Notes under the pieces: generated by a model | What the model was told of the DNA's origin: nothing | Seen by the model: only the letters and a program-made list of their open reading frames with translations | Database searches by the model: none | Program-made: the position numbers and the translations under genes | NCBI GenBank assembly: GCA_011087605.1 | Contig: JAALLE010000014.1 | Span: 1 to 59,525 of the forward strand | Length of the DNA stretch: 59,525 nt | Direction of reading: 5' to 3' | From: Hyphomicrobiales bacterium | GTDB taxonomy: Bacteria; Pseudomonadota; Alphaproteobacteria; Rhizobiales; Rhizobiaceae | Shown here: positions 1 to 59,525 of the stretch, piece after piece | Layout: the number at the start of each line of letters is the position of its first letter | How positions within the stretch are numbered: the stretch's first letter is position 1

Positions 1-9
1 GAAATCAAA

Positions 10-462
10 TCAACGAAACCGTCGTTTCTCAGATGAGTTTTTCAACGGAATAAGCTCACCACGGTCCTTTATCGCATGATAAGACGTACCATATGTGACC
101 ATGATGCAGGCCGCCAGTTCATCGCTAACTCCGTCGGGGATGTGGGACAGAACGACTTCCGGGGCCACAACTAGTTCGCGCGCCGACCCGCTTTGAACGT
201 AGCCGCAAACTCGATCGCCGGGAGCAAAGCGTTCAACCCCTTCGCCAATGGCTTCAACCACTCCAGACAACTCAGCCGCGATCGAAAATGGCCGTGGTGG
301 TTTATATTGGTATTTATCTTCAATGATCAGACAGTCGAAAAAATTGAGCGCAGCCACATTTACCCGAACCAATACTTCTCCCTTTTTGGCAACCGGTTCG
401 TCGATATCCTCCACGACAAGCGTGGCGGGAGGTCCGGGTTGTTTAGAAAGAAGTGCTCTCAT
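10..462 (-). pseudogene. Truncated zinc-independent MDR quinone oxidoreductase
   Basis: The first ~130 residues from MRALLSKQPG match the N-terminal GroES-like domain of NADPH:quinone oxidoreductase / MDR family proteins: VRVNVAALNFFD, a GVVEAIGEGVERFAPGDRV segment and YGTSYHAIKDRGEL just before the expected nucleotide-binding fold. The family is usually about 320-340 aa. Here the frame runs into a basic tail (KNSSEKRRFR) and stops after ~150 aa, so the whole Rossmann domain is missing. I use the ATG at 462, which gives the usual family start; a TTG lies 18 nt upstream. The break is only a few bases from the window edge, so it may be a true deletion or frameshift, or an assembly edge effect. 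No other frame of bases 1-50 restores the expected glycine-rich motif. Confidence 0.6.
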
Positions 463-660
463 GTATATGCCATCTAACAAGTTGAACTATTACAAGAACA
501 CTAGAGCTGTTCAGATCTAAATGGAACCATTGTTAAGGGTGGCTTTGTTGGATTGGTCGGGCAAAAATTCGCCGATCGCATCATCTCGATTCACCCGTCT
601 TAACGGTCATCAATTGGCCATAGCTTGCCAGTCAATGCTGTGGCGGTATAGAAGGCGCCC

Positions 661-1293
661 ATGAAAACACGTGGATATTTTGGCATCGGCGCGGAGGGAA
701 TTTCCAAGCCAATGAACTTTGGCAATCTGGCCAGAACCGCTTACGGGTTCGGCGCCTCATTCGTATTTACCCTGACACCGGGACGACGAATCGATACGCC
801 GGATTCTGACACTCCAAACAGCCAGCAACACATGCCCTGGTACAATTTTGACGACGTGGAAAACATCCATCTGCCGGATCGGTGTCGACTTGTCGGGGTC
901 GAACTCACCGAGGACGCTGTCGATCTGCCCAGTTTTCGCCATCCCACTATGGCGGCGTATATTCTGGGGCCGGAAAATGGGTCGCTTTCTCCTGAAGTGA
1001 TGGAAAAATGTGAGTTCGTCATCAAGATTCCAACCCTGTTCTGCCTCAATGTCGCAACCGCCGGCGCCATCGTCATGTATGACCGGATACAATCCTTAGG
1101 CCGATTTGACGAGCGGCCGGTTCGCGCCGGCGGGCCGCCGCCGGGATTGGAAGGGCCTCACCCCCATTTACCCAAACATGTGCACGGTCAGCCCAAATAT
1201 TCCGGCGCCAGCAGACAAAAGGCGGCCAAGGGGCGCAACCGCCTTACTGTTGTTGGCCAGCGCTATACGCCAGAAGGCGGAAACAATTCGTAA
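661..1293 (+). CDS. TrmH/SpoU-family RNA methyltransferase
   Basis: A 210-aa protein with SPOUT methyltransferase features: an early GISKPMNFGNLARTAYGFGA segment (motif 1, Asn and Arg), VGVELTEDA, YILGPENGSLSPEV (motif 2) and KIPTLFCLNVATAGAIVMYDR (motif 3, which forms the knot that binds S-adenosylmethionine). These enzymes 2'-O-methylate tRNA or rRNA; the target cannot be read from the sequence. The ATG is preceded by AAGG at a 7-nt gap. The C-terminal 30 residues, rich in Lys/Arg/Gly, go beyond the catalytic fold. It stands alone, divergent from the truncated oxidoreductase. Confidence 0.85.
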   Translation: MKTRGYFGIGAEGISKPMNFGNLARTAYGFGASFVFTLTPGRRIDTPDSDTPNSQQHMPWYNFDDVENIHLPDRCRLVGVELTEDAVDLPSFRHPTMAAYILGPENGSLSPEVMEKCEFVIKIPTLFCLNVATAGAIVMYDRIQSLGRFDERPVRAGGPPPGLEGPHPHLPKHVHGQPKYSGASRQKAAKGRNRLTVVGQRYTPEGGNNS

Positions 1294-1477
1294 TCTTGCC
1301 AAAATTGGCGTAGATACTCGTCAATGGTAAGGGCGGGGCAGCTGCGATCGTTAAAATCTTACCAAAATTTACCATACCTGTTTAAGCTTTTGTAACGCCA
1401 AAAGAGGATGGTTAAGTCGTTAGGTAAATATTCTGTTGAACCAGAAAGTGTTGGTCAACATTTTGGTGGAAAGCTCA

Positions 1478-1993
1478 ATGATCAAATTATCGCTTAAATT
1501 ACTGGTTGTTTGTTCAACCGCCCTGTCAGCCCCGATTGCGGCCGCAATAGCTCAGACGCCCAAGGCGATAAAACAGCACAAGGCCTGGGGTGCTTACACC
1601 TATGACGATGCGCGCGCAGGGAAAATATGCTATATTTTGTCCATTCCGACCGTCAAAGAACCAGGTGATCGAGACCACGGAGAAGTGTTTTTTCTGGTCA
1701 GCCAGAAGCCAGACGGGTCAGGCAAATTTGAGCCCCAGGTTGAAGTTGGCTATCCACTGAAGTCTGATGCCGACGTTACCGTAACCGTGGACGGCAAATC
1801 CTTCAAAATGTTCTCCCAGAAGAACAATGCCTGGCTGACCGATGTCAGTCAGGAATCAGATCTCGTCAATGCCATGCGTAATGGGCGGTCCATGAAAGTT
1901 GCCGGTGTATCCGTGCGCGGCACCCAGACCAGCTACACATATTCGCTTTCCGGAGTGACGGCGGCACTGAAAGAAGTGTCGAACTGTAAATAA
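1478..1993 (+). CDS. Invasion-associated locus B (IalB) family secreted protein
   Basis: A 171-aa protein with a signal peptide (residues 1 to about 26: MIKLSLKLLVVCS, then an Ala-rich run ending AIAQ). The mature part fits the IalB family: a WGAYTYDDARAGKICYILS opening with a Cys, a VTVTVDGKSFKMFS strand region and a final Cys (SNCK) that could pair with the first. The family was named for a Bartonella protein linked to erythrocyte invasion, but free-living rhizobia carry it commonly and its biochemical role is unknown. I chose the ATG at 1478 because it gives a normal signal peptide; a TTG lies 42 nt upstream in frame. It lies just upstream of rlmN, as in many rhizobial genomes. Confidence 0.75.
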   Translation: MIKLSLKLLVVCSTALSAPIAAAIAQTPKAIKQHKAWGAYTYDDARAGKICYILSIPTVKEPGDRDHGEVFFLVSQKPDGSGKFEPQVEVGYPLKSDADVTVTVDGKSFKMFSQKNNAWLTDVSQESDLVNAMRNGRSMKVAGVSVRGTQTSYTYSLSGVTAALKEVSNCK

Positions 1994-2095
1994 CACCGCA
2001 CTTGCGGCTTTGCTCAGCTAGGGCCATATAGGCTCCATCAAACCTCCAGCCCGGTCGTCCAACGACCAGAAGGCTCAGCAAAGTGTTGCAGCGCG

Positions 2096-3352
2096 ATGCC
2101 GCTATCTATTGATTTGAAAGATTCTGCTCTTCGCGCCGAATTGAGTGCCAAGGCACAGTCGTGCGTTCCGGACAACAAGATCAATCTGATTGGGCTAGAC
2201 CGTGATGAGCTGAAATCTGTGCTCATCGAGGCGGGAATCCCGGAAAAGCAGGCGCGGATGCGTGCTTCGCAACTTTGGCAATGGATTTATTGGTATGGTC
2301 ATCAAGACTTTTCTGCAATGTCCAATATTGCCAAGCCGCTGCGCGGTCTGCTGGAAGAAAAATTTTCGCTGACACGCCCCGAATTAATCGAAGAACAAAG
2401 TTCCGAAGATGGTACGCGCAAATGGTTGTTTCGCTTTCCGCCTCGCGGAGCCGGTAAACCGGTTGAAGTGGAAACCGTCTACATCCCGGAATCTGACCGC
2501 GGAACCCTTTGCATCTCTTCTCAGGTTGGCTGCACGCTGACCTGCACCTTTTGCCACACCGGGACACAAAAACTGGTGCGAAATTTGACCGCTGAAGAAA
2601 TCCTGATGCAGTTGATCGTTGCCCGCGACCGATTAGGCGACTTCCCCGACAAGGACGTGGAAGGCAAGGGATTTGTTCCTGAAGGTGACCGCAAAGTAAC
2701 CAACATCGTTATGATGGGCATGGGCGAACCGCTTTATAATTTCGAAAATGTCAAAAAGGCGCTGCTGATTGCATCAGACAATGAAGGCCTGTCGCTCTCC
2801 AAGCGGCGGATCACCCTGTCGACATCTGGTGTTGTCCCCGGCATTGAACTCACAGGCAGTGAAATCGGCTGTATGTTGGCGATATCATTGCATGCCACCA
2901 ATGATGAACTGCGCGATGAGATTGTGCCGATCAACAAAAAATATCCGATCAAGACATTGCTCGACGCCTGCCGTAATTATCCCGGCGTCTCAAATGCCAA
3001 ACGCATCACATTCGAGTATGTCATGCTCAAAGGAGTCAATGATTCGCTCCACGATGCCAAACAACTTGTGCAATTGCTGAAAGGCATACCGGCCAAAATC
3101 AATCTGATCCCCTTTAATCCATGGCCGGGGTCCGATTATGAATGTTCTGACTGGGATCAAATCGAAAAATTCGCCGATTTTGTTAATGCAAATGGTTATG
3201 CATCTCCGATTCGTAAGCCTCGTGGTCGTGATATTCTGGCGGCTTGCGGTCAGCTGAAGTCCGAATCAGAACGACTGCGCAAAAAGGAACGTGATGCCTT
3301 GAACGCCATGCATGCAATGGTTTCCGGGCACGGGGCAGAAAGCGACACATGA
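2096..3352 (+). CDS. rlmN: 23S rRNA (adenine-2503-C2) / tRNA A37 methyltransferase RlmN
   Basis: A 418-aa radical-SAM enzyme that methylates C2 of A2503 in 23S rRNA and of A37 in some tRNAs. The 4Fe-4S ligands are C146, C150 and C153 in [14 protein letters not shown]. The catalytic methyl-carrier Cys is C384 in DILAACGQL. Other family blocks are [25 protein letters not shown] and [12 protein letters not shown]. The N-terminal helical domain ([11 protein letters not shown]) is present. The length is normal for alphaproteobacteria. Its last four bases overlap the start of the next gene (ATGA at 3349), so the two are likely translated together. Confidence 0.97.
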
Positions 3353-3822
3353 CCCGCTTCATACTTGCTCTGATCAGGCTGATAGCTCTGGCATTCTCCT
3401 TCATGCTCTCAACATTGGCGGCAGCTGCATTTGTCACATTCGCATTGTTTCTGGGAGCGGAGACTGAATGGTTGCGCAACGATCCCGGCGTGGCTTTTGG
3501 ATCGGTCGGATTCACATTCGCAGCCTGGCTGGAGATCAGCCACATTTTGTTCGCCCCATTTCTGGTATATGTTGTCATTGCCGAACCGGCCCGGCTTACC
3601 GGCCTGATTACAAATACATTAATCGGTGGAGGTTTCGCCGTGGTCTATATGGTCATGACACCATACGTATTTGACTTGCCGTATAGCCAACAGGAAGTCT
3701 GGACAGCAGCGCTGGCCGCCGGATTCATCGGTGGATTCATTCACTGGATGTTGGCTGGCAACCGCGCTGGTCATTGGATGGGACCAGCAAAAATATCTGC
3801 TCAAAGTGAGGACGCGCTTTAG
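3349..3822 (+). CDS. Conserved four-helix integral membrane protein
   Basis: A 157-aa protein of unknown function, coupled to rlmN by a 4-nt ATGA overlap. Four hydrophobic stretches are visible, at about residues 5-33, 45-75, 80-105 and 118-140, which fits a small four-pass inner-membrane protein. The second contains [20 protein letters not shown] and the last ends in a glycine-rich [21 protein letters not shown]. Helix-dense proteins of this size next to rlmN are common in rhizobia, but I know of no assigned function. It has no signal-peptide cleavage site or catalytic motif. Confidence 0.75.
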
Positions 3823-3848
3823 AATCGTTAAGGTTCGCCTCCGGTCGC

Positions 3849-5093
3849 TTATCGATTACGATTTCTTGCCGCCAATGTACGAAGTCTGAGTGCATTTAGC
3901 TGAATGAACCCGTGGGCATCTTCCTGATCATAGGCCCCGGCATCATCCTCAAATGTCACCAATTCTTCTGAATAGAGAGATTCCGGACTGGAACGACCGG
4001 TGACTATGACATTGCCCTTGTACAGCTTCAGGTTAACCTCACCTTCAACATGACGTTGGGAATAATCAATTGCAGCTTGCAGCATTTCACGCTCTGGCGA
4101 GAACCAGAATCCGTTATAAATCAACTCCGCATAGCGCGGCATCAATTCATCCTTCAAATGCGCCGCACCCCGATCCAATGTGATTGATTCAATTGCTCGA
4201 TGCGCGGTCAACAAAATTGTGCCACCAGGTGTTTCGTAGACACCACGCGACTTCATTCCGACAAAGCGGTTTTCAACCAGATCCAGTCGTCCAATGCCGT
4301 TATCGTGGCCAAGGCTGTTTAACTTGGTGAACAGGTCAGCCGCGCTCATCCGCACACCATTGATTGAAACGGGATCGCCGTTTTCAAAGCCAATGACGAT
4401 ATCGGTTGCCTCATCAGGTGCATCCTGAGGATCAATCGTACGCATATAAACATATTCAGGTGATTCAACTGCCGGGTCTTCCAGAACTTTACCCTCAGAA
4501 GACGAGTGAAGCAGATTCGCATCGACGGAAAACGGCGCTTCTCCCTGTTTGTCTTTCGACACAAATATCTGATTGGCTTCGGCAAACTCTATGAGGTCCG
4601 TTCGGGAACTAAAACTCCATTCACGCCACGGTGCGATCACCTTGATATCTGGATCCAATGCATAGGCGGCCAGTTCAAAACGCACCTGATCATTGCCCTT
4701 GCCGGTTGCGCCATGAGCAATGGCGTCTGCCCCGGTTTCACGGGCAATTTCTACCAGACGTTTTGAAATAAGTGGGCGGGCGATGGACGTGCCGAGCAAG
4801 TATACGCCTTCATAGGCGGCATTCGCACGAAACATCGGGAACACGAAGTCAGAAATAAACTCTTCACGGACGTCCTCAATGAAGATTTCCTTGATGCCAA
4901 GATTTTCAGCTTTACGACGGGCTTCTTCCAATTCGCCACCATCGGCAATTTCGCTTTGTCCCAGATCAGCCGTGAATGTGACAACTTCAGCATCATATTC
5001 GGTTTGCAGCCATTTAAGTATGATTGATGTGTCCAGGCCGCCGGAATATGCCAGCACAACCTTCTTCACATCGCCTTTTTTTATCTTCGACAT
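3849..5093 (-). CDS. argG: Argininosuccinate synthase
   Basis: A 414-aa enzyme that joins citrulline and aspartate using ATP in the penultimate step of arginine synthesis. The PP-loop ATP site is [13 protein letters not shown] near residue 14. Further family blocks are [14 protein letters not shown] (citrulline/aspartate binding), [16 protein letters not shown] and [20 protein letters not shown]. Length and ends are normal. It stands alone, converging on the membrane gene to its left with a 26-nt gap and with a 112-nt upstream gap in which I see no attenuator or operator. Confidence 0.97.
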
Positions 5094-5205
5094 GGTAATT
5101 CAAATCCGCTTTCGAGGAATCTGGAGCATCCGAACTCCGCCGTATTTTGCCGCGCACTTTAGTGCCTGAACTTCTGCACACAAGCGCCAAATGACCCTGC
5201 AACCG

Positions 5206-6018
5206 TCAATTTTTATTCTTTTGTTGGCCAAAGCCGTTTTTTAAAGAAGATTGATGCAATGCTTCGATCCAGCGTGTTGCTCGGCTGGTCTGCAACAGCC
5301 AGACGGTGAAAGCGATAATCAAAACCATCAGCAGGCCGGCCATCACCACATCTGAAATATAGTGGCGTCCGAAAACAACGCGCAACATGGCAATAGCGCC
5401 GGCCACCAATGTCGTTAGGGCAACAAACCGAAACCTGAGTGCAACTTTGAAATAGAACACCATCGACAACATCCAAAATGCCGCCGCCGCCTCTCCCGAT
5501 ACAAACGAACAATTGGACTCGCAAAACGAACTGATTTCCCCCGGAGCGACATAGGGATTGTCTCCACCGAAAAACTGTGTCTGTGCAGGTCGCGGTCGCC
5601 CCCAATACTCCTTCAATACAAGGTTGACCACGAATAGTGGGCCTACCAGCGCTGATATAATCGCTACCAAGGGTGGATAAAGTCGATCTCGAACTTTGTT
5701 GGAATTATAGGTCAGAAGCCACGTCAGATGCAGGGCAGTTGCCACCATCAGGATGAGCGGCAAATTATGGCCTGCCTGTCGCACAAACTGCCATTCAGGC
5801 TGAAATTTTCGCAAAAATCGACCGCAGCGTGTGCCTTCGACGGAATCAGCGCATGGCTTTTCGGTAAAAAACAAGTCGCTGACAAATATGTCGATCTGCT
5901 CAGTTGATCGAAAAATCAGCAGACACACAATCGACAGTCCTAGGAGAATGATCGACCACTTGCCAGCGGCACTCCAAAGAACCGGCTGTTGTCCATTAGT
6001 CTGGGGGGGTGATTGCAC
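5206..6018 (-). CDS. PAP2-family membrane phosphatase
   Basis: A 270-aa inner-membrane protein with about six hydrophobic segments. The lipid-phosphatase tripartite signature can be read as KEYWGRPRP (KX6RP), CSFVSGEA in place of PSGH, and RVVFGRHYISD (RX5HX3D). The substrate is probably a lipid phosphate or pyrophosphate such as lipid A, undecaprenyl-PP or phosphatidylglycerol phosphate, hydrolysed on the periplasmic face. The His to Glu change in motif 2 is notable, since that His normally helps bind or protonate the phosphate. The start is a GTG without a clear ribosome binding site, so the N-terminus is uncertain. Confidence 0.8.
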   Translation of the reverse strand: MQSPPQTNGQQPVLWSAAGKWSIILLGLSIVCLLIFRSTEQIDIFVSDLFFTEKPCADSVEGTRCGRFLRKFQPEWQFVRQAGHNLPLILMVATALHLTWLLTYNSNKVRDRLYPPLVAIISALVGPLFVVNLVLKEYWGRPRPAQTQFFGGDNPYVAPGEISSFCESNCSFVSGEAAAAFWMLSMVFYFKVALRFRFVALTTLVAGAIAMLRVVFGRHYISDVVMAGLLMVLIIAFTVWLLQTSRATRWIEALHQSSLKNGFGQQKNKN

Positions 6019-6175
6019 TGATCAAGTCCGGCTGAACGCCTGAACCGGCGCGTGAAAATTTGACACGGATTTACACTGTGTCGTTAAAATCCGCAAAACA
6101 TTCTGTATTGCGTTTGAAACAGAGAACGACATCTGACCGTCGCTCTCAAAACCGGTTCATCGATATTATAGCTGA

Positions 6176-8131
6176 TTAGCTCAGTCGATTTTGTCGATTG
6201 GCAATCAAATCATCGACCACGGCAGGATCAGCCAGCGTAGAGGTGTCTCCCAGAGAACCAAAATCATCTTCGGCAATCTTACGCAGAATTCGGCGCATGA
6301 TTTTACCCGAACGGGTTTTCGGCAATCCCGGCGCAAACTGAATTTTGTCGGGCGATGCAATTGGTCCAATTTCCGACCGTACTTGTTTGACCAGGGTTTT
6401 ACGAAGGTCGTCATCGCCCTCCAGACCAGCCATCAAGGTAACGTAACAATAAATACCCTGTCCCTTAATATCGTGCGGATAGCCAACTACGGCAGCTTCG
6501 GACACGGTATCGTGGGCAACCAGTGCGGATTCAACTTCCGCGGTTCCCATCCGATGTCCGGAAATGTTGATCACATCGTCAACACGCCCGGTGATCCAGT
6601 AATATCCATCTTCGTCACGGCGGCATCCGTCTCCGGTAAAGTAGCGGCCCTTGTAGGTCGAGAAATAGGTCTGAACAAATCTCTCATGGTCGCCATAGAC
6701 AGTGCGCATCTGCCCCGGCCAAGAGTGACTGATGCACAAATTGCCCTCAACCGCACCATCCAGCGGATTGCCATCATTATCCACCAACAGAGGTTGCGCA
6801 CCGGGCAAGGGTTTGGTCGCCGAACCTGGCTTCAGATCCGTTGCTCCGGGCAACGGTGAGATCATAATACCGCCGGTTTCGGTCTGCCACCAAGTATCAA
6901 CGATCGGGCAACGTCCATCGCCAACCACGTTATAATACCACTCCCAGGCTTCCGGATTGATCGGCTCGCCAACAGACCCCAATAATTTCAGGCTGGAACG
7001 TGAAGTTTTTTTGACGAGTTCCTCGCCGGTCTGCATCAGCGCCCTGATTGCGGTGGGGGCTGTATAGAATATTTCAACCTGGTGCTTGTCACATACCTGC
7101 CAGAATCGGGAATTGTCCGGATAGGACGGCACGCCCTCAAACATCAAGGTTGTCGCGCCATTAGCCAGCGGTCCGTAGACAATATAAGAATGGCCCGTCA
7201 CCCATCCAACATCTGCAGTGCACCAATAAATGTCCCCATCGTGATAATCGAAGACATTTTGGTGGGTGAATGAAGCCCAGACCAAATAACCGCCAGTCGT
7301 GTGCAACACACCTTTTGGCGTACCTGTTGAGCCCGATGTATACAAAATGAACAATGGGTCTTCGGCGTTCATTTCTTCCGGAGGACAATCATCCGACACA
7401 TCAGCGACAGCTTCATGATACCAGATATCGCGCCCATCAACCCAGTCAATGCCGCCCTTGGTGCGCTGTACAACCAATACTGATTTTACCGATCCGCCTT
7501 TTCCTTCGGCGATTTTCACAGCGCTATCAACATTGGCTTTCAACGGGATTGGTTTGCCACCACGCAAACCTTCATCTGCCGTGATGACAAAATCGGATTT
7601 GCAGTCAACAATACGCCCAGCCAGCGCATCTGGAGAAAATCCGCCAAATACAATCGAATGCACAGCACCGATGCGGGTACAGGCAAGCATGGCATAGGCG
7701 GCTTCAGGTATCATCGGCATATACAGCGTCACCCGGTCACCTTTGTTGACGCCGTTCGCCTTCATCGCGTTGGCAAGGCGACAGACATGACCGTGCAATT
7801 CCTTGTAGGTGATCTTTGCATCTTCAGAAGGATCGTCACCCTCCCAGATAATGGCCACCTGATCGCCGCGGGTGGCAAGGTGCCGGTCAATGCAATTTGC
7901 CGACACATTCAACGTGCCATCTTCAAACCATTTGATAGATACGTCTGGATAATCATACGTCCAGTTTCCGGCCTTGGTATAAGGTTTGATCCAGTCGATG
8001 CGTTTGCCTTCTTCCATCCAATAAGCATTGGGATCAGCAACGCTGCTGGCATACATGGCATCATAATCTGCTTTGGTGACATGTGCTTTTTTCGCAGCAT
8101 CTGCTGAGACCGGATGAATGATGTGTTCCAT
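6176..8131 (-). CDS. acs: Acetyl-CoA synthetase (AMP-forming)
   Basis: A 651-aa adenylate-forming enzyme converting acetate, ATP and CoA to acetyl-CoA. Visible blocks are [20 protein letters not shown] (P-loop-like A3 motif), [11 protein letters not shown] (A5), [20 protein letters not shown] (A7-A8) and [17 protein letters not shown], whose Lys is the residue acetylated to switch the enzyme off in other bacteria. The ATG at 8131 has GGAG 8 nt upstream, so I prefer it to the TTG at 8143. Together with pckA at the other end of the window it points to growth on acetate or other gluconeogenic carbon. Confidence 0.97.
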
Positions 8132-8359
8132 GTATTTCTCCAAATTCTGAATTTGACGTCGCGGTTCGGCGACCCACCGTCAACTTGATTGGATAGGTCT
8201 TACCTTGCCCCGACTGCTCCGTCCATTAGACTTGAGGCGGCAATGGTTGCAATTTTTTCCCATTCTTGATGCGACACCAGTTAACCAAGTTTCATCACCA
8301 AATTTAAGCAATTTTTTTCCAAACTGTTTACCGTGTTTCACCAAGAGCTAGTTGGTTCC

Positions 8360-8779
8360 GTGTCTCGATTATTTCGCAAGATCGCTTCGGTCCTTGTCCT
8401 AAGCCTGTCGCTGTCGGCCTGCTCCAGTCTGCCGGTTCTATATCGGATCGGCGGCGAAGGAGAAGTTCACTATTCCAAGGCGTCCTGGTGTGTTCCCTGG
8501 AAGCTCAAACGTGTATTGCGGCGGGTCGCCCATCGCTACGGAGATGTTTCGGTTTTTTCAACCTGGCGCAGCCCCTGGCACAATTCGCGCGTGGGTGGGG
8601 CAAGCCGTTCCTATCACAAAACCTGCCGGGCCGTGGACTTCAAGGTAAAAGGTGCTGATATGGCGCAGGTCTACCGCTATGTGAAAAAGCAATCTGCGGT
8701 TGGCGGACATAAATTATATTCAAGCCGGCGCGGAGGCCATATTCACATTGATACCGGACCACGCCGCACATGGCGCTGA
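8360..8779 (+). CDS. YcbK-like (DUF882/M15) peptidoglycan peptidase lipoprotein
   Basis: A 139-aa secreted protein. The N-terminus MSRLFRKIASVLVLSLSLSACSS is a lipoprotein signal with lipobox LSAC (lipidated Cys near residue 21). The domain carries zinc-peptidase marks of the M15/DUF882 family: STWRSPWHNSRVGG, SYHKTCRAVDF (His and Asp ligands) and GGHIHIDTGPRRTW (final His ligand). Relatives cut D-Ala-containing peptide cross-links in peptidoglycan. I chose the GTG at 8360 because the signal peptide starts there; another GTG at 8333 would add nine residues. It converges on the glycosylase gene with a 5-nt gap. Confidence 0.75.
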   Translation: MSRLFRKIASVLVLSLSLSACSSLPVLYRIGGEGEVHYSKASWCVPWKLKRVLRRVAHRYGDVSVFSTWRSPWHNSRVGGASRSYHKTCRAVDFKVKGADMAQVYRYVKKQSAVGGHKLYSSRRGGHIHIDTGPRRTWR

Positions 8780-8784
8780 TAATT

Positions 8785-9975
8785 TTACGACTTTATCGCT
8801 CCTTCCAGCCAGACCACGGACTTAACCCCTGCAAGTCGAGCCTGACGCACCAACTCCGCATCCAGCCTTGATCGTCGTGCCGAACTCAATTTGTTTCCCG
8901 GTTCCAGCCACAGGGATTTGACTTCCAACTCATCCTGCTTGCGTTTGGCGCGCATATCGATCCGACCAATCAAACGATCTCCGTCCAACAGCGGAAAAAC
9001 ATAATAGCCCCATTTACGCTTGGCTTCGGGCACGTAGATCTCAATTCGATATTCGAACCCAAATAGCCACTCCAACCGCTTGCGGTCTCGGATCACCGGA
9101 TCAAACGGCGATAAAACCCGCACCCGACCCGGCATATCAGGCAGGTTGTTCACCAGCTCAACCAGATCTGATCGTCCATAAAATTGTTTGCTGTCCCTAT
9201 CAACGCCCTGCACGGCCACCAAACTGACACGATGGTTCTGCTGATCCAGCCACTCCTGCGCTTCCCCGATTGAAATCAGGTCCCAATAACGCGCAATGTC
9301 TCCTGCCGATCCAAATCCCAATCGCTGGAGTGCGGAACTACAAGCCCAGTCAACAAACTCATCGTGGCTAACGGTTTTGCCAAAATGCGCTTCTGGAATA
9401 CCACGGTCTGCCAGATCATATATTTTTTGGAAACCATCACGACCGTGAATGCATAATTTTCCGGTGCGCCACAAATATTCGAGTGCGGCCTTACCATCAT
9501 GCCATTGCCACATCTCGGCAGGTCCGGTTTTCGGTCGGTCAAGATCTCTCGAACGCAAACCGCCCTGGTTTGCAATTTTTGCAAGCAATCCATCACAATG
9601 ATCCAGATATCCACCACCCTGCCAATCGGTAAACTTTGCATCCAAGCGTGCTTTGTGACGTTGAAATTTATGTCGCCAGTAGGGATAGAAACTACTGGGG
9701 ATCACTGAAGCGTCATGGGTCCAGTTTTCAAACAGAAACCGGTCTTTTTCCAGCAGACGTTTAAGATGGGTCGGGCGATAGGCCTGACTTCGAGCATGCA
9801 ATATCATATGCTGGGCGCGCTCCACCCATTGAATGGAATCCACCTGAACAAATCCCAATTGCAGGATCAGATTGCCCAATCCCTCCCGCCCCAAGGCCTT
9901 GTGGTGTGGAAGAGTGAGGCCCTGCAAATGCAAAATCAGGTGCCGGGCCTGTTTGTTTGTGATCGAATCTGACAT
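8785..9975 (-). CDS. YcaQ/AlkX-type DNA glycosylase (winged-helix, HTH_42)
   Basis: A 396-aa protein of the winged-helix family that includes E. coli YcaQ and Streptomyces AlkZ, monofunctional glycosylases that unhook DNA interstrand crosslinks and remove bulky alkylated bases. The catalytic QxD motif is visible as Q44-V45-D46 in GFVQVDSIQWVERAQHMIL; AlkZ-type proteins have QxQ instead. Other family segments are DRFLFENWTHDASVIP, LSPFDPVIRDRKRLEWLFGF and a late DGDRLIGRIDMRAKR strand pair. The start is the ATG at 9975, which gives the usual short N-terminal lead. No self-resistance or biosynthetic cluster adjoins it, which suggests general DNA repair. Confidence 0.82.
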   Translation of the reverse strand: MSDSITNKQARHLILHLQGLTLPHHKALGREGLGNLILQLGFVQVDSIQWVERAQHMILHARSQAYRPTHLKRLLEKDRFLFENWTHDASVIPSSFYPYWRHKFQRHKARLDAKFTDWQGGGYLDHCDGLLAKIANQGGLRSRDLDRPKTGPAEMWQWHDGKAALEYLWRTGKLCIHGRDGFQKIYDLADRGIPEAHFGKTVSHDEFVDWACSSALQRLGFGSAGDIARYWDLISIGEAQEWLDQQNHRVSLVAVQGVDRDSKQFYGRSDLVELVNNLPDMPGRVRVLSPFDPVIRDRKRLEWLFGFEYRIEIYVPEAKRKWGYYVFPLLDGDRLIGRIDMRAKRKQDELEVKSLWLEPGNKLSSARRSRLDAELVRQARLAGVKSVVWLEGAIKS

Positions 9976-10074
9976 CTCTAAACCCTGCCCGATCCTATCG
10001 ATGCGTCGCAAGCATGAATCGGGTGGCAGCCAAAGTTTTGACGCTCTATTGAAGTTTTTTCAGGAGAAACTTTG

Positions 10075-10575
10075 ATGTTGAAATTTAGTGGAATGAATTC
10101 CCGTCACGCGCACAAATTATGGCAGGGAGGCGCAGATGATTTTGGAAATCGGCCAGAAACTTCAGTATCCGACGGGTCCGGAAACCCCTGCCGGCACTGC
10201 CTCAAAATGATCCAAAAAGGGGAAAGATTCATGATCCTTTCCTATCGCCCATTTGACGAACTTCAACCTTATGCCGAGCAGGGGCCTGTCTTTCTTCACG
10301 CCGAACCTTGCGAATCTTTTCAGGCGCAGGTCGACCCAGACCAGACAACTAAATTACCTGCTGTTCTTTGTGACAGCTCGCACTATCTGATGCGTGGGTA
10401 TGATGCTCGCCAACGCACAGTCTACGGATCAGGAACGATCGTTGAAAAAGATAAAATCAAGACTGTGGCGGATACTCTGTTGGCAGAACCATCAATAGAA
10501 TTCATTCATGTCCGATCATCCACCAACAACTGCTGGCAGGCCCGAATTGATGCTTGCGACAGTGGCGACCAATGA
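10075..10575 (+). CDS. DUF1203 domain protein
   Basis: A 166-aa protein that fits the DUF1203 family: NPCRHCLKMIQKGERFMILSYRPF with a CxxC pair, GPVFLHAEPCESF with a further Cys and His, then YLMRGYDARQRTVYGSGTIV and a C-terminal HVRSSTNNCWQARID strand. The clustered Cys and His residues suggest metal binding or redox chemistry, but no function is established. AGGAG at 10062-10066, 8 nt from the ATG, fixes the start. It precedes the esterase gene by 47 nt and the two may form one transcript. Confidence 0.8.
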   Translation: MLKFSGMNSRHAHKLWQGGADDFGNRPETSVSDGSGNPCRHCLKMIQKGERFMILSYRPFDELQPYAEQGPVFLHAEPCESFQAQVDPDQTTKLPAVLCDSSHYLMRGYDARQRTVYGSGTIVEKDKIKTVADTLLAEPSIEFIHVRSSTNNCWQARIDACDSGDQ

Positions 10576-10622
10576 ATGGAATTTGATTGGCGGTGATCAA
10601 CCGGATTTGGCAAACAGGAGGT

Positions 10623-11441
10623 ATGAAACTACATCATTTCTTCCTGTTTGGCATATTCTGCATGGCCGGTCTGCCCTGTTATTCGGCATTCAGCAGCTAT
10701 TCTCACGCCTCCGAAACAACCCCATGCGAACTGGCCACCCCGTGCCCTGCCGGAAACAGGTCTTTTCACGCCCGGCCTCCCGACAACTGGGATGGAAAAA
10801 CACCGCTACCAGTGCTGCTGCATTTTCATGGCTGGGGCCGCCAGGGTCCCCTGATCATGAAACATGGGCGAATAGCCGGTGCAACACGCAAGCTCGGTGT
10901 TTTGTTATTGGCTCCAAACGGCCGAGGTCGGACCTGGGATTTCTGGAGTTCGGATACTGACGATGTTGAATTTGCTCTTGAGGTGATTGAAGAGGCTGCA
11001 AAGCGCTGGCCGATTGATCGGTCCAAAATATTTGTTTCCGGATATTCATATGGCAGCGCCATGGCATGGCGCTTTGCATGTTCTGCTGGTAGCCAGGTCA
11101 ACACGTTGCTTGCCGTTTCGGGCTCCATTCCCGACCAGAGTGAGAGCTGCGAAGCTCCCGTTAACATTATCCATGTTCATGGCACCCGCGATAATGTCAT
11201 GAGCTATCCATTCGGCCCGAATGGTGAAGTTGAAGGGGCGGTTGCGTTGTGGCGTCAACGAAACGGCTGTTCAGCCAAAGCAGATAATCTGGAAGATTGG
11301 CAGGCGGTCAAAATTTTGAAGTTTAGACGTCACAAATGGCAGAGCTGCAGTTCCGGCAAATCAATCGTTTTGGATGTCCATCAGCGGGGGCATTTCATTC
11401 CTCGTTTCTGGATCGAAAGACAACTCAGGGACTTGCTCTGA
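10623..11441 (+). CDS. Secreted polyhydroxybutyrate-depolymerase-type esterase
   Basis: A 272-aa alpha/beta hydrolase of the LpqC/PHB-depolymerase family. It has an N-terminal signal peptide (to about residue 30, ending YSHASE), an oxyanion-hole segment LLHFHGWG, the nucleophile elbow GYSYGSAMA (Ser), the acid in HVHGTRDN and the catalytic His in QRGHFIPR. Pairs of Cys suggest a disulfide-bonded exported enzyme that cleaves polyester or carbohydrate esters; the substrate is unknown. AGGAGG ends only 1 nt before the ATG at 10623, too close for a normal ribosome binding site, so the true start could be the ATG at 10662 or an upstream TTG. Confidence 0.78.
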   Translation: MKLHHFFLFGIFCMAGLPCYSAFSSYSHASETTPCELATPCPAGNRSFHARPPDNWDGKTPLPVLLHFHGWGRQGPLIMKHGRIAGATRKLGVLLLAPNGRGRTWDFWSSDTDDVEFALEVIEEAAKRWPIDRSKIFVSGYSYGSAMAWRFACSAGSQVNTLLAVSGSIPDQSESCEAPVNIIHVHGTRDNVMSYPFGPNGEVEGAVALWRQRNGCSAKADNLEDWQAVKILKFRRHKWQSCSSGKSIVLDVHQRGHFIPRFWIERQLRDLL

Positions 11442-11550
11442 TCTCAGCCAAATTAACGCTACTTCAAACTGCGGCTAAGTTATCTTGTCAGACGAGCAAT
11501 AAAACCGCATAATTTGATTCGTGTTCAACGCAATGAAAGGAGGTGATCCA

Positions 11551-11622
11551 ATGTCGAGTAGTTTCACTAGTTCGGTAGGGTCTTTGTTTAATGGTGTATT
11601 TGGAGAGCAGTCTCTCCGGTGA
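11551..11622 (+). CDS. Candidate 23-aa micro-ORF with extended Shine-Dalgarno
   Basis: ATG at 11551 opens a 23-codon frame rich in Ser, Gly and Phe (MSSSFTSSVGSLFNGVF, then GEQSLR) that ends in TGA at 11622. AGGAGG at 11538-11543 sits 7 nt upstream, and complementarity to the 16S tail extends over 16 nt. An in-frame ATG at 11533 would give 29 aa but would place the ribosome binding site inside the coding sequence. The stop codon lies within the CCGGT/ACCGG stem region. No homologue is known to me. Translation is likely from the leader strength but unproven. Confidence 0.4.
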   Translation: MSSSFTSSVGSLFNGVFGEQSLR

Positions 11623-11700
11623 ACCAGCGAACCGGACTGTTGGAATCAAGCGTTGACGATCTGTCAGCCTGATGGACCCTCCGGACAAAGAAATTGCGAT

Positions 11701-11732
11701 GGGCCGCTTCTTTGAAGCGGCCCTTTTCTTTT
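11701..11732 (+). terminator. Strong Rho-independent terminator
   Basis: A perfect 10-bp GC-rich stem, GGGCCGCTTC / GAAGCGGCCC (11701-11710 and 11714-11723), with a 3-nt loop is followed at once by TTTTCTTTT. It ends the small transcript and would insulate it from the leftward SDHAF4-like gene. Confidence 0.93.
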
Positions 11733-11747
11733 GGTCAGATCAATAAA

Positions 11748-11963
11748 TTAGAAGTCTGACGTAATTCCCTTGTTTTCCCAATCACCATAGCGCGCCGGAT
11801 CAGGTCCCTTGCGACCGTTTATCTCGGGTTTTTCAGCCAAGTTCTTTTCCCGCTCCTTTTGAGCAACGCGGCGCGCCTGCGCTTCCTTGAGTGCTTGTTT
11901 GGCAATCGCCGGATCGGGTCGTTTTGCAGTTTCTTTCACCAATTTCTCCGTCGTGTTATCCAC
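11748..11963 (-). CDS. DUF1674 / succinate dehydrogenase assembly factor 4-like protein
   Basis: A small protein (~71 aa) whose C-terminus NGRKGPDPARYGDWENKGITSDF is the DUF1674 signature, shared with mitochondrial SDHAF4/Sdh8, which binds the flavinated SdhA subunit and shields it before assembly into complex II. The N-terminal part is a charged helix (KQALKEAQARRVAQKEREKN). I prefer the GTG at 11963, which gives the usual family length. The frame stays open to 12035, with an ATG at 12008 that would reach towards the htpX promoter. It is divergent from htpX. Confidence 0.78.
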   Translation of the reverse strand: MDNTTEKLVKETAKRPDPAIAKQALKEAQARRVAQKEREKNLAEKPEINGRKGPDPARYGDWENKGITSDF

Positions 11964-12037
11964 GGTTGACTCATTGTCACGGTGACCCCATCTGACATAA
12001 GAGCGCATCCAAGCGCAATATTCTGGAGACTCCATAA

Positions 12038-13069
12038 ATGAATGTGGTCAAAACAACCATATTGCTGACGGCCATGACCATGTTGTTCATGTTGGTTGGT
12101 TTCCTTCTGGCTGGCCAGACAGGCATGATGATTGCACTGGTTATTGCAGCCGCAATGAACCTGTTTTCCTGGTGGAATTCAGGCAACATGGTTCTGCGCA
12201 TGCACAATGCTGAGGAGGTTACACATGAGTCAGCTCCCCAATTGGTTTCGATGGTGAAACAATTGGCGGATAATGCCGGTTTACCCATGCCACGTGTCTA
12301 TGTGTTGCAAACGGATCAACCCAATGCCTTTGCCACCGGACGAAGCCCGGATCACGCAGCTGTTGCGGCAAGCACCGGGTTGTTGGATCGGTTGACAGAA
12401 GAAGAAGTTGCTGCGGTCATGGCGCATGAGCTGGCGCACATTAAAAATCGCGATACACTGACCATGACGATTACTGCCACCTTGGCCGGTGCCATCGGCA
12501 TGTTGGCCAACTTTGCCTTTTTCTTTCGCGGCGATCGCAACAATCCATTGGGCTTTATTGGAGTACTGGCAACCATGTTTCTGGCACCGATGGCTGCCGG
12601 GATAGTGCAAATGGCCATCAGTCGGACACGTGAATACGAAGCAGACCGCGATGGAGCAGAAATTTGTGGCAATCCATTGTGGCTTGCGTCTGCATTGGAA
12701 AAGATAGAGCGCTACGCCCGAGGCATTTTTAACGAACCGGCGGAAAGGTCGCAGTCGACTGCGCATCTGTTTATCATCAACCCACTGAATGGCCGATCGA
12801 TGGACAATTTGTTTTCCACACATCCTGATACGCAAAACAGAATTGCCGCCCTGCACCAACTGGCAGAAGATTGGGCACAGCCGTCACCTGACGAAACTTC
12901 GCAGCCCCAAAAGTCCGAACCAAGCCACACCTCGCAGCCAAGCGAACCCGAACGTGAAGTCTTCGGACGGAATGCCGGCAAGTGGAGGGAACAAAAAGAC
13001 CAAGCCGGACCCTGGGACGGCACCGATTCCAATCCTCTGTCCACAACCAAAAAAGGACCCTGGGAATGA
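12038..13069 (+). CDS. htpX: Membrane zinc protease HtpX
   Basis: A 343-aa M48B metalloprotease of membrane-protein quality control. There are two N-terminal membrane helices (about 4-26 and 30-48), the zinc site H130-E131-L-A-H134 in [12 protein letters not shown], further hydrophobic segments, and the third ligand in [11 protein letters not shown]. The last ~60 residues are a Pro/Ser/Glu-rich tail (for example [18 protein letters not shown]) longer than in E. coli HtpX and probably disordered. GGAG lies about 10 nt before the ATG. The stop overlaps the rsmB start (ATGA at 13066), so the two genes are co-translated. Confidence 0.95.
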
Positions 13070-14433
13070 GCAAGCCGGGTTTGGCAACCCGAATTGCCGC
13101 AGCAATTTTATTAACCCGCGTTATTGATGACCACCGCAGCCTGGACGGTCTGCTTGACACGCGACATGGCCCCTCACAATATCGCGCATTAAGCGATGCC
13201 GACAAATCTCTGGCGCGGGCCATTGTCACAGTGTCGCTGCGTCGGCGTGGCGAAATTGAGCTGGCGCTCAACAAAGTGCTGGACCGCAAACCACCAAAAA
13301 ATGCTCGCCAATTGATTCACACACTACACGTGGCAGCAGCCCAGATTCTGTTTCTCGATGTCCCGGACAGCGCTGCGGTGGACCTCGCTGTAACGGCACT
13401 GCGCAATGATAAAAGGTCCACTCGTTTTGCCGGGCTGGCCAACGCCGTTTTACGTCGCATGTCCAGGGAGAAGTCAGAAATCTTTGGCGACAAAAGTCAC
13501 AACGATATAGCGCTTCTCAACATGTCTCCCTGGTTGGCAAAAAGGGTTCGAAAGGACTACGGCCGAGAACGCATGGCAGCTATTGCAAGTCAGCACATGT
13601 TGGAACCGGTTATTGATCTTACTGTGCGGTCTGACCCGCAAAAATGGGCACAGGAACTGGGTGGGCTTCATCTGTTCGGCAACTCCGTCCGCGTTCAGCG
13701 CGAGGGAAAGATTGAATCATGGCCTGGATTTGATGAAGGTGCCTGGTGGGTTCAGGACGCCGCTGCCAGCCTGCCGGTTCACCTGTTTGGCGACGTTTCT
13801 GGCAAAGCGGCGCTGGATCTATGTTCAGCTCCGGGAGGAAAAACAGCCCAGCTTGCAGCAGGTGGTGCAACGGTCACCGCGCTGGAAGCTTCACAGCCAC
13901 GTCTTGAGCGGTTGAACAGCAACCTGCAGCGACTACAACTGAGCGCAACCTGTATTCATGCTGATTTGATGGAATGGCAACCGGATCATTTGTTTGATCT
14001 CGTGTTGCTTGATGCTCCCTGTTCATCGACCGGAACAATCAGAAGGCATCCCGATGTTCAGTGGAACAAATCGCCGGATGCCATCGAGGCATTGGCAATA
14101 TTGCAGCGCGAGATGGTTGAGCGGGCAGCTTTATTCGTTAAGCCGGGTGGGATGTTGATTTTTTCAAACTGCTCATTGGATCGGGCCGAAGGTGAAAATG
14201 TGGTTGCAGAAGTACTGGCCACCCACACTGAACTTCAACCGTTACCGATTGATCCGGCTGAATGCTTTGGCATGTCGGAATTCATCAATCGTCAAGGCAC
14301 GGTTCGCACGCTGCCAAGTCACCTGCAATTTTCCGCCGCTGAAGATACTGAGAGCACCGAGCTGGTCGATCAATCCATGACCGGACTGGACGGATTTTTT
14401 TGCGCGCGTTTTATTCGCTCAATGCAAACCTGA
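13066..14433 (+). CDS. rsmB: 16S rRNA m5C967 methyltransferase (RsmB/Sun family)
   Basis: A 455-aa protein with an N-terminal NusB-like RNA-binding domain (about residues 1-140) and a C-terminal Rossmann methyltransferase. The SAM site is [15 protein letters not shown]. One catalytic Cys region is [17 protein letters not shown], and the nucleophile-bearing motif reads [12 protein letters not shown] where relatives have STCS. It methylates C5 of a cytosine in helix 31 of 16S rRNA. The start overlaps htpX by four bases. In many rhizobia the next genes are a heparinase-like gene and purH; here only the first is kept. Confidence 0.93.
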
Positions 14434-14533
14434 TCTGTAACGCATAAAGTGTCCAATAAAATTCGCAGCGGCATGTTCCTGCAGTCAAATCCGTTCTATT
14501 TTACGAATCACTTCAAGGGAACTGTCACGAACG

Positions 14534-16318
14534 ATGCGGGTACCGGATTATTTATTGATTCCAGCACTCATCGCAGGCGAGGTATGGCGACGCTTTGCCC
14601 GCCGGGTGCGTTCAGGGCCGCTGTATCGCTGGCGGTTTGCCGGAAGCACGCCAAGCGGTCTGGCCATGGCTCCACAAAGCTTGAGACCGGCTGATCCTCA
14701 AAGAGCCATTGAGTTTTATTCAGGCCTCTATGTGTTCGGAGAAGATTCTGTCTCCACTGGTGGTGAATCGCCCTTCTCCGCACCATCACCCAGCGACGAC
14801 TGGTTTACCAGACTGCACAGTTTTCGCTGGCTTCGCCATCATCAGGCAGTCGACACCGAGCTGGCACGCGCCAATGCAAATGCGATGATGTCAGATTGGG
14901 TTGACCTGTGGGGGCATCAGCTAAACAGTCCGGCATGGCGGTCTGATATCGTCGCCGCCCGGATCATCGCCTGGTTTTGTCATGCGCCGCTGCTCATCAA
15001 GGACGCGAGCCCCGCCAATTATCGCACAATGTTGCGATCCTTAGCCCGACAATCACGCTATCTTCATCACAACGTTCCCCACACCAGGGATGGTTATCCC
15101 CGCCTTCTCGCCCACATGGCACTGGCCTACTCATCCATCTGTCTGGCTGGACGGGAAAAAACCGTCAAATCAGCGGCCCGAGAGTTGGATCGGGAACTTC
15201 ACCGGCAAATCCTGCCGGACGGTGGTCATATTTCACGCAATCCGGTGGTACTCCTGCATATACTGTCCGATCTGTTACCGCTTAAGCAGGCCTATGAAAA
15301 ACACGGTCAGGCGCCATCAAAAACCCTGCTGTCAGCAATTGACCGAATGATGGGGGCGCTGCGGTTCTTTCGCCACAGCAACGGCGATCTGGCCCAGTTC
15401 AACGGGACCGGCTACACGCCGACGGCTTTATTGACCACAATATTGCGCTATGACGATTCAGCAGGAGCGCCAAATAAGTCAGCTTCACAATCGGGCTTTG
15501 AACGGCTGAGTGCTGGTAACACCGTTGTATTGATGGATACCGGCAAACCTGCCAGTCGGGCGTCAGCCCCCCAGGCTCTGGCAGGAACTCTGTCGTTTGA
15601 GCTGTCGAGTAGCGCAACGCGTTTTATATCCAATTGCGGAGTGCCGGAAGTTTCCTTTGATCGATACGCTCCCTATGCAAGGGCAACTGCGGCTCATTCA
15701 ACTGTTACTGTCGATGATACTTCTTCCAGTCGATTTGCAACTGAATCAAAATATTATGGATTGTTGCCCAATCCGCTTATTCGATCGCCCGGCCAAATTT
15801 TCGTAACCAGAAATGATGACGATGCAGAATTCAATGTCGAGGCGAGCCATGACGGTTATCGGCATAATTATGCTCTCACCCATAAACGGGAACTTGCCCT
15901 GTCAAAAAATGGCAAAGTGCTGACCGGTTGCGACTCATTTTTGCCCACTGATGGTTCGCCGCCGGATGACACTATTGCAGCATTGAGATTTCATCTGCCT
16001 GCAACCATTGCCGTCAGCATGTTGACTTCTGGCCATTCAATCTTGATCGCCGCTCCAAACAAGGAGGCCTGGATCTTTACCTGCCTTGAGGGAAATATCG
16101 TATTGGAAGAAAGCATTCAGTTTTCCGGCCCGGGGCAACCCAGAAAAAGCGAGCAAATTGTCGTTTTTGTGCATCCTGCACTACAAAAGAGCATTCGGTG
16201 GTCTTTGGAGCACCGGGTCAAAAAGCCAACCGGTCAGGCGGAACGAAAAAAATCAAAAGCACCGACGTCACCTGACTTGCTCGATGCATTGTTTCAGGGC
16301 AAAGCCGGAGACAAGTGA
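14534..16318 (+). CDS. Heparinase II/III family protein
   Basis: A 594-aa protein with the layout of heparinase II/III-like polysaccharide lyases: an alpha-helical N-terminal region (about 60-330, for example FRWLRHHQAVDTELARANA and YLHHNVPHTRDGYPRLLAHMALA) followed by a beta-rich C-terminal domain (about 360-560) containing PYARATAAHSTVTVDD and RHNYALTHKRELALS. There is no signal peptide. Rhizobia have no known heparin-like substrate; a role in their own exopolysaccharide or peptidoglycan metabolism is a guess. The stop overlaps the possible hemD GTG start. Confidence 0.82.
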   Translation: MRVPDYLLIPALIAGEVWRRFARRVRSGPLYRWRFAGSTPSGLAMAPQSLRPADPQRAIEFYSGLYVFGEDSVSTGGESPFSAPSPSDDWFTRLHSFRWLRHHQAVDTELARANANAMMSDWVDLWGHQLNSPAWRSDIVAARIIAWFCHAPLLIKDASPANYRTMLRSLARQSRYLHHNVPHTRDGYPRLLAHMALAYSSICLAGREKTVKSAARELDRELHRQILPDGGHISRNPVVLLHILSDLLPLKQAYEKHGQAPSKTLLSAIDRMMGALRFFRHSNGDLAQFNGTGYTPTALLTTILRYDDSAGAPNKSASQSGFERLSAGNTVVLMDTGKPASRASAPQALAGTLSFELSSSATRFISNCGVPEVSFDRYAPYARATAAHSTVTVDDTSSSRFATESKYYGLLPNPLIRSPGQIFVTRNDDDAEFNVEASHDGYRHNYALTHKRELALSKNGKVLTGCDSFLPTDGSPPDDTIAALRFHLPATIAVSMLTSGHSILIAAPNKEAWIFTCLEGNIVLEESIQFSGPGQPRKSEQIVVFVHPALQKSIRWSLEHRVKKPTGQAERKKSKAPTSPDLLDALFQGKAGDK

Positions 16319-16320
16319 CG

Positions 16321-17037
16321 ATGCATTTTCTGGTCACCCGTCCAAAAAAACAGGCAGCTAAAACTGCCAAAGCGTTAAATGAGCTCGGCCATAACTGCAC
16401 CATTGAGCCATTATTGAAAATTCGAACAATTTCATCTGCGCTTCCGGCAACCAAATTCGACGGACTGATTATTACCAGTATCAACAGCCTGCCGATGCTC
16501 GACACCGCCTGGCCGGACGACCAACGCGAAGCCGTGCCGTTGCTGTCTACCGGATTAGCCACAGCGGAGGGGGCCCGTAGCATTGGCTTTTGCAATGTTC
16601 GTCATGTTTCGGGTTCGGCCCTCAATCTTGTCGATGCGGTGCCGGATTGGATGTCTCAAAACAACTTGTCTAACACCGCACAGCTGCTTTATCCCGCAGC
16701 CGAAACCATTGCGCAGGACGTTGCGGGCCTTTTGTTGAAGCAGTCAATTAGCGTGCATCGCTGGACGGTCTATCGCGCTGAGCCGGTTTCCTGCTTTTCA
16801 ACCCAGGCACAAATCGCTCTGAAAAATGGCGAAATTGATGTTGTGCTCCTATATTCAAAGCGAACGGCCCATACATTTGTCCAATTGATGGAGCAAAATG
16901 AAATTCCCATGACAAAATTGACTGCCTATGTCTTAAGCCGCGAAATTTCGAAGGCCTTGCCTGATGATCTGAAAAACCAAACCCGATGTGCTAAACAACC
17001 AAGCGAAACCGAATTGCTCAAGCTAATTGGCAGCTGA
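16321..17037 (+). CDS. hemD: Uroporphyrinogen-III synthase
   Basis: A 238-aa protein of the HemD fold, which closes hydroxymethylbilane with inversion of ring D to give uroporphyrinogen III. Family marks are the N-terminal LVTRPKKQAAKTAKALNELG, FDGLIITSINSLPML, LLYPAAETIAQDVAGLL and VVLLYSKRTAHTFVQLM. HemD is poorly conserved, so assignment rests on these blocks and on its neighbours mitofilin and HemY. GGAG (16307-16310) could serve either the GTG at 16315, which overlaps the previous stop, or the ATG at 16321. The usual upstream partner hemC is absent. Confidence 0.85.
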   Translation: MHFLVTRPKKQAAKTAKALNELGHNCTIEPLLKIRTISSALPATKFDGLIITSINSLPMLDTAWPDDQREAVPLLSTGLATAEGARSIGFCNVRHVSGSALNLVDAVPDWMSQNNLSNTAQLLYPAAETIAQDVAGLLLKQSISVHRWTVYRAEPVSCFSTQAQIALKNGEIDVVLLYSKRTAHTFVQLMEQNEIPMTKLTAYVLSREISKALPDDLKNQTRCAKQPSETELLKLIGS

Positions 17038-17156
17038 CAGCACAATTGTTTTGCCCACATTAGTCGGCTGCATTAGATTAATGATCAAGAAACCGATACG
17101 AGATGGCATCTGCTGGTTGCCATTGACCGTCCTCGGCAATACCGGAACACCTGAAA

Positions 17157-18755
17157 ATGAAAAAGTCGACTAAATCAACGACAACCAACAAGGTTCAAAC
17201 GCCGCGTGGCGCACGCCATGCATCGAAAAAAACCAAACCGGTAACCATCGACCTCAAGGCGGAAGAAGTTGCCGAATCCAAGGCAGCCGCGGCCAGAAAA
17301 TCCGAGGCAGCAGCAAAAACCACTTCAAAGGATGCCCGAACAAGCGGTATGCCAAGGGTTCCGCCGCGCGATAACAGGACCGGCACCGACACCCGAAACA
17401 ACCGAACCACTTCTTCTTCTGATTTCCAGAGCGGTTCATCAACTTCGCCGGGGAAGACTTCAGCGTCGGCTTCTGAACCAAGAAGAACGAAGGCGCCCTC
17501 GCCGCACTCGCCGCCGCCGCCACCGCCGCCGCCTTCATCGTCCTCGTCGACACCGCCAAAGGGTCGGCTGCGGAACGACCGAATCGGTCGTTTTGCGGCA
17601 GCGATAATTGGCGGCTGTGTTGCCGTTAGTGGCGCCGGCCTGTTGCAATATGTTGGATTGTTGGGTTCTCCGGCCAATGAAAATCTTGCTGCGGTTCGAC
17701 AAGAAATGAACGGGCAAATGGAGCTGCTCAAATCCCGCATCGATGAGCAGGACAAACAGCGCGTCAATCAAACACCGACAGGTACGAGCTCAGCGGAAAT
17801 TGATGAAATTATTACCCAGCTCAATGAAACAACTTTGCGTGTGGAGAAACTTCAGTCTGATCAAAAGTCAACCACCGAAGGTTTGGCCAAAATTCAGTCT
17901 GTCATTAAGAGCGGTGGTGCCGGTAGTGGCGCGGCCATATCTGCCCTTGGGCTGGAAGTTGATAATCTGACATCTCAGTCTGAAAAGATTCGCGACAATG
18001 TAAAACAACTGCAATCCGGCTTGACTCAACTGGCAAGCCTGGACGCTGCGCTCGACCAAAATACCATTCCGGAATTAGGCTCCCGCCTATCCGCCTTGGA
18101 AAGTCAGGTTGTCAAATTATCGTCGCTGGCTTCTGCGCTAGATGAAATGCAAGCTGGTCTGGCTGCTAATTCTCAGTCAATTAAACAACAATCCGGTGCC
18201 ATTAATCAGTTGAGAGCCAAGCAGGACCTGCCAAACCAGGCCGAAAAACTGGCTGCCAGATCGGTTGCCGCGGCGGCGTTGAAAGGTGATATTGATCGCG
18301 GATTGCCATTTGCGGATTCACTCAACATATTGAAGAAACTGTCGGTAGATGATGCATCATTGACCCGATTGGATGATTACGCGGCCAGCGGCATACCGAC
18401 ATCCAGCCAGTTGAGTTTATCCTTTCAACCGCTCAGCGAAGCCATCATTTCAGCCACTGATCCCAAGCCCGATGACGATCTGACTTCCCGTCTGCTCGCC
18501 GGTGTAAAGTCATTTGTCAAAGTTAAGGCCAGAAAACCAATTGAGGGAACGACACCTTTTGCAATTGTCTCGCAAATATCCGAAGCATTAAAAAACGATG
18601 ATCTGTCGACAGCATCGAAATTGTGGAGTTCTCTCCCCGAAGCCGGTAAGTCGGTGTCGAGCCAATGGCAAGATCAGTTGCAATCGCGAATTATTGCAGA
18701 TGAATTGATATCCAATTCAGTGCAATCCTTTCTTCAATCGACAGCCACTCAATAA
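17157..18755 (+). CDS. Mitofilin/Mic60-like inner-membrane protein (COG4223)
   Basis: A 532-aa protein with a long, basic, low-complexity cytoplasmic part (1-140, Lys/Ala/Ser/Thr-rich, with a run of eight or more prolines near 119-126), one membrane helix (about 146-168, AAAIIGGCVAVSGAGLL), a coiled-coil region (about 180-345 with repeated polar Gln/Lys/Glu heptads) and a C-terminal helical mitofilin domain (for example LPFADSLNILKKLS). Alphaproteobacterial Mic60 shapes intracytoplasmic membranes and is encoded with haem genes, as here between hemD and HemY. ATG at 17157 has only a weak GGAA upstream. Confidence 0.88.
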   Translation: MKKSTKSTTTNKVQTPRGARHASKKTKPVTIDLKAEEVAESKAAAARKSEAAAKTTSKDARTSGMPRVPPRDNRTGTDTRNNRTTSSSDFQSGSSTSPGKTSASASEPRRTKAPSPHSPPPPPPPPSSSSSTPPKGRLRNDRIGRFAAAIIGGCVAVSGAGLLQYVGLLGSPANENLAAVRQEMNGQMELLKSRIDEQDKQRVNQTPTGTSSAEIDEIITQLNETTLRVEKLQSDQKSTTEGLAKIQSVIKSGGAGSGAAISALGLEVDNLTSQSEKIRDNVKQLQSGLTQLASLDAALDQNTIPELGSRLSALESQVVKLSSLASALDEMQAGLAANSQSIKQQSGAINQLRAKQDLPNQAEKLAARSVAAAALKGDIDRGLPFADSLNILKKLSVDDASLTRLDDYAASGIPTSSQLSLSFQPLSEAIISATDPKPDDDLTSRLLAGVKSFVKVKARKPIEGTTPFAIVSQISEALKNDDLSTASKLWSSLPEAGKSVSSQWQDQLQSRIIADELISNSVQSFLQSTATQ

Positions 18756-18792
18756 TTCTGACTGATTAGCGCCCCCTAGGAGCACTTGTAAT

Positions 18793-20481
18793 ATGTTTCG
18801 TATCGCCGCCTTTATCCTGTTGCTGTTTGCAATTGCCTTCGGCTTTGCCTGGCTTGCTGACAATCCCGGCACAGTAGCAGTGCAATGGGACTGGTTGAAT
18901 CAGGGACAGGTCTATGAATTCGACCTGATTACCCTGATCCTGGTTCTCGGCGTTGTATTCTTTGCCTCCATTGTTACCTGGTGGTGTTTTTTCAACATTA
19001 TTAATTCGCCAAAAGCCTTCGGTCGGTGGCGCAGTGGCCGCCGACGTGACAAAGGTTTTGCCGCGCTTTCAAAAGGTCTCGTTGCAGCGGGTGCCGGCAA
19101 TATTCCCCTGGCGAAGCAATTGGCCAAAGATTCGGCAAAACTTCTCGACGAAGAACCTCTGGTGGCAATGCTGGAAGCCCAAACCGCGCTGCTGGAGGAC
19201 AACCGACCTGCGGCCCGCCAACAATTTAATGCGATGCTGGAAAGTGATCAAACAAGACTGCTTGGTTTGCGCGGGCTTTATCTGGAAGCAGAAAAAGAAG
19301 GGGCCGTAGAAGCAGCCGCCCACTTCGCCAAGGAAGCAAACAATCTGGCACCGGGTACGCCCTGGGCGGCAACAGCCGTTCTTAAGATGCAGACCATTTC
19401 TGGACAATGGGAAGAAGCTATCAGAACGCTTGATCTGAACCGCTCATCCAACGTGTTTGAAAAAGAAGAATACAATCGCAAAAAGGCAGTGGTCCTTACG
19501 GCATTGGCAATGCAGCAGGAAGAGGGTGAACCCGAACAGGGCAGAATCAACGCGCTGGCCGCCTGTAAACTGGCTCCAGATCTAGCGCCCGCAGCGACAG
19601 TTTGTGCACGCCTCTTGGTCCGCCTGAACGACAGTCGCAAGGCCGGCAAAATTCTTGAGACTTCCTGGCGGGCAACATCCCATCCGGATATTGCTGACGC
19701 CTATGTCAATTTGAATGCCGGCGAATCAGCCGCCCAGCGCCTGGTTCGGGCGCGCAAGCTTACGGCCAATGCCCAGGATGATCGTGAAGGATTGTTTGCC
19801 ATTGCCAAAGCCTGCCTTGATGCTGGTGAGTTCAAGGCCGCCCGTGACGCAATGGAAAAAATTCTCCGGGATTCGGCCAGCGAACGGGCCTGTTTGTTGA
19901 TGGCGGATATTGAACAGGCCGAATATGGAGATCGCGGCCGGGTCCGCGAGTGGTTGTCCCGAGCGGTATCCGCCGGCAAGGACCCTGCCTGGATCGCCGA
20001 AGGCGTGGTTTTTGATGAATGGATGCCCTGTTCGCCGAATACCGGGCGCCTCGATGCTTTTGAATGGAAGGCGCCAATGCATCAACTCGGCGCTCACAAG
20101 GAAACGCTTGATTTAAGTCGTTTGGCAAATGAACCTCTTCAGGAAATTGAAATCGTCGATCTGTCACCGGTCGACACAGACGAAACACCTGGTGTCAAAT
20201 CGGCAAGTAATGAAGACGTAAGTGACGCTGAAATCGTCATTCTCGAGCCGGCCAAGGCACAGCCTGAAAACGATAATGTCGATGCAACTGAACCAGATTT
20301 CCAGGACACTGCGACCGAGGTCAATTCCACACTCTCCGACGCCACTGATCCGGTCTCACCCTATCATCAAGCCGATCTGGACGTGGACAAGGACGGAGTT
20401 ATTGATCATCGTCCCGACGATCCAGGAATTGGCCCGGAAACTGGTGAGGAAAAACCCAAAAAAGAAGGCTGGCTGTTTTAG
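18793..20481 (+). CDS. HemY N-terminal domain / TPR membrane protein
   Basis: A 562-aa protein with two N-terminal membrane helices (about 3-22 and 42-66), the HemY_N signature (WLADNPGTVAVQWD) and a long run of TPR-like helices (about 90-430: AKQLAKDSAKLLDEEPLVAMLEAQ and later pairs). It is not the protoporphyrinogen oxidase also called HemY. Proteins like it sit with mitofilin and haem genes, but their exact role is unsettled. The last ~110 residues are acidic and end in a DVDKDGVIDHRPDDPG segment with an EF-hand-like DxDxDG loop. AGGAG (18778-18782) sets the start. Confidence 0.88.
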   Translation: MFRIAAFILLLFAIAFGFAWLADNPGTVAVQWDWLNQGQVYEFDLITLILVLGVVFFASIVTWWCFFNIINSPKAFGRWRSGRRRDKGFAALSKGLVAAGAGNIPLAKQLAKDSAKLLDEEPLVAMLEAQTALLEDNRPAARQQFNAMLESDQTRLLGLRGLYLEAEKEGAVEAAAHFAKEANNLAPGTPWAATAVLKMQTISGQWEEAIRTLDLNRSSNVFEKEEYNRKKAVVLTALAMQQEEGEPEQGRINALAACKLAPDLAPAATVCARLLVRLNDSRKAGKILETSWRATSHPDIADAYVNLNAGESAAQRLVRARKLTANAQDDREGLFAIAKACLDAGEFKAARDAMEKILRDSASERACLLMADIEQAEYGDRGRVREWLSRAVSAGKDPAWIAEGVVFDEWMPCSPNTGRLDAFEWKAPMHQLGAHKETLDLSRLANEPLQEIEIVDLSPVDTDETPGVKSASNEDVSDAEIVILEPAKAQPENDNVDATEPDFQDTATEVNSTLSDATDPVSPYHQADLDVDKDGVIDHRPDDPGIGPETGEEKPKKEGWLF

Positions 20482-20490
20482 AGCCAGCCT
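20459..20490 (-). terminator. asd terminator overlapping the HemY stop codon
   Basis: A perfect 9-bp stem AGGCTGGCT / AGCCAGCCT (20466-20474 and 20482-20490) with a 7-nt loop that contains the TAG of the rightward HemY gene. On the minus strand it is followed by TTCTTTTTT, giving a good Rho-independent terminator 21 nt after the asd stop. On the plus strand only a short AT stretch follows. Confidence 0.8.
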
Positions 20491-20510
20491 AAATCTTGAT
20501 CCGGCCGAGT

Positions 20511-21542
20511 TCAGGCGGCGCGTTGGTTTTGCAACAAGCCGCGATTAATCAGCAGTTCAGCAATCTGCACCGTGTTGAGTGCGGCGCCTTTGCGCAGGTT
20601 GTCGGAAACAACCCACAAATTCAGTCCATTATCGATTGTTGAATCTTCGCGAATGCGAGAAATATAGGTGGCATCTTCGCCTGCAGCTTCGTAGGGAGTT
20701 ACATAACCGCCGTCTTCGCGCTTATCGACAACCAGACAACCGGGCGCCTGACGCAGAATTTCGCGGGCCTCGTCAGCTGAAATCTCATTTTCAAATTCAA
20801 TGTTGACCGCTTCCGAATGAGACACGAAGACCGGAACGCGAACTGCAGTTGCAGTAACTTTGATTTTCGGATCGAGCATCTTTTTCGTCTCAGCGGTGAT
20901 TTTCCACTCTTCCTTGGTCTCACCGGAATCCATGAACACGTCGATATGCGGAATGCAGTTGAAGGCAATGCGTTTGGTAAACTTGTTGGCCTCAACAGGG
21001 TCGGCAACAAATACTGCGCGAGTCTGATTAAACAGCTCTTCCATGGCCTCTTTACCTGCCCCGGATACTGACTGATAGGTCGAGATCACCACCCGCTTGA
21101 TAGTCGCTTTATCGTGCAGAGGCTTCAAGGCGACAACCAACTGAGCAGTTGAACAATTTGGATTGGCGATGATATTTTTCTTAGAAAAGCCAACAACATC
21201 GTCTGCATTGACCTCAGGCACGATCAACGGAACATCCGGATCATAGCGAAATGCTGATGAATTATCGATAACGATGCAGCCGGTCCGGCCAATCTTTGGC
21301 CCCCATTCGGTCGACAACGATCCACCCGCCGACATGATTGCAATATCGGATTTGGCAAAGTCATGGCTTTCCAGCGCTTTGACTTTGAGGGTCTTGTCAC
21401 CAAATGAAACTTCAGTTCCCTGGCTACGGCGAGACGCCAGCGCAACAACTTCGTCCGCCGGAAATTCCCGTTCCGCCAATATCGATAGCACTTCGCGGCC
21501 CACATTGCCTGTGGCACCAACAACTGCAATTCTGTAACCCAT
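20511..21542 (-). CDS. asd: Aspartate-semialdehyde dehydrogenase
   Basis: A 343-aa enzyme that reduces aspartyl phosphate to the semialdehyde at the branch to lysine, diaminopimelate, threonine and methionine. The NADP-binding start is MGYRIAVVGATGNVGREVL, the catalytic Cys lies in IIANPNCSTAQLVVALKPL, and the substrate His region is RIAFNCIPHID. I place the start at the ATG at 21542, preceded by GGAG at a 10-nt gap; the frame is open 123 nt further but that stretch is not conserved coding sequence. Length is typical. Confidence 0.96.
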   Translation of the reverse strand: MGYRIAVVGATGNVGREVLSILAEREFPADEVVALASRRSQGTEVSFGDKTLKVKALESHDFAKSDIAIMSAGGSLSTEWGPKIGRTGCIVIDNSSAFRYDPDVPLIVPEVNADDVVGFSKKNIIANPNCSTAQLVVALKPLHDKATIKRVVISTYQSVSGAGKEAMEELFNQTRAVFVADPVEANKFTKRIAFNCIPHIDVFMDSGETKEEWKITAETKKMLDPKIKVTATAVRVPVFVSHSEAVNIEFENEISADEAREILRQAPGCLVVDKREDGGYVTPYEAAGEDATYISRIREDSTIDNGLNLWVVSDNLRKGAALNTVQIAELLINRGLLQNQRAA

Positions 21543-21586
21543 GGTGGTTTTGCTCCTAACTCTCCTAATGCGCACTGCGCTAGCAC

Positions 21587-21604
21587 CTCTCCTTCCCGGG
21601 AGAG
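21587..21604. repeat. Small inverted repeat in the asd leader
   Basis: CTCTCC and GGAGAG flank the 6-nt loop TTCCCG (21587-21592 and 21599-21604), followed by a purine-rich GCGGGAGGGAG stretch. It lies in the ~115-nt gap between the divergent asd and secreted-protein genes and resembles a remnant of a dispersed palindromic repeat. Its function is unknown. Confidence 0.4.
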
Positions 21605-21656
21605 CGCGGGAGGGAGCGGCTAAAAGGTCGTCTTGGTTTTGATAGCCTTCATCAAC

Positions 21657-22130
21657 ATGCGCCACCTTTTAGCGGCATCGCTAAAAATGTCAAACGCCGG
21701 GATCATATTCCTCCTGTTTGTATCTTCCCTGAGCAACAGTCTTGCGCAAGCCCAGTTCACGCCCGGACCGCTTTCTCCTTCGGAAATCCAAATCCAGTTA
21801 TTGGGCCACAGTCTGATTGGTGAATATTCAAGTGGAGCGCGCTGGTCGGAACAACTGCACAGCAACATGACCAGTACATATGTTGAAGACGACAGCACCA
21901 TGCATGGGGTGATGGATTTTATCGGGCCTGTTCTGTGTTTCACATATAGCCAATCCGATGATCCCAACCCTCATTGTTTTGAAATCTGGAAACGAGGTGC
22001 CAATTGCTTTGACTTTTACGGTATCGACGACATTGCCGGTCTGTCAGACCGGCGTTTCGGTCGTGGATGGCTGGCCCGTGCCTGGAAGACCGACCGCGCC
22101 AGTACCTGTCAGAGCGATCTGATTGGCTAA
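21657..22130 (+). CDS. Secreted protein of unknown function
   Basis: A ~157-aa protein with an N-terminal hydrophobic signal (SNAGIIFLLFVSSLSNSLAQAQ) and likely cleavage after AQA. The mature domain contains IQLLGHSLIGEYSSGARWSEQL, then four Cys (VLCFTYS, NPHCFEIW, GANCFDFYG, STCQSD), enough for two disulfides. It resembles small periplasmic proteins with an LxGxxLxGxY-type opening that are widespread in rhizobia without a known role. I could not settle the start: ATG at 21657 gives a charged n-region, while ATG at 21687 and a start at 21633 are also open. Confidence 0.6.
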   Translation: MRHLLAASLKMSNAGIIFLLFVSSLSNSLAQAQFTPGPLSPSEIQIQLLGHSLIGEYSSGARWSEQLHSNMTSTYVEDDSTMHGVMDFIGPVLCFTYSQSDDPNPHCFEIWKRGANCFDFYGIDDIAGLSDRRFGRGWLARAWKTDRASTCQSDLIG

Positions 22131-22145
22131 CCTGCTGGAACCGAA

Positions 22146-22805
22146 TCAGCGGGTTCCGAATATGGCGCTGCCAACCCGCACACAGGTTGAGCCAAATTCA
22201 ATCGCCAGTTGATAATCTCCCGACATGCCCATCGACAATTCTTCAACATTTGCCTGTTTTGCCAGCTTTCGAAGCAGAGCAAAATGCGGGCCGGGATTGT
22301 CGTCAAATGGCGGGATGCACATAAGCCCCGATATCTCCAGATCGTGAACGGTTCGACAATCGTTTACAAAGTCTATCACCTTGTCGGGTGCAATACCGGC
22401 CTTCTGCTCTTCCAACCCGGTATTTACCTGCACGAATAGCTTCAGCTTTTTACCTTGCTTCGACATTTCTGCTGCCAGCGCTTTGGCAATCTTTTCACGA
22501 TCTACGGTGTGAATGACGTCAAACAGGGCAACTGCGTCTGCAGCTTTATTGGATTGCAGTGGGCCAATCAGGTGCAGTTCGACATCCGGATACTTTTGGA
22601 TAAGTTGCGGCCATTTCTGTTGGCTTTCCTGAACTCTGTTTTCACCAAATATGCGGTGGCCAGCTCGCAGAACGGGTTCGATCTGGTCTCCGGCAAATGT
22701 CTTCGAAACAGCAATCAACCGGGTATCACCCAATTTGCGTCCTGCTTGTTTTTCAGCCGAAGAAATGCCGTCCAAAACCTCTTGCAATTTATGATTTGAG
22801 TCCAA
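22146..22805 (-). CDS. YggS/PROSC pyridoxal-phosphate homeostasis protein
   Basis: A 219-aa single-domain PLP-binding protein of the alanine-racemase N-terminal fold. The PLP lysine is in RLIAVSKTF. Other family blocks are [58 protein letters not shown] and [28 protein letters not shown]. It keeps free PLP and amino/keto acid pools in balance and has no known catalytic role. AAGGAG lies just upstream of a TTG at 22805, which I take as the start; the open frame to 22868 lacks conservation. It is divergent from leuS. Confidence 0.92.
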
Positions 22806-22919
22806 TGGACCTTTCTCCTTCAGATTTGGGCCGACACACTGCGACAAAGAGTTGACCTGCAAACACATTTCTGGTCACTAGCAGCCCAAACAACTCCCTT
22901 TTTGATGAAGATCCGAGAA

Positions 22920-25514
22920 ATGGCAAGTGAGCGTTATAACGCGAGATCCGTAGAACAGAAGTGGCAACAGCGTTGGGACGAAGAAAATATCTTCCAGACC
23001 AGCACCGTTCCCGACGGGGACAAGGAAACTTACTATGTCCTCGAGATGTTTCCTTACCCGTCTGGCCGCATTCACATGGGCCATGTCCGCAATTACGCGA
23101 TGGGAGATGTGATCGCCCGCTACAAGCGCGCCAAGGGTTTTGAAGTCCTGCATCCCATGGGTTGGGACGCTTTCGGCATGCCAGCCGAAAACGCTGCCAT
23201 GCAAAACAACACTCATCCGAAAGGGTGGACCTATCAAAATATTGATTCAATGCGTTCGCAACTGAAATCGATGGGTCTGTCGCTCGACTGGTCGCGCGAA
23301 TTTGCCACATGTGATGACGATTATTGCGCGCAACAGCAAACACTTTTTCTCGATTTTCTGGATGCAGGTCTCGTCTACCGCAAGAACGCCAAGGTCAACT
23401 GGGATCCGGTAGACATGACAGTACTTGCCAACGAGCAGGTAATCGATGGGCGAGGCTGGCGCTCCAACGCCGAAGTCGTGCAGCGCGAGTTGACCCAATG
23501 GTTTTTCAAGATTTCAGATTTCTCCGAAGACTTGTTGAGCAGTCTTGACGAATTGGATCAATGGCCAGCCAAAGTAAAATTGATGCAAGCCAACTGGATT
23601 GGTAAGTCACAAGGAGCTCGGGTTCGTTTTCAATTAACTGAGACTACAGCCAAGTCAATCTCGGAAATTGAGGTATTTACAACCCGTCCCGACACTCTTT
23701 TTGGTGCCGGATTTATGGCTCTTTCCGCCGAACATCCCCTATCACTCGAACTGGCGGAAGAAAATTCAGAGCTGGCAGAATTTATCGACGATTGTCGTAA
23801 AATTGGAACGTCGGTAGCTGCCATCGAAACCGCTGAAAAACGTGGATTCGACACTGGCTTGACCGTCGTTCATCCGTTTTTGCAAGGCCGCGTGCTGCCG
23901 GTATATGTGGCAAATTTTGTACTGATGGGATATGGAACCGGTGCGGTTTTTGGTTGCGCGGCGCACGACCAACGTGACCTCGACTTTGCCCGCAAATATG
24001 ACCTTGATGTAATCCCTGTCATTGCCGATCCGAAAACTCCCGACCTGGCCTATGAAGTCGAAGATATGGCCTATCTGGGCGACGGTGTTTTGGTAAATTC
24101 CGGGTTTTTGAATGGCCTTAGCAAAGATGATGCCATCGCGGCGGCAATTGAAAAGTTGAATACCCAACTGCTGAACAATGAACCTCAGGGCGCTGGGGAA
24201 ATCAACTATAAGTTGCGAGATTGGGGAGCTTCGCGTCAGCGTTATTGGGGCTGCCCGATCCCGATTGTCCATTGTGAGGACTGCGGAATTGTTCCCGAAA
24301 AAGCCGAAAATCTGCCGGTGGTTTTACCTGAAGATGTTACCTTTGACGTGCCGGGAAATCCGCTTGATCGCCATCCGACGTGGCGCGATGTGGAATGTCC
24401 ATCTTGCGGAAAACCGGCAAAACGCGAAACCGACACGATGGACACATTTGTAGATTCATCGTGGTATTTTGCCCGTTTTATTGATCCGAAATCGCCGACA
24501 CCAACTAATGTTCCGGCAGCGAATCGATGGTTGCCTGTCGACCAGTATATTGGCGGCATCGAGCATGCCATTTTGCATCTACTCTATTCACGCTTTTTTG
24601 CCAGAGCGATGTCGATTACCGGGCACATGAATATCCAAGAGCCATTCAAGGGCCTTTTTACCCAAGGCATGGTGGTTCACGAAACATATAAGTCCAAAGA
24701 TGGTGGTTGGTTGCAACCAAGCGAAATTGATATCACAGGTGAGGGCAGCAATCGCGTTGCTCGCCACGCCGTAACTGGCGACCCTGTTGCCATTGGTGGC
24801 ATTGAAAAAATGTCGAAGTCGAAACGAAATACGGTGGATCCTGACGACATTATCGCAACCTTTGGCGCTGACACTGCCCGTTGGTTCGTCTTGTCCGATT
24901 CGCCGCCCGACAGAGATGTTATCTGGACCGAAGCCGGGGTCGAGGGCGCCCACCGGTTTGTTCAACGAATCTGGCGTCTGGTACATAATGTCGCCGCCCG
25001 GCCAGAAAATGCAGGTCAGGATGCCGCCAGTCTTGGATTGGCCAAATCTGCCCACAAAACGCTCGCCCGCATCGACGAGATGATTCCTGGCTTGCGGTAT
25101 AATTCGGCGGTGGCGCAGATTTATTCATTGGTAAATGAAATTGAGCAGGCCCAAAAATCCGACACAGTCGCCACTGATACTTTGAACATGACGATGGCAA
25201 TGACGCTCCAAATGATAGCTCCCATGATGCCTCATCTGGCTGAAGAATGCTGGAAAGTCTTGAATCTGGAAGGAATGGTTTCCACGACCGCTTGGCCTGA
25301 ACTGGATGAATCCATGCTGGTAGAGGACGCGATTACTCTCCCTGTGCAGATCAACGGCAAGAAGCGTGGTGAGATTACAGTTCCACTGGATTTGGACAAA
25401 CAGGGTGTTGAGGAAGCCGTATTGTTAGAGCACTTTGTACAAAACGCCCTTTCTGGTAAGAGACCAAAGAAGGTTGTTGTTGTGCCTGGGAGAATTGTCA
25501 ATGTGGTCGTCTGA
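22920..25514 (+). CDS. leuS: Leucyl-tRNA synthetase
   Basis: An 864-aa class I synthetase. The HIGH motif is [14 protein letters not shown] near residue 45, the KMSKS loop is [17 protein letters not shown] near residue 630, and an intact editing domain includes [18 protein letters not shown] and [15 protein letters not shown]. The zinc-ribbon pairs CEDCG and CPSCGK are present. MASERYN gives the usual rhizobial start; in-frame ATGs lie 15-18 nt upstream. The stop overlaps the start of lptE by 14 nt, beginning the leuS-lptE-holA operon. Confidence 0.97.
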
Positions 25515-26046
25515 ATTGTCCCCGGTCTCGCATCTGGTCGGAGCGGTTGGCCTGATGATGCTTCTCGCATCCTGCACCATCAAACCGCTTAATGCGACGC
25601 GGGCGGCTTCCGAAGCTTCGGACAATGGAACATCCCAGTCTGTCGCAGCCGTGATGAAGACCATTGCTGTCAGTCCGGTAAATGAGCGGGTGGCACAACA
25701 GGTGCGCAATAATCTGATGTTTGAGTTAAACGGAGGCCAACTCGAACCTGGTGGAAACCTCCACTTGAGTCTCAAAGTTGTTACCGGCTCCAGATCACTG
25801 GCCATCGAAAATAACTCCCTGTCACCAACTTCTGCTCAGGTTGCAGTTACTGCTACCTACCATCTGACCAACACAATCACCCGCGATGACGTTTCAAGCG
25901 GCACGCGTCGTGGCGTGGCCAGTTTTGACAAAACACCACAGAAATTTGCCAATGAACGAGCCCAGCGGGACGCTGAAAATCGCGCTGCCAAGGATGTCGC
26001 CCGGCAAATCAGGCTGGCAATCGGCCAGTCATTGGCCAAGCAATAG
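25501..26046 (+). CDS. lptE: LPS-assembly lipoprotein LptE
   Basis: A 181-aa lipoprotein: hydrophobic signal ending LMMLLASC, with the Cys as lipidation site. The rest is weakly conserved but fits alphaproteobacterial Lpt[42 protein letters not shown] and a C-terminal helix ending [15 protein letters not shown]. LptE plugs the LptD barrel that delivers LPS to the outer membrane. Position between leuS and holA is the standard place for this gene, which strengthens the call. It starts inside leuS, so translation is probably coupled. Confidence 0.85.
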
Positions 26047-26057
26047 CAGGCAGACGA

Positions 26058-27095
26058 TTGGCCCAGGTAAAAAACCACGAGGTTGATCGATATCTCAAGC
26101 AGCCCAATCTCGCTCATCGGGTATGTCTGTTCTATGGACCAGATGCCGGACTTGTGTCGGAACGTGCCACTGCGTTGGCCAAGCAATGCGGGGCAGATAT
26201 AGACGATCCGTTTTCAACCATTGTTCTGGATGCAGATGATGCCGCAGCCGATCCCCAACGGATTGCTGATGAGGCGCATACCGTTTCAATGTTTGGCGGC
26301 AACCGCCTGGTGCACATAAAGGGCTCAACTCAAAAAAACCTGGCCAATGCCATTCAACCGGTTCTTGACCAGCCGCCAACTGATAGCTTGGTGATCATTG
26401 AGGCGGGTGACCTGAAAAAGTCTTCGCCGTTACGGTCACGAATCGAAAATGCCCCCAGCGCTGTCGCACTACCCTGCTATCAAGATCAGGTTCAGGCCCT
26501 CAGGATTGTAATAGACCAGGAGCTCGGTGATTCTGGACTGACCATTGACCCCGACGCACGGCAGGCGTTGACCGGTCTGCTGGGCGATAATCGAATGGCT
26601 TCGCGTGGTGAAGTTCAAAAGCTCTGTTTGTATGCAGCTGAGGCAGGAACGATCACTCTCGATGATGTCAATCAGATTGTGGGCGATGCTTCCGTATTGG
26701 CGTTGGATGCGGTCGTGGATGCCGCAAGCACCGGCGACATCGCCTTGATGGAACACACATTCAAAAGACTGATCGCCAGAGGAACTGCCGTATTTCAGGT
26801 GGTGAACGCCATGCAGCGACATTTTCAAATGTTGCATCTAGCCCGGTCAAGAATGGATTCTGGCGGTCAGGCAGCGTCCTCGCTGATCAATACAATGCGC
26901 CCACCGATCAATTTTCAACGCAAGGACAAGGTGACCAGCGCATTGTCAATTTGGCGACTGGCGGCGCTTGAACGCGGGTTGCAGCGGCTTGAGACTGTGT
27001 CATTGGAAACTCGCAAAAACAGCGCCTTGGCGGTTCCTCTAACGTCCACTGCTCTGCTCGCAATCGCCATTGAAGCCCGACAATCACGGCGGTAG
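26058..27095 (+). CDS. holA: DNA polymerase III delta subunit
   Basis: A 345-aa clamp-loader subunit that opens the beta clamp. Visible are the N-terminal LAHRVCLFYGPDAGLVSERATALAK (degenerate nucleotide-binding fold, no proper Walker A Lys), LVIIEAGDLKKSSPLRSRIE, the helical middle around LTGLLGDNRMASRGEVQKL and the C-terminal AVFQVVNAMQRHFQML. The start is a TTG at 26058 giving MAQVKNHEVDRYL, 11 nt after lptE. It converges on parB with a 13-nt gap. Confidence 0.92.
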   Translation: MAQVKNHEVDRYLKQPNLAHRVCLFYGPDAGLVSERATALAKQCGADIDDPFSTIVLDADDAAADPQRIADEAHTVSMFGGNRLVHIKGSTQKNLANAIQPVLDQPPTDSLVIIEAGDLKKSSPLRSRIENAPSAVALPCYQDQVQALRIVIDQELGDSGLTIDPDARQALTGLLGDNRMASRGEVQKLCLYAAEAGTITLDDVNQIVGDASVLALDAVVDAASTGDIALMEHTFKRLIARGTAVFQVVNAMQRHFQMLHLARSRMDSGGQAASSLINTMRPPINFQRKDKVTSALSIWRLAALERGLQRLETVSLETRKNSALAVPLTSTALLAIAIEARQSRR

Positions 27096-27108
27096 CGCTT
27101 TACCGGAA

Positions 27109-28032
27109 TTAGTCGGACGCCAATTTGCCAGTCAGTGCATCCAGTTGATCCAGGCTTTTATAATCGATGGTAACCCGGCCCTTTCCACTCGACTTGTGGT
27201 TGATTGAAACTTTCAGACCCAATGCATCAGTGAGCCGGTTTTCCAATGCCATTGTATCTGCGTCCTTGGCGCTTTTGCCTGACTCACCCTCGGTTGATTT
27301 CGACGACCGCGTATTTTGAGCTGCCAGTTGTTCCACCTGACGGACTGACAGGCCTTCTGCCACAATGCGTTTGGCGAGTGCTTCCGGAGATTCCATGGGA
27401 ATCAAAGCGCGAGCATGACCGGATGACAGAGTTCCTGAAGACAACATGGCTTGAACAGATGCTGGCAAATTCAACAGTCGCAACGTGTTGGCAACATGGC
27501 TGCGGCTCTTTCCAATCACCTTGCCGAGATCGGCCTGCCTGTAGTCATGGTCATCCATGAGTTGGCGATAGCCCAAGGCCTCTTCAACAGGATCAAGATC
27601 TGCCCGTTGAACATTCTCAATAATCGCCAGCTCCAGGGCCTGTCGGTCATCGACCTCACGCAACAGAATTGGGACGCTGTGAATGCCCGCCCTTTGAGCG
27701 GCTCTCCAGCGACGCTCGCCGGCAATAATTTCATAATCAACTATGTTATCCGGATCCTGACTCGGCCGTGCGGAGCGCACCAGGATAGGTTGAATCACCC
27801 CATGCTCGGCAATCGATCTGGAAAGGTCTTCCAGATCTTCTTCCGAAAAATGCCGGCGCGGATTGTTTGGATTGGCCCTGATCGTTTCGATCGGAACAAC
27901 CCTGTCGGTAACAATTTTAGTTTCGGTAGATTCCCCGGCCTCCGCAGCACCAGCTGCAACCGGCTTATCCATTTCTCCAATCAGCGCGGCCAGACCCCTG
28001 CCCAGTCTCGCTTTGGATGGTTCATCAGCCAT
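27109..28032 (-). CDS. parB: Chromosome-partitioning protein ParB
   Basis: A 307-aa CTP-dependent DNA clamp that loads at parS and spreads. Features are the N-terminal ParA-activating stretch RLGRGLAALIGE, the CTP-binding ParB/Srx domain (about 40-140) with the arginine motif IIAGERRWRAAQRAG, the helix-turn-helix YRQADLGKVIGKSRSHVANTLRLLNLP that reads parS, and a C-terminal dimer domain (DALGLKVSINHKSSGKG). It lies downstream of parA in the same direction (33-nt gap). Matching parS sites lie 1.5-3.6 kb to the right. Confidence 0.97.
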   Translation of the reverse strand: MADEPSKARLGRGLAALIGEMDKPVAAGAAEAGESTETKIVTDRVVPIETIRANPNNPRRHFSEEDLEDLSRSIAEHGVIQPILVRSARPSQDPDNIVDYEIIAGERRWRAAQRAGIHSVPILLREVDDRQALELAIIENVQRADLDPVEEALGYRQLMDDHDYRQADLGKVIGKSRSHVANTLRLLNLPASVQAMLSSGTLSSGHARALIPMESPEALAKRIVAEGLSVRQVEQLAAQNTRSSKSTEGESGKSAKDADTMALENRLTDALGLKVSINHKSSGKGRVTIDYKSLDQLDALTGKLASD

Positions 28033-28065
28033 GATCGTTTCCGCCTTTATCAGCTAAAGTCTGCA

Positions 28066-28884
28066 TCACTTATTCAACGCAGATTGCAGTTGTTTTTCCC
28101 GTTGGATCAGTTCCGAAGCCAGCTGCAAATAGGCCTGGCTTCCCGCACATTTCATATCATACAGCAAAACCGGTTTGCCGAAGGAAGGAGCTTCGGATAT
28201 CCGCACATTTCTTGGTATCGTGGTCTCGTAGACAAGATCGCCCAAGGTTTCGCGAACATCCTGAATTACCTGTCCAGAGAGATTGTTGCGTCTGTCGACC
28301 ATGGTCATCACAACACCTTGAATCGATAGTCTCATATTTATAGTCGATCTGACCTGCTCGACGGTCTGCAGTAGCTGACTAAGGCCTTCAAGGGCAAAGA
28401 ACTCAGCCTGCAGAGGTACCAAAATGGAATCCGCCGCGGCCAATGAATTCAGCGTCAACAGATTAAGCGAGGGAGGGCAGTCGATCAGGATATAGGTGAA
28501 GTCTGGTGATCGGCCCAGATGACCGGCAATCGCCTTCTTCAGCCTGTAGGGACGATCGGATTGCGACGCTATCTCCATTTCGACACCCAATAGATCCAGG
28601 GTTGCCGGAGCAATGCTAAGTCTTGGAACCGCGGTTTTCTGAACCACTTCGATCAAACTTTTTGTGCCCATCAGCAGATCATAGGTTGAAGCATCGCGCT
28701 CATCCCGGCCGATACCCAAACCGGTGCTGGCATTTCCCTGGGGATCCAGGTCGATCAGCAAAACTTCCTCGCCAATCGCCGCCAGGGCGGTTGCTAGATT
28801 GATGGCGGTTGTGGTTTTGCCTACCCCGCCCTTCTGATTGGCAAGAGCGATGGTTCTTGGTCGGATATCGCGATTTATGCTCAT
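28066..28884 (-). CDS. parA: Chromosome-partitioning ATPase ParA
   Basis: A 272-aa deviant Walker ATPase. The P-loop is ANQKGGVGKTTTAINLA with the signature first Lys, followed by EVLLIDLDPQGNASTGLG (switch I/Walker A') and YILIDCPPSLNLLTLNSLAAAD (Walker B). ParA binds DNA non-specifically as an ATP dimer and draws ParB-parS complexes apart. It lies first in the parA-parB pair, 69 nt after the rsmG stop, in the leftward series that runs away from the origin. Confidence 0.97.
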   Translation of the reverse strand: MSINRDIRPRTIALANQKGGVGKTTTAINLATALAAIGEEVLLIDLDPQGNASTGLGIGRDERDASTYDLLMGTKSLIEVVQKTAVPRLSIAPATLDLLGVEMEIASQSDRPYRLKKAIAGHLGRSPDFTYILIDCPPSLNLLTLNSLAAADSILVPLQAEFFALEGLSQLLQTVEQVRSTINMRLSIQGVVMTMVDRRNNLSGQVIQDVRETLGDLVYETTIPRNVRISEAPSFGKPVLLYDMKCAGSQAYLQLASELIQREKQLQSALNK

Positions 28885-28953
28885 TAAGTGATCCGCATCA
28901 CAGCGTTATTCTGCATGGCACAGTCCTAAACGCTGCCACCGAAAATGATAGTC

Positions 28954-29577
28954 TCATCGTGCTCGTAATGCAGATATTTTTAGGATCACAGACCCATCTT
29001 CCAACTGGCTGTCTGATTGAACAATATCAAATTCCCAGTGTTCTCGGGCATGTTTGATTTCCTCCGCATGGCCACGCCCCTTGGGAAATACTCCAATGGC
29101 ACCAGAAGACAAAAAACCCTGCGTTAAGGTTAACAATTCATTAAGCGGAGCAAGTGCCCGGGCGGTGATCACATCTGGCGCGGCAAGATGCGGTAAGGCA
29201 TTTTCAATACGGTCGTTCACCACTTGAACATCCACACCAGCCTCCCGAAGACCGGTTTTACGGATAACCGCATTCATAAAGGCACATTTCTTGCCGTTGC
29301 TCTCAACCAGATGCACCTTTCCGGCTCCCTTTTCAGCCAGCATCATGGCAATGACCAATCCTGGAAATCCAGCGCCACTGCCAATATCAACAACGGTTTC
29401 AGCATCCTCCAGCACCTCGCAGATTTGCAGGGAATCAAAGATATGGCGCTGCCAGATTTGATTGACTGTTGAAGGCGCGATCAGATTTATGCGGGCCTGC
29501 CACTGAACCAGAAGATCGTGAAAATCTGTGAGTCGTTGTTGTGTTTCACGTGAAACACTCTTGACGTCCCCAATCAA
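28954..29577 (-). CDS. rsmG: 16S rRNA m7G527 methyltransferase
   Basis: A 207-aa enzyme that methylates N7 of G527 in 16S rRNA; its loss gives low-level streptomycin resistance in other bacteria. The SAM motif is [18 protein letters not shown], preceded by RHIFDSLQI and followed by [16 protein letters not shown]. The start is a TTG at 29577 whose last two bases overlap the mnmG stop. Codons 7-12 (Ser-Val-Ser-Arg-Glu-Thr) are themselves the parS palindrome. Confidence 0.94.
29542..29557. other. parS site (consensus) inside rsmG
   Basis: TGTTTCACGTGAAACA is a perfect 16-bp palindrome identical to the widely conserved ParB-binding consensus; with one flanking base on each side the symmetry reaches 18 bp (29541-29558). 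It lies in the 5' end of rsmG, 0.7 kb from parA and 6.4 kb from the presumed origin. Confidence 0.95.
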
Positions 29578-31472
29578 CGCCCAGCCCTCTTCTGGCCCTT
29601 AGCAACTTTGTTGTTCTGAGTTTCCTGCTTTCTTAAATGAGCCAGGATCAGGGTTAGTCCGGCCGGCGTAATGCCATCAATTCGGCCCGCCTGACCAATT
29701 GAGGCCGGTTTCACCATTTTCAACTTGTGCTTAAGTTCGTTGGACAAACCAGATAGAACATCATAATCAAAATTTTCAGGGATAGTGCGAGCTTCATCCC
29801 GCGCAATTATATCAATGTCTGCCTGCTGGCGTTCCATATAAACAGCGTATCCTGCATCAATTTCGATTTGTTTGGCATCCGAATCGTTAATTGAGCCCAG
29901 TTCGGGCCAGACGCCCTTAAGATCCTCAAATCCAATCTCAGAATAGCTCATCAACTCAAAAGCTGAACGCCGCACCCCGTCCATGGTGATTGCAAATCCG
30001 TGTTTTCTGGCTTCATTCGGCGTCAGAGACAGCGATTCACACAAGGTGCGTCCCTGTTTCAACCTGCTGGCCTTGTTCCTAAACTGAATTTGTCGCTCTG
30101 ATCCAACACATCCAATGTCGATTCCAATCGGGCTCAGACGTTGATCAGCATTATCGGCCCGAAGGCTCAACCGATACTCCGCCCGTGAAGTAAACATACG
30201 ATAGGGCTCTGACACGCCCCGTGTGACCAGGTCATCAATCATAACGCCAATGTATGACTGGGTTCGGCTGAAGGTAATAGATGACCCTGATCCAGCCAGA
30301 GACGCTGCATTCAGCCCTGCAACCAGCCCTTGCGCCCCTGCTTCCTCGTATCCTGTTGTCCCGTTAATTTGACCGGCCAGAAACAAGCCGTTCAACGCAT
30401 GAGTTTGCAATGTCGGCTTCAAACTACGCGGATCAACATAATCATATTCAATCGCATAGCCTGGTTGCAGGATTTTTGCCTTCTCGAGGCCTGCAATAGT
30501 GGATATGAATTGCATTTGCACATCTTCGGGCAGAGAAGTCGAAATACCATTTGGATAGATCGTATGATCATCAAGACCTTCCGGTTCGAGAAATATCTGA
30601 TGGCCGTCCCGCTCACCAAACTTGACGATTTTGTCTTCAATGGAAGGGCAATAGCGCGGGCCTACTCCCTCAATCTGGCCGGAATACATGGCGGATCGGT
30701 GCACATTTTGCCTTATTATTTCATGGGTCTGGCTGTTGGTTCGAGTAATGCCACACTCAATCTGTGGGACTCTGATCTTATCAGTCAGGGTAGAAAACGG
30801 TTCTGGAGGATCATCCGCCGCCTGCATTTCCAGACAATCCCATTCAATCGTACGACCATCCAGACGAGCCGGTGTTCCAGTTTTCAAACGTCCCAGCGGT
30901 AATTCCAAGGCATCAAGAGACTCTGCCATCGAGACGGCCGGTTTTTCTCCCATCCGTCCGGCGGGTATGGTTTTTTCACCAATATGGATCAATCCGCGCA
31001 GAAAGGTTCCGGTGGTAAGCACAACAGCAGGCGCACATATCACCTGACCGCTGGCCAACATTAGGCCTTCAATTGCACCATTGGTATGCAGCAATTGGGC
31101 AGCTTCTCCTTCTATGATTTCCAAATTTGTGTGTTCGGCCAGTGCAGACTGCATGGCCTCCAGATAGAGGTGCCGGTCAGCCTGGGTGCGTGGGCCACGC
31201 ACGGCCGGTCCTTTTCTTCGATTTAGCATGCGAAACTGAATACCCGAAGCGTCTGCCACCCGCCCCATCAGACCGTCCAACGCATCAATTTCTCGAACAA
31301 GATGACCTTTTCCAAGCCCACCGATGGCAGGATTGCAGGACAGTGTACCAATTGTCTTGCAGCTGAGGGTAACCAGTGCGGTACGAGCACCCATGCGCGC
31401 CGACGCAGATGCAGCTTCAGTGCCGGCATGACCCCCGCCAACCACAACAACATCAAAATTCAGATCGTTCAT
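29574..31472 (-). CDS. mnmG: tRNA 5-carboxymethylaminomethyluridine synthesis protein MnmG (GidA)
   Basis: A 632-aa FAD enzyme that works with MnmE to modify the wobble uridine (U34) of several tRNAs. The FAD-binding start is [23 protein letters not shown]; the paired-Cys region is visible as [21 protein letters not shown]; later blocks are [33 protein letters not shown] and [20 protein letters not shown]. Length and ends are normal. It overlaps rsmG downstream and is separated from mnmE by 143 nt that hold two parS-like sites. Confidence 0.97.
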
Positions 31473-31540
31473 TCTGTTCGGCCAATCCAGATAAAGGATG
31501 AAGTTCCTATAAGACCTGTACTTGTAGTGGTCAAAAGATT

Positions 31541-31556
31541 CGTTTCACGTGAAACA
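31541..31556. other. parS-like site 2 (one mismatch)
   Basis: CGTTTCACGTGAAACA differs from the consensus only in its first base; the inner 14 bp GTTTCACGTGAAAC is a perfect palindrome. It lies in the mnmG-mnmE gap, 69 nt before the mnmG start. Confidence 0.88.
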
Positions 31557-31591
31557 ATTGCTATGCGCCAGGTTCGCAGATCAGGAATAAA

Positions 31592-31607
31592 TGTTTCACG
31601 TGAATCA
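31592..31607. other. parS-like site 3 (one mismatch)
   Basis: TGTTTCACGTGAATCA has a single change (A to T at position 14) from the consensus. It lies 36 nt from site 2, in the same gap and next to the mnmE stop. Confidence 0.78.
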
Positions 31608-31615
31608 TGAGACAG

Positions 31616-32917
31616 CTATTTCCCAACGCAAAATTCCGAAAAAATAACATCAAGCAAGTCTTCAACATCGACGCGACCGGTAATCATACCCAAATGGTCG
31701 GCAGCTTGGCGTAAATATTCAGAGCGGATTTCAATATCGTCGCTGCTGCCAACCACAAGCTTGAGGCATTTTTGGCAATCTTCCAAAGCACTTCGATGCC
31801 GCTGTCGCATCACGACCGGGCTTTCATTTACCTTGGAAACCGACTTGAGTTGCTGATGTAAAAAATCCATCAGCGTATCCAAGCCATCATCATCCATCGT
31901 ATTTATGGTTAATGTACCGTTAATTGATTCGGACTGAACCAGGTCAGATTTTGTCCAAACCCGAATCGCATTATCTGGAGGCAAGGAGTCTGACGGTTCT
32001 CCCGGAGTCTGTAGCCAAAGCACAAGATCAGCCTGATCGGCAGCTAAAGTCGCTCTTCGGATCCCCTCCTGCTCCACCATGTCATCGCTTTGCCGCATGC
32101 CTGCCGTATCCGTCACCGTAACCTTCATGCCATCGAGGTCGAGATTGACATCAATTGCATCGCGGGTGGTTCCGGCAATCGGAGTTACAATCGCCACATC
32201 ACGCTTTGCCAATGCGTTTAAAAGGCTGGATTTCCCGGCATTTGGCGGGCCAGTTAATACAATTCTAAAGCCGTCACGAACAATTTCACCGTTTCGGTCA
32301 TCATCCAGGTGCTTCTCAATTGCGGATGACAATTCCAGGACCATCTTCCAGACCTGGTCGCTAACGCCGCCTGGCACATCTTCTTCGTCTGAAAAGTCCA
32401 GCTCTGCCTCTATTAAGGCTCGGCTGCGGATTAAATCTTTGCGCCAACCCTCATAAAGCGCGCGCAACTGGCCTCCAGATTGGCGTAAGGCCAAAACCCG
32501 TTGCGCTTCGGTTTCAGCAGCAATCAGGTCTGAAAGACCCTCAATTTCTGTCAGATCAAGTTTACCGTTTTCAAAAGCCCGGCGAGAAAATTCACCGGCT
32601 TCAGCCATGCGACAATGTTCGAAGCCACCAAGAGTATCAAACAACTTGCTGATCACCGGCCGACTTCCGTGACACTGAAATTCAACAACATCTTCGCCGG
32701 TAAAGCTGGCCGGACCGGGAAAGACCAACACCAGGCCACGATCGATTAAATTGCCAGAGCCCGGTTCAACCAAATCCAGCAACTTACCCTGACGAGGCAG
32801 GGGCAATTTGCCCACGACGCTGCTGGCAATTTCAAATGCCAAAGAGCCTGACAGACGAATTATGGCCACTCCACTGGGTACGGCCCCGCTGGAAAGTGCA
32901 AAAATCGTATCAGTCAA
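31616..32917 (-). CDS. mnmE: tRNA modification GTPase MnmE (TrmE)
   Basis: A 433-aa GTPase, partner of MnmG. It has an N-terminal tetrahydrofolate-binding domain (TIFALSSGAVPSGVAIIRLSG; VEFQCHGSRPVISKL), a central G domain with G1 GPPNAGKSSLLNAL, G2/G3 TRDAIDV and TDTAGMRQ and G4 WTKSDL, and the C-terminal FCVGK whose Cys is needed for tRNA modification. Length is normal. It lies between mnmG and rho, all leftward. Confidence 0.97.
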   Translation of the reverse strand: MTDTIFALSSGAVPSGVAIIRLSGSLAFEIASSVVGKLPLPRQGKLLDLVEPGSGNLIDRGLVLVFPGPASFTGEDVVEFQCHGSRPVISKLFDTLGGFEHCRMAEAGEFSRRAFENGKLDLTEIEGLSDLIAAETEAQRVLALRQSGGQLRALYEGWRKDLIRSRALIEAELDFSDEEDVPGGVSDQVWKMVLELSSAIEKHLDDDRNGEIVRDGFRIVLTGPPNAGKSSLLNALAKRDVAIVTPIAGTTRDAIDVNLDLDGMKVTVTDTAGMRQSDDMVEQEGIRRATLAADQADLVLWLQTPGEPSDSLPPDNAIRVWTKSDLVQSESINGTLTINTMDDDGLDTLMDFLHQQLKSVSKVNESPVVMRQRHRSALEDCQKCLKLVVGSSDDIEIRSEYLRQAADHLGMITGRVDVEDLLDVIFSEFCVGK

Positions 32918-32973
32918 AATATTGACCTTAAAAAATTGATGCGGGACCGAATCTATCCAGACTAATCAACGCA

Positions 32974-34239
32974 TCAGGTGTTCATTGAATCGAAAAACTC
33001 TGCATTGTTTTTGGTTTGTTTAAGCTTGTCGATCAGAAATTCTATGGCATCCGTATTGCCCATCGAAGACAGGATCCGGCGCAGCACAAATATCTTCTGC
33101 AGATCAGCTTTTTCAATCAACAGGTCTTCCTTGCGTGTCCCGGATTTCAAAATATCCATCGCCGGATAGGTCCGCTTGTCGGCAACCTTGCGATCCAACA
33201 CGATTTCAGAGTTACCGGTACCTTTGAACTCTTCAAAGATGACTTCGTCCATGCGACTGCCCGTATCAATCAGAGCCGTTGCGATAATGGTAAGTGATCC
33301 ACCTTCTTCAATATTTCTGGCGGCTCCGAAGAATCGCTTCGGACGTTGCAGGGCATTGGCATCCACACCACCTGTCAACACCTTACCGGAAGATGGTACA
33401 GTCGTATTGTAGGCGCGCCCCAGGCGGGTAATGGAATCCAAAAGGATAACAACATCGCGTCCATGTTCAGCCAGGCGTTTGGCTTTCTCAATGACCATTT
33501 CGGCAACCTGTACGTGACGCGTTGCCGGCTCGTCAAAAGTAGAAGAGATAACTTCGCCTTTTACCGATCGCTGCATGTCGGTCACTTCTTCTGGCCGCTC
33601 GTCGATCAGCAATACAAGCAGATAAGCTTCCGGGTGATTTATGGCGATTGAATGGGCAACATTTTGCAGCAAAACCGTCTTACCCGTTCGTGGAGGGGCG
33701 ACAATCAAACCGCGCTGTCCTTTACCCAGAGGAGCAACCAGATCGATCACGCGGGCCGACAGATCCTTGGCTTCGGGATCATCGATCTCCATGTGGAAAC
33801 GTTCTTCAGGGTAAAGCGGTGTCAGGTTATCAAAATGAACCTTGTGCTTGATCTTTTCTGGATCATCAAAATTGACGCTGTTGACTTTCAACAGAGCAAA
33901 ATAACGTTCACCATCCTGTGGGCTCCGAATCGGACCTTCCACCGTATCGCCGGTGCGCAGGGAAAATTTTCGCAATTGTGAAGGCGATACATAAATATCA
34001 TCGGGCCCGGGCAGGTAGTTAGCGCCGGGGGATCGCAGGAAGGCAAAACCATCCTGTAGTACTTCCACCACACCTTGCCCGATAATCTCTGTATCCTGTT
34101 CGGCAAGGCTGGTCAGAATGCCAAACATCAACTCCTGCTTGCGCAGAGTGCTGGCATTTTCAACATTCATGGTCTCCGCAAAGGACAACAATTCCTTGGG
34201 AGACTTTTCTTTTAATTCCTGGAGCTTCATCTGTTCCAT
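32974..34239 (-). CDS. rho: Transcription termination factor Rho
   Basis: A 421-aa hexameric RNA helicase. It has an N-terminal Rho_N helix bundle ([19 protein letters not shown]), an OB-fold RNA-binding domain with [27 protein letters not shown], a Walker A at [12 protein letters not shown], a Walker B at [16 protein letters not shown] and the R-loop region [25 protein letters not shown] choose the ATG at 34239 ([12 protein letters not shown]), which matches the family; the frame is open to 34317. A possible weak hairpin (TGATGCG/CGCATCA, long loop, then ATTTTTT) lies at its end on the minus strand. Confidence 0.97.
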
Positions 34240-34443
34240 ACTATAATCCAAATAACCAATGGGCAGGTGTTGACACCTGCAGGGGAAAACACCAGTCCGA
34301 CTAGTCGGGAAGAGCAATCATCAATGAAAGGGCTTCATGCTAATAAGGCAGGACCCCGAATGGGGCGATAGCACAGCTGGTGAATTTGCAAATAGAGGCC
34401 TTGGCTCCAGACTGCAAGCAAAAAATAACAGATCGCCAATCGA

Positions 34444-34866
34444 CTAGAATGGTTTTACGACAACCATAATCACGATAATGATCATCAAAACGGCCGGAAC
34501 CTCATTGATCACCCGATAGTATTTTTCGCCTTTTCGATTGCTGTCCGTGGCAAAAGATCGGGCACATTTTGCATACAGAAAATGCATTACCGTCATCAGC
34601 AGTACACAGACCAATTTTATCATAAACCAAGGATCCGCCCAGACGTCGTACAGCGATGCAATCCATAGTCCAAAGATCCACGTCGCAATCATCGATGGTG
34701 TAGCAATAGCTTTGAGCAGACGACGTTCCATCACCTTAAAGGTTTCTGACTGAACCGATCCGGTTTCAGCACCACAATGATAGACAAACAATCTCGGCAG
34801 ATAGAGCAATGACGCCATCCAGGAGATGACGGCAATTATGTGAAACGCCTTTACCCATAAATCCAT
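34444..34866 (-). CDS. hemJ: Protoporphyrinogen oxidase HemJ (UPF0093)
   Basis: A 140-aa four-helix membrane protein with HemJ marks: MDLWVKAFHIIAVISWMASLLYLPRLFVYH with the conserved His and Arg, RRLLKAIATPSMIATWIFGLWI, WFMIKLVCVLLMTVMHFLYAKC and YYRVINEVPAVLMIIIVIMVVVKPF. HemJ oxidises protoporphyrinogen IX in bacteria that lack HemG and HemY oxidases, which fits the separate HemY-like TPR protein not being the oxidase. It follows hemE with one base between stop and ATG, so the two haem genes are co-translated. Confidence 0.93.
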   Translation of the reverse strand: MDLWVKAFHIIAVISWMASLLYLPRLFVYHCGAETGSVQSETFKVMERRLLKAIATPSMIATWIFGLWIASLYDVWADPWFMIKLVCVLLMTVMHFLYAKCARSFATDSNRKGEKYYRVINEVPAVLMIIIVIMVVVKPF

Positions 34867-34867
34867 T

Positions 34868-35917
34868 TTAAGCCCTCTGGGGTTGATTTCCACGTACTCG
34901 AGCCACCATTTGCTCCACATGCGCGATATTCGTCTCAGGCGTGATGCCATGCCCCAGATTGAATACCAGAGGTCCATTGGCCAGATTTGATAAAATAGCA
35001 TCTACGCCTTCATCAAGTGCCCGGCCACCAGCAATCAGCCGTTTTGGATCCAAATTGCCTTGAATTGGTGTCTGGTTTTGTAGCTGTTGCGCAAATGACA
35101 TGGGCAGGGTCCAGTCCAGCCCAATCATATCGACGCCCGTTGCTGCAGCATAACCGGAATAAAAAGCACCAATTCCCTTTGGGAATCCAATGATTTTAGC
35201 CTGCGGGCGTTCGGATTTCACCCGTTCCACTATCTGCCTCACCGGCTCAATACACCATTTTTCAAACTGATCCTCATCAAGAACGGATGCCCAGGAATCG
35301 AAAATCTGAACAGCATCAGCTCCAGCGTCTATTTGACCAATCAGATATTGTGCCGATGCGTCGACCAATACATCCATCAACCCCTGAAATGCTTCGGGAA
35401 AATTCAGCGCAAACTGACGAGCCGGTCCCTGATCTGGCGTCCCATGTCCGGCAATCATGTAGGTAGCGACTGTCCAGGGCGCTCCACAAAAACCCAACAG
35501 GGTAGTTTCATCAGGTAATTCTTCACGCAGTCGAGCCACAGTCCCCAGGACCGGTGCCAGATGCTCCATCACACCTGTCGATGCCAACTCAGCAATTCGC
35601 GCCTGATCGACAGTCTCAACGATAGGTCCACGACCTTCTTCAAATCGCACACCGACTTTAAGTGCATCTGGAATAACCAATATGTCAGAAAACAATATGG
35701 CTGCATCAAAGCCAAAGCGTCGTATCGGTTGTAATGTTACTTCAACCGCAAGCTCCGGATTATAACACAGATCGAGAAAGCCACCCGCCTGTTTCCTCAC
35801 CTTTTTATATTCTGGCAGATAACGACCAGCCTGACGCATCATCCAGACCGGTGGAGTGGATAGTGTCTCTCCAGCCAGAACTCTTAACACTTTACGTTGA
35901 GCGTAAGCTGCTTGCAT
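34868..35917 (-). CDS. hemE: Uroporphyrinogen decarboxylase
   Basis: A 349-aa enzyme that removes the four acetate carboxyls of uroporphyrinogen III. Visible are [18 protein letters not shown] (substrate Arg), [17 protein letters not shown]-like [38 protein letters not shown] and [12 protein letters not shown] (His). I use the ATG at 35917; a TTG at 35950 would add 11 residues. It is the first leftward gene beside the presumed origin. In Caulobacter, hemE also flanks the chromosomal origin. Confidence 0.96.
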
Positions 35918-35995
35918 TGTCGATCTACTTTCCACAAGACGTTCGTTCAATAACTGTGATTAAACGTGTTTATTATTCTTATTAGAGTCTGTGAA

Positions 35996-36010
35996 TTAAG
36001 AGAATTTTAA
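35996..36010. promoter_or_regulatory. CtrA binding site TTAA-N7-TTAA
   Basis: TTAAGAGAATTTTAA is followed by CC and matches the full CtrA recognition sequence TTAA(N7)TTAAC. A GAGTC methylation site for CcrM lies 7 nt upstream (35985-35989), and a one-mismatch DnaA box (35990-35998) overlaps its left half, so bound CtrA would compete with DnaA. Confidence 0.7.
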
Positions 36011-36292
36011 CCAATTCCCAAATCTCAAAATTCTACTCCCATTAGTCGCTATGTAGGATATTGCATCGCCGGTGAAAAGAATAGCGGGGAAAAAACATTT
36101 ATCTAATTAAAAACAATGAGTTATCAACTCAACTTATGTGGTAAACCTCATGAAGGATTTATAACTTCCCGGGATAACTCAAGTGATCCCCAATCTTGCC
36201 CACAGGGGTATTCTTAATTCCCTGCCGGTTTGTCTGGGGATGAAATTGTTGCCAACGGGCGCAAAATGGGTGCCTATCAATTTGGTGCTGAC

Positions 36293-36301
36293 TTATTCAC
36301 A
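36293..36301 (+). other. Consensus DnaA box
   Basis: TTATTCACA matches the TTATNCACA 9-mer exactly and lies 35 nt before the start of the PPDK-regulator gene. It is the only exact box I found in the gap. Confidence 0.75.
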
Positions 36302-36335
36302 GTCGTCCACAATTGGCAAAGCAGGAACTGACCGA

Positions 36336-37190
36336 ATGGTAAAACGCTGGATTCAGAGGGCTCGCGAGAAGGTCAGCAAGAAAACTTTCTTTCATTTGCA
36401 CCTTATCTCGGATTCGACCGGTGAAACGCTAATCACAACCGGACGGGCGGCTGCCGCCCAATATACCAATTGGCGGGCAGTCGAACATGTTACTCCAATG
36501 GTGCGCAGCGCCGAGAAGCTGGAAAAGGCCTTGAACGGTGTCGATGCCACGCCCGGTATTGTTTTATACACCATGGTGGACCAGAAACTGGAATCCATTT
36601 TGGTAAATCGCTGCAAGGCCCTGGGGGTTCCTGCTGTCAACGTATTGGACCCTGTCACCAAAGTATTTGATGGGTTCCTGGGAGATACAATGTCCGGGCG
36701 CGTTGGTGCGCAGCACGCTATGGATGAAGAATATTTTGACCGCCTCGAAGCGGTGCAGTTTGCGATGGCCCATGATGACGGCAATTTGCCGGACGATATC
36801 GAGGAAGCGGAAATTATTCTGATTGGCATCAGCCGAACCTCCAAAACACCAACCAGCATCTATCTGGCTCAGCGGGGCATCAAGACCATCAATATTCCAT
36901 TGGTGCCGGGTGTTGATCTGCCGGCAGAAATAATTTCTGCAAAACAACCATTGGTCGTTGCGCTGGTCGCTTCTGCTGAACGCATTCTACAGGTCCGGGA
37001 GAATCGCCTGCTGGCATTTGACCGGGATCTGACCGGCGACATCTATGTTGATCGTGCTTCGATTCAGGAGGAGCTCGCATTGACGCGACGTCTTTGCAAA
37101 CAAAATAACTGGCCGATGATTGACGTATCCAAGCGATCAGTTGAAGAAACCGCTGCAGCTATTCTGGCGTTGCGCCGTAATCGGACCTAA
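36336..37190 (+). CDS. PPDK/PEP-synthase regulatory kinase-pyrophosphorylase (DUF299)
   Basis: A 284-aa bifunctional protein that switches pyruvate phosphate dikinase (or PEP synthase) off by ADP-dependent phosphorylation and on by phosphate-dependent removal. Family blocks are FFHLHLISDSTGETL, IVLYTMVDQKLE, the P-loop GISRTSKTPTSIYLAQRGIKT, NIPLVPGVDLP and IDVSKRSVEETAA. The frame is open to 36183, but that stretch is the origin region. The ATG at 36336 with AGGA 9 nt upstream is the likely start. It is the first rightward gene from the origin and may act on the same PEP/pyruvate node as pckA. Confidence 0.93.
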   Translation: MVKRWIQRAREKVSKKTFFHLHLISDSTGETLITTGRAAAAQYTNWRAVEHVTPMVRSAEKLEKALNGVDATPGIVLYTMVDQKLESILVNRCKALGVPAVNVLDPVTKVFDGFLGDTMSGRVGAQHAMDEEYFDRLEAVQFAMAHDDGNLPDDIEEAEIILIGISRTSKTPTSIYLAQRGIKTINIPLVPGVDLPAEIISAKQPLVVALVASAERILQVRENRLLAFDRDLTGDIYVDRASIQEELALTRRLCKQNNWPMIDVSKRSVEETAAAILALRRNRT

Positions 37191-37218
37191 CCATCTTGGA
37201 CAGTTTAGAATAACAGAA

Positions 37219-37815
37219 ATGAAAGATTTAATTCTCGCTTCCGCGAGCCGTTATCGCGCCAAATTGCTGGATGATGCAGGCCTGTCCTTTGGACAGATCG
37301 CATCTGATCTGGATGAGCGCGCGATCGAAGCCCCTTTGGCACAAGCTGATGTTCTGCCGGAAGATCGCGCCCTGATACTGGCGGAAGCAAAAGCCGTTGA
37401 TGTGAGCGAACATCACACCGGATCTCTCGTTATCGGCTGTGATCAGATATTATCATTTCAACAGCAAGTGCTTCACAAATGTAAAAACATGGAGGAAGCC
37501 CGTCGAAGGCTGTTGTTGTTGTCGGGTACGACCCACCACCTGCACTCGGCAGTGGTCATTGCCGAAAACGGTCAAACGCTCTGGCGTCATGTCACCACCT
37601 GCGCAATGAAAATGCGAGATTTGTCACCAGCATTCATAGGGCGACATTTAAGCGATGTGGGAGAGGGTGTACTGGGCAGTGTTGGAGCTTATCAGATCGA
37701 GGGGCGGGGCATTCAACTGTTTGACTCAATGGATGGTGATATGTTTTCGATTATCGGTCTTCCTCTGCTGCCGCTTCTGGATCAGCTGAGACGGTTGGAG
37801 GCGATTGATGGCTAA
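37219..37815 (+). CDS. maf: Maf-like nucleotide pyrophosphatase
   Basis: A 198-aa house-cleaning enzyme of the Maf family, which hydrolyses modified or canonical nucleoside triphosphates. It opens DLILASASRYRAKLLDDAGL, with SRYR where dTTPases have SPRR, so the subclass is uncertain (m7GTP-type is possible). Other marks are DERAIEAPL, LVIGCDQILSF (Asp base) and GVLGSVGAYQIEGRGIQLFDSMDGD. The ATG at 37219 gives this family start. It overlaps aroE by 8 nt, in the tight series maf-aroE-coaE-dnaQ. Confidence 0.92.
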   Translation: MKDLILASASRYRAKLLDDAGLSFGQIASDLDERAIEAPLAQADVLPEDRALILAEAKAVDVSEHHTGSLVIGCDQILSFQQQVLHKCKNMEEARRRLLLLSGTTHHLHSAVVIAENGQTLWRHVTTCAMKMRDLSPAFIGRHLSDVGEGVLGSVGAYQIEGRGIQLFDSMDGDMFSIIGLPLLPLLDQLRRLEAIDG

Positions 37816-38656
37816 CGTCAAAAAAGCTTTTGTCACGGGTTGGCCGGTTGATCACTCCCGCTCGCCGCTTATTCATAATTACTGGCTCAAAAAGAATAAA
37901 ATCCTTGGTGAATACCTAAAACGGCCATGCCCTCCCGAGGACTTGCAGCAATTTCTGACCAATCTCGAACATGAAGGTTTTGTTGGCGGCAATATTACGG
38001 TGCCGCACAAGGAAGCCGCTTTCGATCTGGTAGATAAAACCTATGATGCCGCTCAAACGCTGGAAGCAGTCAATACGGTCTGGCTTGGGAAGAACGGACT
38101 GCAGGGCACAAACACAGATGGCTACGGGTTTTTAGCAAATCTTGATGATCGCCATCCGGGTTGGGATAGCGAAATCAATCGAAACAAGGCTGCCCTTGTT
38201 CTGGGAGCCGGAGGCGCATCAAGGGCAGTGATATACGCGCTGATGGGGCGCGGGTTTTCAGAAGTGGTCATCGCCAATCGCACTCTGGCCAGAGCCGACG
38301 CATTGGTGGAACATTTTGGACCGCCTTGCCGCGCCATCGAAATTGCTCACGCTGTACCCGGTGAGTTGTCTCCAGCCATCATCATCAACACCACATCAAT
38401 CGGCATGAATGACCAAAAAAGCCCGCTCGATCTGAAGGGGTTTGCTTCAACGACTATTGTTCACGACATCGTATATTCGCCGCTGATAACACCATTGCTT
38501 GCCCAGGCTGGAGAGTTTGGAATGCCAATTGTCGACGGATTGGGAATGTTGTTGCATCAGGCGGTTCCCGGCTTTGAAAAATGGTTCGGTATCCGCCCGG
38601 AGGTGGATGAACCTTTGCGCAAAATTTTGCTGGATGATTTGGGAGAAGCGCCGTGA
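37808..38656 (+). CDS. aroE: Shikimate dehydrogenase
   Basis: A 282-aa NADP enzyme that reduces 3-dehydroshikimate in aromatic amino-acid synthesis. Substrate-binding blocks are TGWPVDHSRSPLIHNYWL and GGNITVPHKEAAF with the catalytic Lys. The cofactor domain has VLGAGGASRAVIYAL and VIANRTLARADAL, and VDGLGMLLHQAVPGFEKWFG closes the fold. The ATG at 37808 lies inside the end of maf; the stop overlaps the coaE GTG (GTGA at 38653). Confidence 0.96.
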   Translation: MANVKKAFVTGWPVDHSRSPLIHNYWLKKNKILGEYLKRPCPPEDLQQFLTNLEHEGFVGGNITVPHKEAAFDLVDKTYDAAQTLEAVNTVWLGKNGLQGTNTDGYGFLANLDDRHPGWDSEINRNKAALVLGAGGASRAVIYALMGRGFSEVVIANRTLARADALVEHFGPPCRAIEIAHAVPGELSPAIIINTTSIGMNDQKSPLDLKGFASTTIVHDIVYSPLITPLLAQAGEFGMPIVDGLGMLLHQAVPGFEKWFGIRPEVDEPLRKILLDDLGEAP

Positions 38657-39291
38657 CGATATTCCTGGGGCTTACCGGTTCAATCGGAATGGGCAAATCC
38701 ACCACGGCCCAGATGTTTCGGGATTTGGGTGTTGCGGTATACGATTCCGATGCAACTGTGCATCAACTTTATGCCGGCGCAGCAGCACCATTGATCGAAA
38801 AGGAGTTTCCAGGTTCTACCCGCGGCGGCGAAGTCGACCGAAGCCTGTTGAGCAAACAGGTGGTCGGCAATGAAAAGGCGATGAAAAAGCTGGAATCCAT
38901 CGTTCATCCGCTGGTGCGTCAGGCAGAATTGGATTTTCGCGAATCCGCGACCCAGCAAGGTGTTGAACTGGCAATTCTGGACATTCCGCTATTGTTTGAA
39001 ACGGGCCGTGAAGATCGGGTTGATGGCATAATTGTCGTGACCGCACCGGCAGACGTCCAAAAAGAAAGGGTAATGAGCCGCCCTGGTATGGATGAAGCAA
39101 AATTTCAGTCGATTTTGCAACGCCAGGTACCGGACTCTGAAAAACGAAAAAGAGCAACCTATCTGATAGACACGTCAAAAGGTTTGGATTGGGCGCGGCA
39201 ACGGGTGGATCAGATTATCAAGGAAGTTTTACAATCGATTGACGAGACGGGCCATACTGATCACTCGAACCAGGCAGATCCAGATGCGTGA
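38653..39291 (+). CDS. coaE: Dephospho-CoA kinase
   Basis: A 212-aa kinase for the last step of coenzyme A synthesis. The P-loop is GLTGSIGMGKSTTAQMF, followed by VAVYDSDATVHQLY (Asp for substrate), LVRQAELDF, LAILDIPLLFETGRE and a C-terminal DQIIKEV helix. It starts with a GTG that overlaps the aroE stop, and its end overlaps dnaQ by 8 nt. With coaA at 51 kb, the first and last CoA-pathway steps are both encoded in the window. Confidence 0.95.
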   Translation: MTIFLGLTGSIGMGKSTTAQMFRDLGVAVYDSDATVHQLYAGAAAPLIEKEFPGSTRGGEVDRSLLSKQVVGNEKAMKKLESIVHPLVRQAELDFRESATQQGVELAILDIPLLFETGREDRVDGIIVVTAPADVQKERVMSRPGMDEAKFQSILQRQVPDSEKRKRATYLIDTSKGLDWARQRVDQIIKEVLQSIDETGHTDHSNQADPDA

Positions 39292-39991
39292 AATAATATT
39301 CGATACCGAAACAACCGGCCTCTATCCTGATAGCGGTGACAGAATTATTGAAATTGGTGCCATCGAACTGGTCAACAGATTTCCGACGGGCGAGATGTTT
39401 CACGAATACATTCATCCAGGCGATCGTGAAATCCACCCGGACGCAGAACGCATTCATGGCATCTCATTGGAAAAGCTGAAAGGCAAACCGAGCTTTGAAG
39501 AAATATTGCCAAAGTTTCAGGACTTTTTCTCAGAAGGTACTCTTATTGCCCATAATGCAAAATTTGACGTGGGTTTCTTTGACGCAGAACTGGCGCGGCT
39601 AAAGCAATCTCCAATCGACACAACGCGAGTCGTCGACACGCTTGCAATTGCTCGGCGGAAATTTCCAGGGGCCCGTAACAGCCTGGATGCACTCTGCGAC
39701 AGATTTGGCATATCGCGGGCCAGCCGTACCCTTCATGGCGCGCTGCTTGATTCAGAATTGTTGGCTGATGTTTATATCGAGCTGACCGGTGGGCGGCAGG
39801 TTGGCATGAGCCTCGAAATCGCCACAGATGCAGAACCAGATTCGCAAAACCTGGCCGAAGATACAGCAACCGCGGGTCGCCAGAGACCACATCCATTACC
39901 ACAACGTCTTACCGAGGTGGAAATCAGTGCCCATGACGCCCTGATTAAGACGCTGGGCGACAAGGCTATCTGGTCAAAATATTCCAGTTGA
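39284..39991 (+). CDS. dnaQ: DNA polymerase III epsilon (proofreading) subunit
   Basis: A 235-aa DEDDh 3'-5' exonuclease. Exo I is EIIFDTETTGLYPDSGDRIIEIGAIEL, Exo II is GTLIAHNAKFDVGFFDAEL, and Exo III has RTLHGALLDSELLADVYIELTGG with the His and Asp. A C-terminal tail that would bind the polymerase alpha subunit follows. The ATG at 39284 fits the family start and lies inside the end of coaE. It converges on secB. Confidence 0.96.
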   Translation: MREIIFDTETTGLYPDSGDRIIEIGAIELVNRFPTGEMFHEYIHPGDREIHPDAERIHGISLEKLKGKPSFEEILPKFQDFFSEGTLIAHNAKFDVGFFDAELARLKQSPIDTTRVVDTLAIARRKFPGARNSLDALCDRFGISRASRTLHGALLDSELLADVYIELTGGRQVGMSLEIATDAEPDSQNLAEDTATAGRQRPHPLPQRLTEVEISAHDALIKTLGDKAIWSKYSS

Positions 39992-39992
39992 T

Positions 39993-40022
39993 AAAAAACC
40001 GGGCCCTGCTGGCAGAGCCCGG
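39993..40022 (-). terminator. secB terminator
   Basis: On the minus strand an interrupted 11-bp GC-rich stem (CCGGGC plus CTGC, 39999-40022) is followed by six T (39993-39998). It lies in the 88-nt gap between the convergent dnaQ and secB genes. The plus-strand side has no T-run. Confidence 0.85.
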
Positions 40023-40079
40023 CCATCCAATTCTGAATTCAACTCACATCGAGCGATGCGATCGCGACCGAATTGATAA

Positions 40080-40595
40080 TCAGTTGGTCATTTGGGATTT
40101 GACCTGCTCTTCCGCCATACGTTGCTGGAACAGGGCTGCGAAATCGACCGGATCGATCATCAAAGGTGGGAATCCGCCGTTGCGCGTTGCATCGGCAACA
40201 ACCTGCCGTGCAAATGGGAACAGCAAACGAGGGCATTCAATCAAAATAGCCGGAGCAACCGCTTCTTCGGGCATGTTTGTCAGGCGGAATACACCAGCAT
40301 AAATCAATTCAACATTGAACATCTGGTCTGCGCCTTCACCGGCATTCGCTTCAAGTTTCAGCTCGACCTCAAAATCGGTTTCCGACAGCGGATTGGCATT
40401 CACATTGATGTTGATGTTGATTTCCGGCGAGTTCTCGCGCGGGCGCAGCGAATGAGGTGCATGAGGGTTTTCGAAAGAAAGGTCCTTGATGTATTGCGCA
40501 AGAACGTTCAGCGAAGGGGCTTCGCCAGCGCCATTGGTTGCGGCTGCTTCGGCCTCTTTTGCTGCTGCTTCCTTTTTGGTGGGTTTCTTAGCCAT
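40080..40595 (-). CDS. secB: Protein-export chaperone SecB
   Basis: A 171-aa tetrameric chaperone that keeps preproteins unfolded for SecA. It has an N-terminal Lys/Ala/Glu tail, then [57 protein letters not shown] and [33 protein letters not shown]. Length and motifs are normal. It follows the leftward fxsA gene by 113 nt. In Caulobacter secB is also near the origin beyond dnaQ. Confidence 0.97.
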
Positions 40596-40708
40596 TCAAC
40601 TTTGTCGCTTTCAAAATACGGGTCCATGGACAGTCAGTCGCTACGACTGTCTGTAAAATCGGCTTGGGCGTTAACACGGCTGCGCGCTACTGGCAAGGAA
40701 ACCTTGGA

Positions 40709-41218
40709 TTATCGCTTGTTGTCAGGGTTCCAGGGTGATTCTGGATCGGCCGGACCGGCGCTGTATTCATCCTCATCAAGGTCAATTGTTTGTCCGTCTC
40801 CATCGAATGGATCGGAACGACCGCCTTGTTGTTGGGCAAATGGATCAACACCCGGCTGAGCAACCTTTATCCGCGAAGCAAGGAAACTCCAGATGAGGGT
40901 GCGAATCGCTGGTACAAACAGTAAAAAGCCAATTCCGTCTGTCACAAATCCCGGAGTCAGTAACAAAATTCCCGCAACCATGATCATTGCCCCGTCACCC
41001 AGTGCGCGTCCGGGAACCTGGCCACTGGCGACTTTCGACTGAATCTCCTGAATAAGGCTGAGCCCCTGGATGCGCAGCAAGATCGTGCCAATAACGGCAG
41101 TCACCAAAATCATCAGCAATGTAAGTGCAATGCCAATTTGACCACCAATTGCAATAAAGGTGGCAATTTCCACAATTGGGACTACAAGAAGCAGAAATGG
41201 GACAAGGGCGAAAGGCAT
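40709..41218 (-). CDS. fxsA: FxsA-family membrane protein
   Basis: A ~169-aa cytoplasmic-membrane protein of the FxsA family (E. coli FxsA protects against phage T7 exclusion by F plasmids; its general role is unknown). It opens MPFALVPFLLLVVPIVEIATFIAIGGQIG, continues VIGTILLRIQGLSLI and ends the core with GILLLTPGFVTDGIGFLLFVPAIRTL. An acidic Pro/Asp-rich tail follows, as in rhizobial members. The start is either the ATG at 41218 or the GTG at 41233; neither has a clear ribosome binding site. Confidence 0.88.
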   Translation of the reverse strand: MPFALVPFLLLVVPIVEIATFIAIGGQIGIALTLLMILVTAVIGTILLRIQGLSLIQEIQSKVASGQVPGRALGDGAMIMVAGILLLTPGFVTDGIGFLLFVPAIRTLIWSFLASRIKVAQPGVDPFAQQQGGRSDPFDGDGQTIDLDEDEYSAGPADPESPWNPDNKR

Positions 41219-41313
41219 TGGCAGATGTTTCACTATTTTGTTCAGTCTTATATCATATAGGAAGTGTTGCCGGTGATTGCAGGTCTGATCAAGACATTTG
41301 AATGAAAAGCCCT

Positions 41314-41342
41314 GTCGTCCTATATCAAAGTCGTCCTATATC
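41314..41342. repeat. Tandem 13-bp direct repeat upstream of the Tim44-like gene
   Basis: GTCGTCCTATATC occurs twice, at 41314-41326 and 41330-41342, a 16-nt period, in the 200-nt gap between divergent fxsA and the Tim44-like gene. It may be a pair of half-sites for a regulator or a small duplication. Confidence 0.7.
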
Positions 41343-41418
41343 GATGTCATTAGGCACCAATTTCAATTCAGGTTAAAAACAACCTGACGAAACTCCGCAC
41401 CAAGGCTGTGTAACAATT

Positions 41419-42102
41419 ATGGAAATTGATCTTTTCACCCTCTTGCCGCTTGCTGTTGCACTTTTTGTGTTCTGGAAATTGCGCAGCGTATTGGGAACCC
41501 GCAATGGTAATGAACGCCCTCCTTATGAACCCTATACGGGCAATGATGATGACGACAATGTTGTGACATTGCCGGGTGCCAACAGACGCCGTAAGTCGGA
41601 AGGTGAGGCCAGCGCTGTAGAAGCCGCCATTTCAAAAATTGCCGCCAAAAACAAGGATCTCAAACAAGGTTTAACGGCGATCCTGTCGCGCGACCCCAAT
41701 TTTGACCCCGAACAGTTTCTGAACGGTGCCAAAATGGCTTATGAGATGATTGTCACAGGGTTTGCCGATGGGGATAAGCGCGCCTTAAAGGGTCTGCTGT
41801 CCCGTGATGTATACGAGAATTTTGCTGCGGTTATCGACGACAGAACCAAACGTGGCGAAAAAGTTCAAGCCAGTTTTGTCGGCATTGAATCGGCGGATTT
41901 CTCAGCAGCGGAATTGAGCAAGGACGAAGCTCAGATTACTGTAAAATTCATCAGCCAAATGATTTCAGCTACTCTTGATAATCAAGATGAAATCATTGAC
42001 GGGGATTTACAGGAAGTTGCTGAAGTCATCGACGTGTGGACCTTTGCCCGCCCAATCAAGTCGCGTGATCCCAATTGGAAGCTTGTGGCAACCGACGACT
42101 AG
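41419..42102 (+). CDS. Tim44/TimA-like inner-membrane protein
   Basis: A 227-aa protein with one N-terminal membrane helix (residues 1-20), an acidic linker (YTGNDDDDNVVTLPG) and a C-terminal Tim44-like domain (about 90-225: NFDPEQFLNGAKMAYEMIVTGFADGDKRALKGLLS, then DEAQITVKFISQMISAT and DVWTFARPIKSRDPNWKLVAT). Bacterial TimA is the relative of mitochondrial Tim44 and binds lipid and membrane proteins; its exact job is not settled. It heads the series Tim44-mltA-Smr-HTH. Confidence 0.9.
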   Translation: MEIDLFTLLPLAVALFVFWKLRSVLGTRNGNERPPYEPYTGNDDDDNVVTLPGANRRRKSEGEASAVEAAISKIAAKNKDLKQGLTAILSRDPNFDPEQFLNGAKMAYEMIVTGFADGDKRALKGLLSRDVYENFAAVIDDRTKRGEKVQASFVGIESADFSAAELSKDEAQITVKFISQMISATLDNQDEIIDGDLQEVAEVIDVWTFARPIKSRDPNWKLVATDD

Positions 42103-42123
42103 ACCCAAAGCAATCCAGCGATC

Positions 42124-43275
42124 ATGGACCAGGTAGAATCACAGCAATCGGTCAAGCGATCCGGGGGCTGTTTGCTTGGACCAATATCGTTTGATTGTTT
42201 GCCGAATTGGCACAATGATGACCACGTTGCGGCCCATTCAGCGTTTTGTCGTAGTGCGGAAAGCATGCTCAAAACGCCATACAACTCCCCCTCAAACCTG
42301 GTTGATCAAGGCAAGCTGATCGAATGCGCACGACGCGGGATGTCGCTCAATTCACCATCAAGGCAACAGGCAAAGCGGTTTTTTGAAGACAATTTTCAGC
42401 CCCACGCGTTTGGTGCATTCGAGCAAATGGACGGATTTGTCACAGGATATTTTGAACCCGAGCTCCCTGCCGCGCTGGAACAAAGCGAAGAATTCTGCGT
42501 GCCACTATATGGGCGGCCACACGACCTGATAGACATTGACGATCAGAACCGACCGCAACAACTTGATGTTTCCTTTCAGTATGGCCGTCGCCGCAACGGT
42601 CTCGTCGAAGAGTATTTTGACCGCGGCGAGATTCAAAATGGCGCGCTTGACGGACAAGGTCTGGAACTGGTCTGGCTGAACGACAAGACCGATGCATATT
42701 TTGTTCACGTTCAGGGATCTGCCCGTCTGGCTTTGACGGATGGTACGGCGGTTCGCATCGGTTTTGCGGCAAAATCGGGCCACGCTTATACCTCGCTTGG
42801 AAAAGTATTGTGTCGGCAAACCGGTATTCCAGCCGAGGAAATGACTGCTGACCACCTGGCCAAATGGATGCGAACGAATCCGGGCGTACTCAACAAATTC
42901 ATGGCGAAAAATCGCTCGTATATTTTCTTCAAAATTATCAAGGAAGGCACAATCGCCGGTGATGGACCAATCGGCGCGGCGCAAGTGCCTTTAACGCCGG
43001 GACGCAGCCTCGCAGTTGATCACGCTTTCCATTCTTATGGGATTCCCGTGTGGGTTGCTGCCGCTGAAGACCTTCTCGATGAAGGCAAGGAGTTTGCAAG
43101 ACTGATGGTGGCGCAGGATACCGGCTCAGTGATAGTGGGCGCGCAGCGGGGGGATGTTTTTACGGGTTCCGGTTCGGTAGCGGGATTTTGCGCAGGCAAG
43201 ATCAGAAGCCCGGCCAGTTTTGCATTGTTGGTGCCTTCTCCACGAAGAGGATCAAAAATACCGAAGATCCGATAG
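42124..43275 (+). CDS. mltA: Membrane-bound lytic murein transglycosylase A (MltA)
   Basis: A 383-aa enzyme of the MltA family, which cleaves peptidoglycan glycan strands with 1,6-anhydro product formation. Blocks are FVTGYFEPELPAALEQS, VPLYGRPHDLIDID, VWLNDKTDAYFVHVQGSARL, MRTNPGVLNKFMAKNRSYIFF and the 3D domain AQDTGSVIVGAQRGDVFTGSG with the catalytic Asp (D332 or the Asp in RGDVF). No signal peptide or lipobox is visible, common in rhizobial entries, so either export is atypical or the start is mis-set. Confidence 0.92.
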   Translation: MDQVESQQSVKRSGGCLLGPISFDCLPNWHNDDHVAAHSAFCRSAESMLKTPYNSPSNLVDQGKLIECARRGMSLNSPSRQQAKRFFEDNFQPHAFGAFEQMDGFVTGYFEPELPAALEQSEEFCVPLYGRPHDLIDIDDQNRPQQLDVSFQYGRRRNGLVEEYFDRGEIQNGALDGQGLELVWLNDKTDAYFVHVQGSARLALTDGTAVRIGFAAKSGHAYTSLGKVLCRQTGIPAEEMTADHLAKWMRTNPGVLNKFMAKNRSYIFFKIIKEGTIAGDGPIGAAQVPLTPGRSLAVDHAFHSYGIPVWVAAAEDLLDEGKEFARLMVAQDTGSVIVGAQRGDVFTGSGSVAGFCAGKIRSPASFALLVPSPRRGSKIPKIR

Positions 43276-43823
43276 CTAGGAAAAAGTCTGCGCTGACGGT
43301 CGAAGACAGCCGGATTTGGACACAGGTGGCGAAAACCGTCACGCCACTTTCTGATGAAAAAGGCGACATTCTCAAACAAGAAATGAACCGTTTGATGGAG
43401 GCCACTTCATCTGGCAATTCATCACCTGCCCGGCAGATGAGCTTGGTTTCTCAATGGGTGCCTTCATCCACGCCAAAACCTCCAACTTCCCTGGTTTCAC
43501 ATCCCATTGAAGACCGTATCCAGAAGAATATAGGCAAAGGTCGTCAAGCCATCGATGCGCGCATCGATCTTCATGGCATGACACAGGATCGGGCGCGATT
43601 CGCTCTTCTGGATTTCCTGCAGATGGCTCAACGGGCAAACAACCGAATTGTCCTCGTGATTACCGGTAAAGGCGATCAGGGGCGTGGCGCATTGCGCACC
43701 AATGTACCCAGATGGTTGTCTCTCCCGGCCTTTTCACAATTGGTCAACGGCTACCGGGAAAGCCAGAGCAGCCACGGTGGCGAAGGAGCGCTTTATGTTC
43801 GCATTCGCAAATACAAACGGTAA
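43188..43823 (+). CDS. Smr-domain protein
   Basis: A 211-aa protein with a C-terminal Smr domain: ARIDLHGMTQDRARFALLDFL with the DLHG motif, IVLVITGKGDQGRGALRTNVPRWL with the TGxG motif, and GGEGALYVRIRKYKR. Smr domains are nucleases acting in DNA repair or on stalled ribosomes. The N-terminal W-x(5)-TVTPL segment is typical of rhizobial members. The only standard start before it is a TTG at 43188, which overlaps mltA by 88 nt; an unusual start nearer 43280 cannot be excluded. Confidence 0.82.
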   Translation: MRRQDQKPGQFCIVGAFSTKRIKNTEDPIARKKSALTVEDSRIWTQVAKTVTPLSDEKGDILKQEMNRLMEATSSGNSSPARQMSLVSQWVPSSTPKPPTSLVSHPIEDRIQKNIGKGRQAIDARIDLHGMTQDRARFALLDFLQMAQRANNRIVLVITGKGDQGRGALRTNVPRWLSLPAFSQLVNGYRESQSSHGGEGALYVRIRKYKR

Positions 43824-43829
43824 CAGATC

Positions 43830-44192
43830 ATGACGCCGCTGGGATTGCATCTTCGTGCGTTACGCGCTCAACGCCAGGTCACCCAAAAGGACATGGCTGA
43901 TGCGATTGGTGTCTCGCCGGCATATTTGTCGGCTCTTGAACATGGTCGGCGCGGACAACCCAGCTGGGCACTTCTCCAACGCATAGTTGGTTATTTCAAC
44001 GTCATCTGGGATGATGCGGACACCTTGCAAAAACTGGCCTCCCTGTCTGATCCGAAGATAACGATAGATACATCCGACCTGTCAGCGGCTGCGACGCATA
44101 TGGCCAATTTGCTGGCGCACAATATCGATAAGCTCGACGAAAACCAAATTGAACAAATTTTGGAACTGCTGCAAACCTCTAACGGATCATAG
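43830..44192 (+). CDS. XRE-family helix-turn-helix regulator
   Basis: A 120-aa protein with an HTH_3 domain at residues 5-60 (LRALRAQRQVTQKDMADAIGVSPAYLSALEHGRRGQPS) and a short C-terminal helical part (LLAHNIDKLDENQIEQILELL). It starts 7 nt after the Smr gene, and this pairing (mltA-Smr-XRE) is common in rhizobia. The regulated genes are unknown. It ends in a 6-nt overlap with the convergent DUF1402 gene. Confidence 0.9.
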   Translation: MTPLGLHLRALRAQRQVTQKDMADAIGVSPAYLSALEHGRRGQPSWALLQRIVGYFNVIWDDADTLQKLASLSDPKITIDTSDLSAAATHMANLLAHNIDKLDENQIEQILELLQTSNGS

Positions 44193-45149
44193 CAATGATC
44201 TGAGATCTGACTGCTTTTGATTGATCAGCCAGCCATAATAGTTTTCTTTTGGCAAAATCGGCTTTTTGCCCGAGTTTTTGCGCTTGGCATTGGTGTTGCG
44301 CAGTTTTGCTGCCCGCACCGTAACATTGCCCAAATTATAAAGTGTGGCGGTTATCCCGGGATTGCCCGATATGTCGAACCCGGCAATGTTGGCATATGAG
44401 TCGATGGAGTGCCGGATGACGGCCGCCATATAGAGCAGGGATGAATCCGGCTCCATGATCGTATTGTAAATAAGCGGAGCGTTGTTGATGGACAATTTTG
44501 GTTCACGGCGAGTTTTTGCGCGAACCATATCGTTGACTTTCAGAGCCGTCAGCGGGTTGAGCTGTCCCAGCCCGAAGGTCTGGCCCGCATAGAGAGGCTG
44601 AAAGAATACGGCTCCGAATCGATTATTCGGCCATCTTTGACCGGCGAAACTCTTGCCCCGATATTGTCGATTCCAAACCGCTTCGCGACAGGTCCATTTG
44701 TCATAGGCATTGGAAATTGAGGCACATTTGCTGAAACTCGGCTGTTTCAGCAGTTTCTTCAAAGTTGTCCGCTCATATTTAAATGTCAGATCCTGACCAA
44801 GATAGGCAAGCGCCTTGACGTAGTAACTTTGCAAGCGGTCCTTGGCATCCACATTATAGGTATGTTCGCCAACCAGCGCGCCGATGATGTGAATTGGATC
44901 TATGCCGTGAGTTCGGGCAGCAGACTTGATCTTCGACATGAGTTTACGATCTCGCGCCAGAAGGTCGCGAATCTTCTTATACTTTTTTTCAAAAGTCGTG
45001 CCGCGGGTACGTTTGATAGATCCACCAGGAATGGCAGGTTGTTTGGCATTGCGATTGCCCGGAGGAACCTTGGTCACAGCAAGGCTCAACTGCATCGACT
45101 GAAGCAGAATGAGCATGGCAAAAAGAGCAGCTGCGGCGGGCTTAATCAT
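44187..45149 (-). CDS. DUF1402 secreted protein, lysozyme-fold-like
   Basis: A 320-aa secreted protein (signal peptide to about residue 25). DUF1402 is a rhizobial family of unknown function. Several segments look like a lytic transglycosylase: HIIGALVGEHTYNVD (a Glu after a helix), FGLGQLNPLTALKV (GLxQLxPxTA motif) and ITATLYNLGNVTVRAAKL (YNxG motif). Two Cys (CASIS, KWTCREA) may pair. I infer a peptidoglycan-binding or cleaving role; this rests on motif likeness only. Confidence 0.78.
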   Translation of the reverse strand: MIKPAAAALFAMLILLQSMQLSLAVTKVPPGNRNAKQPAIPGGSIKRTRGTTFEKKYKKIRDLLARDRKLMSKIKSAARTHGIDPIHIIGALVGEHTYNVDAKDRLQSYYVKALAYLGQDLTFKYERTTLKKLLKQPSFSKCASISNAYDKWTCREAVWNRQYRGKSFAGQRWPNNRFGAVFFQPLYAGQTFGLGQLNPLTALKVNDMVRAKTRREPKLSINNAPLIYNTIMEPDSSLLYMAAVIRHSIDSYANIAGFDISGNPGITATLYNLGNVTVRAAKLRNTNAKRKNSGKKPILPKENYYGWLINQKQSDLRSLL

Positions 45150-45257
45150 CCCACATCCTTATGGCGACAGGGGAGTTCCGACAAGCGTCAATCTTATCTC
45201 CCCTATGCGATTGATCGGTTTGTGTTTCTCCCTTGCAACGCTTTTTCAGCAACCTTG

Positions 45258-46568
45258 CTATAAGATATAGCGGGAAAGATCCGTGTTTTTGGCCAGATCG
45301 CCGACATTTTCGCGAACAAATTCTGCGTCGACAGTAATTGTTTCACCAGCTCGGTCGGACGCATCAAACGACACCTTGTCGAGAACTTTCTCCATCACAG
45401 TTTGCAGGCGACGCGCGCCGATATTTTCGACTGTCGAATTCAATTCAACCGCAATATCTGCCAGGGCATCAATTGCTTCATCATGAAAGTCGAGTTGCAG
45501 GTCTTCGGTGCCCATCAAAGCGACATATTGCTTGATCAGGCTCGCTTCAGTCTCTGTCAGGATGCGAACAAAATCTTCCTTTGTCAGGGCGCGCAACTCG
45601 ACCCGGATCGGCAGACGCCCCTGGAGTTCCGGCAACAGGTCCGACGGTTTGGAAACGTGAAATGCCCCTGAGGCAACAAACAGAACATGATCCGTTTTAA
45701 CCGGTCCGTATTTTGTTGCGACAGTTGTGCCTTCAACCAGCGGTAAAAGATCACGTTGCACACCCTCGCGGGATACAGTGCCACCCCGCTCTCCGGCGAC
45801 GGCAATTTTGTCGATTTCATCAAGGAAAACGATGCCATTGTTTTCAACTGCAGTGATGGCTTCAGCAACCACCTGCTCGTCATCCAATAGCTTGTCGCTT
45901 TCTTCAGCAATCAGAATTTCATAACTTTCCTTGACCGTGGTTTTGCGGGTTTTTTTGCGACCGCCCATGGCTTTCGACATGATGTCACCCAGGTCAATCA
46001 TGCCCATTTGCGAACCGGGCATGCCGGGAATGTCAATGCCACCCAGAGGTGAGCCAGTATCCTCGACCTCGACTTCGATTTCCTTGTCGTCAAGGTCGCC
46101 CTCACGCAGTTTCTTCATGAAACTCGAGCGGGTGGCGGGGCTGGCTGTATTTCCCACCAATGCATCCAAAACCCGGTCTTCAGCCGCCAGATGGGCTTTG
46201 GCCTTAACCTGCTCGCGTTTTTTCTCGCGCACCAGTCCAATTCCAATCTCGACCAGATCGCGGACAATCTGCTCGACATCCCGGCCAACGTAGCCAACTT
46301 CGGTAAATTTTGTAGCCTCAATCTTGATGAACGGCGCCCCTGCGAGGCGGGCAAGCCGACGCGATATTTCCGTTTTACCGACCCCCGTGGGGCCGATCAT
46401 CAGGATGTTTTTGGGCATCACCTCTTCCTTCATGGGTGAGTCCAGCTGCTGACGCCGCCAACGGTTGCGCATCGCCACAGCGACGGCTCGTTTGGCATCC
46501 TTTTGGCCAATGATGAAACGGTCGAGCTCGCTGACGATCTCGCGAGGTGAAAAATTGGTGCTGCTCAT
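45258..46568 (-). CDS. hslU: HslU, ATPase subunit of the HslUV protease
   Basis: A 436-aa AAA+ unfoldase. Walker A is [21 protein letters not shown], the substrate-gripping loop is [12 protein letters not shown], an I domain (about 110-220) carries acidic and glycine-rich stretches, Walker B is [14 protein letters not shown], and the C-terminus ends DLSRYIL, which docks into HslV. It lies 15 nt after hslV, in one operon. Confidence 0.97.
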
Positions 46569-46583
46569 GGGGCGGATTGACCT

Positions 46584-47150
46584 TTATTTGTCTTCACTAA
46601 GCGTTTCAACCACGAGATTGTGGTTGGTATAAACGCATATATCTGCGGCAATTTTCATCGCCTTTTCTGCAATGGCCTGAGGTTTTGCCTTGGTGTCATA
46701 CAAAGCGCGGGCGGCGGCAAGAGCATAATTTCCGCCTGAGCCAATCGCCATGACGCCATCTTCCGGCTCAAAAACGTCCCCTACACCGGTCAGACACAGG
46801 CTGACATTCTTATCAGCCACCAGCATCATCGCCTCAAGCCGACGTAAATATCTGTCTGTACGCCAGTCTTTTGCCAGTTCCACACAGGCGCGCATCAACT
46901 GGTCGGGATATTGCTCAAGTTTCGATTCCAACCGTTCCAGCAAGGTAAATGCATCAGCGGTTGATCCGGCAAATCCACAAATGACGTCGCCATCGCCAAG
47001 GCGCCGGACTTTACGGGAATTGGATTTCATGATGGTTTGGCCCATTGATGCCTGTCCGTCTCCGGCTATGACAACTTCTCCTCCCTTGCGGACCATAATG
47101 ATGGTGGTTGCATGTACGGGCGGCAACCATGATTGTGTATCTTTACTCAC
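46584..47150 (-). CDS. hslV: HslV, peptidase subunit of the HslUV protease
   Basis: A 188-aa threonine peptidase. After removal of a short propeptide, the catalytic Thr is the first of [29 protein letters not shown]; further blocks are [40 protein letters not shown] and [21 protein letters not shown] place the start at a GTG at 47150, preceded by GGAG at a 6-nt gap and giving a typical 13-residue lead; an open frame with ATGs runs to 47210. It is divergent from hisB. Confidence 0.95.
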
Positions 47151-47306
47151 TTCGTTCTCCAAACGTGGCATCTCACCAACATCCATTTCGGCACGTTGGC
47201 ACCGTTCCACTATGTATGGATTGATTTCATGATTGCAATTGCGTCTTTGCTGGCAGGTCTATAAGACAGCTCACATCTGTTGAAATCACAGTTTTGGAGC
47301 CACTTT

Positions 47307-47903
47307 ATGGCCCGCACCGCCAGCGTCTCCCGCACCACCAATGAAACTGATATCGCAGTCAGTGTCGAAATCGATGGTAAAGGCAATTTTGAAATTGTCA
47401 CCGGAGTCGGCTTTTTCGACCATATGTTGGAGCAGCTTTCCAGACATTCACTGATCGACATGACTATTCGCGCCAAAGGCGATTTACATATTGATGACCA
47501 CCATACGGTTGAAGACTGTGGTCTGGCTTTGGGTCAGGCTATTAATGAGGCTTTGGGAGACCGGCGTGGGATTCGTCGCTACGCATCGTTTGACCTGCCC
47601 ATGGATGAAGCCATGACCAGTGCGGCAATTGACGTGTCCGGTCGCCCGTTTCTGATTTGGGATGTGGAATTTCCGCGTGAGAAGATCGGTACTTTTGATA
47701 CCGAACTGGTACGCGAGTTTTTCAACGCTCTGGCTCAGGCAGCCCGCATTACGCTGCATGTCAAAACCCACTATGGGGTGAATACTCACCATATTGCTGA
47801 AACCTGTTTTAAAGCAGTTGCCCGGGCACTGCGTCTTGCCACCGAGATGGACCCGCGCATGACGGACGCTATTCCATCGACAAAAGGCACGTTGAGCAAA
47901 TGA
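47307..47903 (+). CDS. hisB: Imidazoleglycerol-phosphate dehydratase
   Basis: A 198-aa manganese enzyme (single-function HisB) of histidine synthesis. Metal-binding blocks are [62 protein letters not shown] and [15 protein letters not shown]. The ATG at 47307 has GGAG at 8 nt. It heads the rightward his operon. Confidence 0.97.
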
Positions 47904-47916
47904 TGATGGATCGGGC

Positions 47917-48414
47917 ATGATCTATACAATTTTTGGCCCAAGCGACTTCGGTTCGAACGGGCAAGAAACCTCGGCATTTGATAGTCTGGTGGCAGTACCA
48001 GAAGGCCCGGCTACCTGGGCATTGCTGGCACCTCCGATCTGGTTGATTGCCCACAGGCTTTGGTGGCCACTGGCTTATTGCTTGTTGTTCTGGGCATTTT
48101 GCGCCACGCTTTTGACAACTCCCTTTGCAGTAATAGCAATTTTTATCAATGGCTTACCCGGTCTGTATTTTATGTTGGAGGGCAGGGAGCTTTATCGACG
48201 CAAGCTGGAAAATGAAGGCATGATCATGATTGGTTTGATTGATGCAGCCAGCGAGCCAGCGGCAATTGGCAGATTTCTGGATGACCAGCAGCACCAGCCC
48301 ACGTTGCCGTCATCGCAAACCGTTCCGGCACCAGCCAAAGCTTCGCCTCAACTGCTACGCGGGTCGGGAGACTCGACAGATGTTTTTGGTCTGTTTACTC
48401 CCCGGGAGACGTAG
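47917..48414 (+). CDS. DUF2628 membrane protein in the his operon
   Basis: A 165-aa protein of unknown function with hydrophobic segments at about 32-55, 58-75 and 78-95 (WALLAPPIWLIAHRLWWPLAYCLLFWAF split across the first two) and a polar C-terminal tail (SSQTVPAPAKASPQLL). It begins 13 nt after hisB and ends 3 nt before hisH, as in other rhizobia, so it is co-transcribed. No role in histidine synthesis is known. Confidence 0.85.
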   Translation: MIYTIFGPSDFGSNGQETSAFDSLVAVPEGPATWALLAPPIWLIAHRLWWPLAYCLLFWAFCATLLTTPFAVIAIFINGLPGLYFMLEGRELYRRKLENEGMIMIGLIDAASEPAAIGRFLDDQQHQPTLPSSQTVPAPAKASPQLLRGSGDSTDVFGLFTPRET

Positions 48415-48417
48415 ATC

Positions 48418-49068
48418 TTGCGAATTGCAATCATCGACTACGGATCAGGAAACCTGAAATCCGCGACAAAGGCCTTTGAGCGTGCGGCGCGTGAGGCTGG
48501 AATAAAGTCGGAAATTCTGTTGACCGGTGATGCGGATGTGGTGCGCGGTTCTGATCGTATTGTGCTTCCAGGTGTTGGGGCTTTTGCCGATTGTCGTGCT
48601 GGACTGGAGGAAGTTCCCGGCATGGTCGAAGTGCTTCATGAAAAAGTGAGGAACAAGGGCACTCCCTTTCTCGGCATTTGTGTCGGCATGCAGTTGATGG
48701 CGTCTCGTGGTCTGGAAAAGGGCGTTACGGATGGTCTTGGCTGGATTGATGGAGATGTGGTTGAAATGAAACCGTCCGACCCGACTTTAAAAGTACCGCA
48801 AATTGGCTGGAACACCTTACAGGTCCGCAAAAACCACCCGCTTTTTGAGGGAATTGCCACTGGAACCGATGGGTATCACGCTTACTTTGTTCATTCCTAT
48901 CACTTTCAGGTCCAAGATTCTGACGATCTTGTGGCAACAAGCGACTATGGGATGGATGTTACGGCGGTGATAGCCAGAGATAATATGACGGGAACGCAGT
49001 TTCATCCGGAGAAAAGCCAGACTTTGGGCCTCGCCTTGATCGCCAATTTCCTTAGGTGGGCACCATGA
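48418..49068 (+). CDS. hisH: Imidazole glycerol phosphate synthase, glutaminase subunit
   Basis: A 216-aa class I glutamine amidotransferase that feeds ammonia to HisF. Nucleophile Cys is in [12 protein letters not shown], the oxyanion strand is [10 protein letters not shown], and His/Glu are in [14 protein letters not shown]. The start is a TTG at 48418, the only candidate before the conserved [12 protein letters not shown]. It overlaps hisA by four bases. Confidence 0.95.
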
Positions 49069-49796
49069 TCCTGTTTCCGGCAATCGATTTGAAGGGTGGT
49101 GAATGCGTTCGCTTGAAGCTTGGTGATATGGATCAGGCAACGGTCTATAATTCGGATCCCGGCGATCAGGCAAAAGCTTTTCAAAATCAGGGATTTGACT
49201 GGCTGCACGTCGTCGACCTGGATGGGGCTTTTGCCGGCGAAGCGATTAACGGTGCCGCGGTTGAAGCGATATTGGCCGCTACAACAAATCCGGTTCAACT
49301 CGGCGGAGGTATTCGCACTCTTGAGCAGATCGAATATTGGCTGAAAAAGGGCATATCCCGGGTTATTTTAGGTACCATTGCGGTTCGTGATCCTGATCTC
49401 GTTCGTCAGGCATGCCGCAATTATCCGGGAAAAATTGCTGTTGGTATTGATGCAAGACACGGAAAAGTTGCCGTCGAAGGATGGGCAGAGACATCTCAAT
49501 TGAGCACTATCGAAATGGCGGCCCGCTTTGAAGATGCGGGCGTTTCAGCCATCATATTCACCGATATTGACAGAGATGGTGTGCTGAGCGGCATCAACTG
49601 GTCAAGCACATTGGAATTGGCGCGCAGTACTTCGATTCCGGTGATCGCGTCCGGCGGCCTGGCTTCGATGGACGATATTGTAAGACTAACCGCACCCGAT
49701 GCGCATCTTCTTGAAGGAGCGATTTCAGGTCGTGCGCTCTATGATGGCCGTATCGACCCGACCGACGCGCTCAAACTCCTGAGGTCGGCGAAATGA
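49065..49796 (+). CDS. hisA: Phosphoribosyl-formimino-AICAR ribotide isomerase
   Basis: A 243-aa (beta-alpha)8 barrel isomerase for the fourth step of histidine synthesis. Visible are [16 protein letters not shown] with the catalytic Asp, [47 protein letters not shown] (second Asp) and [13 protein letters not shown]. The start overlaps hisH and the stop overlaps hisF (ATGA at 49793). Confidence 0.97.
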
Positions 49797-50572
49797 GCCT
49801 CAAAACCAGGATCATTCCCTGCCTTGATGTTAAGGACGGCCGGGTTGTCAAAGGGGTCAATTTTGTCGACCTGATTGATGCCGGAGACCCGGTGGAAGCG
49901 GCCAAAGCCTATGACGCAGCAGGAGCCGATGAACTTTGCTTTCTCGACATCACTGCGTCGTCCGACAATCGAAATACCATACTTGATGTTGTCGCCAAGA
50001 CTGCCGAGCAATGCTTCATGCCGGCGACGGTCGGTGGTGGCGTGAGATCGGTAGATGATGTTCGAAACCTTTTGCTGGCGGGTGCCGATAAAGTGTCATT
50101 CAACACCGCCGCAGTGAATGATCCCGATGTGATTGCGCGGGCGGCTAATAAATTTGGCAATCAATGTATTGTCGCATCATTGGATGCCAAAAAAGTCAGC
50201 CGGTCAGGTGAAACTGATCGTTTTGAGATTTTCACCCATGGCGGGCGCAAGGCCACAGGCATCGATGCCGTTCAATTTGCCCAATTGATGGTCAAGAAGG
50301 GCGCCGGCGAAATTCTCCTCACGTCGATGGACCGTGATGGGACCAAAGATGGATATAATTTGCCTCTGACTCGCGCTATTGCCGATGCGGTAACGGTGCC
50401 GGTAATTGCTTCGGGAGGAGCCGGAACTCTTGATCATTTGGTTGAAGCTGTTGAAATTGGACATGCCAGTGCGGTGCTGGCCGCGTCGATATTTCATTTC
50501 GGGACATTTACTGTGGCGCAGGCGAAGCAACACATGGCACGCTGCGGCATCGCTACACGCCAATTGATTTAG
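49793..50572 (+). CDS. hisF: Imidazole glycerol phosphate synthase, cyclase subunit
   Basis: A 259-aa barrel, partner of HisH, that makes imidazole glycerol phosphate and AICAR. Marks are [22 protein letters not shown] with the catalytic Asp, [60 protein letters not shown] (second Asp) and [11 protein letters not shown]. Start overlaps hisA by four bases. Confidence 0.97.
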
Positions 50573-50593
50573 GAAGTTGATAATTTCGATCCG

Positions 50594-50923
50594 ATGACCC
50601 AGTTTTCACTCTCACAACTTGAGCAGATAATCGCTGACCGGGCGATCAGCGGCGACACCTCCTCTTGGACAGCAAAACTGGTTGGCGACGGTATTGAAAA
50701 AGCAGCCGAAAAACTCGGAGAGGAGGCTGTTGAGACGATCATTGCAGCGCTGGCTCGCGATGCCGATGGAGTACGCGCGGAGGCCGCAGATCTACTTTAT
50801 CACCTTCTGGTTGTGCTTCACATAAAGGGGGTGAGCGTGGATGAGGTCATGACTGAACTTGAGCAGCGCACCTCGCAATCGGGAATTGTTGAAAAGGCTT
50901 CACGGAATATCGACAATGCCTAA
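50594..50923 (+). CDS. hisE: Phosphoribosyl-ATP pyrophosphatase
   Basis: A 109-aa all-alpha enzyme of the MazG-like fold. The metal-binding helices read [21 protein letters not shown] and [15 protein letters not shown]. It is a separate hisE, not fused to hisI, which is not in the window. It follows hisF by 21 nt and overlaps coaA by 8 nt. Confidence 0.95.
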
Positions 50924-51866
50924 GTCGCCAAAACAACCCTCTCCATACCTGGAGTTTGAAATTGACGAGTGGGCCGAATTTCGCGCCGACACTCCGCTGA
51001 CTTTGACCGAGGAAGAGGTTAAACGGTTACGTGCGCTGAACGACCCGGTGGCGCTGGACGAGGTCCGGCGAATTTATTTGTCGCTATCCCGACTATTGGC
51101 CTCGCATGTGGAATCGACAATCGGACTGTTCAAACAGCGCAGTCAATTTCTCAATCTTCGGGGTCAGAAAACACCCTTTGTAATCGGTATTGCTGGTTCA
51201 GTTGCTGCGGGGAAGTCTACGACCGCCCGAATTTTGCGGGAATTAATGACCCGGTGGCCAGCCAGTCCAAAAGTCGACCTGATCACAACCGACGGCTTCC
51301 TGTTACCCAATGCCGAACTGCGAAAACAGGGATTGATGGATCGCAAGGGTTTTCCTGAGAGCTTTGACCGACGTCACGTGTTGGATTTTCTGTCACGCAT
51401 CAAAGCCGGCGAGCGCAATGTAAAGGCACCGGTTTACTCTCATCTTGTCTATGATGTGGTGCCGGATAGTTTTGTGACCATCGATCAGCCGGATATTCTG
51501 ATCTTTGAAGGCATCAACGTGCTACAGGTCAGCGACTTGCCAAAAGACGGTAATTCTGTGCCGTTCGTGTCGGATTATTTTGACTTTTCGATCTATATCG
51601 ATGCTGAAGAGGAAATTATTCAGGACTGGTATGTGTCGCGTTTCATGCGGCTTCGGGAAACCGCGTTTCAAAAGCCGGAATCGTTCTTTCACCGCTATAG
51701 CCAAGTGTCTGACAATGCCGCGTTGGAAATTGCCATGGATTTGTGGACCCGAATCAATCTGGTCAATCTGCGCGAAAATATTCTGCCGACACGACAGCGG
51801 GCTGATCTTGTTCTTCACAAGGGCTCTGATCATGCTGTGGATGGAGTTGCATTGCGTCGGTTGTAG
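50916..51866 (+). CDS. coaA: Pantothenate kinase (type I)
   Basis: A 316-aa kinase for the first, regulated step of CoA synthesis. P-loop [20 protein letters not shown], then [55 protein letters not shown] and [14 protein letters not shown]. It starts inside the end of hisE at the ATG at 50916, so the his operon ends with coaA, as in many rhizobia. Confidence 0.97.
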
Positions 51867-51871
51867 TGCAG

Positions 51872-52159
51872 CTATTCGCCTTCACCGAATTTGTCATCGA
51901 TAAGAGCCTGAAGGGAATCCAGCGCCTCTTTTGCCTGTCGACCAGTTGCAGAAATTTCAACACTACACCCGTTTGAGGCGGCCAGCATCATCAGGCCCAT
52001 AATCGATGTTCCACCGACGGTTTCACCACCTTTTGAAACTTTGATATCGGCATCAAAGGTCTCGGCAAGTTTGACAAATTTTGCTGATGCCCGTGCATGC
52101 AAGCCGCGCTTGTTGCAAATGTCCGCAGAGCGGGCTTGCGGTCCGGAGGGGTCGTTCAT
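51872..52159 (-). CDS. ptsH: HPr phosphocarrier protein
   Basis: A 95-aa phosphocarrier. The phospho-His is H21 in KRGLHARASAKFVKLAE, and Ser52 in GGTSIMGLMMLAA is at the position phosphorylated by HPr kinase. No sugar permease is nearby, so it belongs to the regulatory PTS typical of alphaproteobacteria. Its ATG overlaps the stop of the EIIA gene (ATGA). Confidence 0.95.
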   Translation of the reverse strand: MNDPSGPQARSADICNKRGLHARASAKFVKLAETFDADIKVSKGGETVGGTSIMGLMMLAASNGCSVEISATGRQAKEALDSLQALIDDKFGEGE

Positions 52160-52557
52160 TTGGCCGAGAGAACCTTACTGGCAATGTTGATGTAGCGCTT
52201 GCCCGATTCGACGGCTTTTTCCAGGGCTGCATCCATATCGTCGTCAACCCGTACTCCCGCCAATTTAATCAGCATGGGAAGATTGACCCCGGCCACCACT
52301 TCAATCAGCCCGGGCTCCATGATCGAAATTGAGAGATTGGATGGCGTGCCACCAAACATGTCAGTAAGAATAATCGTGCCGGATCCGGAATTGACGCCAC
52401 CAACGGCCTCCAAAATATCCTGGCGGCGTTGTTCCATATCATCGTCGGGACCTATAGAAATAGTGTCCACTTGTTCCTGTGGTCCAACAACATGTTCCAG
52501 TGCCAACCGGAACTCTTTGGCTAATGAGCCATGTGTGACGAGCACAAGTCCTATCAT
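52156..52557 (-). CDS. PTS EIIA component, mannose/fructose type
   Basis: A 133-aa EIIA of the mannose family with phospho-His H9 in LVLVTHGSLAKEF, then GTIILTDMFGGTPSNLSI and VVAGVNLPMLIKLA. EIIB and EIIC are absent, so it likely serves signalling, taking phosphate from HPr. Order hprK-EIIA-ptsH downstream of chvG-chvI is the usual alphaproteobacterial layout. Confidence 0.94.
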   Translation of the reverse strand: MIGLVLVTHGSLAKEFRLALEHVVGPQEQVDTISIGPDDDMEQRRQDILEAVGGVNSGSGTIILTDMFGGTPSNLSISIMEPGLIEVVAGVNLPMLIKLAGVRVDDDMDAALEKAVESGKRYINIASKVLSAK

Positions 52558-52650
52558 CTATTGCCTGTCAAGCGAGAGCGCGTCCTTTGTCCGAGTTCAT
52601 ATTTACAGGCAATTCGACACTTGCAAGTAAAATCTGACGATCTGCGTGAT

Positions 52651-53130
52651 TCAATTGGATTCAGACGGAAGAATCGTTGATTCTTGGGCCAAGCGGGCCT
52701 GGATCAGCTCGATTGCCTGGCTAATGTGATCCTGCGGCACCATCATCTTCGGAATTGTCGGACCGTTTGGCACCAATCGATGATGCGCCGACTTGGGCAA
52801 CCGTTCCAGTTCCTTACCCGGAGATAACTGCACAACCAGGTCGGCAACAGCCTTGGGCTGCCAATCGACACTTTCAATTCCCTGGAAACGATGTTCGGCC
52901 AATCCCTGCAGGGATGTCGGTGACTTGACCAGATAGGAATTGCCAAACTGTTCCACGATCACCCGATCATCCGCTACCCAGCGAGCATAGTTGTTTCGTT
53001 TTCTCCATTGCTCAATCAGTTGATGCGACAAACGGGATTTACCACTTCCTGACGGGCCAAGGATTATCAGTCCGGTGGATCCTAAAACGATGGCACAGCC
53101 GTGCTGACTTTTTGCAAGCTTCAAACTCAT
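52651..53130 (-). CDS. hprK: Short HPr kinase/phosphorylase
   Basis: A 159-aa protein holding only the catalytic part of HPr kinase. The P-loop is LGPSGSGKSRLSHQLI (K31), followed by WVADDRVIVEQFG with the paired acidic residues that choose kinase or phosphatase direction. The N-terminal domain of Gram-positive HprK (~130 aa) is absent, as in other alphaproteobacteria. The start is one base after the chvG stop, so it is tied to that two-component operon. Confidence 0.92.
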   Translation of the reverse strand: MSLKLAKSQHGCAIVLGSTGLIILGPSGSGKSRLSHQLIEQWRKRNNYARWVADDRVIVEQFGNSYLVKSPTSLQGLAEHRFQGIESVDWQPKAVADLVVQLSPGKELERLPKSAHHRLVPNGPTIPKMMVPQDHISQAIELIQARLAQESTILPSESN

Positions 53131-53131
53131 G

Positions 53132-55021
53132 TCAGTTGCCAGCAGATGAAAGCGGAATTTCAACGGTAAACATTGCGCCGCCGCCATCTGTGGAGTCGAC
53201 ATTGGCAGCTTTGATTGTGCCCCCATGCGCTTCGACGATTTGGCGCGTTATTGACAAGCCCAGACCGGAATTTTGCCCGAATGCCTCACTTGGCGGCCGA
53301 TCAGTGTAAAAACGCTCAAAAATGCGCTCAGCATTTTCCGTGGGAATACCCGGGCCGTTATCCATCACCCTGACCACAGCCATTTTTCCCTGCTGTGACA
53401 GGTTGATGGTAATTTTTCCATCGGTGGGGGGAACAAAACTACGGGCATTTTCGACCAGATTGGCAATGACCTGGCTGAGGCGACCTCGATGTCCGGAAAT
53501 TTTCCAGGAAGGTTTTCTGCGGTTTTTTGGTCGATTTCCTGTGTTGTTTGCCGATGATTCGATAATCAATCTCAGTTTTGGCAATTCCAGTTTGGAACTT
53601 GCGCTGATGTCCTCATAGGTATCGCAATATCCTTCAAGCAAACTGTCCAATTCAATGATTTCGGCATCGTCTCGCGCCAGTTCAGCATCCAGTCGTGAAG
53701 CATCGGATATGTCGGTTATGAGTCGATCCAAGCGCTGGACATCATGGGTGATGATTTCCAGCAATTTGTCATGCTGCTGTTTCTTTTTGGCAAGCGGCAA
53801 GGTTTCAACGGCGCTGCGCAGAGAGGTCAGGGGGTTTTTCAATTCGTGACTGACATCGGCAGCAAACCGCTCGATGGCGTCAATGCGGGCATAGAGGCTT
53901 TGCGTCATTTCTCGAAGACTGCTGGACAGATGTCCAATCTCATCGCGCCGTTCCGAAAAGTCGGGAATCTGTTCTCGGTTCTTGCCACCAAGCCTGACCC
54001 GTTCGGCTGCATCTGACAAGCGACGCAACGGACTGGCAATTGTTGAAGCGAGAAGGATTGACAAAAGCGCACTGACAAAAACTGCAACGCCAAAGGTTCG
54101 CATAATCGCATAGCGTTCCTTGTCGATGATCTGGTCGATATCACCGGCCTCCGTGGACAGCAGCAAAACGCCAAGTATGGCCCTGAATCGCTGTACCGGC
54201 ACCGCCACCGATACGACGGTATCACCACCCGTCGTGCGGCGGGTTTTGCTGCCCGGGCTGCCGGTCAGCGCAGTGACGACTTCGCTGTAGGCTGTGCCAT
54301 TTCCGTTGGGTGTTTCCACGTAAAGCGGCAGGTCGCGTTGCCAGAACCAGTCTCTGAACTGTAGCCAGTAATCTTCCAGAAAACCTCGCTCCTTTTTGGC
54401 AATTGGGGGCAGTTCAAATCGCAATATCTGGCCGCTGGAATACAAGCGATCAGAATCCAGAATGATGATGCCGTCGCGATCGTATATCCTGGCCCGCGTC
54501 CGCGTCGGTGATATCAGCCGACGCAGCACCGGGGCAACTTCTTCGGGATTTATCGGGAAGTCGAGATTTTCCAGTTCGTTTTCCATCGGATAGGTGCTTT
54601 CACCTGCCTGCAATTCCAGCAATCGCTCAGGATCGATGGTAATCGCATCGGTGTCGACACTGGCCCGCGCCGAGATGGCAGCTGCAATGATTTCACCCTG
54701 GGTCAACAGACTTTCCTCGCGCGCCTCGATCAGGCTGTCACGAAATTGATTGAGAAACAGGATGCCGGACAGCAGAACAAACAGCGCAGCCATATTCAAG
54801 AATATGATACGCTGGGTCAGGCTGGTGAAAATGTAACGGCTAAAAAACAATCCGATGGGTGTCCGAGGGCGCCACCAGGAATTGCTCTTGGCGCGACTCG
54901 ATCCACCGATCTGGAACTGGTTTTGCTGGTCGGTGTTGCTTGTTTCCGGGTCACGTGATTTGTCCCCGGCGGATTTGACATCCTTCAGGTTTGAATCAAG
55001 CGAAACGGGGGCATCAGTCAA
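53132..55021 (-). CDS. chvG: Sensor histidine kinase ChvG (ExoS/BvrS type)
   Basis: A 629-aa membrane sensor. It has membrane helices at about 73-91 and 309-330, a periplasmic domain between them, a HAMP domain (about 330-385), a phospho-His at H392 in ADVSHELKNPLTSLRSAVETL, and an ATPase domain with VIANLVENARSF, MDNGPGIPTENAERIFERFY and GLGLSITRQIVEAHGG. ChvG orthologues sense acidity or envelope stress and control virulence, symbiosis and exopolysaccharide. The start is a TTG at 55021 with AGGAAGG upstream, 4 nt after chvI. Confidence 0.94.
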   Translation of the reverse strand: MTDAPVSLDSNLKDVKSAGDKSRDPETSNTDQQNQFQIGGSSRAKSNSWWRPRTPIGLFFSRYIFTSLTQRIIFLNMAALFVLLSGILFLNQFRDSLIEAREESLLTQGEIIAAAISARASVDTDAITIDPERLLELQAGESTYPMENELENLDFPINPEEVAPVLRRLISPTRTRARIYDRDGIIILDSDRLYSSGQILRFELPPIAKKERGFLEDYWLQFRDWFWQRDLPLYVETPNGNGTAYSEVVTALTGSPGSKTRRTTGGDTVVSVAVPVQRFRAILGVLLLSTEAGDIDQIIDKERYAIMRTFGVAVFVSALLSILLASTIASPLRRLSDAAERVRLGGKNREQIPDFSERRDEIGHLSSSLREMTQSLYARIDAIERFAADVSHELKNPLTSLRSAVETLPLAKKKQQHDKLLEIITHDVQRLDRLITDISDASRLDAELARDDAEIIELDSLLEGYCDTYEDISASSKLELPKLRLIIESSANNTGNRPKNRRKPSWKISGHRGRLSQVIANLVENARSFVPPTDGKITINLSQQGKMAVVRVMDNGPGIPTENAERIFERFYTDRPPSEAFGQNSGLGLSITRQIVEAHGGTIKAANVDSTDGGGAMFTVEIPLSSAGN

Positions 55022-55025
55022 CTAA

Positions 55026-55730
55026 TCAGCCTTCCTTGAAACGATATCCCACACCGTACAGGGTTTCTATCATATCAAAGTCGTCATCAACTTGCTTGAA
55101 TTTCTTTCGCAGTCGCTTGATGTGGCTGTCGATGGTTCGGTCGTCGACATAGACCTGATCATCATAGGCTGCGTCCATCAGCGAATCTCGGGATTTAACC
55201 ACGCCGGGGCGCTGAGCCAGGGCAAACAATATCAAGAATTCAGTAACTGTCAGCGTCACGGATTTTCCCTTCCACTGACTGACATGGCGTTCCTGATCCA
55301 TGGTCAGGTTGCCGCGTTCCAGCATATTGGCACCACCGCTGTCTTCGCGGACGGCACCTTCGACGCGGGCAGCAGACCGGCGCAGCACGGCTTTCACTCG
55401 TTCCACCAGCAGGCGTTGGGAAAAAGGTTTGGTGATGAAATCGTCGGCCCCCATTTTCAACCCAAACAATTCGTCAATTTCGTCATCCTTGGAAGTCAGG
55501 AATATCACTGGCAAATCTGATTTCTGGCGTAATCTGCGCAGCAGCTCCATGCCATCCATGCGCGGCATCTTGATATCGAATACCGCCAGATCAGGTCTCT
55601 TGGTTGTCAGCCCGTCCAGGGCTGATGCGCCATCGGTATAGGTTTCAACCCGGTATCCTTCTGATTCCAGTGCAATGGAAACCGATGTCAGGATATTTCG
55701 ATCATCATCGACGAGTGCGATAGTTGCCAT
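55026..55730 (-). CDS. chvI: Response regulator ChvI (ExoS-ChvI/BvrR type)
   Basis: A 234-aa OmpR-family regulator. The receiver domain has [11 protein letters not shown] (acidic pocket), phospho-Asp D52 in [16 protein letters not shown] and [27 protein letters not shown] (Lys). The C-terminal winged helix has [26 protein letters not shown] and [24 protein letters not shown] lies 6 nt before the ATG at 55730. A hairpin (55755-55773) sits just upstream. It is divergent from pckA. Confidence 0.96.
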
Positions 55731-56180
55731 GAATTCTCTCCATATATATTCCGACAGTCTCATTGAAAGACTGCCGAATGGCCAATTTTACAGCCATTAG
55801 AAGTTGATTAGAGGCAAAATCAGATTGTGCCAAGAACCCACTTGCGGTTGAACCAAGACCAATTTGCCAAAATTGCGCACAAATTATGGCCAGCTGATGA
55901 AGTCATGCAGTTCGATTGATTCAAACCCTAAACGATTGAATTTTTGACTTGTTAATCCTGAGCAAAATTAACTTTCAGTTTTAATCGATTTACCAACCAA
56001 ATCGACCCCAAAACCACCGATTCCAATCTTGTCATAGACGATTAGCCTGCCTAGTGTCCGCCGCAACTCCAGTCGCAGAAAGCAGATTTTAATCTTTGGT
56101 TTCCAGATACGCGGCATTGTTCGTAGTCGTCGCATCGGCAGCTTTTGACAGATCTATCGACCCAAAAAAGGCATTGAGTT
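55731..56180. promoter_or_regulatory. chvI-pckA divergent intergenic region
   Basis: A 450-nt AT-rich gap with no coding frame of note. Near chvI lies an inverted repeat CAGTCT/AGACTG with a 7-nt loop (55755-55773), extended to 9 bp with one mismatch. In the middle, around 55920-55990, lies a very AT-rich stretch with repeated TTTTTGACTTG- and TTAATC-like motifs, a possible promoter zone. Both flanking genes must start in it, and control of pckA by ChvI is plausible but not shown by sequence. Confidence 0.5.
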
Positions 56181-57761
56181 ATGACGCAGGCATTCAATGG
56201 AAATGTAAAGCTGGATTCCCAGGCACAGATCAGCTGGAATGACGATGAGCAGACATTGTTTGCGTTGGCATTGGAGCGCAACGAAGGCGTTGAAACAGCC
56301 ACCGGTAATCTGGCGGTAGAAACCGGTAAACATACCGGTCGCTCTGCAACCGACAAATATATCGTGCGCGATTCTGAAACTGAATCATCGGTTTGGTGGG
56401 ATAACAATCAGGCAATGGCGGAACATCATTTCGACCAGCTTTATGCCGATTTCATGGATCATGCAGAAGGTAAGAAACTGTTCGGCCAGGATTTGTTTGG
56501 TGGTGCCGACCCGGCATATCGTGTTGGCGCGCGCATCTATCTGGAATTTGCCTGGCACGCCCTGTTTATTCGGTATTTGCTGCGACGTCCGACGGCAGTG
56601 GAACAAGCAGCATTTTCTCCCGACATGACAATCATCAACCTGCCAAGCTTCAGGGCCGTTCCCGAGCGCCATGGCTGCCGGTCAGAAACCGTCATTGCGG
56701 TCAATCTGAAACGCCGCATCGTCCTGATTGGTGGTACGGAATACGCAGGCGAAACGAAAAAGTCGGTGTTTGGAGCTCTCAATTACTTCCTGCCGGCCAA
56801 GGGCGTTATGCCAATGCATTGTTCGGCCAATTTGGGCGACAGCGAGGATAGTGCGTTGTTTTTCGGCCTGTCTGGCACCGGTAAAACCACCCTTTCATCC
56901 GATGCTTCGCGCACGCTCGTCGGGGATGATGAGCATGGCTGGTCTGACAATGGTATCTTCAACTTCGAAGGTGGTTGTTACGCCAAGACCATTCGACTGA
57001 GCGCCGAAGCAGAGCCGGAGATTTATTCGACAACTCAGCGCTGGGGTTCGATTTTGGAAAATGTCGTAATTGATCCGGCGACTAAATTGCCTGATTTCGA
57101 CGATGGGTCACTGACCGAAAATGCCCGCGTGGCCTACCCAATGCATTATATTCCAAATGCGTCGGAAACGGCACGGGCACCGCACCCTAAAACCATCATC
57201 ATGTTGACCGCTGATGCATCCGGTGTGTTGCCGCCAATTGCCCGGATGACCCCGGCACAGGCAATGTATCATTTCCTCTCTGGGTATACAGCCAAAGTGG
57301 CCGGTACAGAAAAAGGTGTTGCAGGAACTCAGGCCACATTTTCAACCTGTTTTGGCGCCCCCTTCATGCCGCGGCATCCAAGCGTTTATGGCAATCTTTT
57401 GCGAGACAAGATCGCCCAACACGAGGCCACTTGCTGGTTGGTGAATACCGGCTGGACCGGTGGGCCGTATGGTGAAGGTTCCCGCATGCCGATCGGTGCA
57501 ACACGAACACTTCTGCGTGCCGCATTGGATGGATCTCTGAACGAAGTGCAAATGCGGGTCGATGAAAATTTTGGTCTGGAAGTTCCGGTATCGGTAGCAG
57601 GTGTAGATGAAATTCTGCTGCGCCCACGGGATACCTGGGCGGATAAAGCGGCATATGATGTTGCCGCGCGGGATCTGGTTGCCAAGTTCATTGCCAATTT
57701 CGAAAAGTTTGAGCTGCATGTGGACGATAATGTCCTTGGTGCCGCACCGCGCGCCGCCTGA
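56181..57761 (+). CDS. pckA: Phosphoenolpyruvate carboxykinase (ATP)
   Basis: A 526-aa gluconeogenic enzyme converting oxaloacetate to PEP. Visible are [39 protein letters not shown] (kinase-1a at 229-240) and [24 protein letters not shown] (kinase-2 and metal ligands). Length is normal. Next to the PTS-ChvGI locus, it makes a carbon-flow set with acs and the PPDK regulator. Confidence 0.97.
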
Positions 57762-57769
57762 GATTTAAC

Positions 57770-57795
57770 TGACCCCATTTGACCAATTGGGGTCA
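57770..57795. terminator. Inverted repeat after pckA
   Basis: TGACCCCA and TGGGGTCA form a perfect 8-bp stem (57770-57777, 57788-57795) with a 10-nt loop, 9 nt after the pckA stop. There is no T-run behind it, so it may be a Rho-type or processing hairpin rather than an intrinsic terminator. Confidence 0.5.
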
Positions 57796-57829
57796 ACCAA
57801 GCTTTCCTTGCGATCAAAAAAATTGTCTT

Positions 57830-57862
57830 ATTCGCCCTCTAAGAAAACTCAAGAGGGCGAAT
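57830..57862 (+). promoter_or_regulatory. Hairpin over the nitroreductase ribosome binding site
   Basis: ATTCGCCCTCT (57830-57840) and AGAGGGCGAAT (57852-57862) form a perfect 11-bp stem with an 11-nt loop. The right arm holds the only purine-rich AGAGGG that can serve the TTG at 57868, so the stem could hide the ribosome binding site. Confidence 0.7.
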
Positions 57863-57867
57863 CTATT

Positions 57868-58542
57868 TTGACCGACAGGCCACCATTCATCACCGAACCT
57901 TTGATCTTTCAGCACCGCGATGAAGAAGCTGTGCAACAACGGGCGGATCGATTTCTCGCTGATATGAAATCGCGCAGAACGGTTCGAGATTTTTCATCAA
58001 AACCGGTTCCGCGCAGTGTGATAGAAGCCTGCATCGAAACAGCCGGTGGAGCCCCTTCAGGTGCAAACCAGCAGCCATGGCACTTTGTCGCAATTCAGGA
58101 TGCTCAAATAAAACATCGCATTCGGCTGGCGGCTGAAGAAGAGGAAAGGGCATTTTATGCGGGCCGGGCTGGTCAGGAATGGCTCAAAGCGCTGGCCCAT
58201 CTGGGCACCGACGAAAACAAGCCGTTTCTGGAGGAAGCGCCGTGGCTTATTGTGATATTTGCCAAGCGCTGGGGAGAAGACGTCAATCAAAAGCGAACCA
58301 AACATTATTACGTACCTGAATCAGTCGGTATTGCCAGTGGCATGCTGATTTCGGCTATTCACATGGCTGGTTTGGCGAGTCTCACCCATACACCGGCCCC
58401 CATGAAGTTTTTGAATGAAATCTGCGGCCGGCCGGAATCGGAAAAGCCGGTTATATTGCTTGTGGCGGGCTATCCCCGGGACGACGCACAAGTGCCTAAA
58501 ATCACCAAATATCCGCTCGACGAAATATCAAGTTGGATCTGA
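57868..58542 (+). CDS. Nitroreductase-family flavoprotein, iodotyrosine-deiodinase-like
   Basis: A 224-aa FMN protein with MKSRRTVRDFSSKPVPRSVIE (FMN phosphate site), AGGAPSGANQQPWHFVAIQD, YVPESVGIASGMLISAIHMAGLASLTHTPAPMKFLNEICGRPESEKP and VAGYP at the end. These blocks are closer to the iodotyrosine deiodinase/BluB side of the family than to NfsA/NfsB. The substrate in bacteria is unknown; dehalogenation is possible. I chose the TTG at 57868 as start because the only purine-rich sequence precedes it. Confidence 0.82.
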   Translation: MTDRPPFITEPLIFQHRDEEAVQQRADRFLADMKSRRTVRDFSSKPVPRSVIEACIETAGGAPSGANQQPWHFVAIQDAQIKHRIRLAAEEEERAFYAGRAGQEWLKALAHLGTDENKPFLEEAPWLIVIFAKRWGEDVNQKRTKHYYVPESVGIASGMLISAIHMAGLASLTHTPAPMKFLNEICGRPESEKPVILLVAGYPRDDAQVPKITKYPLDEISSWI

Positions 58543-59451
58543 AGGTGTGCGGCGTTTCAATATCATGTCTTTGGCGGCAACCACTGCCCCCAGCGTCACC
58601 AGCAATGTAGCCAAAGCAATTGCCCAGGTTGGTTGAGCAAAACCAGCGGCGATCAGCGCCAGTGTGGACAAGACGGGTGCGGCATAACTGGCCGCGCCAA
58701 GCACCTGAATATTGCCTTTCTTGACGCCATAATCCCACACATAGAACGCAAGCCCAACGGGTCCAAGCCCAAGGCCTAGTACCGCCAACCATTGCCCGGT
58801 TGTATCGGGAATGACCGTGGTTTCGAGCAGCAAGTGGGCGACAAGCGCCAGGACACAGGCAACCGCACAGAATCCTGTCACCACTTCGCTGGGAACATTT
58901 GCAAAACGTCGGGATAAAACAGAATAGCCCGACCAGATGATCGCGCAGAGGCCAGCGGAGACATACCCAAATGTGTGGGTAGAGTTTATTTCAAATCCGG
59001 CCAGGAAGCCGCCGCCGCCGCCGGCGGCATCGCCACCTCCGATAATCATGAAGGCACCCGTCAGACCAAGCATACCGCCAATAACGTGATGGATGCGCAA
59101 CCGCTCGCCTGGCAGCAGCGCTGAAAACAAGATGATCAACAGTGGCCACAAATAGGCGATCAGCCCGGCTTCTACCGGCGGGGCATGACGCAGGGCGGTA
59201 AAATAGAAAAAGTGATAGCCAAACAGACCTCCAACGCCCAATAGCCATACCTGAATTGGTTGACGGAAGACGGACAGACCCGTGCCCAATCGCCAAACCG
59301 AGATGGCACCAATTGCGCTGGCAATCGCAAAACAAATGGCCACCAGTTGAAACGGCGGCACAGTTCCGCTGGCGGTGGTCAACAGAGCCAGCAATGACCA
59401 TAGCAATATTGCGACAATCCCAACCAGTGTCGCGCCCGTCGAGTTTTTCAA
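58528..59451 (-). CDS. EamA-family transporter, YddG-like
   Basis: A 307-aa ten-helix drug/metabolite transporter. The start KNSTGATLVGIVAILLWSLLALLT and the segments FFYFTALRHAPPVEAGLIAYLWPLLIILFSALL and PTWAIALATLLVTLGAVVAA fit two EamA repeats; the opening resembles the aromatic amino-acid exporter YddG. Substrate is a guess. A glycine-rich loop (GGGDAAGGGGGF) lies between helices. The start is a TTG at 59451; the gene overlaps the end of the nitroreductase gene by 15 nt. Confidence 0.85.
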   Translation of the reverse strand: MKNSTGATLVGIVAILLWSLLALLTTASGTVPPFQLVAICFAIASAIGAISVWRLGTGLSVFRQPIQVWLLGVGGLFGYHFFYFTALRHAPPVEAGLIAYLWPLLIILFSALLPGERLRIHHVIGGMLGLTGAFMIIGGGDAAGGGGGFLAGFEINSTHTFGYVSAGLCAIIWSGYSVLSRRFANVPSEVVTGFCAVACVLALVAHLLLETTVIPDTTGQWLAVLGLGLGPVGLAFYVWDYGVKKGNIQVLGAASYAAPVLSTLALIAAGFAQPTWAIALATLLVTLGAVVAAKDMILKRRTPSDPT

Positions 59452-59525
59452 TGTTCTGTTTTTGTTCTTGATTAATTGTAACTACTCAGCTACCCTATTT
59501 CTGCTGCCATTAGGTGCGACAATTT

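Follow-up and report, generated by a model that had tools for sequence, protein, structure and literature searches.

Introduction

In E. coli, Dam and SeqA act at the GATC sites of oriC, and in Caulobacter dnaA lies near the chromosome origin. The closest described counterparts of the locus studied here are the origins of Caulobacter crescentus and Rickettsia, which are located between hemE and a COG1806 gene (PMC1914354). The location of the origin that we describe follows this known alphaproteobacterial rule; it is textbook knowledge and not new. For strand opening, the BUS model proposes that DnaA binds single strands in three-base steps, and the BUS rule, in the available part of the source, is a DnaA box followed by at least three contiguous NAN trios within 16 bp (PMC8287927). 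GANTC motifs are already in print for Caulobacter origins and for repABC origins (PMC3973325, PMC11514494, PMC6090056), and CcrM is reported to be essential in most alphaproteobacteria studied (PMC6090056).

We analyzed one stretch of DNA of 59,525 nt, here called the window, which is contig C45 of a 177-contig, 4.19-Mb draft genome. Its nearest relatives in the genome collection compared are uncultured 'Rhizobiaceae bacterium' assemblies. The gap between hemE and the PPDK-regulator gene in the window is very probably the bidirectional, DnaA-dependent origin of the main chromosome, with direct support from its position, the skew, parS, box enrichment, conservation and a triplet constraint. Judged by sequence comparison, the hemE-side core, which a preliminary description of this DNA had overlooked, is the strongest conserved block of the gap. 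A triplet-periodic unwinding element with a built-in methylation site, as this core appears to be across the family loci examined, may be new.

Results

A divergent gap between hemE and the PPDK-regulator gene

The gap and the two genes that flank it are located as follows.

35918..36335, candidate origin gap, 418 bp, divergent, between hemE and the PPDK-regulator gene
34868..35917, minus strand, hemE, uroporphyrinogen decarboxylase (TIGR01464, 407 bits)
36336..37190, plus strand, PPDK / PEP synthase regulator, COG1806 (NF003742, 317 bits; PF03618, 286 bits)

The preliminary description had placed the origin at 35928..36301. The place stands, and the bounds were corrected to 35918-36335 because alignments to homologues of the two flanking genes begin at 35917 and 36336, in most genus loci at codon 1 or 2. 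The strand switch is present as claimed, but this is not the only sizeable non-coding gap to have one: a second divergent gap of 417 bp, at 55764-56180, separates a minus-strand response regulator from a plus-strand neighbor that we take to be pckA, and it contains no one-mismatch TTATCCACA site. The open frame over the right half of the gap (to 36183) had been judged probably non-coding, and indeed the reading frame is not conserved among 13 genus members. We rejected a coding role since the in-frame extension upstream of 36336 runs anywhere from 2 to 96 codons before a stop in these members, and the nearest pair differs 5/11/7 by codon position in that frame.

Curated family models identify hemJ, rho, mnmE, mnmG, parA and parB to the left of the gap (ParA below cut-off) and maf and coaE to the right; the gene between the last two is presumably aroE. 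The 'Caulobacter-type' gene order proposed earlier therefore holds for the flanking genes (PMC1914354) and fails for the adjacency of dnaA, which lies on another contig. hemE and the PPDK regulator are divergent around such a gap in 157 of the 161 loci examined, and hemE is absent from the locus in 4 of the 161; this count sets aside nine loci (the window's own and eight taken as copies of genus genomes) as well as sampled stretches. The loci were taken from 90 of the 96 genomes with a PPDK-regulator match, out of 121 genomes searched, and some sit in two of our sets (L011/L179, L015/L163).

A PPDK-regulator match is absent from 25 of the 121 relatives' genomes. The 20 such genomes listed all belong to the window's family, two of them to its genus, and most are at least 97% complete; because they are mostly near-complete, this origin-flanking gene seems often to have been lost or replaced in the family. 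One genome without a match, G014, is a single 0.9-Mb contig of the same genus, 98% complete, where the other genus genomes are mostly 2.4-4.8 Mb, and it may be a reduced symbiont genome.

Skew minimum at the gap and parS sites nearby

GC skew had been suggested as a check, and its minimum falls at the gap both in the window, where the cumulative G-C minimum is at 36226, and in G006, a near-complete relative of the same genus with one 4.45-Mb contig. Forty samples of 20 kb bracket the cumulative minimum of G006 between 4.025 and 4.116 Mb (skew -0.078 in the sample starting at 4005000 and +0.019 in that starting at 4116250), and five further adjoining stretches locate it in the 2.5-kb bin 4077500-4079999. 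The gap of G006, 414 bp long, lies within this bin just before the start of the PPDK match at 4078539.

Segregation genes and parS sites are found nearby on the window.

29542..29557, parS TGTTTCACGTGAAACA, exact
31541..31556, parS-like CGTTTCACGTGAAACA, one mismatch
31592..31607, parS-like TGTTTCACGTGAATCA, one mismatch
27109..28884, minus strand, parB and parA (ParB over cut-off for PF02195/PF17762 and TIGR00180)

The parS pattern with at most one mismatch has only three matches in the whole 4.19-Mb draft, all on the window contig and 4.3-6.4 kb from the gap, and a reversed-pattern control has one. Similarly, 15 of 19 parS-like sites in six genus relatives are about 4.3-6.5 kb from the relative's own gap (reversed-pattern control, 5 in total). 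ParA family models are matched only below cut-off, and parA is named by homology and position. Since the skew minimum, the parS-like sites and the enrichment of DnaA boxes described below agree, we consider the earlier placement of the chromosome origin between hemE and the PPDK-regulator gene to be right.

Weak DnaA boxes are enriched in the gap

Candidate binding sites in the gap are listed here.

36293..36301, plus strand, putative DnaA box TTATTCACA, R4-like, at the far end
36303..36311, plus strand, second putative box TCGTCCACA, two mismatches, 10 bp after the first
35990..35998, minus strand, putative weak DnaA box TAATTCACA, R1-like, one mismatch to TTATNCACA, adjoining the triplets
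35955..35963, minus strand, DnaA-box-like TTAATCACA, one mismatch to TTATNCACA
36187..36192, plus strand, TCCCCA
36235..36240, minus strand, TCCCCA

The box at 36293-36301, previously called exact, is exact to the relaxed pattern TTATNCACA and has one mismatch to TTATCCACA; where four one-mismatch boxes had been counted, we find two further ones relative to TTATNCACA (35955 and 35990). Box clustering in the gap is above chance for TTATNCACA within one or two mismatches and for TTATCCACA within two. Three sites are within one mismatch of TTATNCACA, compared with a shuffle mean of 0.53, and ten are within two mismatches of TTATCCACA, compared with 1.9; none of 200 shuffles reached either count. 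There is no enrichment in the gap for TTATCCACA within one mismatch (one site; 34 of 200 shuffles reach one). The 59,525-nt window has no exact TTATCCACA, and the draft genome has 14, against 17 for the reversed-pattern control. One-mismatch TTATCCACA sites across the whole window are at chance (12 versus 11.0), which indicates that the enrichment is local and of weak sites.

Sites within one mismatch of TTATNCACA are also in excess among relatives, with 45 versus 5.9 in shuffles for 13 genus gaps, 152 versus 19 for 74 further relatives and 127 versus 18.6 for the 70 loci of the genome_contigs set, which by title are mostly Caulobacterales and Hyphomonadaceae; the last two sets overlap by a few loci. 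A plus-strand box of this kind is present in the last 110 nt in 11 of the 13 genus members, and in 10 of these 11, counted by eye, it has a partner ending in CACA 10 bp further on. On the hemE side, relatives carry a TAATCCACC-type box where the window has TAATTCACA, and TTAATCACA is found at the same position only in L081 and L082. Comparison of these two, the nearest pair, shows conservation at either end of the gap and divergence in between: per 20 positions they differ at 1, 1 and 0 around the hemE-side block and at 1-4 in the final 118 nt, but at 8-13 in the 80 nt that vary most. We take the two TCCCCA sites to be Caulobacter W-box cores. The IHF site consensus is WATCARNNNNTTR, to which the gap has no exact match on either strand.

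A triplet-periodic core next to hemE

The hemE-side end of the gap contains the following overlapping features.

35970..35998, core block of T-rich triplets, GAGTC and a reversed weak DnaA box
35950..36009, the window's least stable 60 bp, a candidate DNA unwinding element
35970..35985, plus strand, T-rich triplet run TTATTATTCTTATTAG, DnaA-trio-like
35985..35989, GAGTC, a CcrM site (GANTC) with no second copy in the gap, flanked by the triplets and the DnaA box
35996..36010, plus strand, CtrA-like TTAA-N7-TTAA, overlapping the box region

With a nearest-neighbor energy of -65.4 kcal/mol, 35950-36009 is the least stable of the 59,466 overlapping 60-bp stretches of the window; an AT-rich segment in the gap had already been pointed out and is present. 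We think it likely that the strands open at this block. The plus strand at 35990-35998 reads TGTGAATTA, the minus-strand box being TAATTCACA.

At a threshold of 8 bits, a profile built from the 13 genus blocks matches 24 of the 40 gaps from other genera of the family, always on the same strand and no more than 130 nt from hemE, and none of the dinucleotide shuffles. At this score it matches none of the 34 gaps from the order's other families, and 3 of the 70 genome_contigs loci. A wider motif scored above 10, an arbitrary cut-off applied without a shuffle control and after two identical sequences were dropped, in all 13 genus loci, in 62 of the 72 from relatives and in 48 of the 70 genome_contigs loci (155 distinct gaps). 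Its consensus ends GTGGATaaCGGGGATtA, which reads as two reversed weak DnaA boxes.

Among 72 family loci, a T is near-invariant in every third column of the triplet run. At most one change is seen in each of columns 15, 18, 21, 24, 30 and 33, and three are seen in column 27, whereas columns 17, 20, 23, 26, 29, 32 and 35 change 7-18 times. Over columns 15-35, a range picked after looking at the data, period 3 explains 0.63 of the column-change variance (reached by 7 of 20,000 permutations), its multiple period 6 explains 0.70, and periods 2, 4 and 5 explain about 0.10 or less; columns 15-26 alone give 0.68 for period 3 (201 of 20,000 permutations). Both strands have in-frame stop codons in many rows, so that by our reading the periodicity is not coding. 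By analogy, the constraint fits a protein that reads three bases at a time, as DnaA would in the BUS model.

Held against the BUS rule, the window's box qualifies, as TAATTCACA has two mismatches to TTATCCACA (L082 and L084 share the same box), but its triplets read TAG TAT TCT and the third, TCT, leaves fewer than three NAN trios. The nearest relative, L082, has five trios at the block. Of the 13 genus members, 7 satisfy the rule at the block, 5 with a 4-bp spacer, compared with 0.9 of 13 in shuffles; among other family loci only 4 of 59 do so. The rule is loose, since the window's gap satisfies it at 36137, 36184 and 36196, all outside the block. The comparison nonetheless fits a core that works like a BUS, although the window's block fails the NAN rule.

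A GANTC slot between the triplets and the DnaA box

GANTC fills the slot between the triplets and the box in 69 of the 73 family loci given (46 GAGTC and 23 GACTC), as located with a family model that was trained on mostly GANTC-bearing sequences and so favors finding GANTC. Three of the remaining four loci have the block and one does not. The 73 include genomes without a PPDK regulator and four plasmid-collection records; a 74th locus, L289, has no convincing block and was left out. By group, the slot holds GANTC in 13 of 13 genus loci and in 36 of the 38 loci from the family's other genera that bear the motif (40 examined; L163, with the slot, and L179, without it, are copies of rows in another set and are left out of the 38). 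It does so in 0 of 24 motif-bearing loci from other families of the order (34 examined) and in 2 of 48 motif-bearing genome_contigs loci (70 examined), namely L013, titled Hyphomicrobiaceae, and L015, an Aquibium with the same sequence as family locus L163. With these counts outside the two family sets, we rejected the idea that the slot is general in Alphaproteobacteria.

GANTC is in excess in the hemE-proximal 100 nt of the genus (19 versus 5.6 in shuffles) and of other families of the order (50 versus 19). It is not enriched there in the genome_contigs set (45 versus 34; largest shuffle 55). Since other families are enriched and yet lack GANTC in the slot, the enrichment extends past the family and the slot does not. 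The genome encodes a RAMA-domain protein, and GcrA and CtrA-family models are also over cut-off. We take the RAMA domain to be the C-terminal family of CcrM; among 14 control genomes its model matches only in Caulobacter. The two sequence marks that a hypothetical CcrM-controlled origin would carry are present, a conserved core GANTC and an encoded CcrM-type enzyme, the latter recognized by its C-terminal RAMA domain only.

We would give roughly even weight to the reading that GANTC is an accident of a GC-containing spacer set by the geometry of a DnaA filament, with no methylation role. Across 72 loci the middle base of the slot is either G or C, which a GC spacer would require. Firing of A. 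tumefaciens ori1 is not significantly changed by CcrM depletion or overexpression, the proportion of cells with two ori1 foci being similar upon depletion (about 58% to 52%) and that of single-ori1 cells being 47% versus 45% upon overexpression, not significant (PMC11514494, available part), and in Caulobacter initiation control does not depend on CcrM, according to the available part of PMC3973325. This Caulobacter finding may not apply here, however, as only 2 of the 48 motif-bearing genome_contigs loci have the slot. A quick tree of 71 hemE rows gives 11-12 switches of the middle base between G and C, compared with 3, 2, 0 and 1 changes for the flanking G, A, T and C, and these repeated flips argue for selection on the palindromic GANTC itself. 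An accidental spacer also sits poorly with the GANTC excess near hemE in other family genera (117 versus 28 shuffled; 29 per kb, compared with 2.9 in the window as a whole). That methylation of the slot would gate initiation is nevertheless unlikely in our estimate, because the A. tumefaciens and Caulobacter CcrM data speak against a strong effect. Neither the fixed slot nor the triplet constraint was found described in the literature searched by full text, a coverage that leaves out most subscription papers, and the available part of an Ensifer methylation paper (PMC8725594) makes no mention of the slot.

A CtrA-like site limited to four genus members

The CtrA site of the preliminary description is borne out as a sequence match, 35996-36010 being exact to the TTAA-N7-TTAA consensus. 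It is doubtful that CtrA silences the origin through this site as in Caulobacter. The site overlaps the stretch in which the first and second weak boxes lie, four genus members (L081-L084) share it unchanged, the other three of which have PPDK-regulator proteins 81-98% identical to that of the window, and the genome has the CtrA-family match noted above. But TTAA-N7-TTAA at the block is confined to these 4 of the 13 genus members and to 4 of the 73 family loci (10 of the 73 have it somewhere in the stretch given), and two of the three exact matches in the window are inside rsmG and mnmE. In several relatives a second weak box, TAATCCCCG, occupies this position. In S. meliloti, according to the available part of PMC4433202, CtrA does not bind the chromosome origin. 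The CtrA-like site is possibly a lineage-specific feature.

The block probably stays with the origin and not with hemE

Somewhat less probable again is that the conserved block is the hemE promoter, perhaps regulated by GcrA/CcrM, and that the working parts of the origin are elsewhere in the gap. In promoters, GANTC is known to serve as a CcrM/GcrA signal (PMC11514494), the genome encodes GcrA and a CcrM-type domain, and the motif is 14-125 nt from the hemE start in loci scoring above 10, partly a promoter-like distance. A scan of 35850-36400 for sigma-70-like promoters, of the E. coli type only, found 0 compared with a shuffle mean of 1.1, and the least stable DNA, the weak DnaA boxes and the three-base periodicity fit DnaA better. 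Further evidence against a promoter comes from hemE copies that are displaced from the origin. We compared eight hemE records, the best Rhizobiaceae-type matches chosen from 73 records with hemE (two K101 near-copies left out). All four in an origin setting (S. meliloti CP090106.1, Shinella sp. PSBB067, Sinorhizobium sp. K101 and Rhizobium sp. NLR16a) have the block with GAGTC, and none of the four outside it (an S. mexicanum plasmid, an Aminobacter plasmid and two similar-sized Rhizobium replicons, judged to be about three independent cases) has the block. We therefore rejected the possibility that the block follows hemE and not the origin.

Among 17 family genomes in which hemE was detected and the PPDK regulator was not, 15 still have the block beside hemE, a result that fits the promoter and the origin alike and does not separate them. 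Adding two genomes of other families in which the genes are apart gives 15 of 19 loci, all 15 of the family; in these two, G106 (L288, L197) and G090 (L290, L195), there is no block on either side, and the model is poor outside the family.

Several records in the plasmid collection are of interest in their own right. A 489-kb Rhizobium replicon called 'plasmid p3' (NZ_CP072868.1, 423460-429488) carries the whole origin neighborhood, block included, in the order mnmE-rho-hemJ-hemE-gap-PPDK regulator-maf-aroE, and may be a chromosome piece, a mislabel or a second origin. The 3.72-Mb S. meliloti record CP090106.1 is labelled pSymB and starts at a chromosome-type origin gap, so that the label is probably wrong; the Shinella and Sinorhizobium K101 records look similarly mislabelled.

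Finally, it is highly improbable that the gap is an ordinary intergenic region and the origin is elsewhere, for example at dnaA: dnaA is indeed on a contig of the draft other than the window's (C67), and the coarser, noisy skew of G047 did not point at the locus (minimum about 0.25-0.5 Mb, locus 0.70 Mb), but the G006 minimum is at the gap and about 243 kb from dnaA, parS sites cluster near the gap, and DnaA boxes are enriched in three sets with 157 gaps in total.

As a separate observation, contigs C1 and C2 of G006 have 32 identical-scoring matches to the DnaA-family ATPase scattered genome-wide, 31 in open frames of 287 aa and one in a frame of 235 aa; these are probably IstB-type insertion-sequence genes.

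Discussion

A working scheme for this origin can be proposed, in which we infer DnaA binding, the opening site and helicase loading. DnaA would bind the far-end boxes at 36293-36311, the scattered weak boxes and the weak box at 35990-35998. From this last box a filament would run into 35970-35985, binding single-stranded DNA in three-base steps, and would open the strands in the least stable segment, making helicase loading possible. ParB on the parS sites 4.3-6.4 kb away would then segregate the origin copies. Even without a role for methylation, the triplet pattern would be a sequence signature of DnaA filament stepping.

A more ambitious joint reading, which we regard as speculative and rather unlikely, is that the family has a dedicated CcrM site in its opening core, between the first DnaA box and the single-strand triplets, at the very place where E. 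coli oriC has a Dam site, with a hemimethylation brake and with CtrA-like silencing in a subclade. Until CcrM acted late in the cell cycle, the hemimethylated site left by the fork would weaken the passage of DnaA from the box into the triplets, and two unrelated methylases would have converged on one once-per-cycle brake. In the window's subclade the adjoining box would have turned CtrA-like, adding Caulobacter-style silencing. If methylation of the slot matters, CcrM would be tied directly to initiation.

The core resembles a BUS (PMC8287927, available part) in its box, short spacer and triplets with 5'-TAG-3' (3'-GAT-5') nearest the box, and, by our reading of that source, in its strand geometry. 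It differs in that Rhizobiaceae fix one T per triplet and not the middle A, and in the failure of the window's block to satisfy the NAN rule. With the hemE-COG1806 origins of Caulobacter crescentus and Rickettsia the locus shares the flanking genes, a gap of about 0.4 kb that is AT-rich relative to the genome, DnaA sites and a CtrA-like site (PMC1914354, available part). In contrast to these origins, the window has one CtrA-like site, which is lineage-limited, no strict IHF site and no dnaA near the gap, and its core has a GANTC, which the motif-bearing genome_contigs rows lack in the slot except for L013 and L015. The S. meliloti origin (CP090106.1, positions 1-401) has the same gene pair and the same block with GAGTC; its triplet run is TTTCTATTTCTTAG where the window has TTATTATTCTTATTAG, and there is no CtrA-like site at its block.

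E. coli oriC (L291) was also compared, using a 43-base query that matched 4796 of 5426 E. coli genomes. The methylation site is a Dam GATC in oriC and a CcrM GANTC in the window, 14 GATC sites are listed for oriC versus one GANTC in the window's gap, and the distance from the start of TTATTAG to the box is 20 bp in E. coli and 11 bp in the window (9 bp more in E. coli). The two nevertheless share TTATTAG, a methylation site, a reversed box and a far-end forward box in the same order and orientation: TTATTAG - GATC - TGTGGATAA with TTATCCACA at the far end in E. coli, and TTATTAG - GAGTC - TGTGAATTA with TTATTCACA at the far end in the window.
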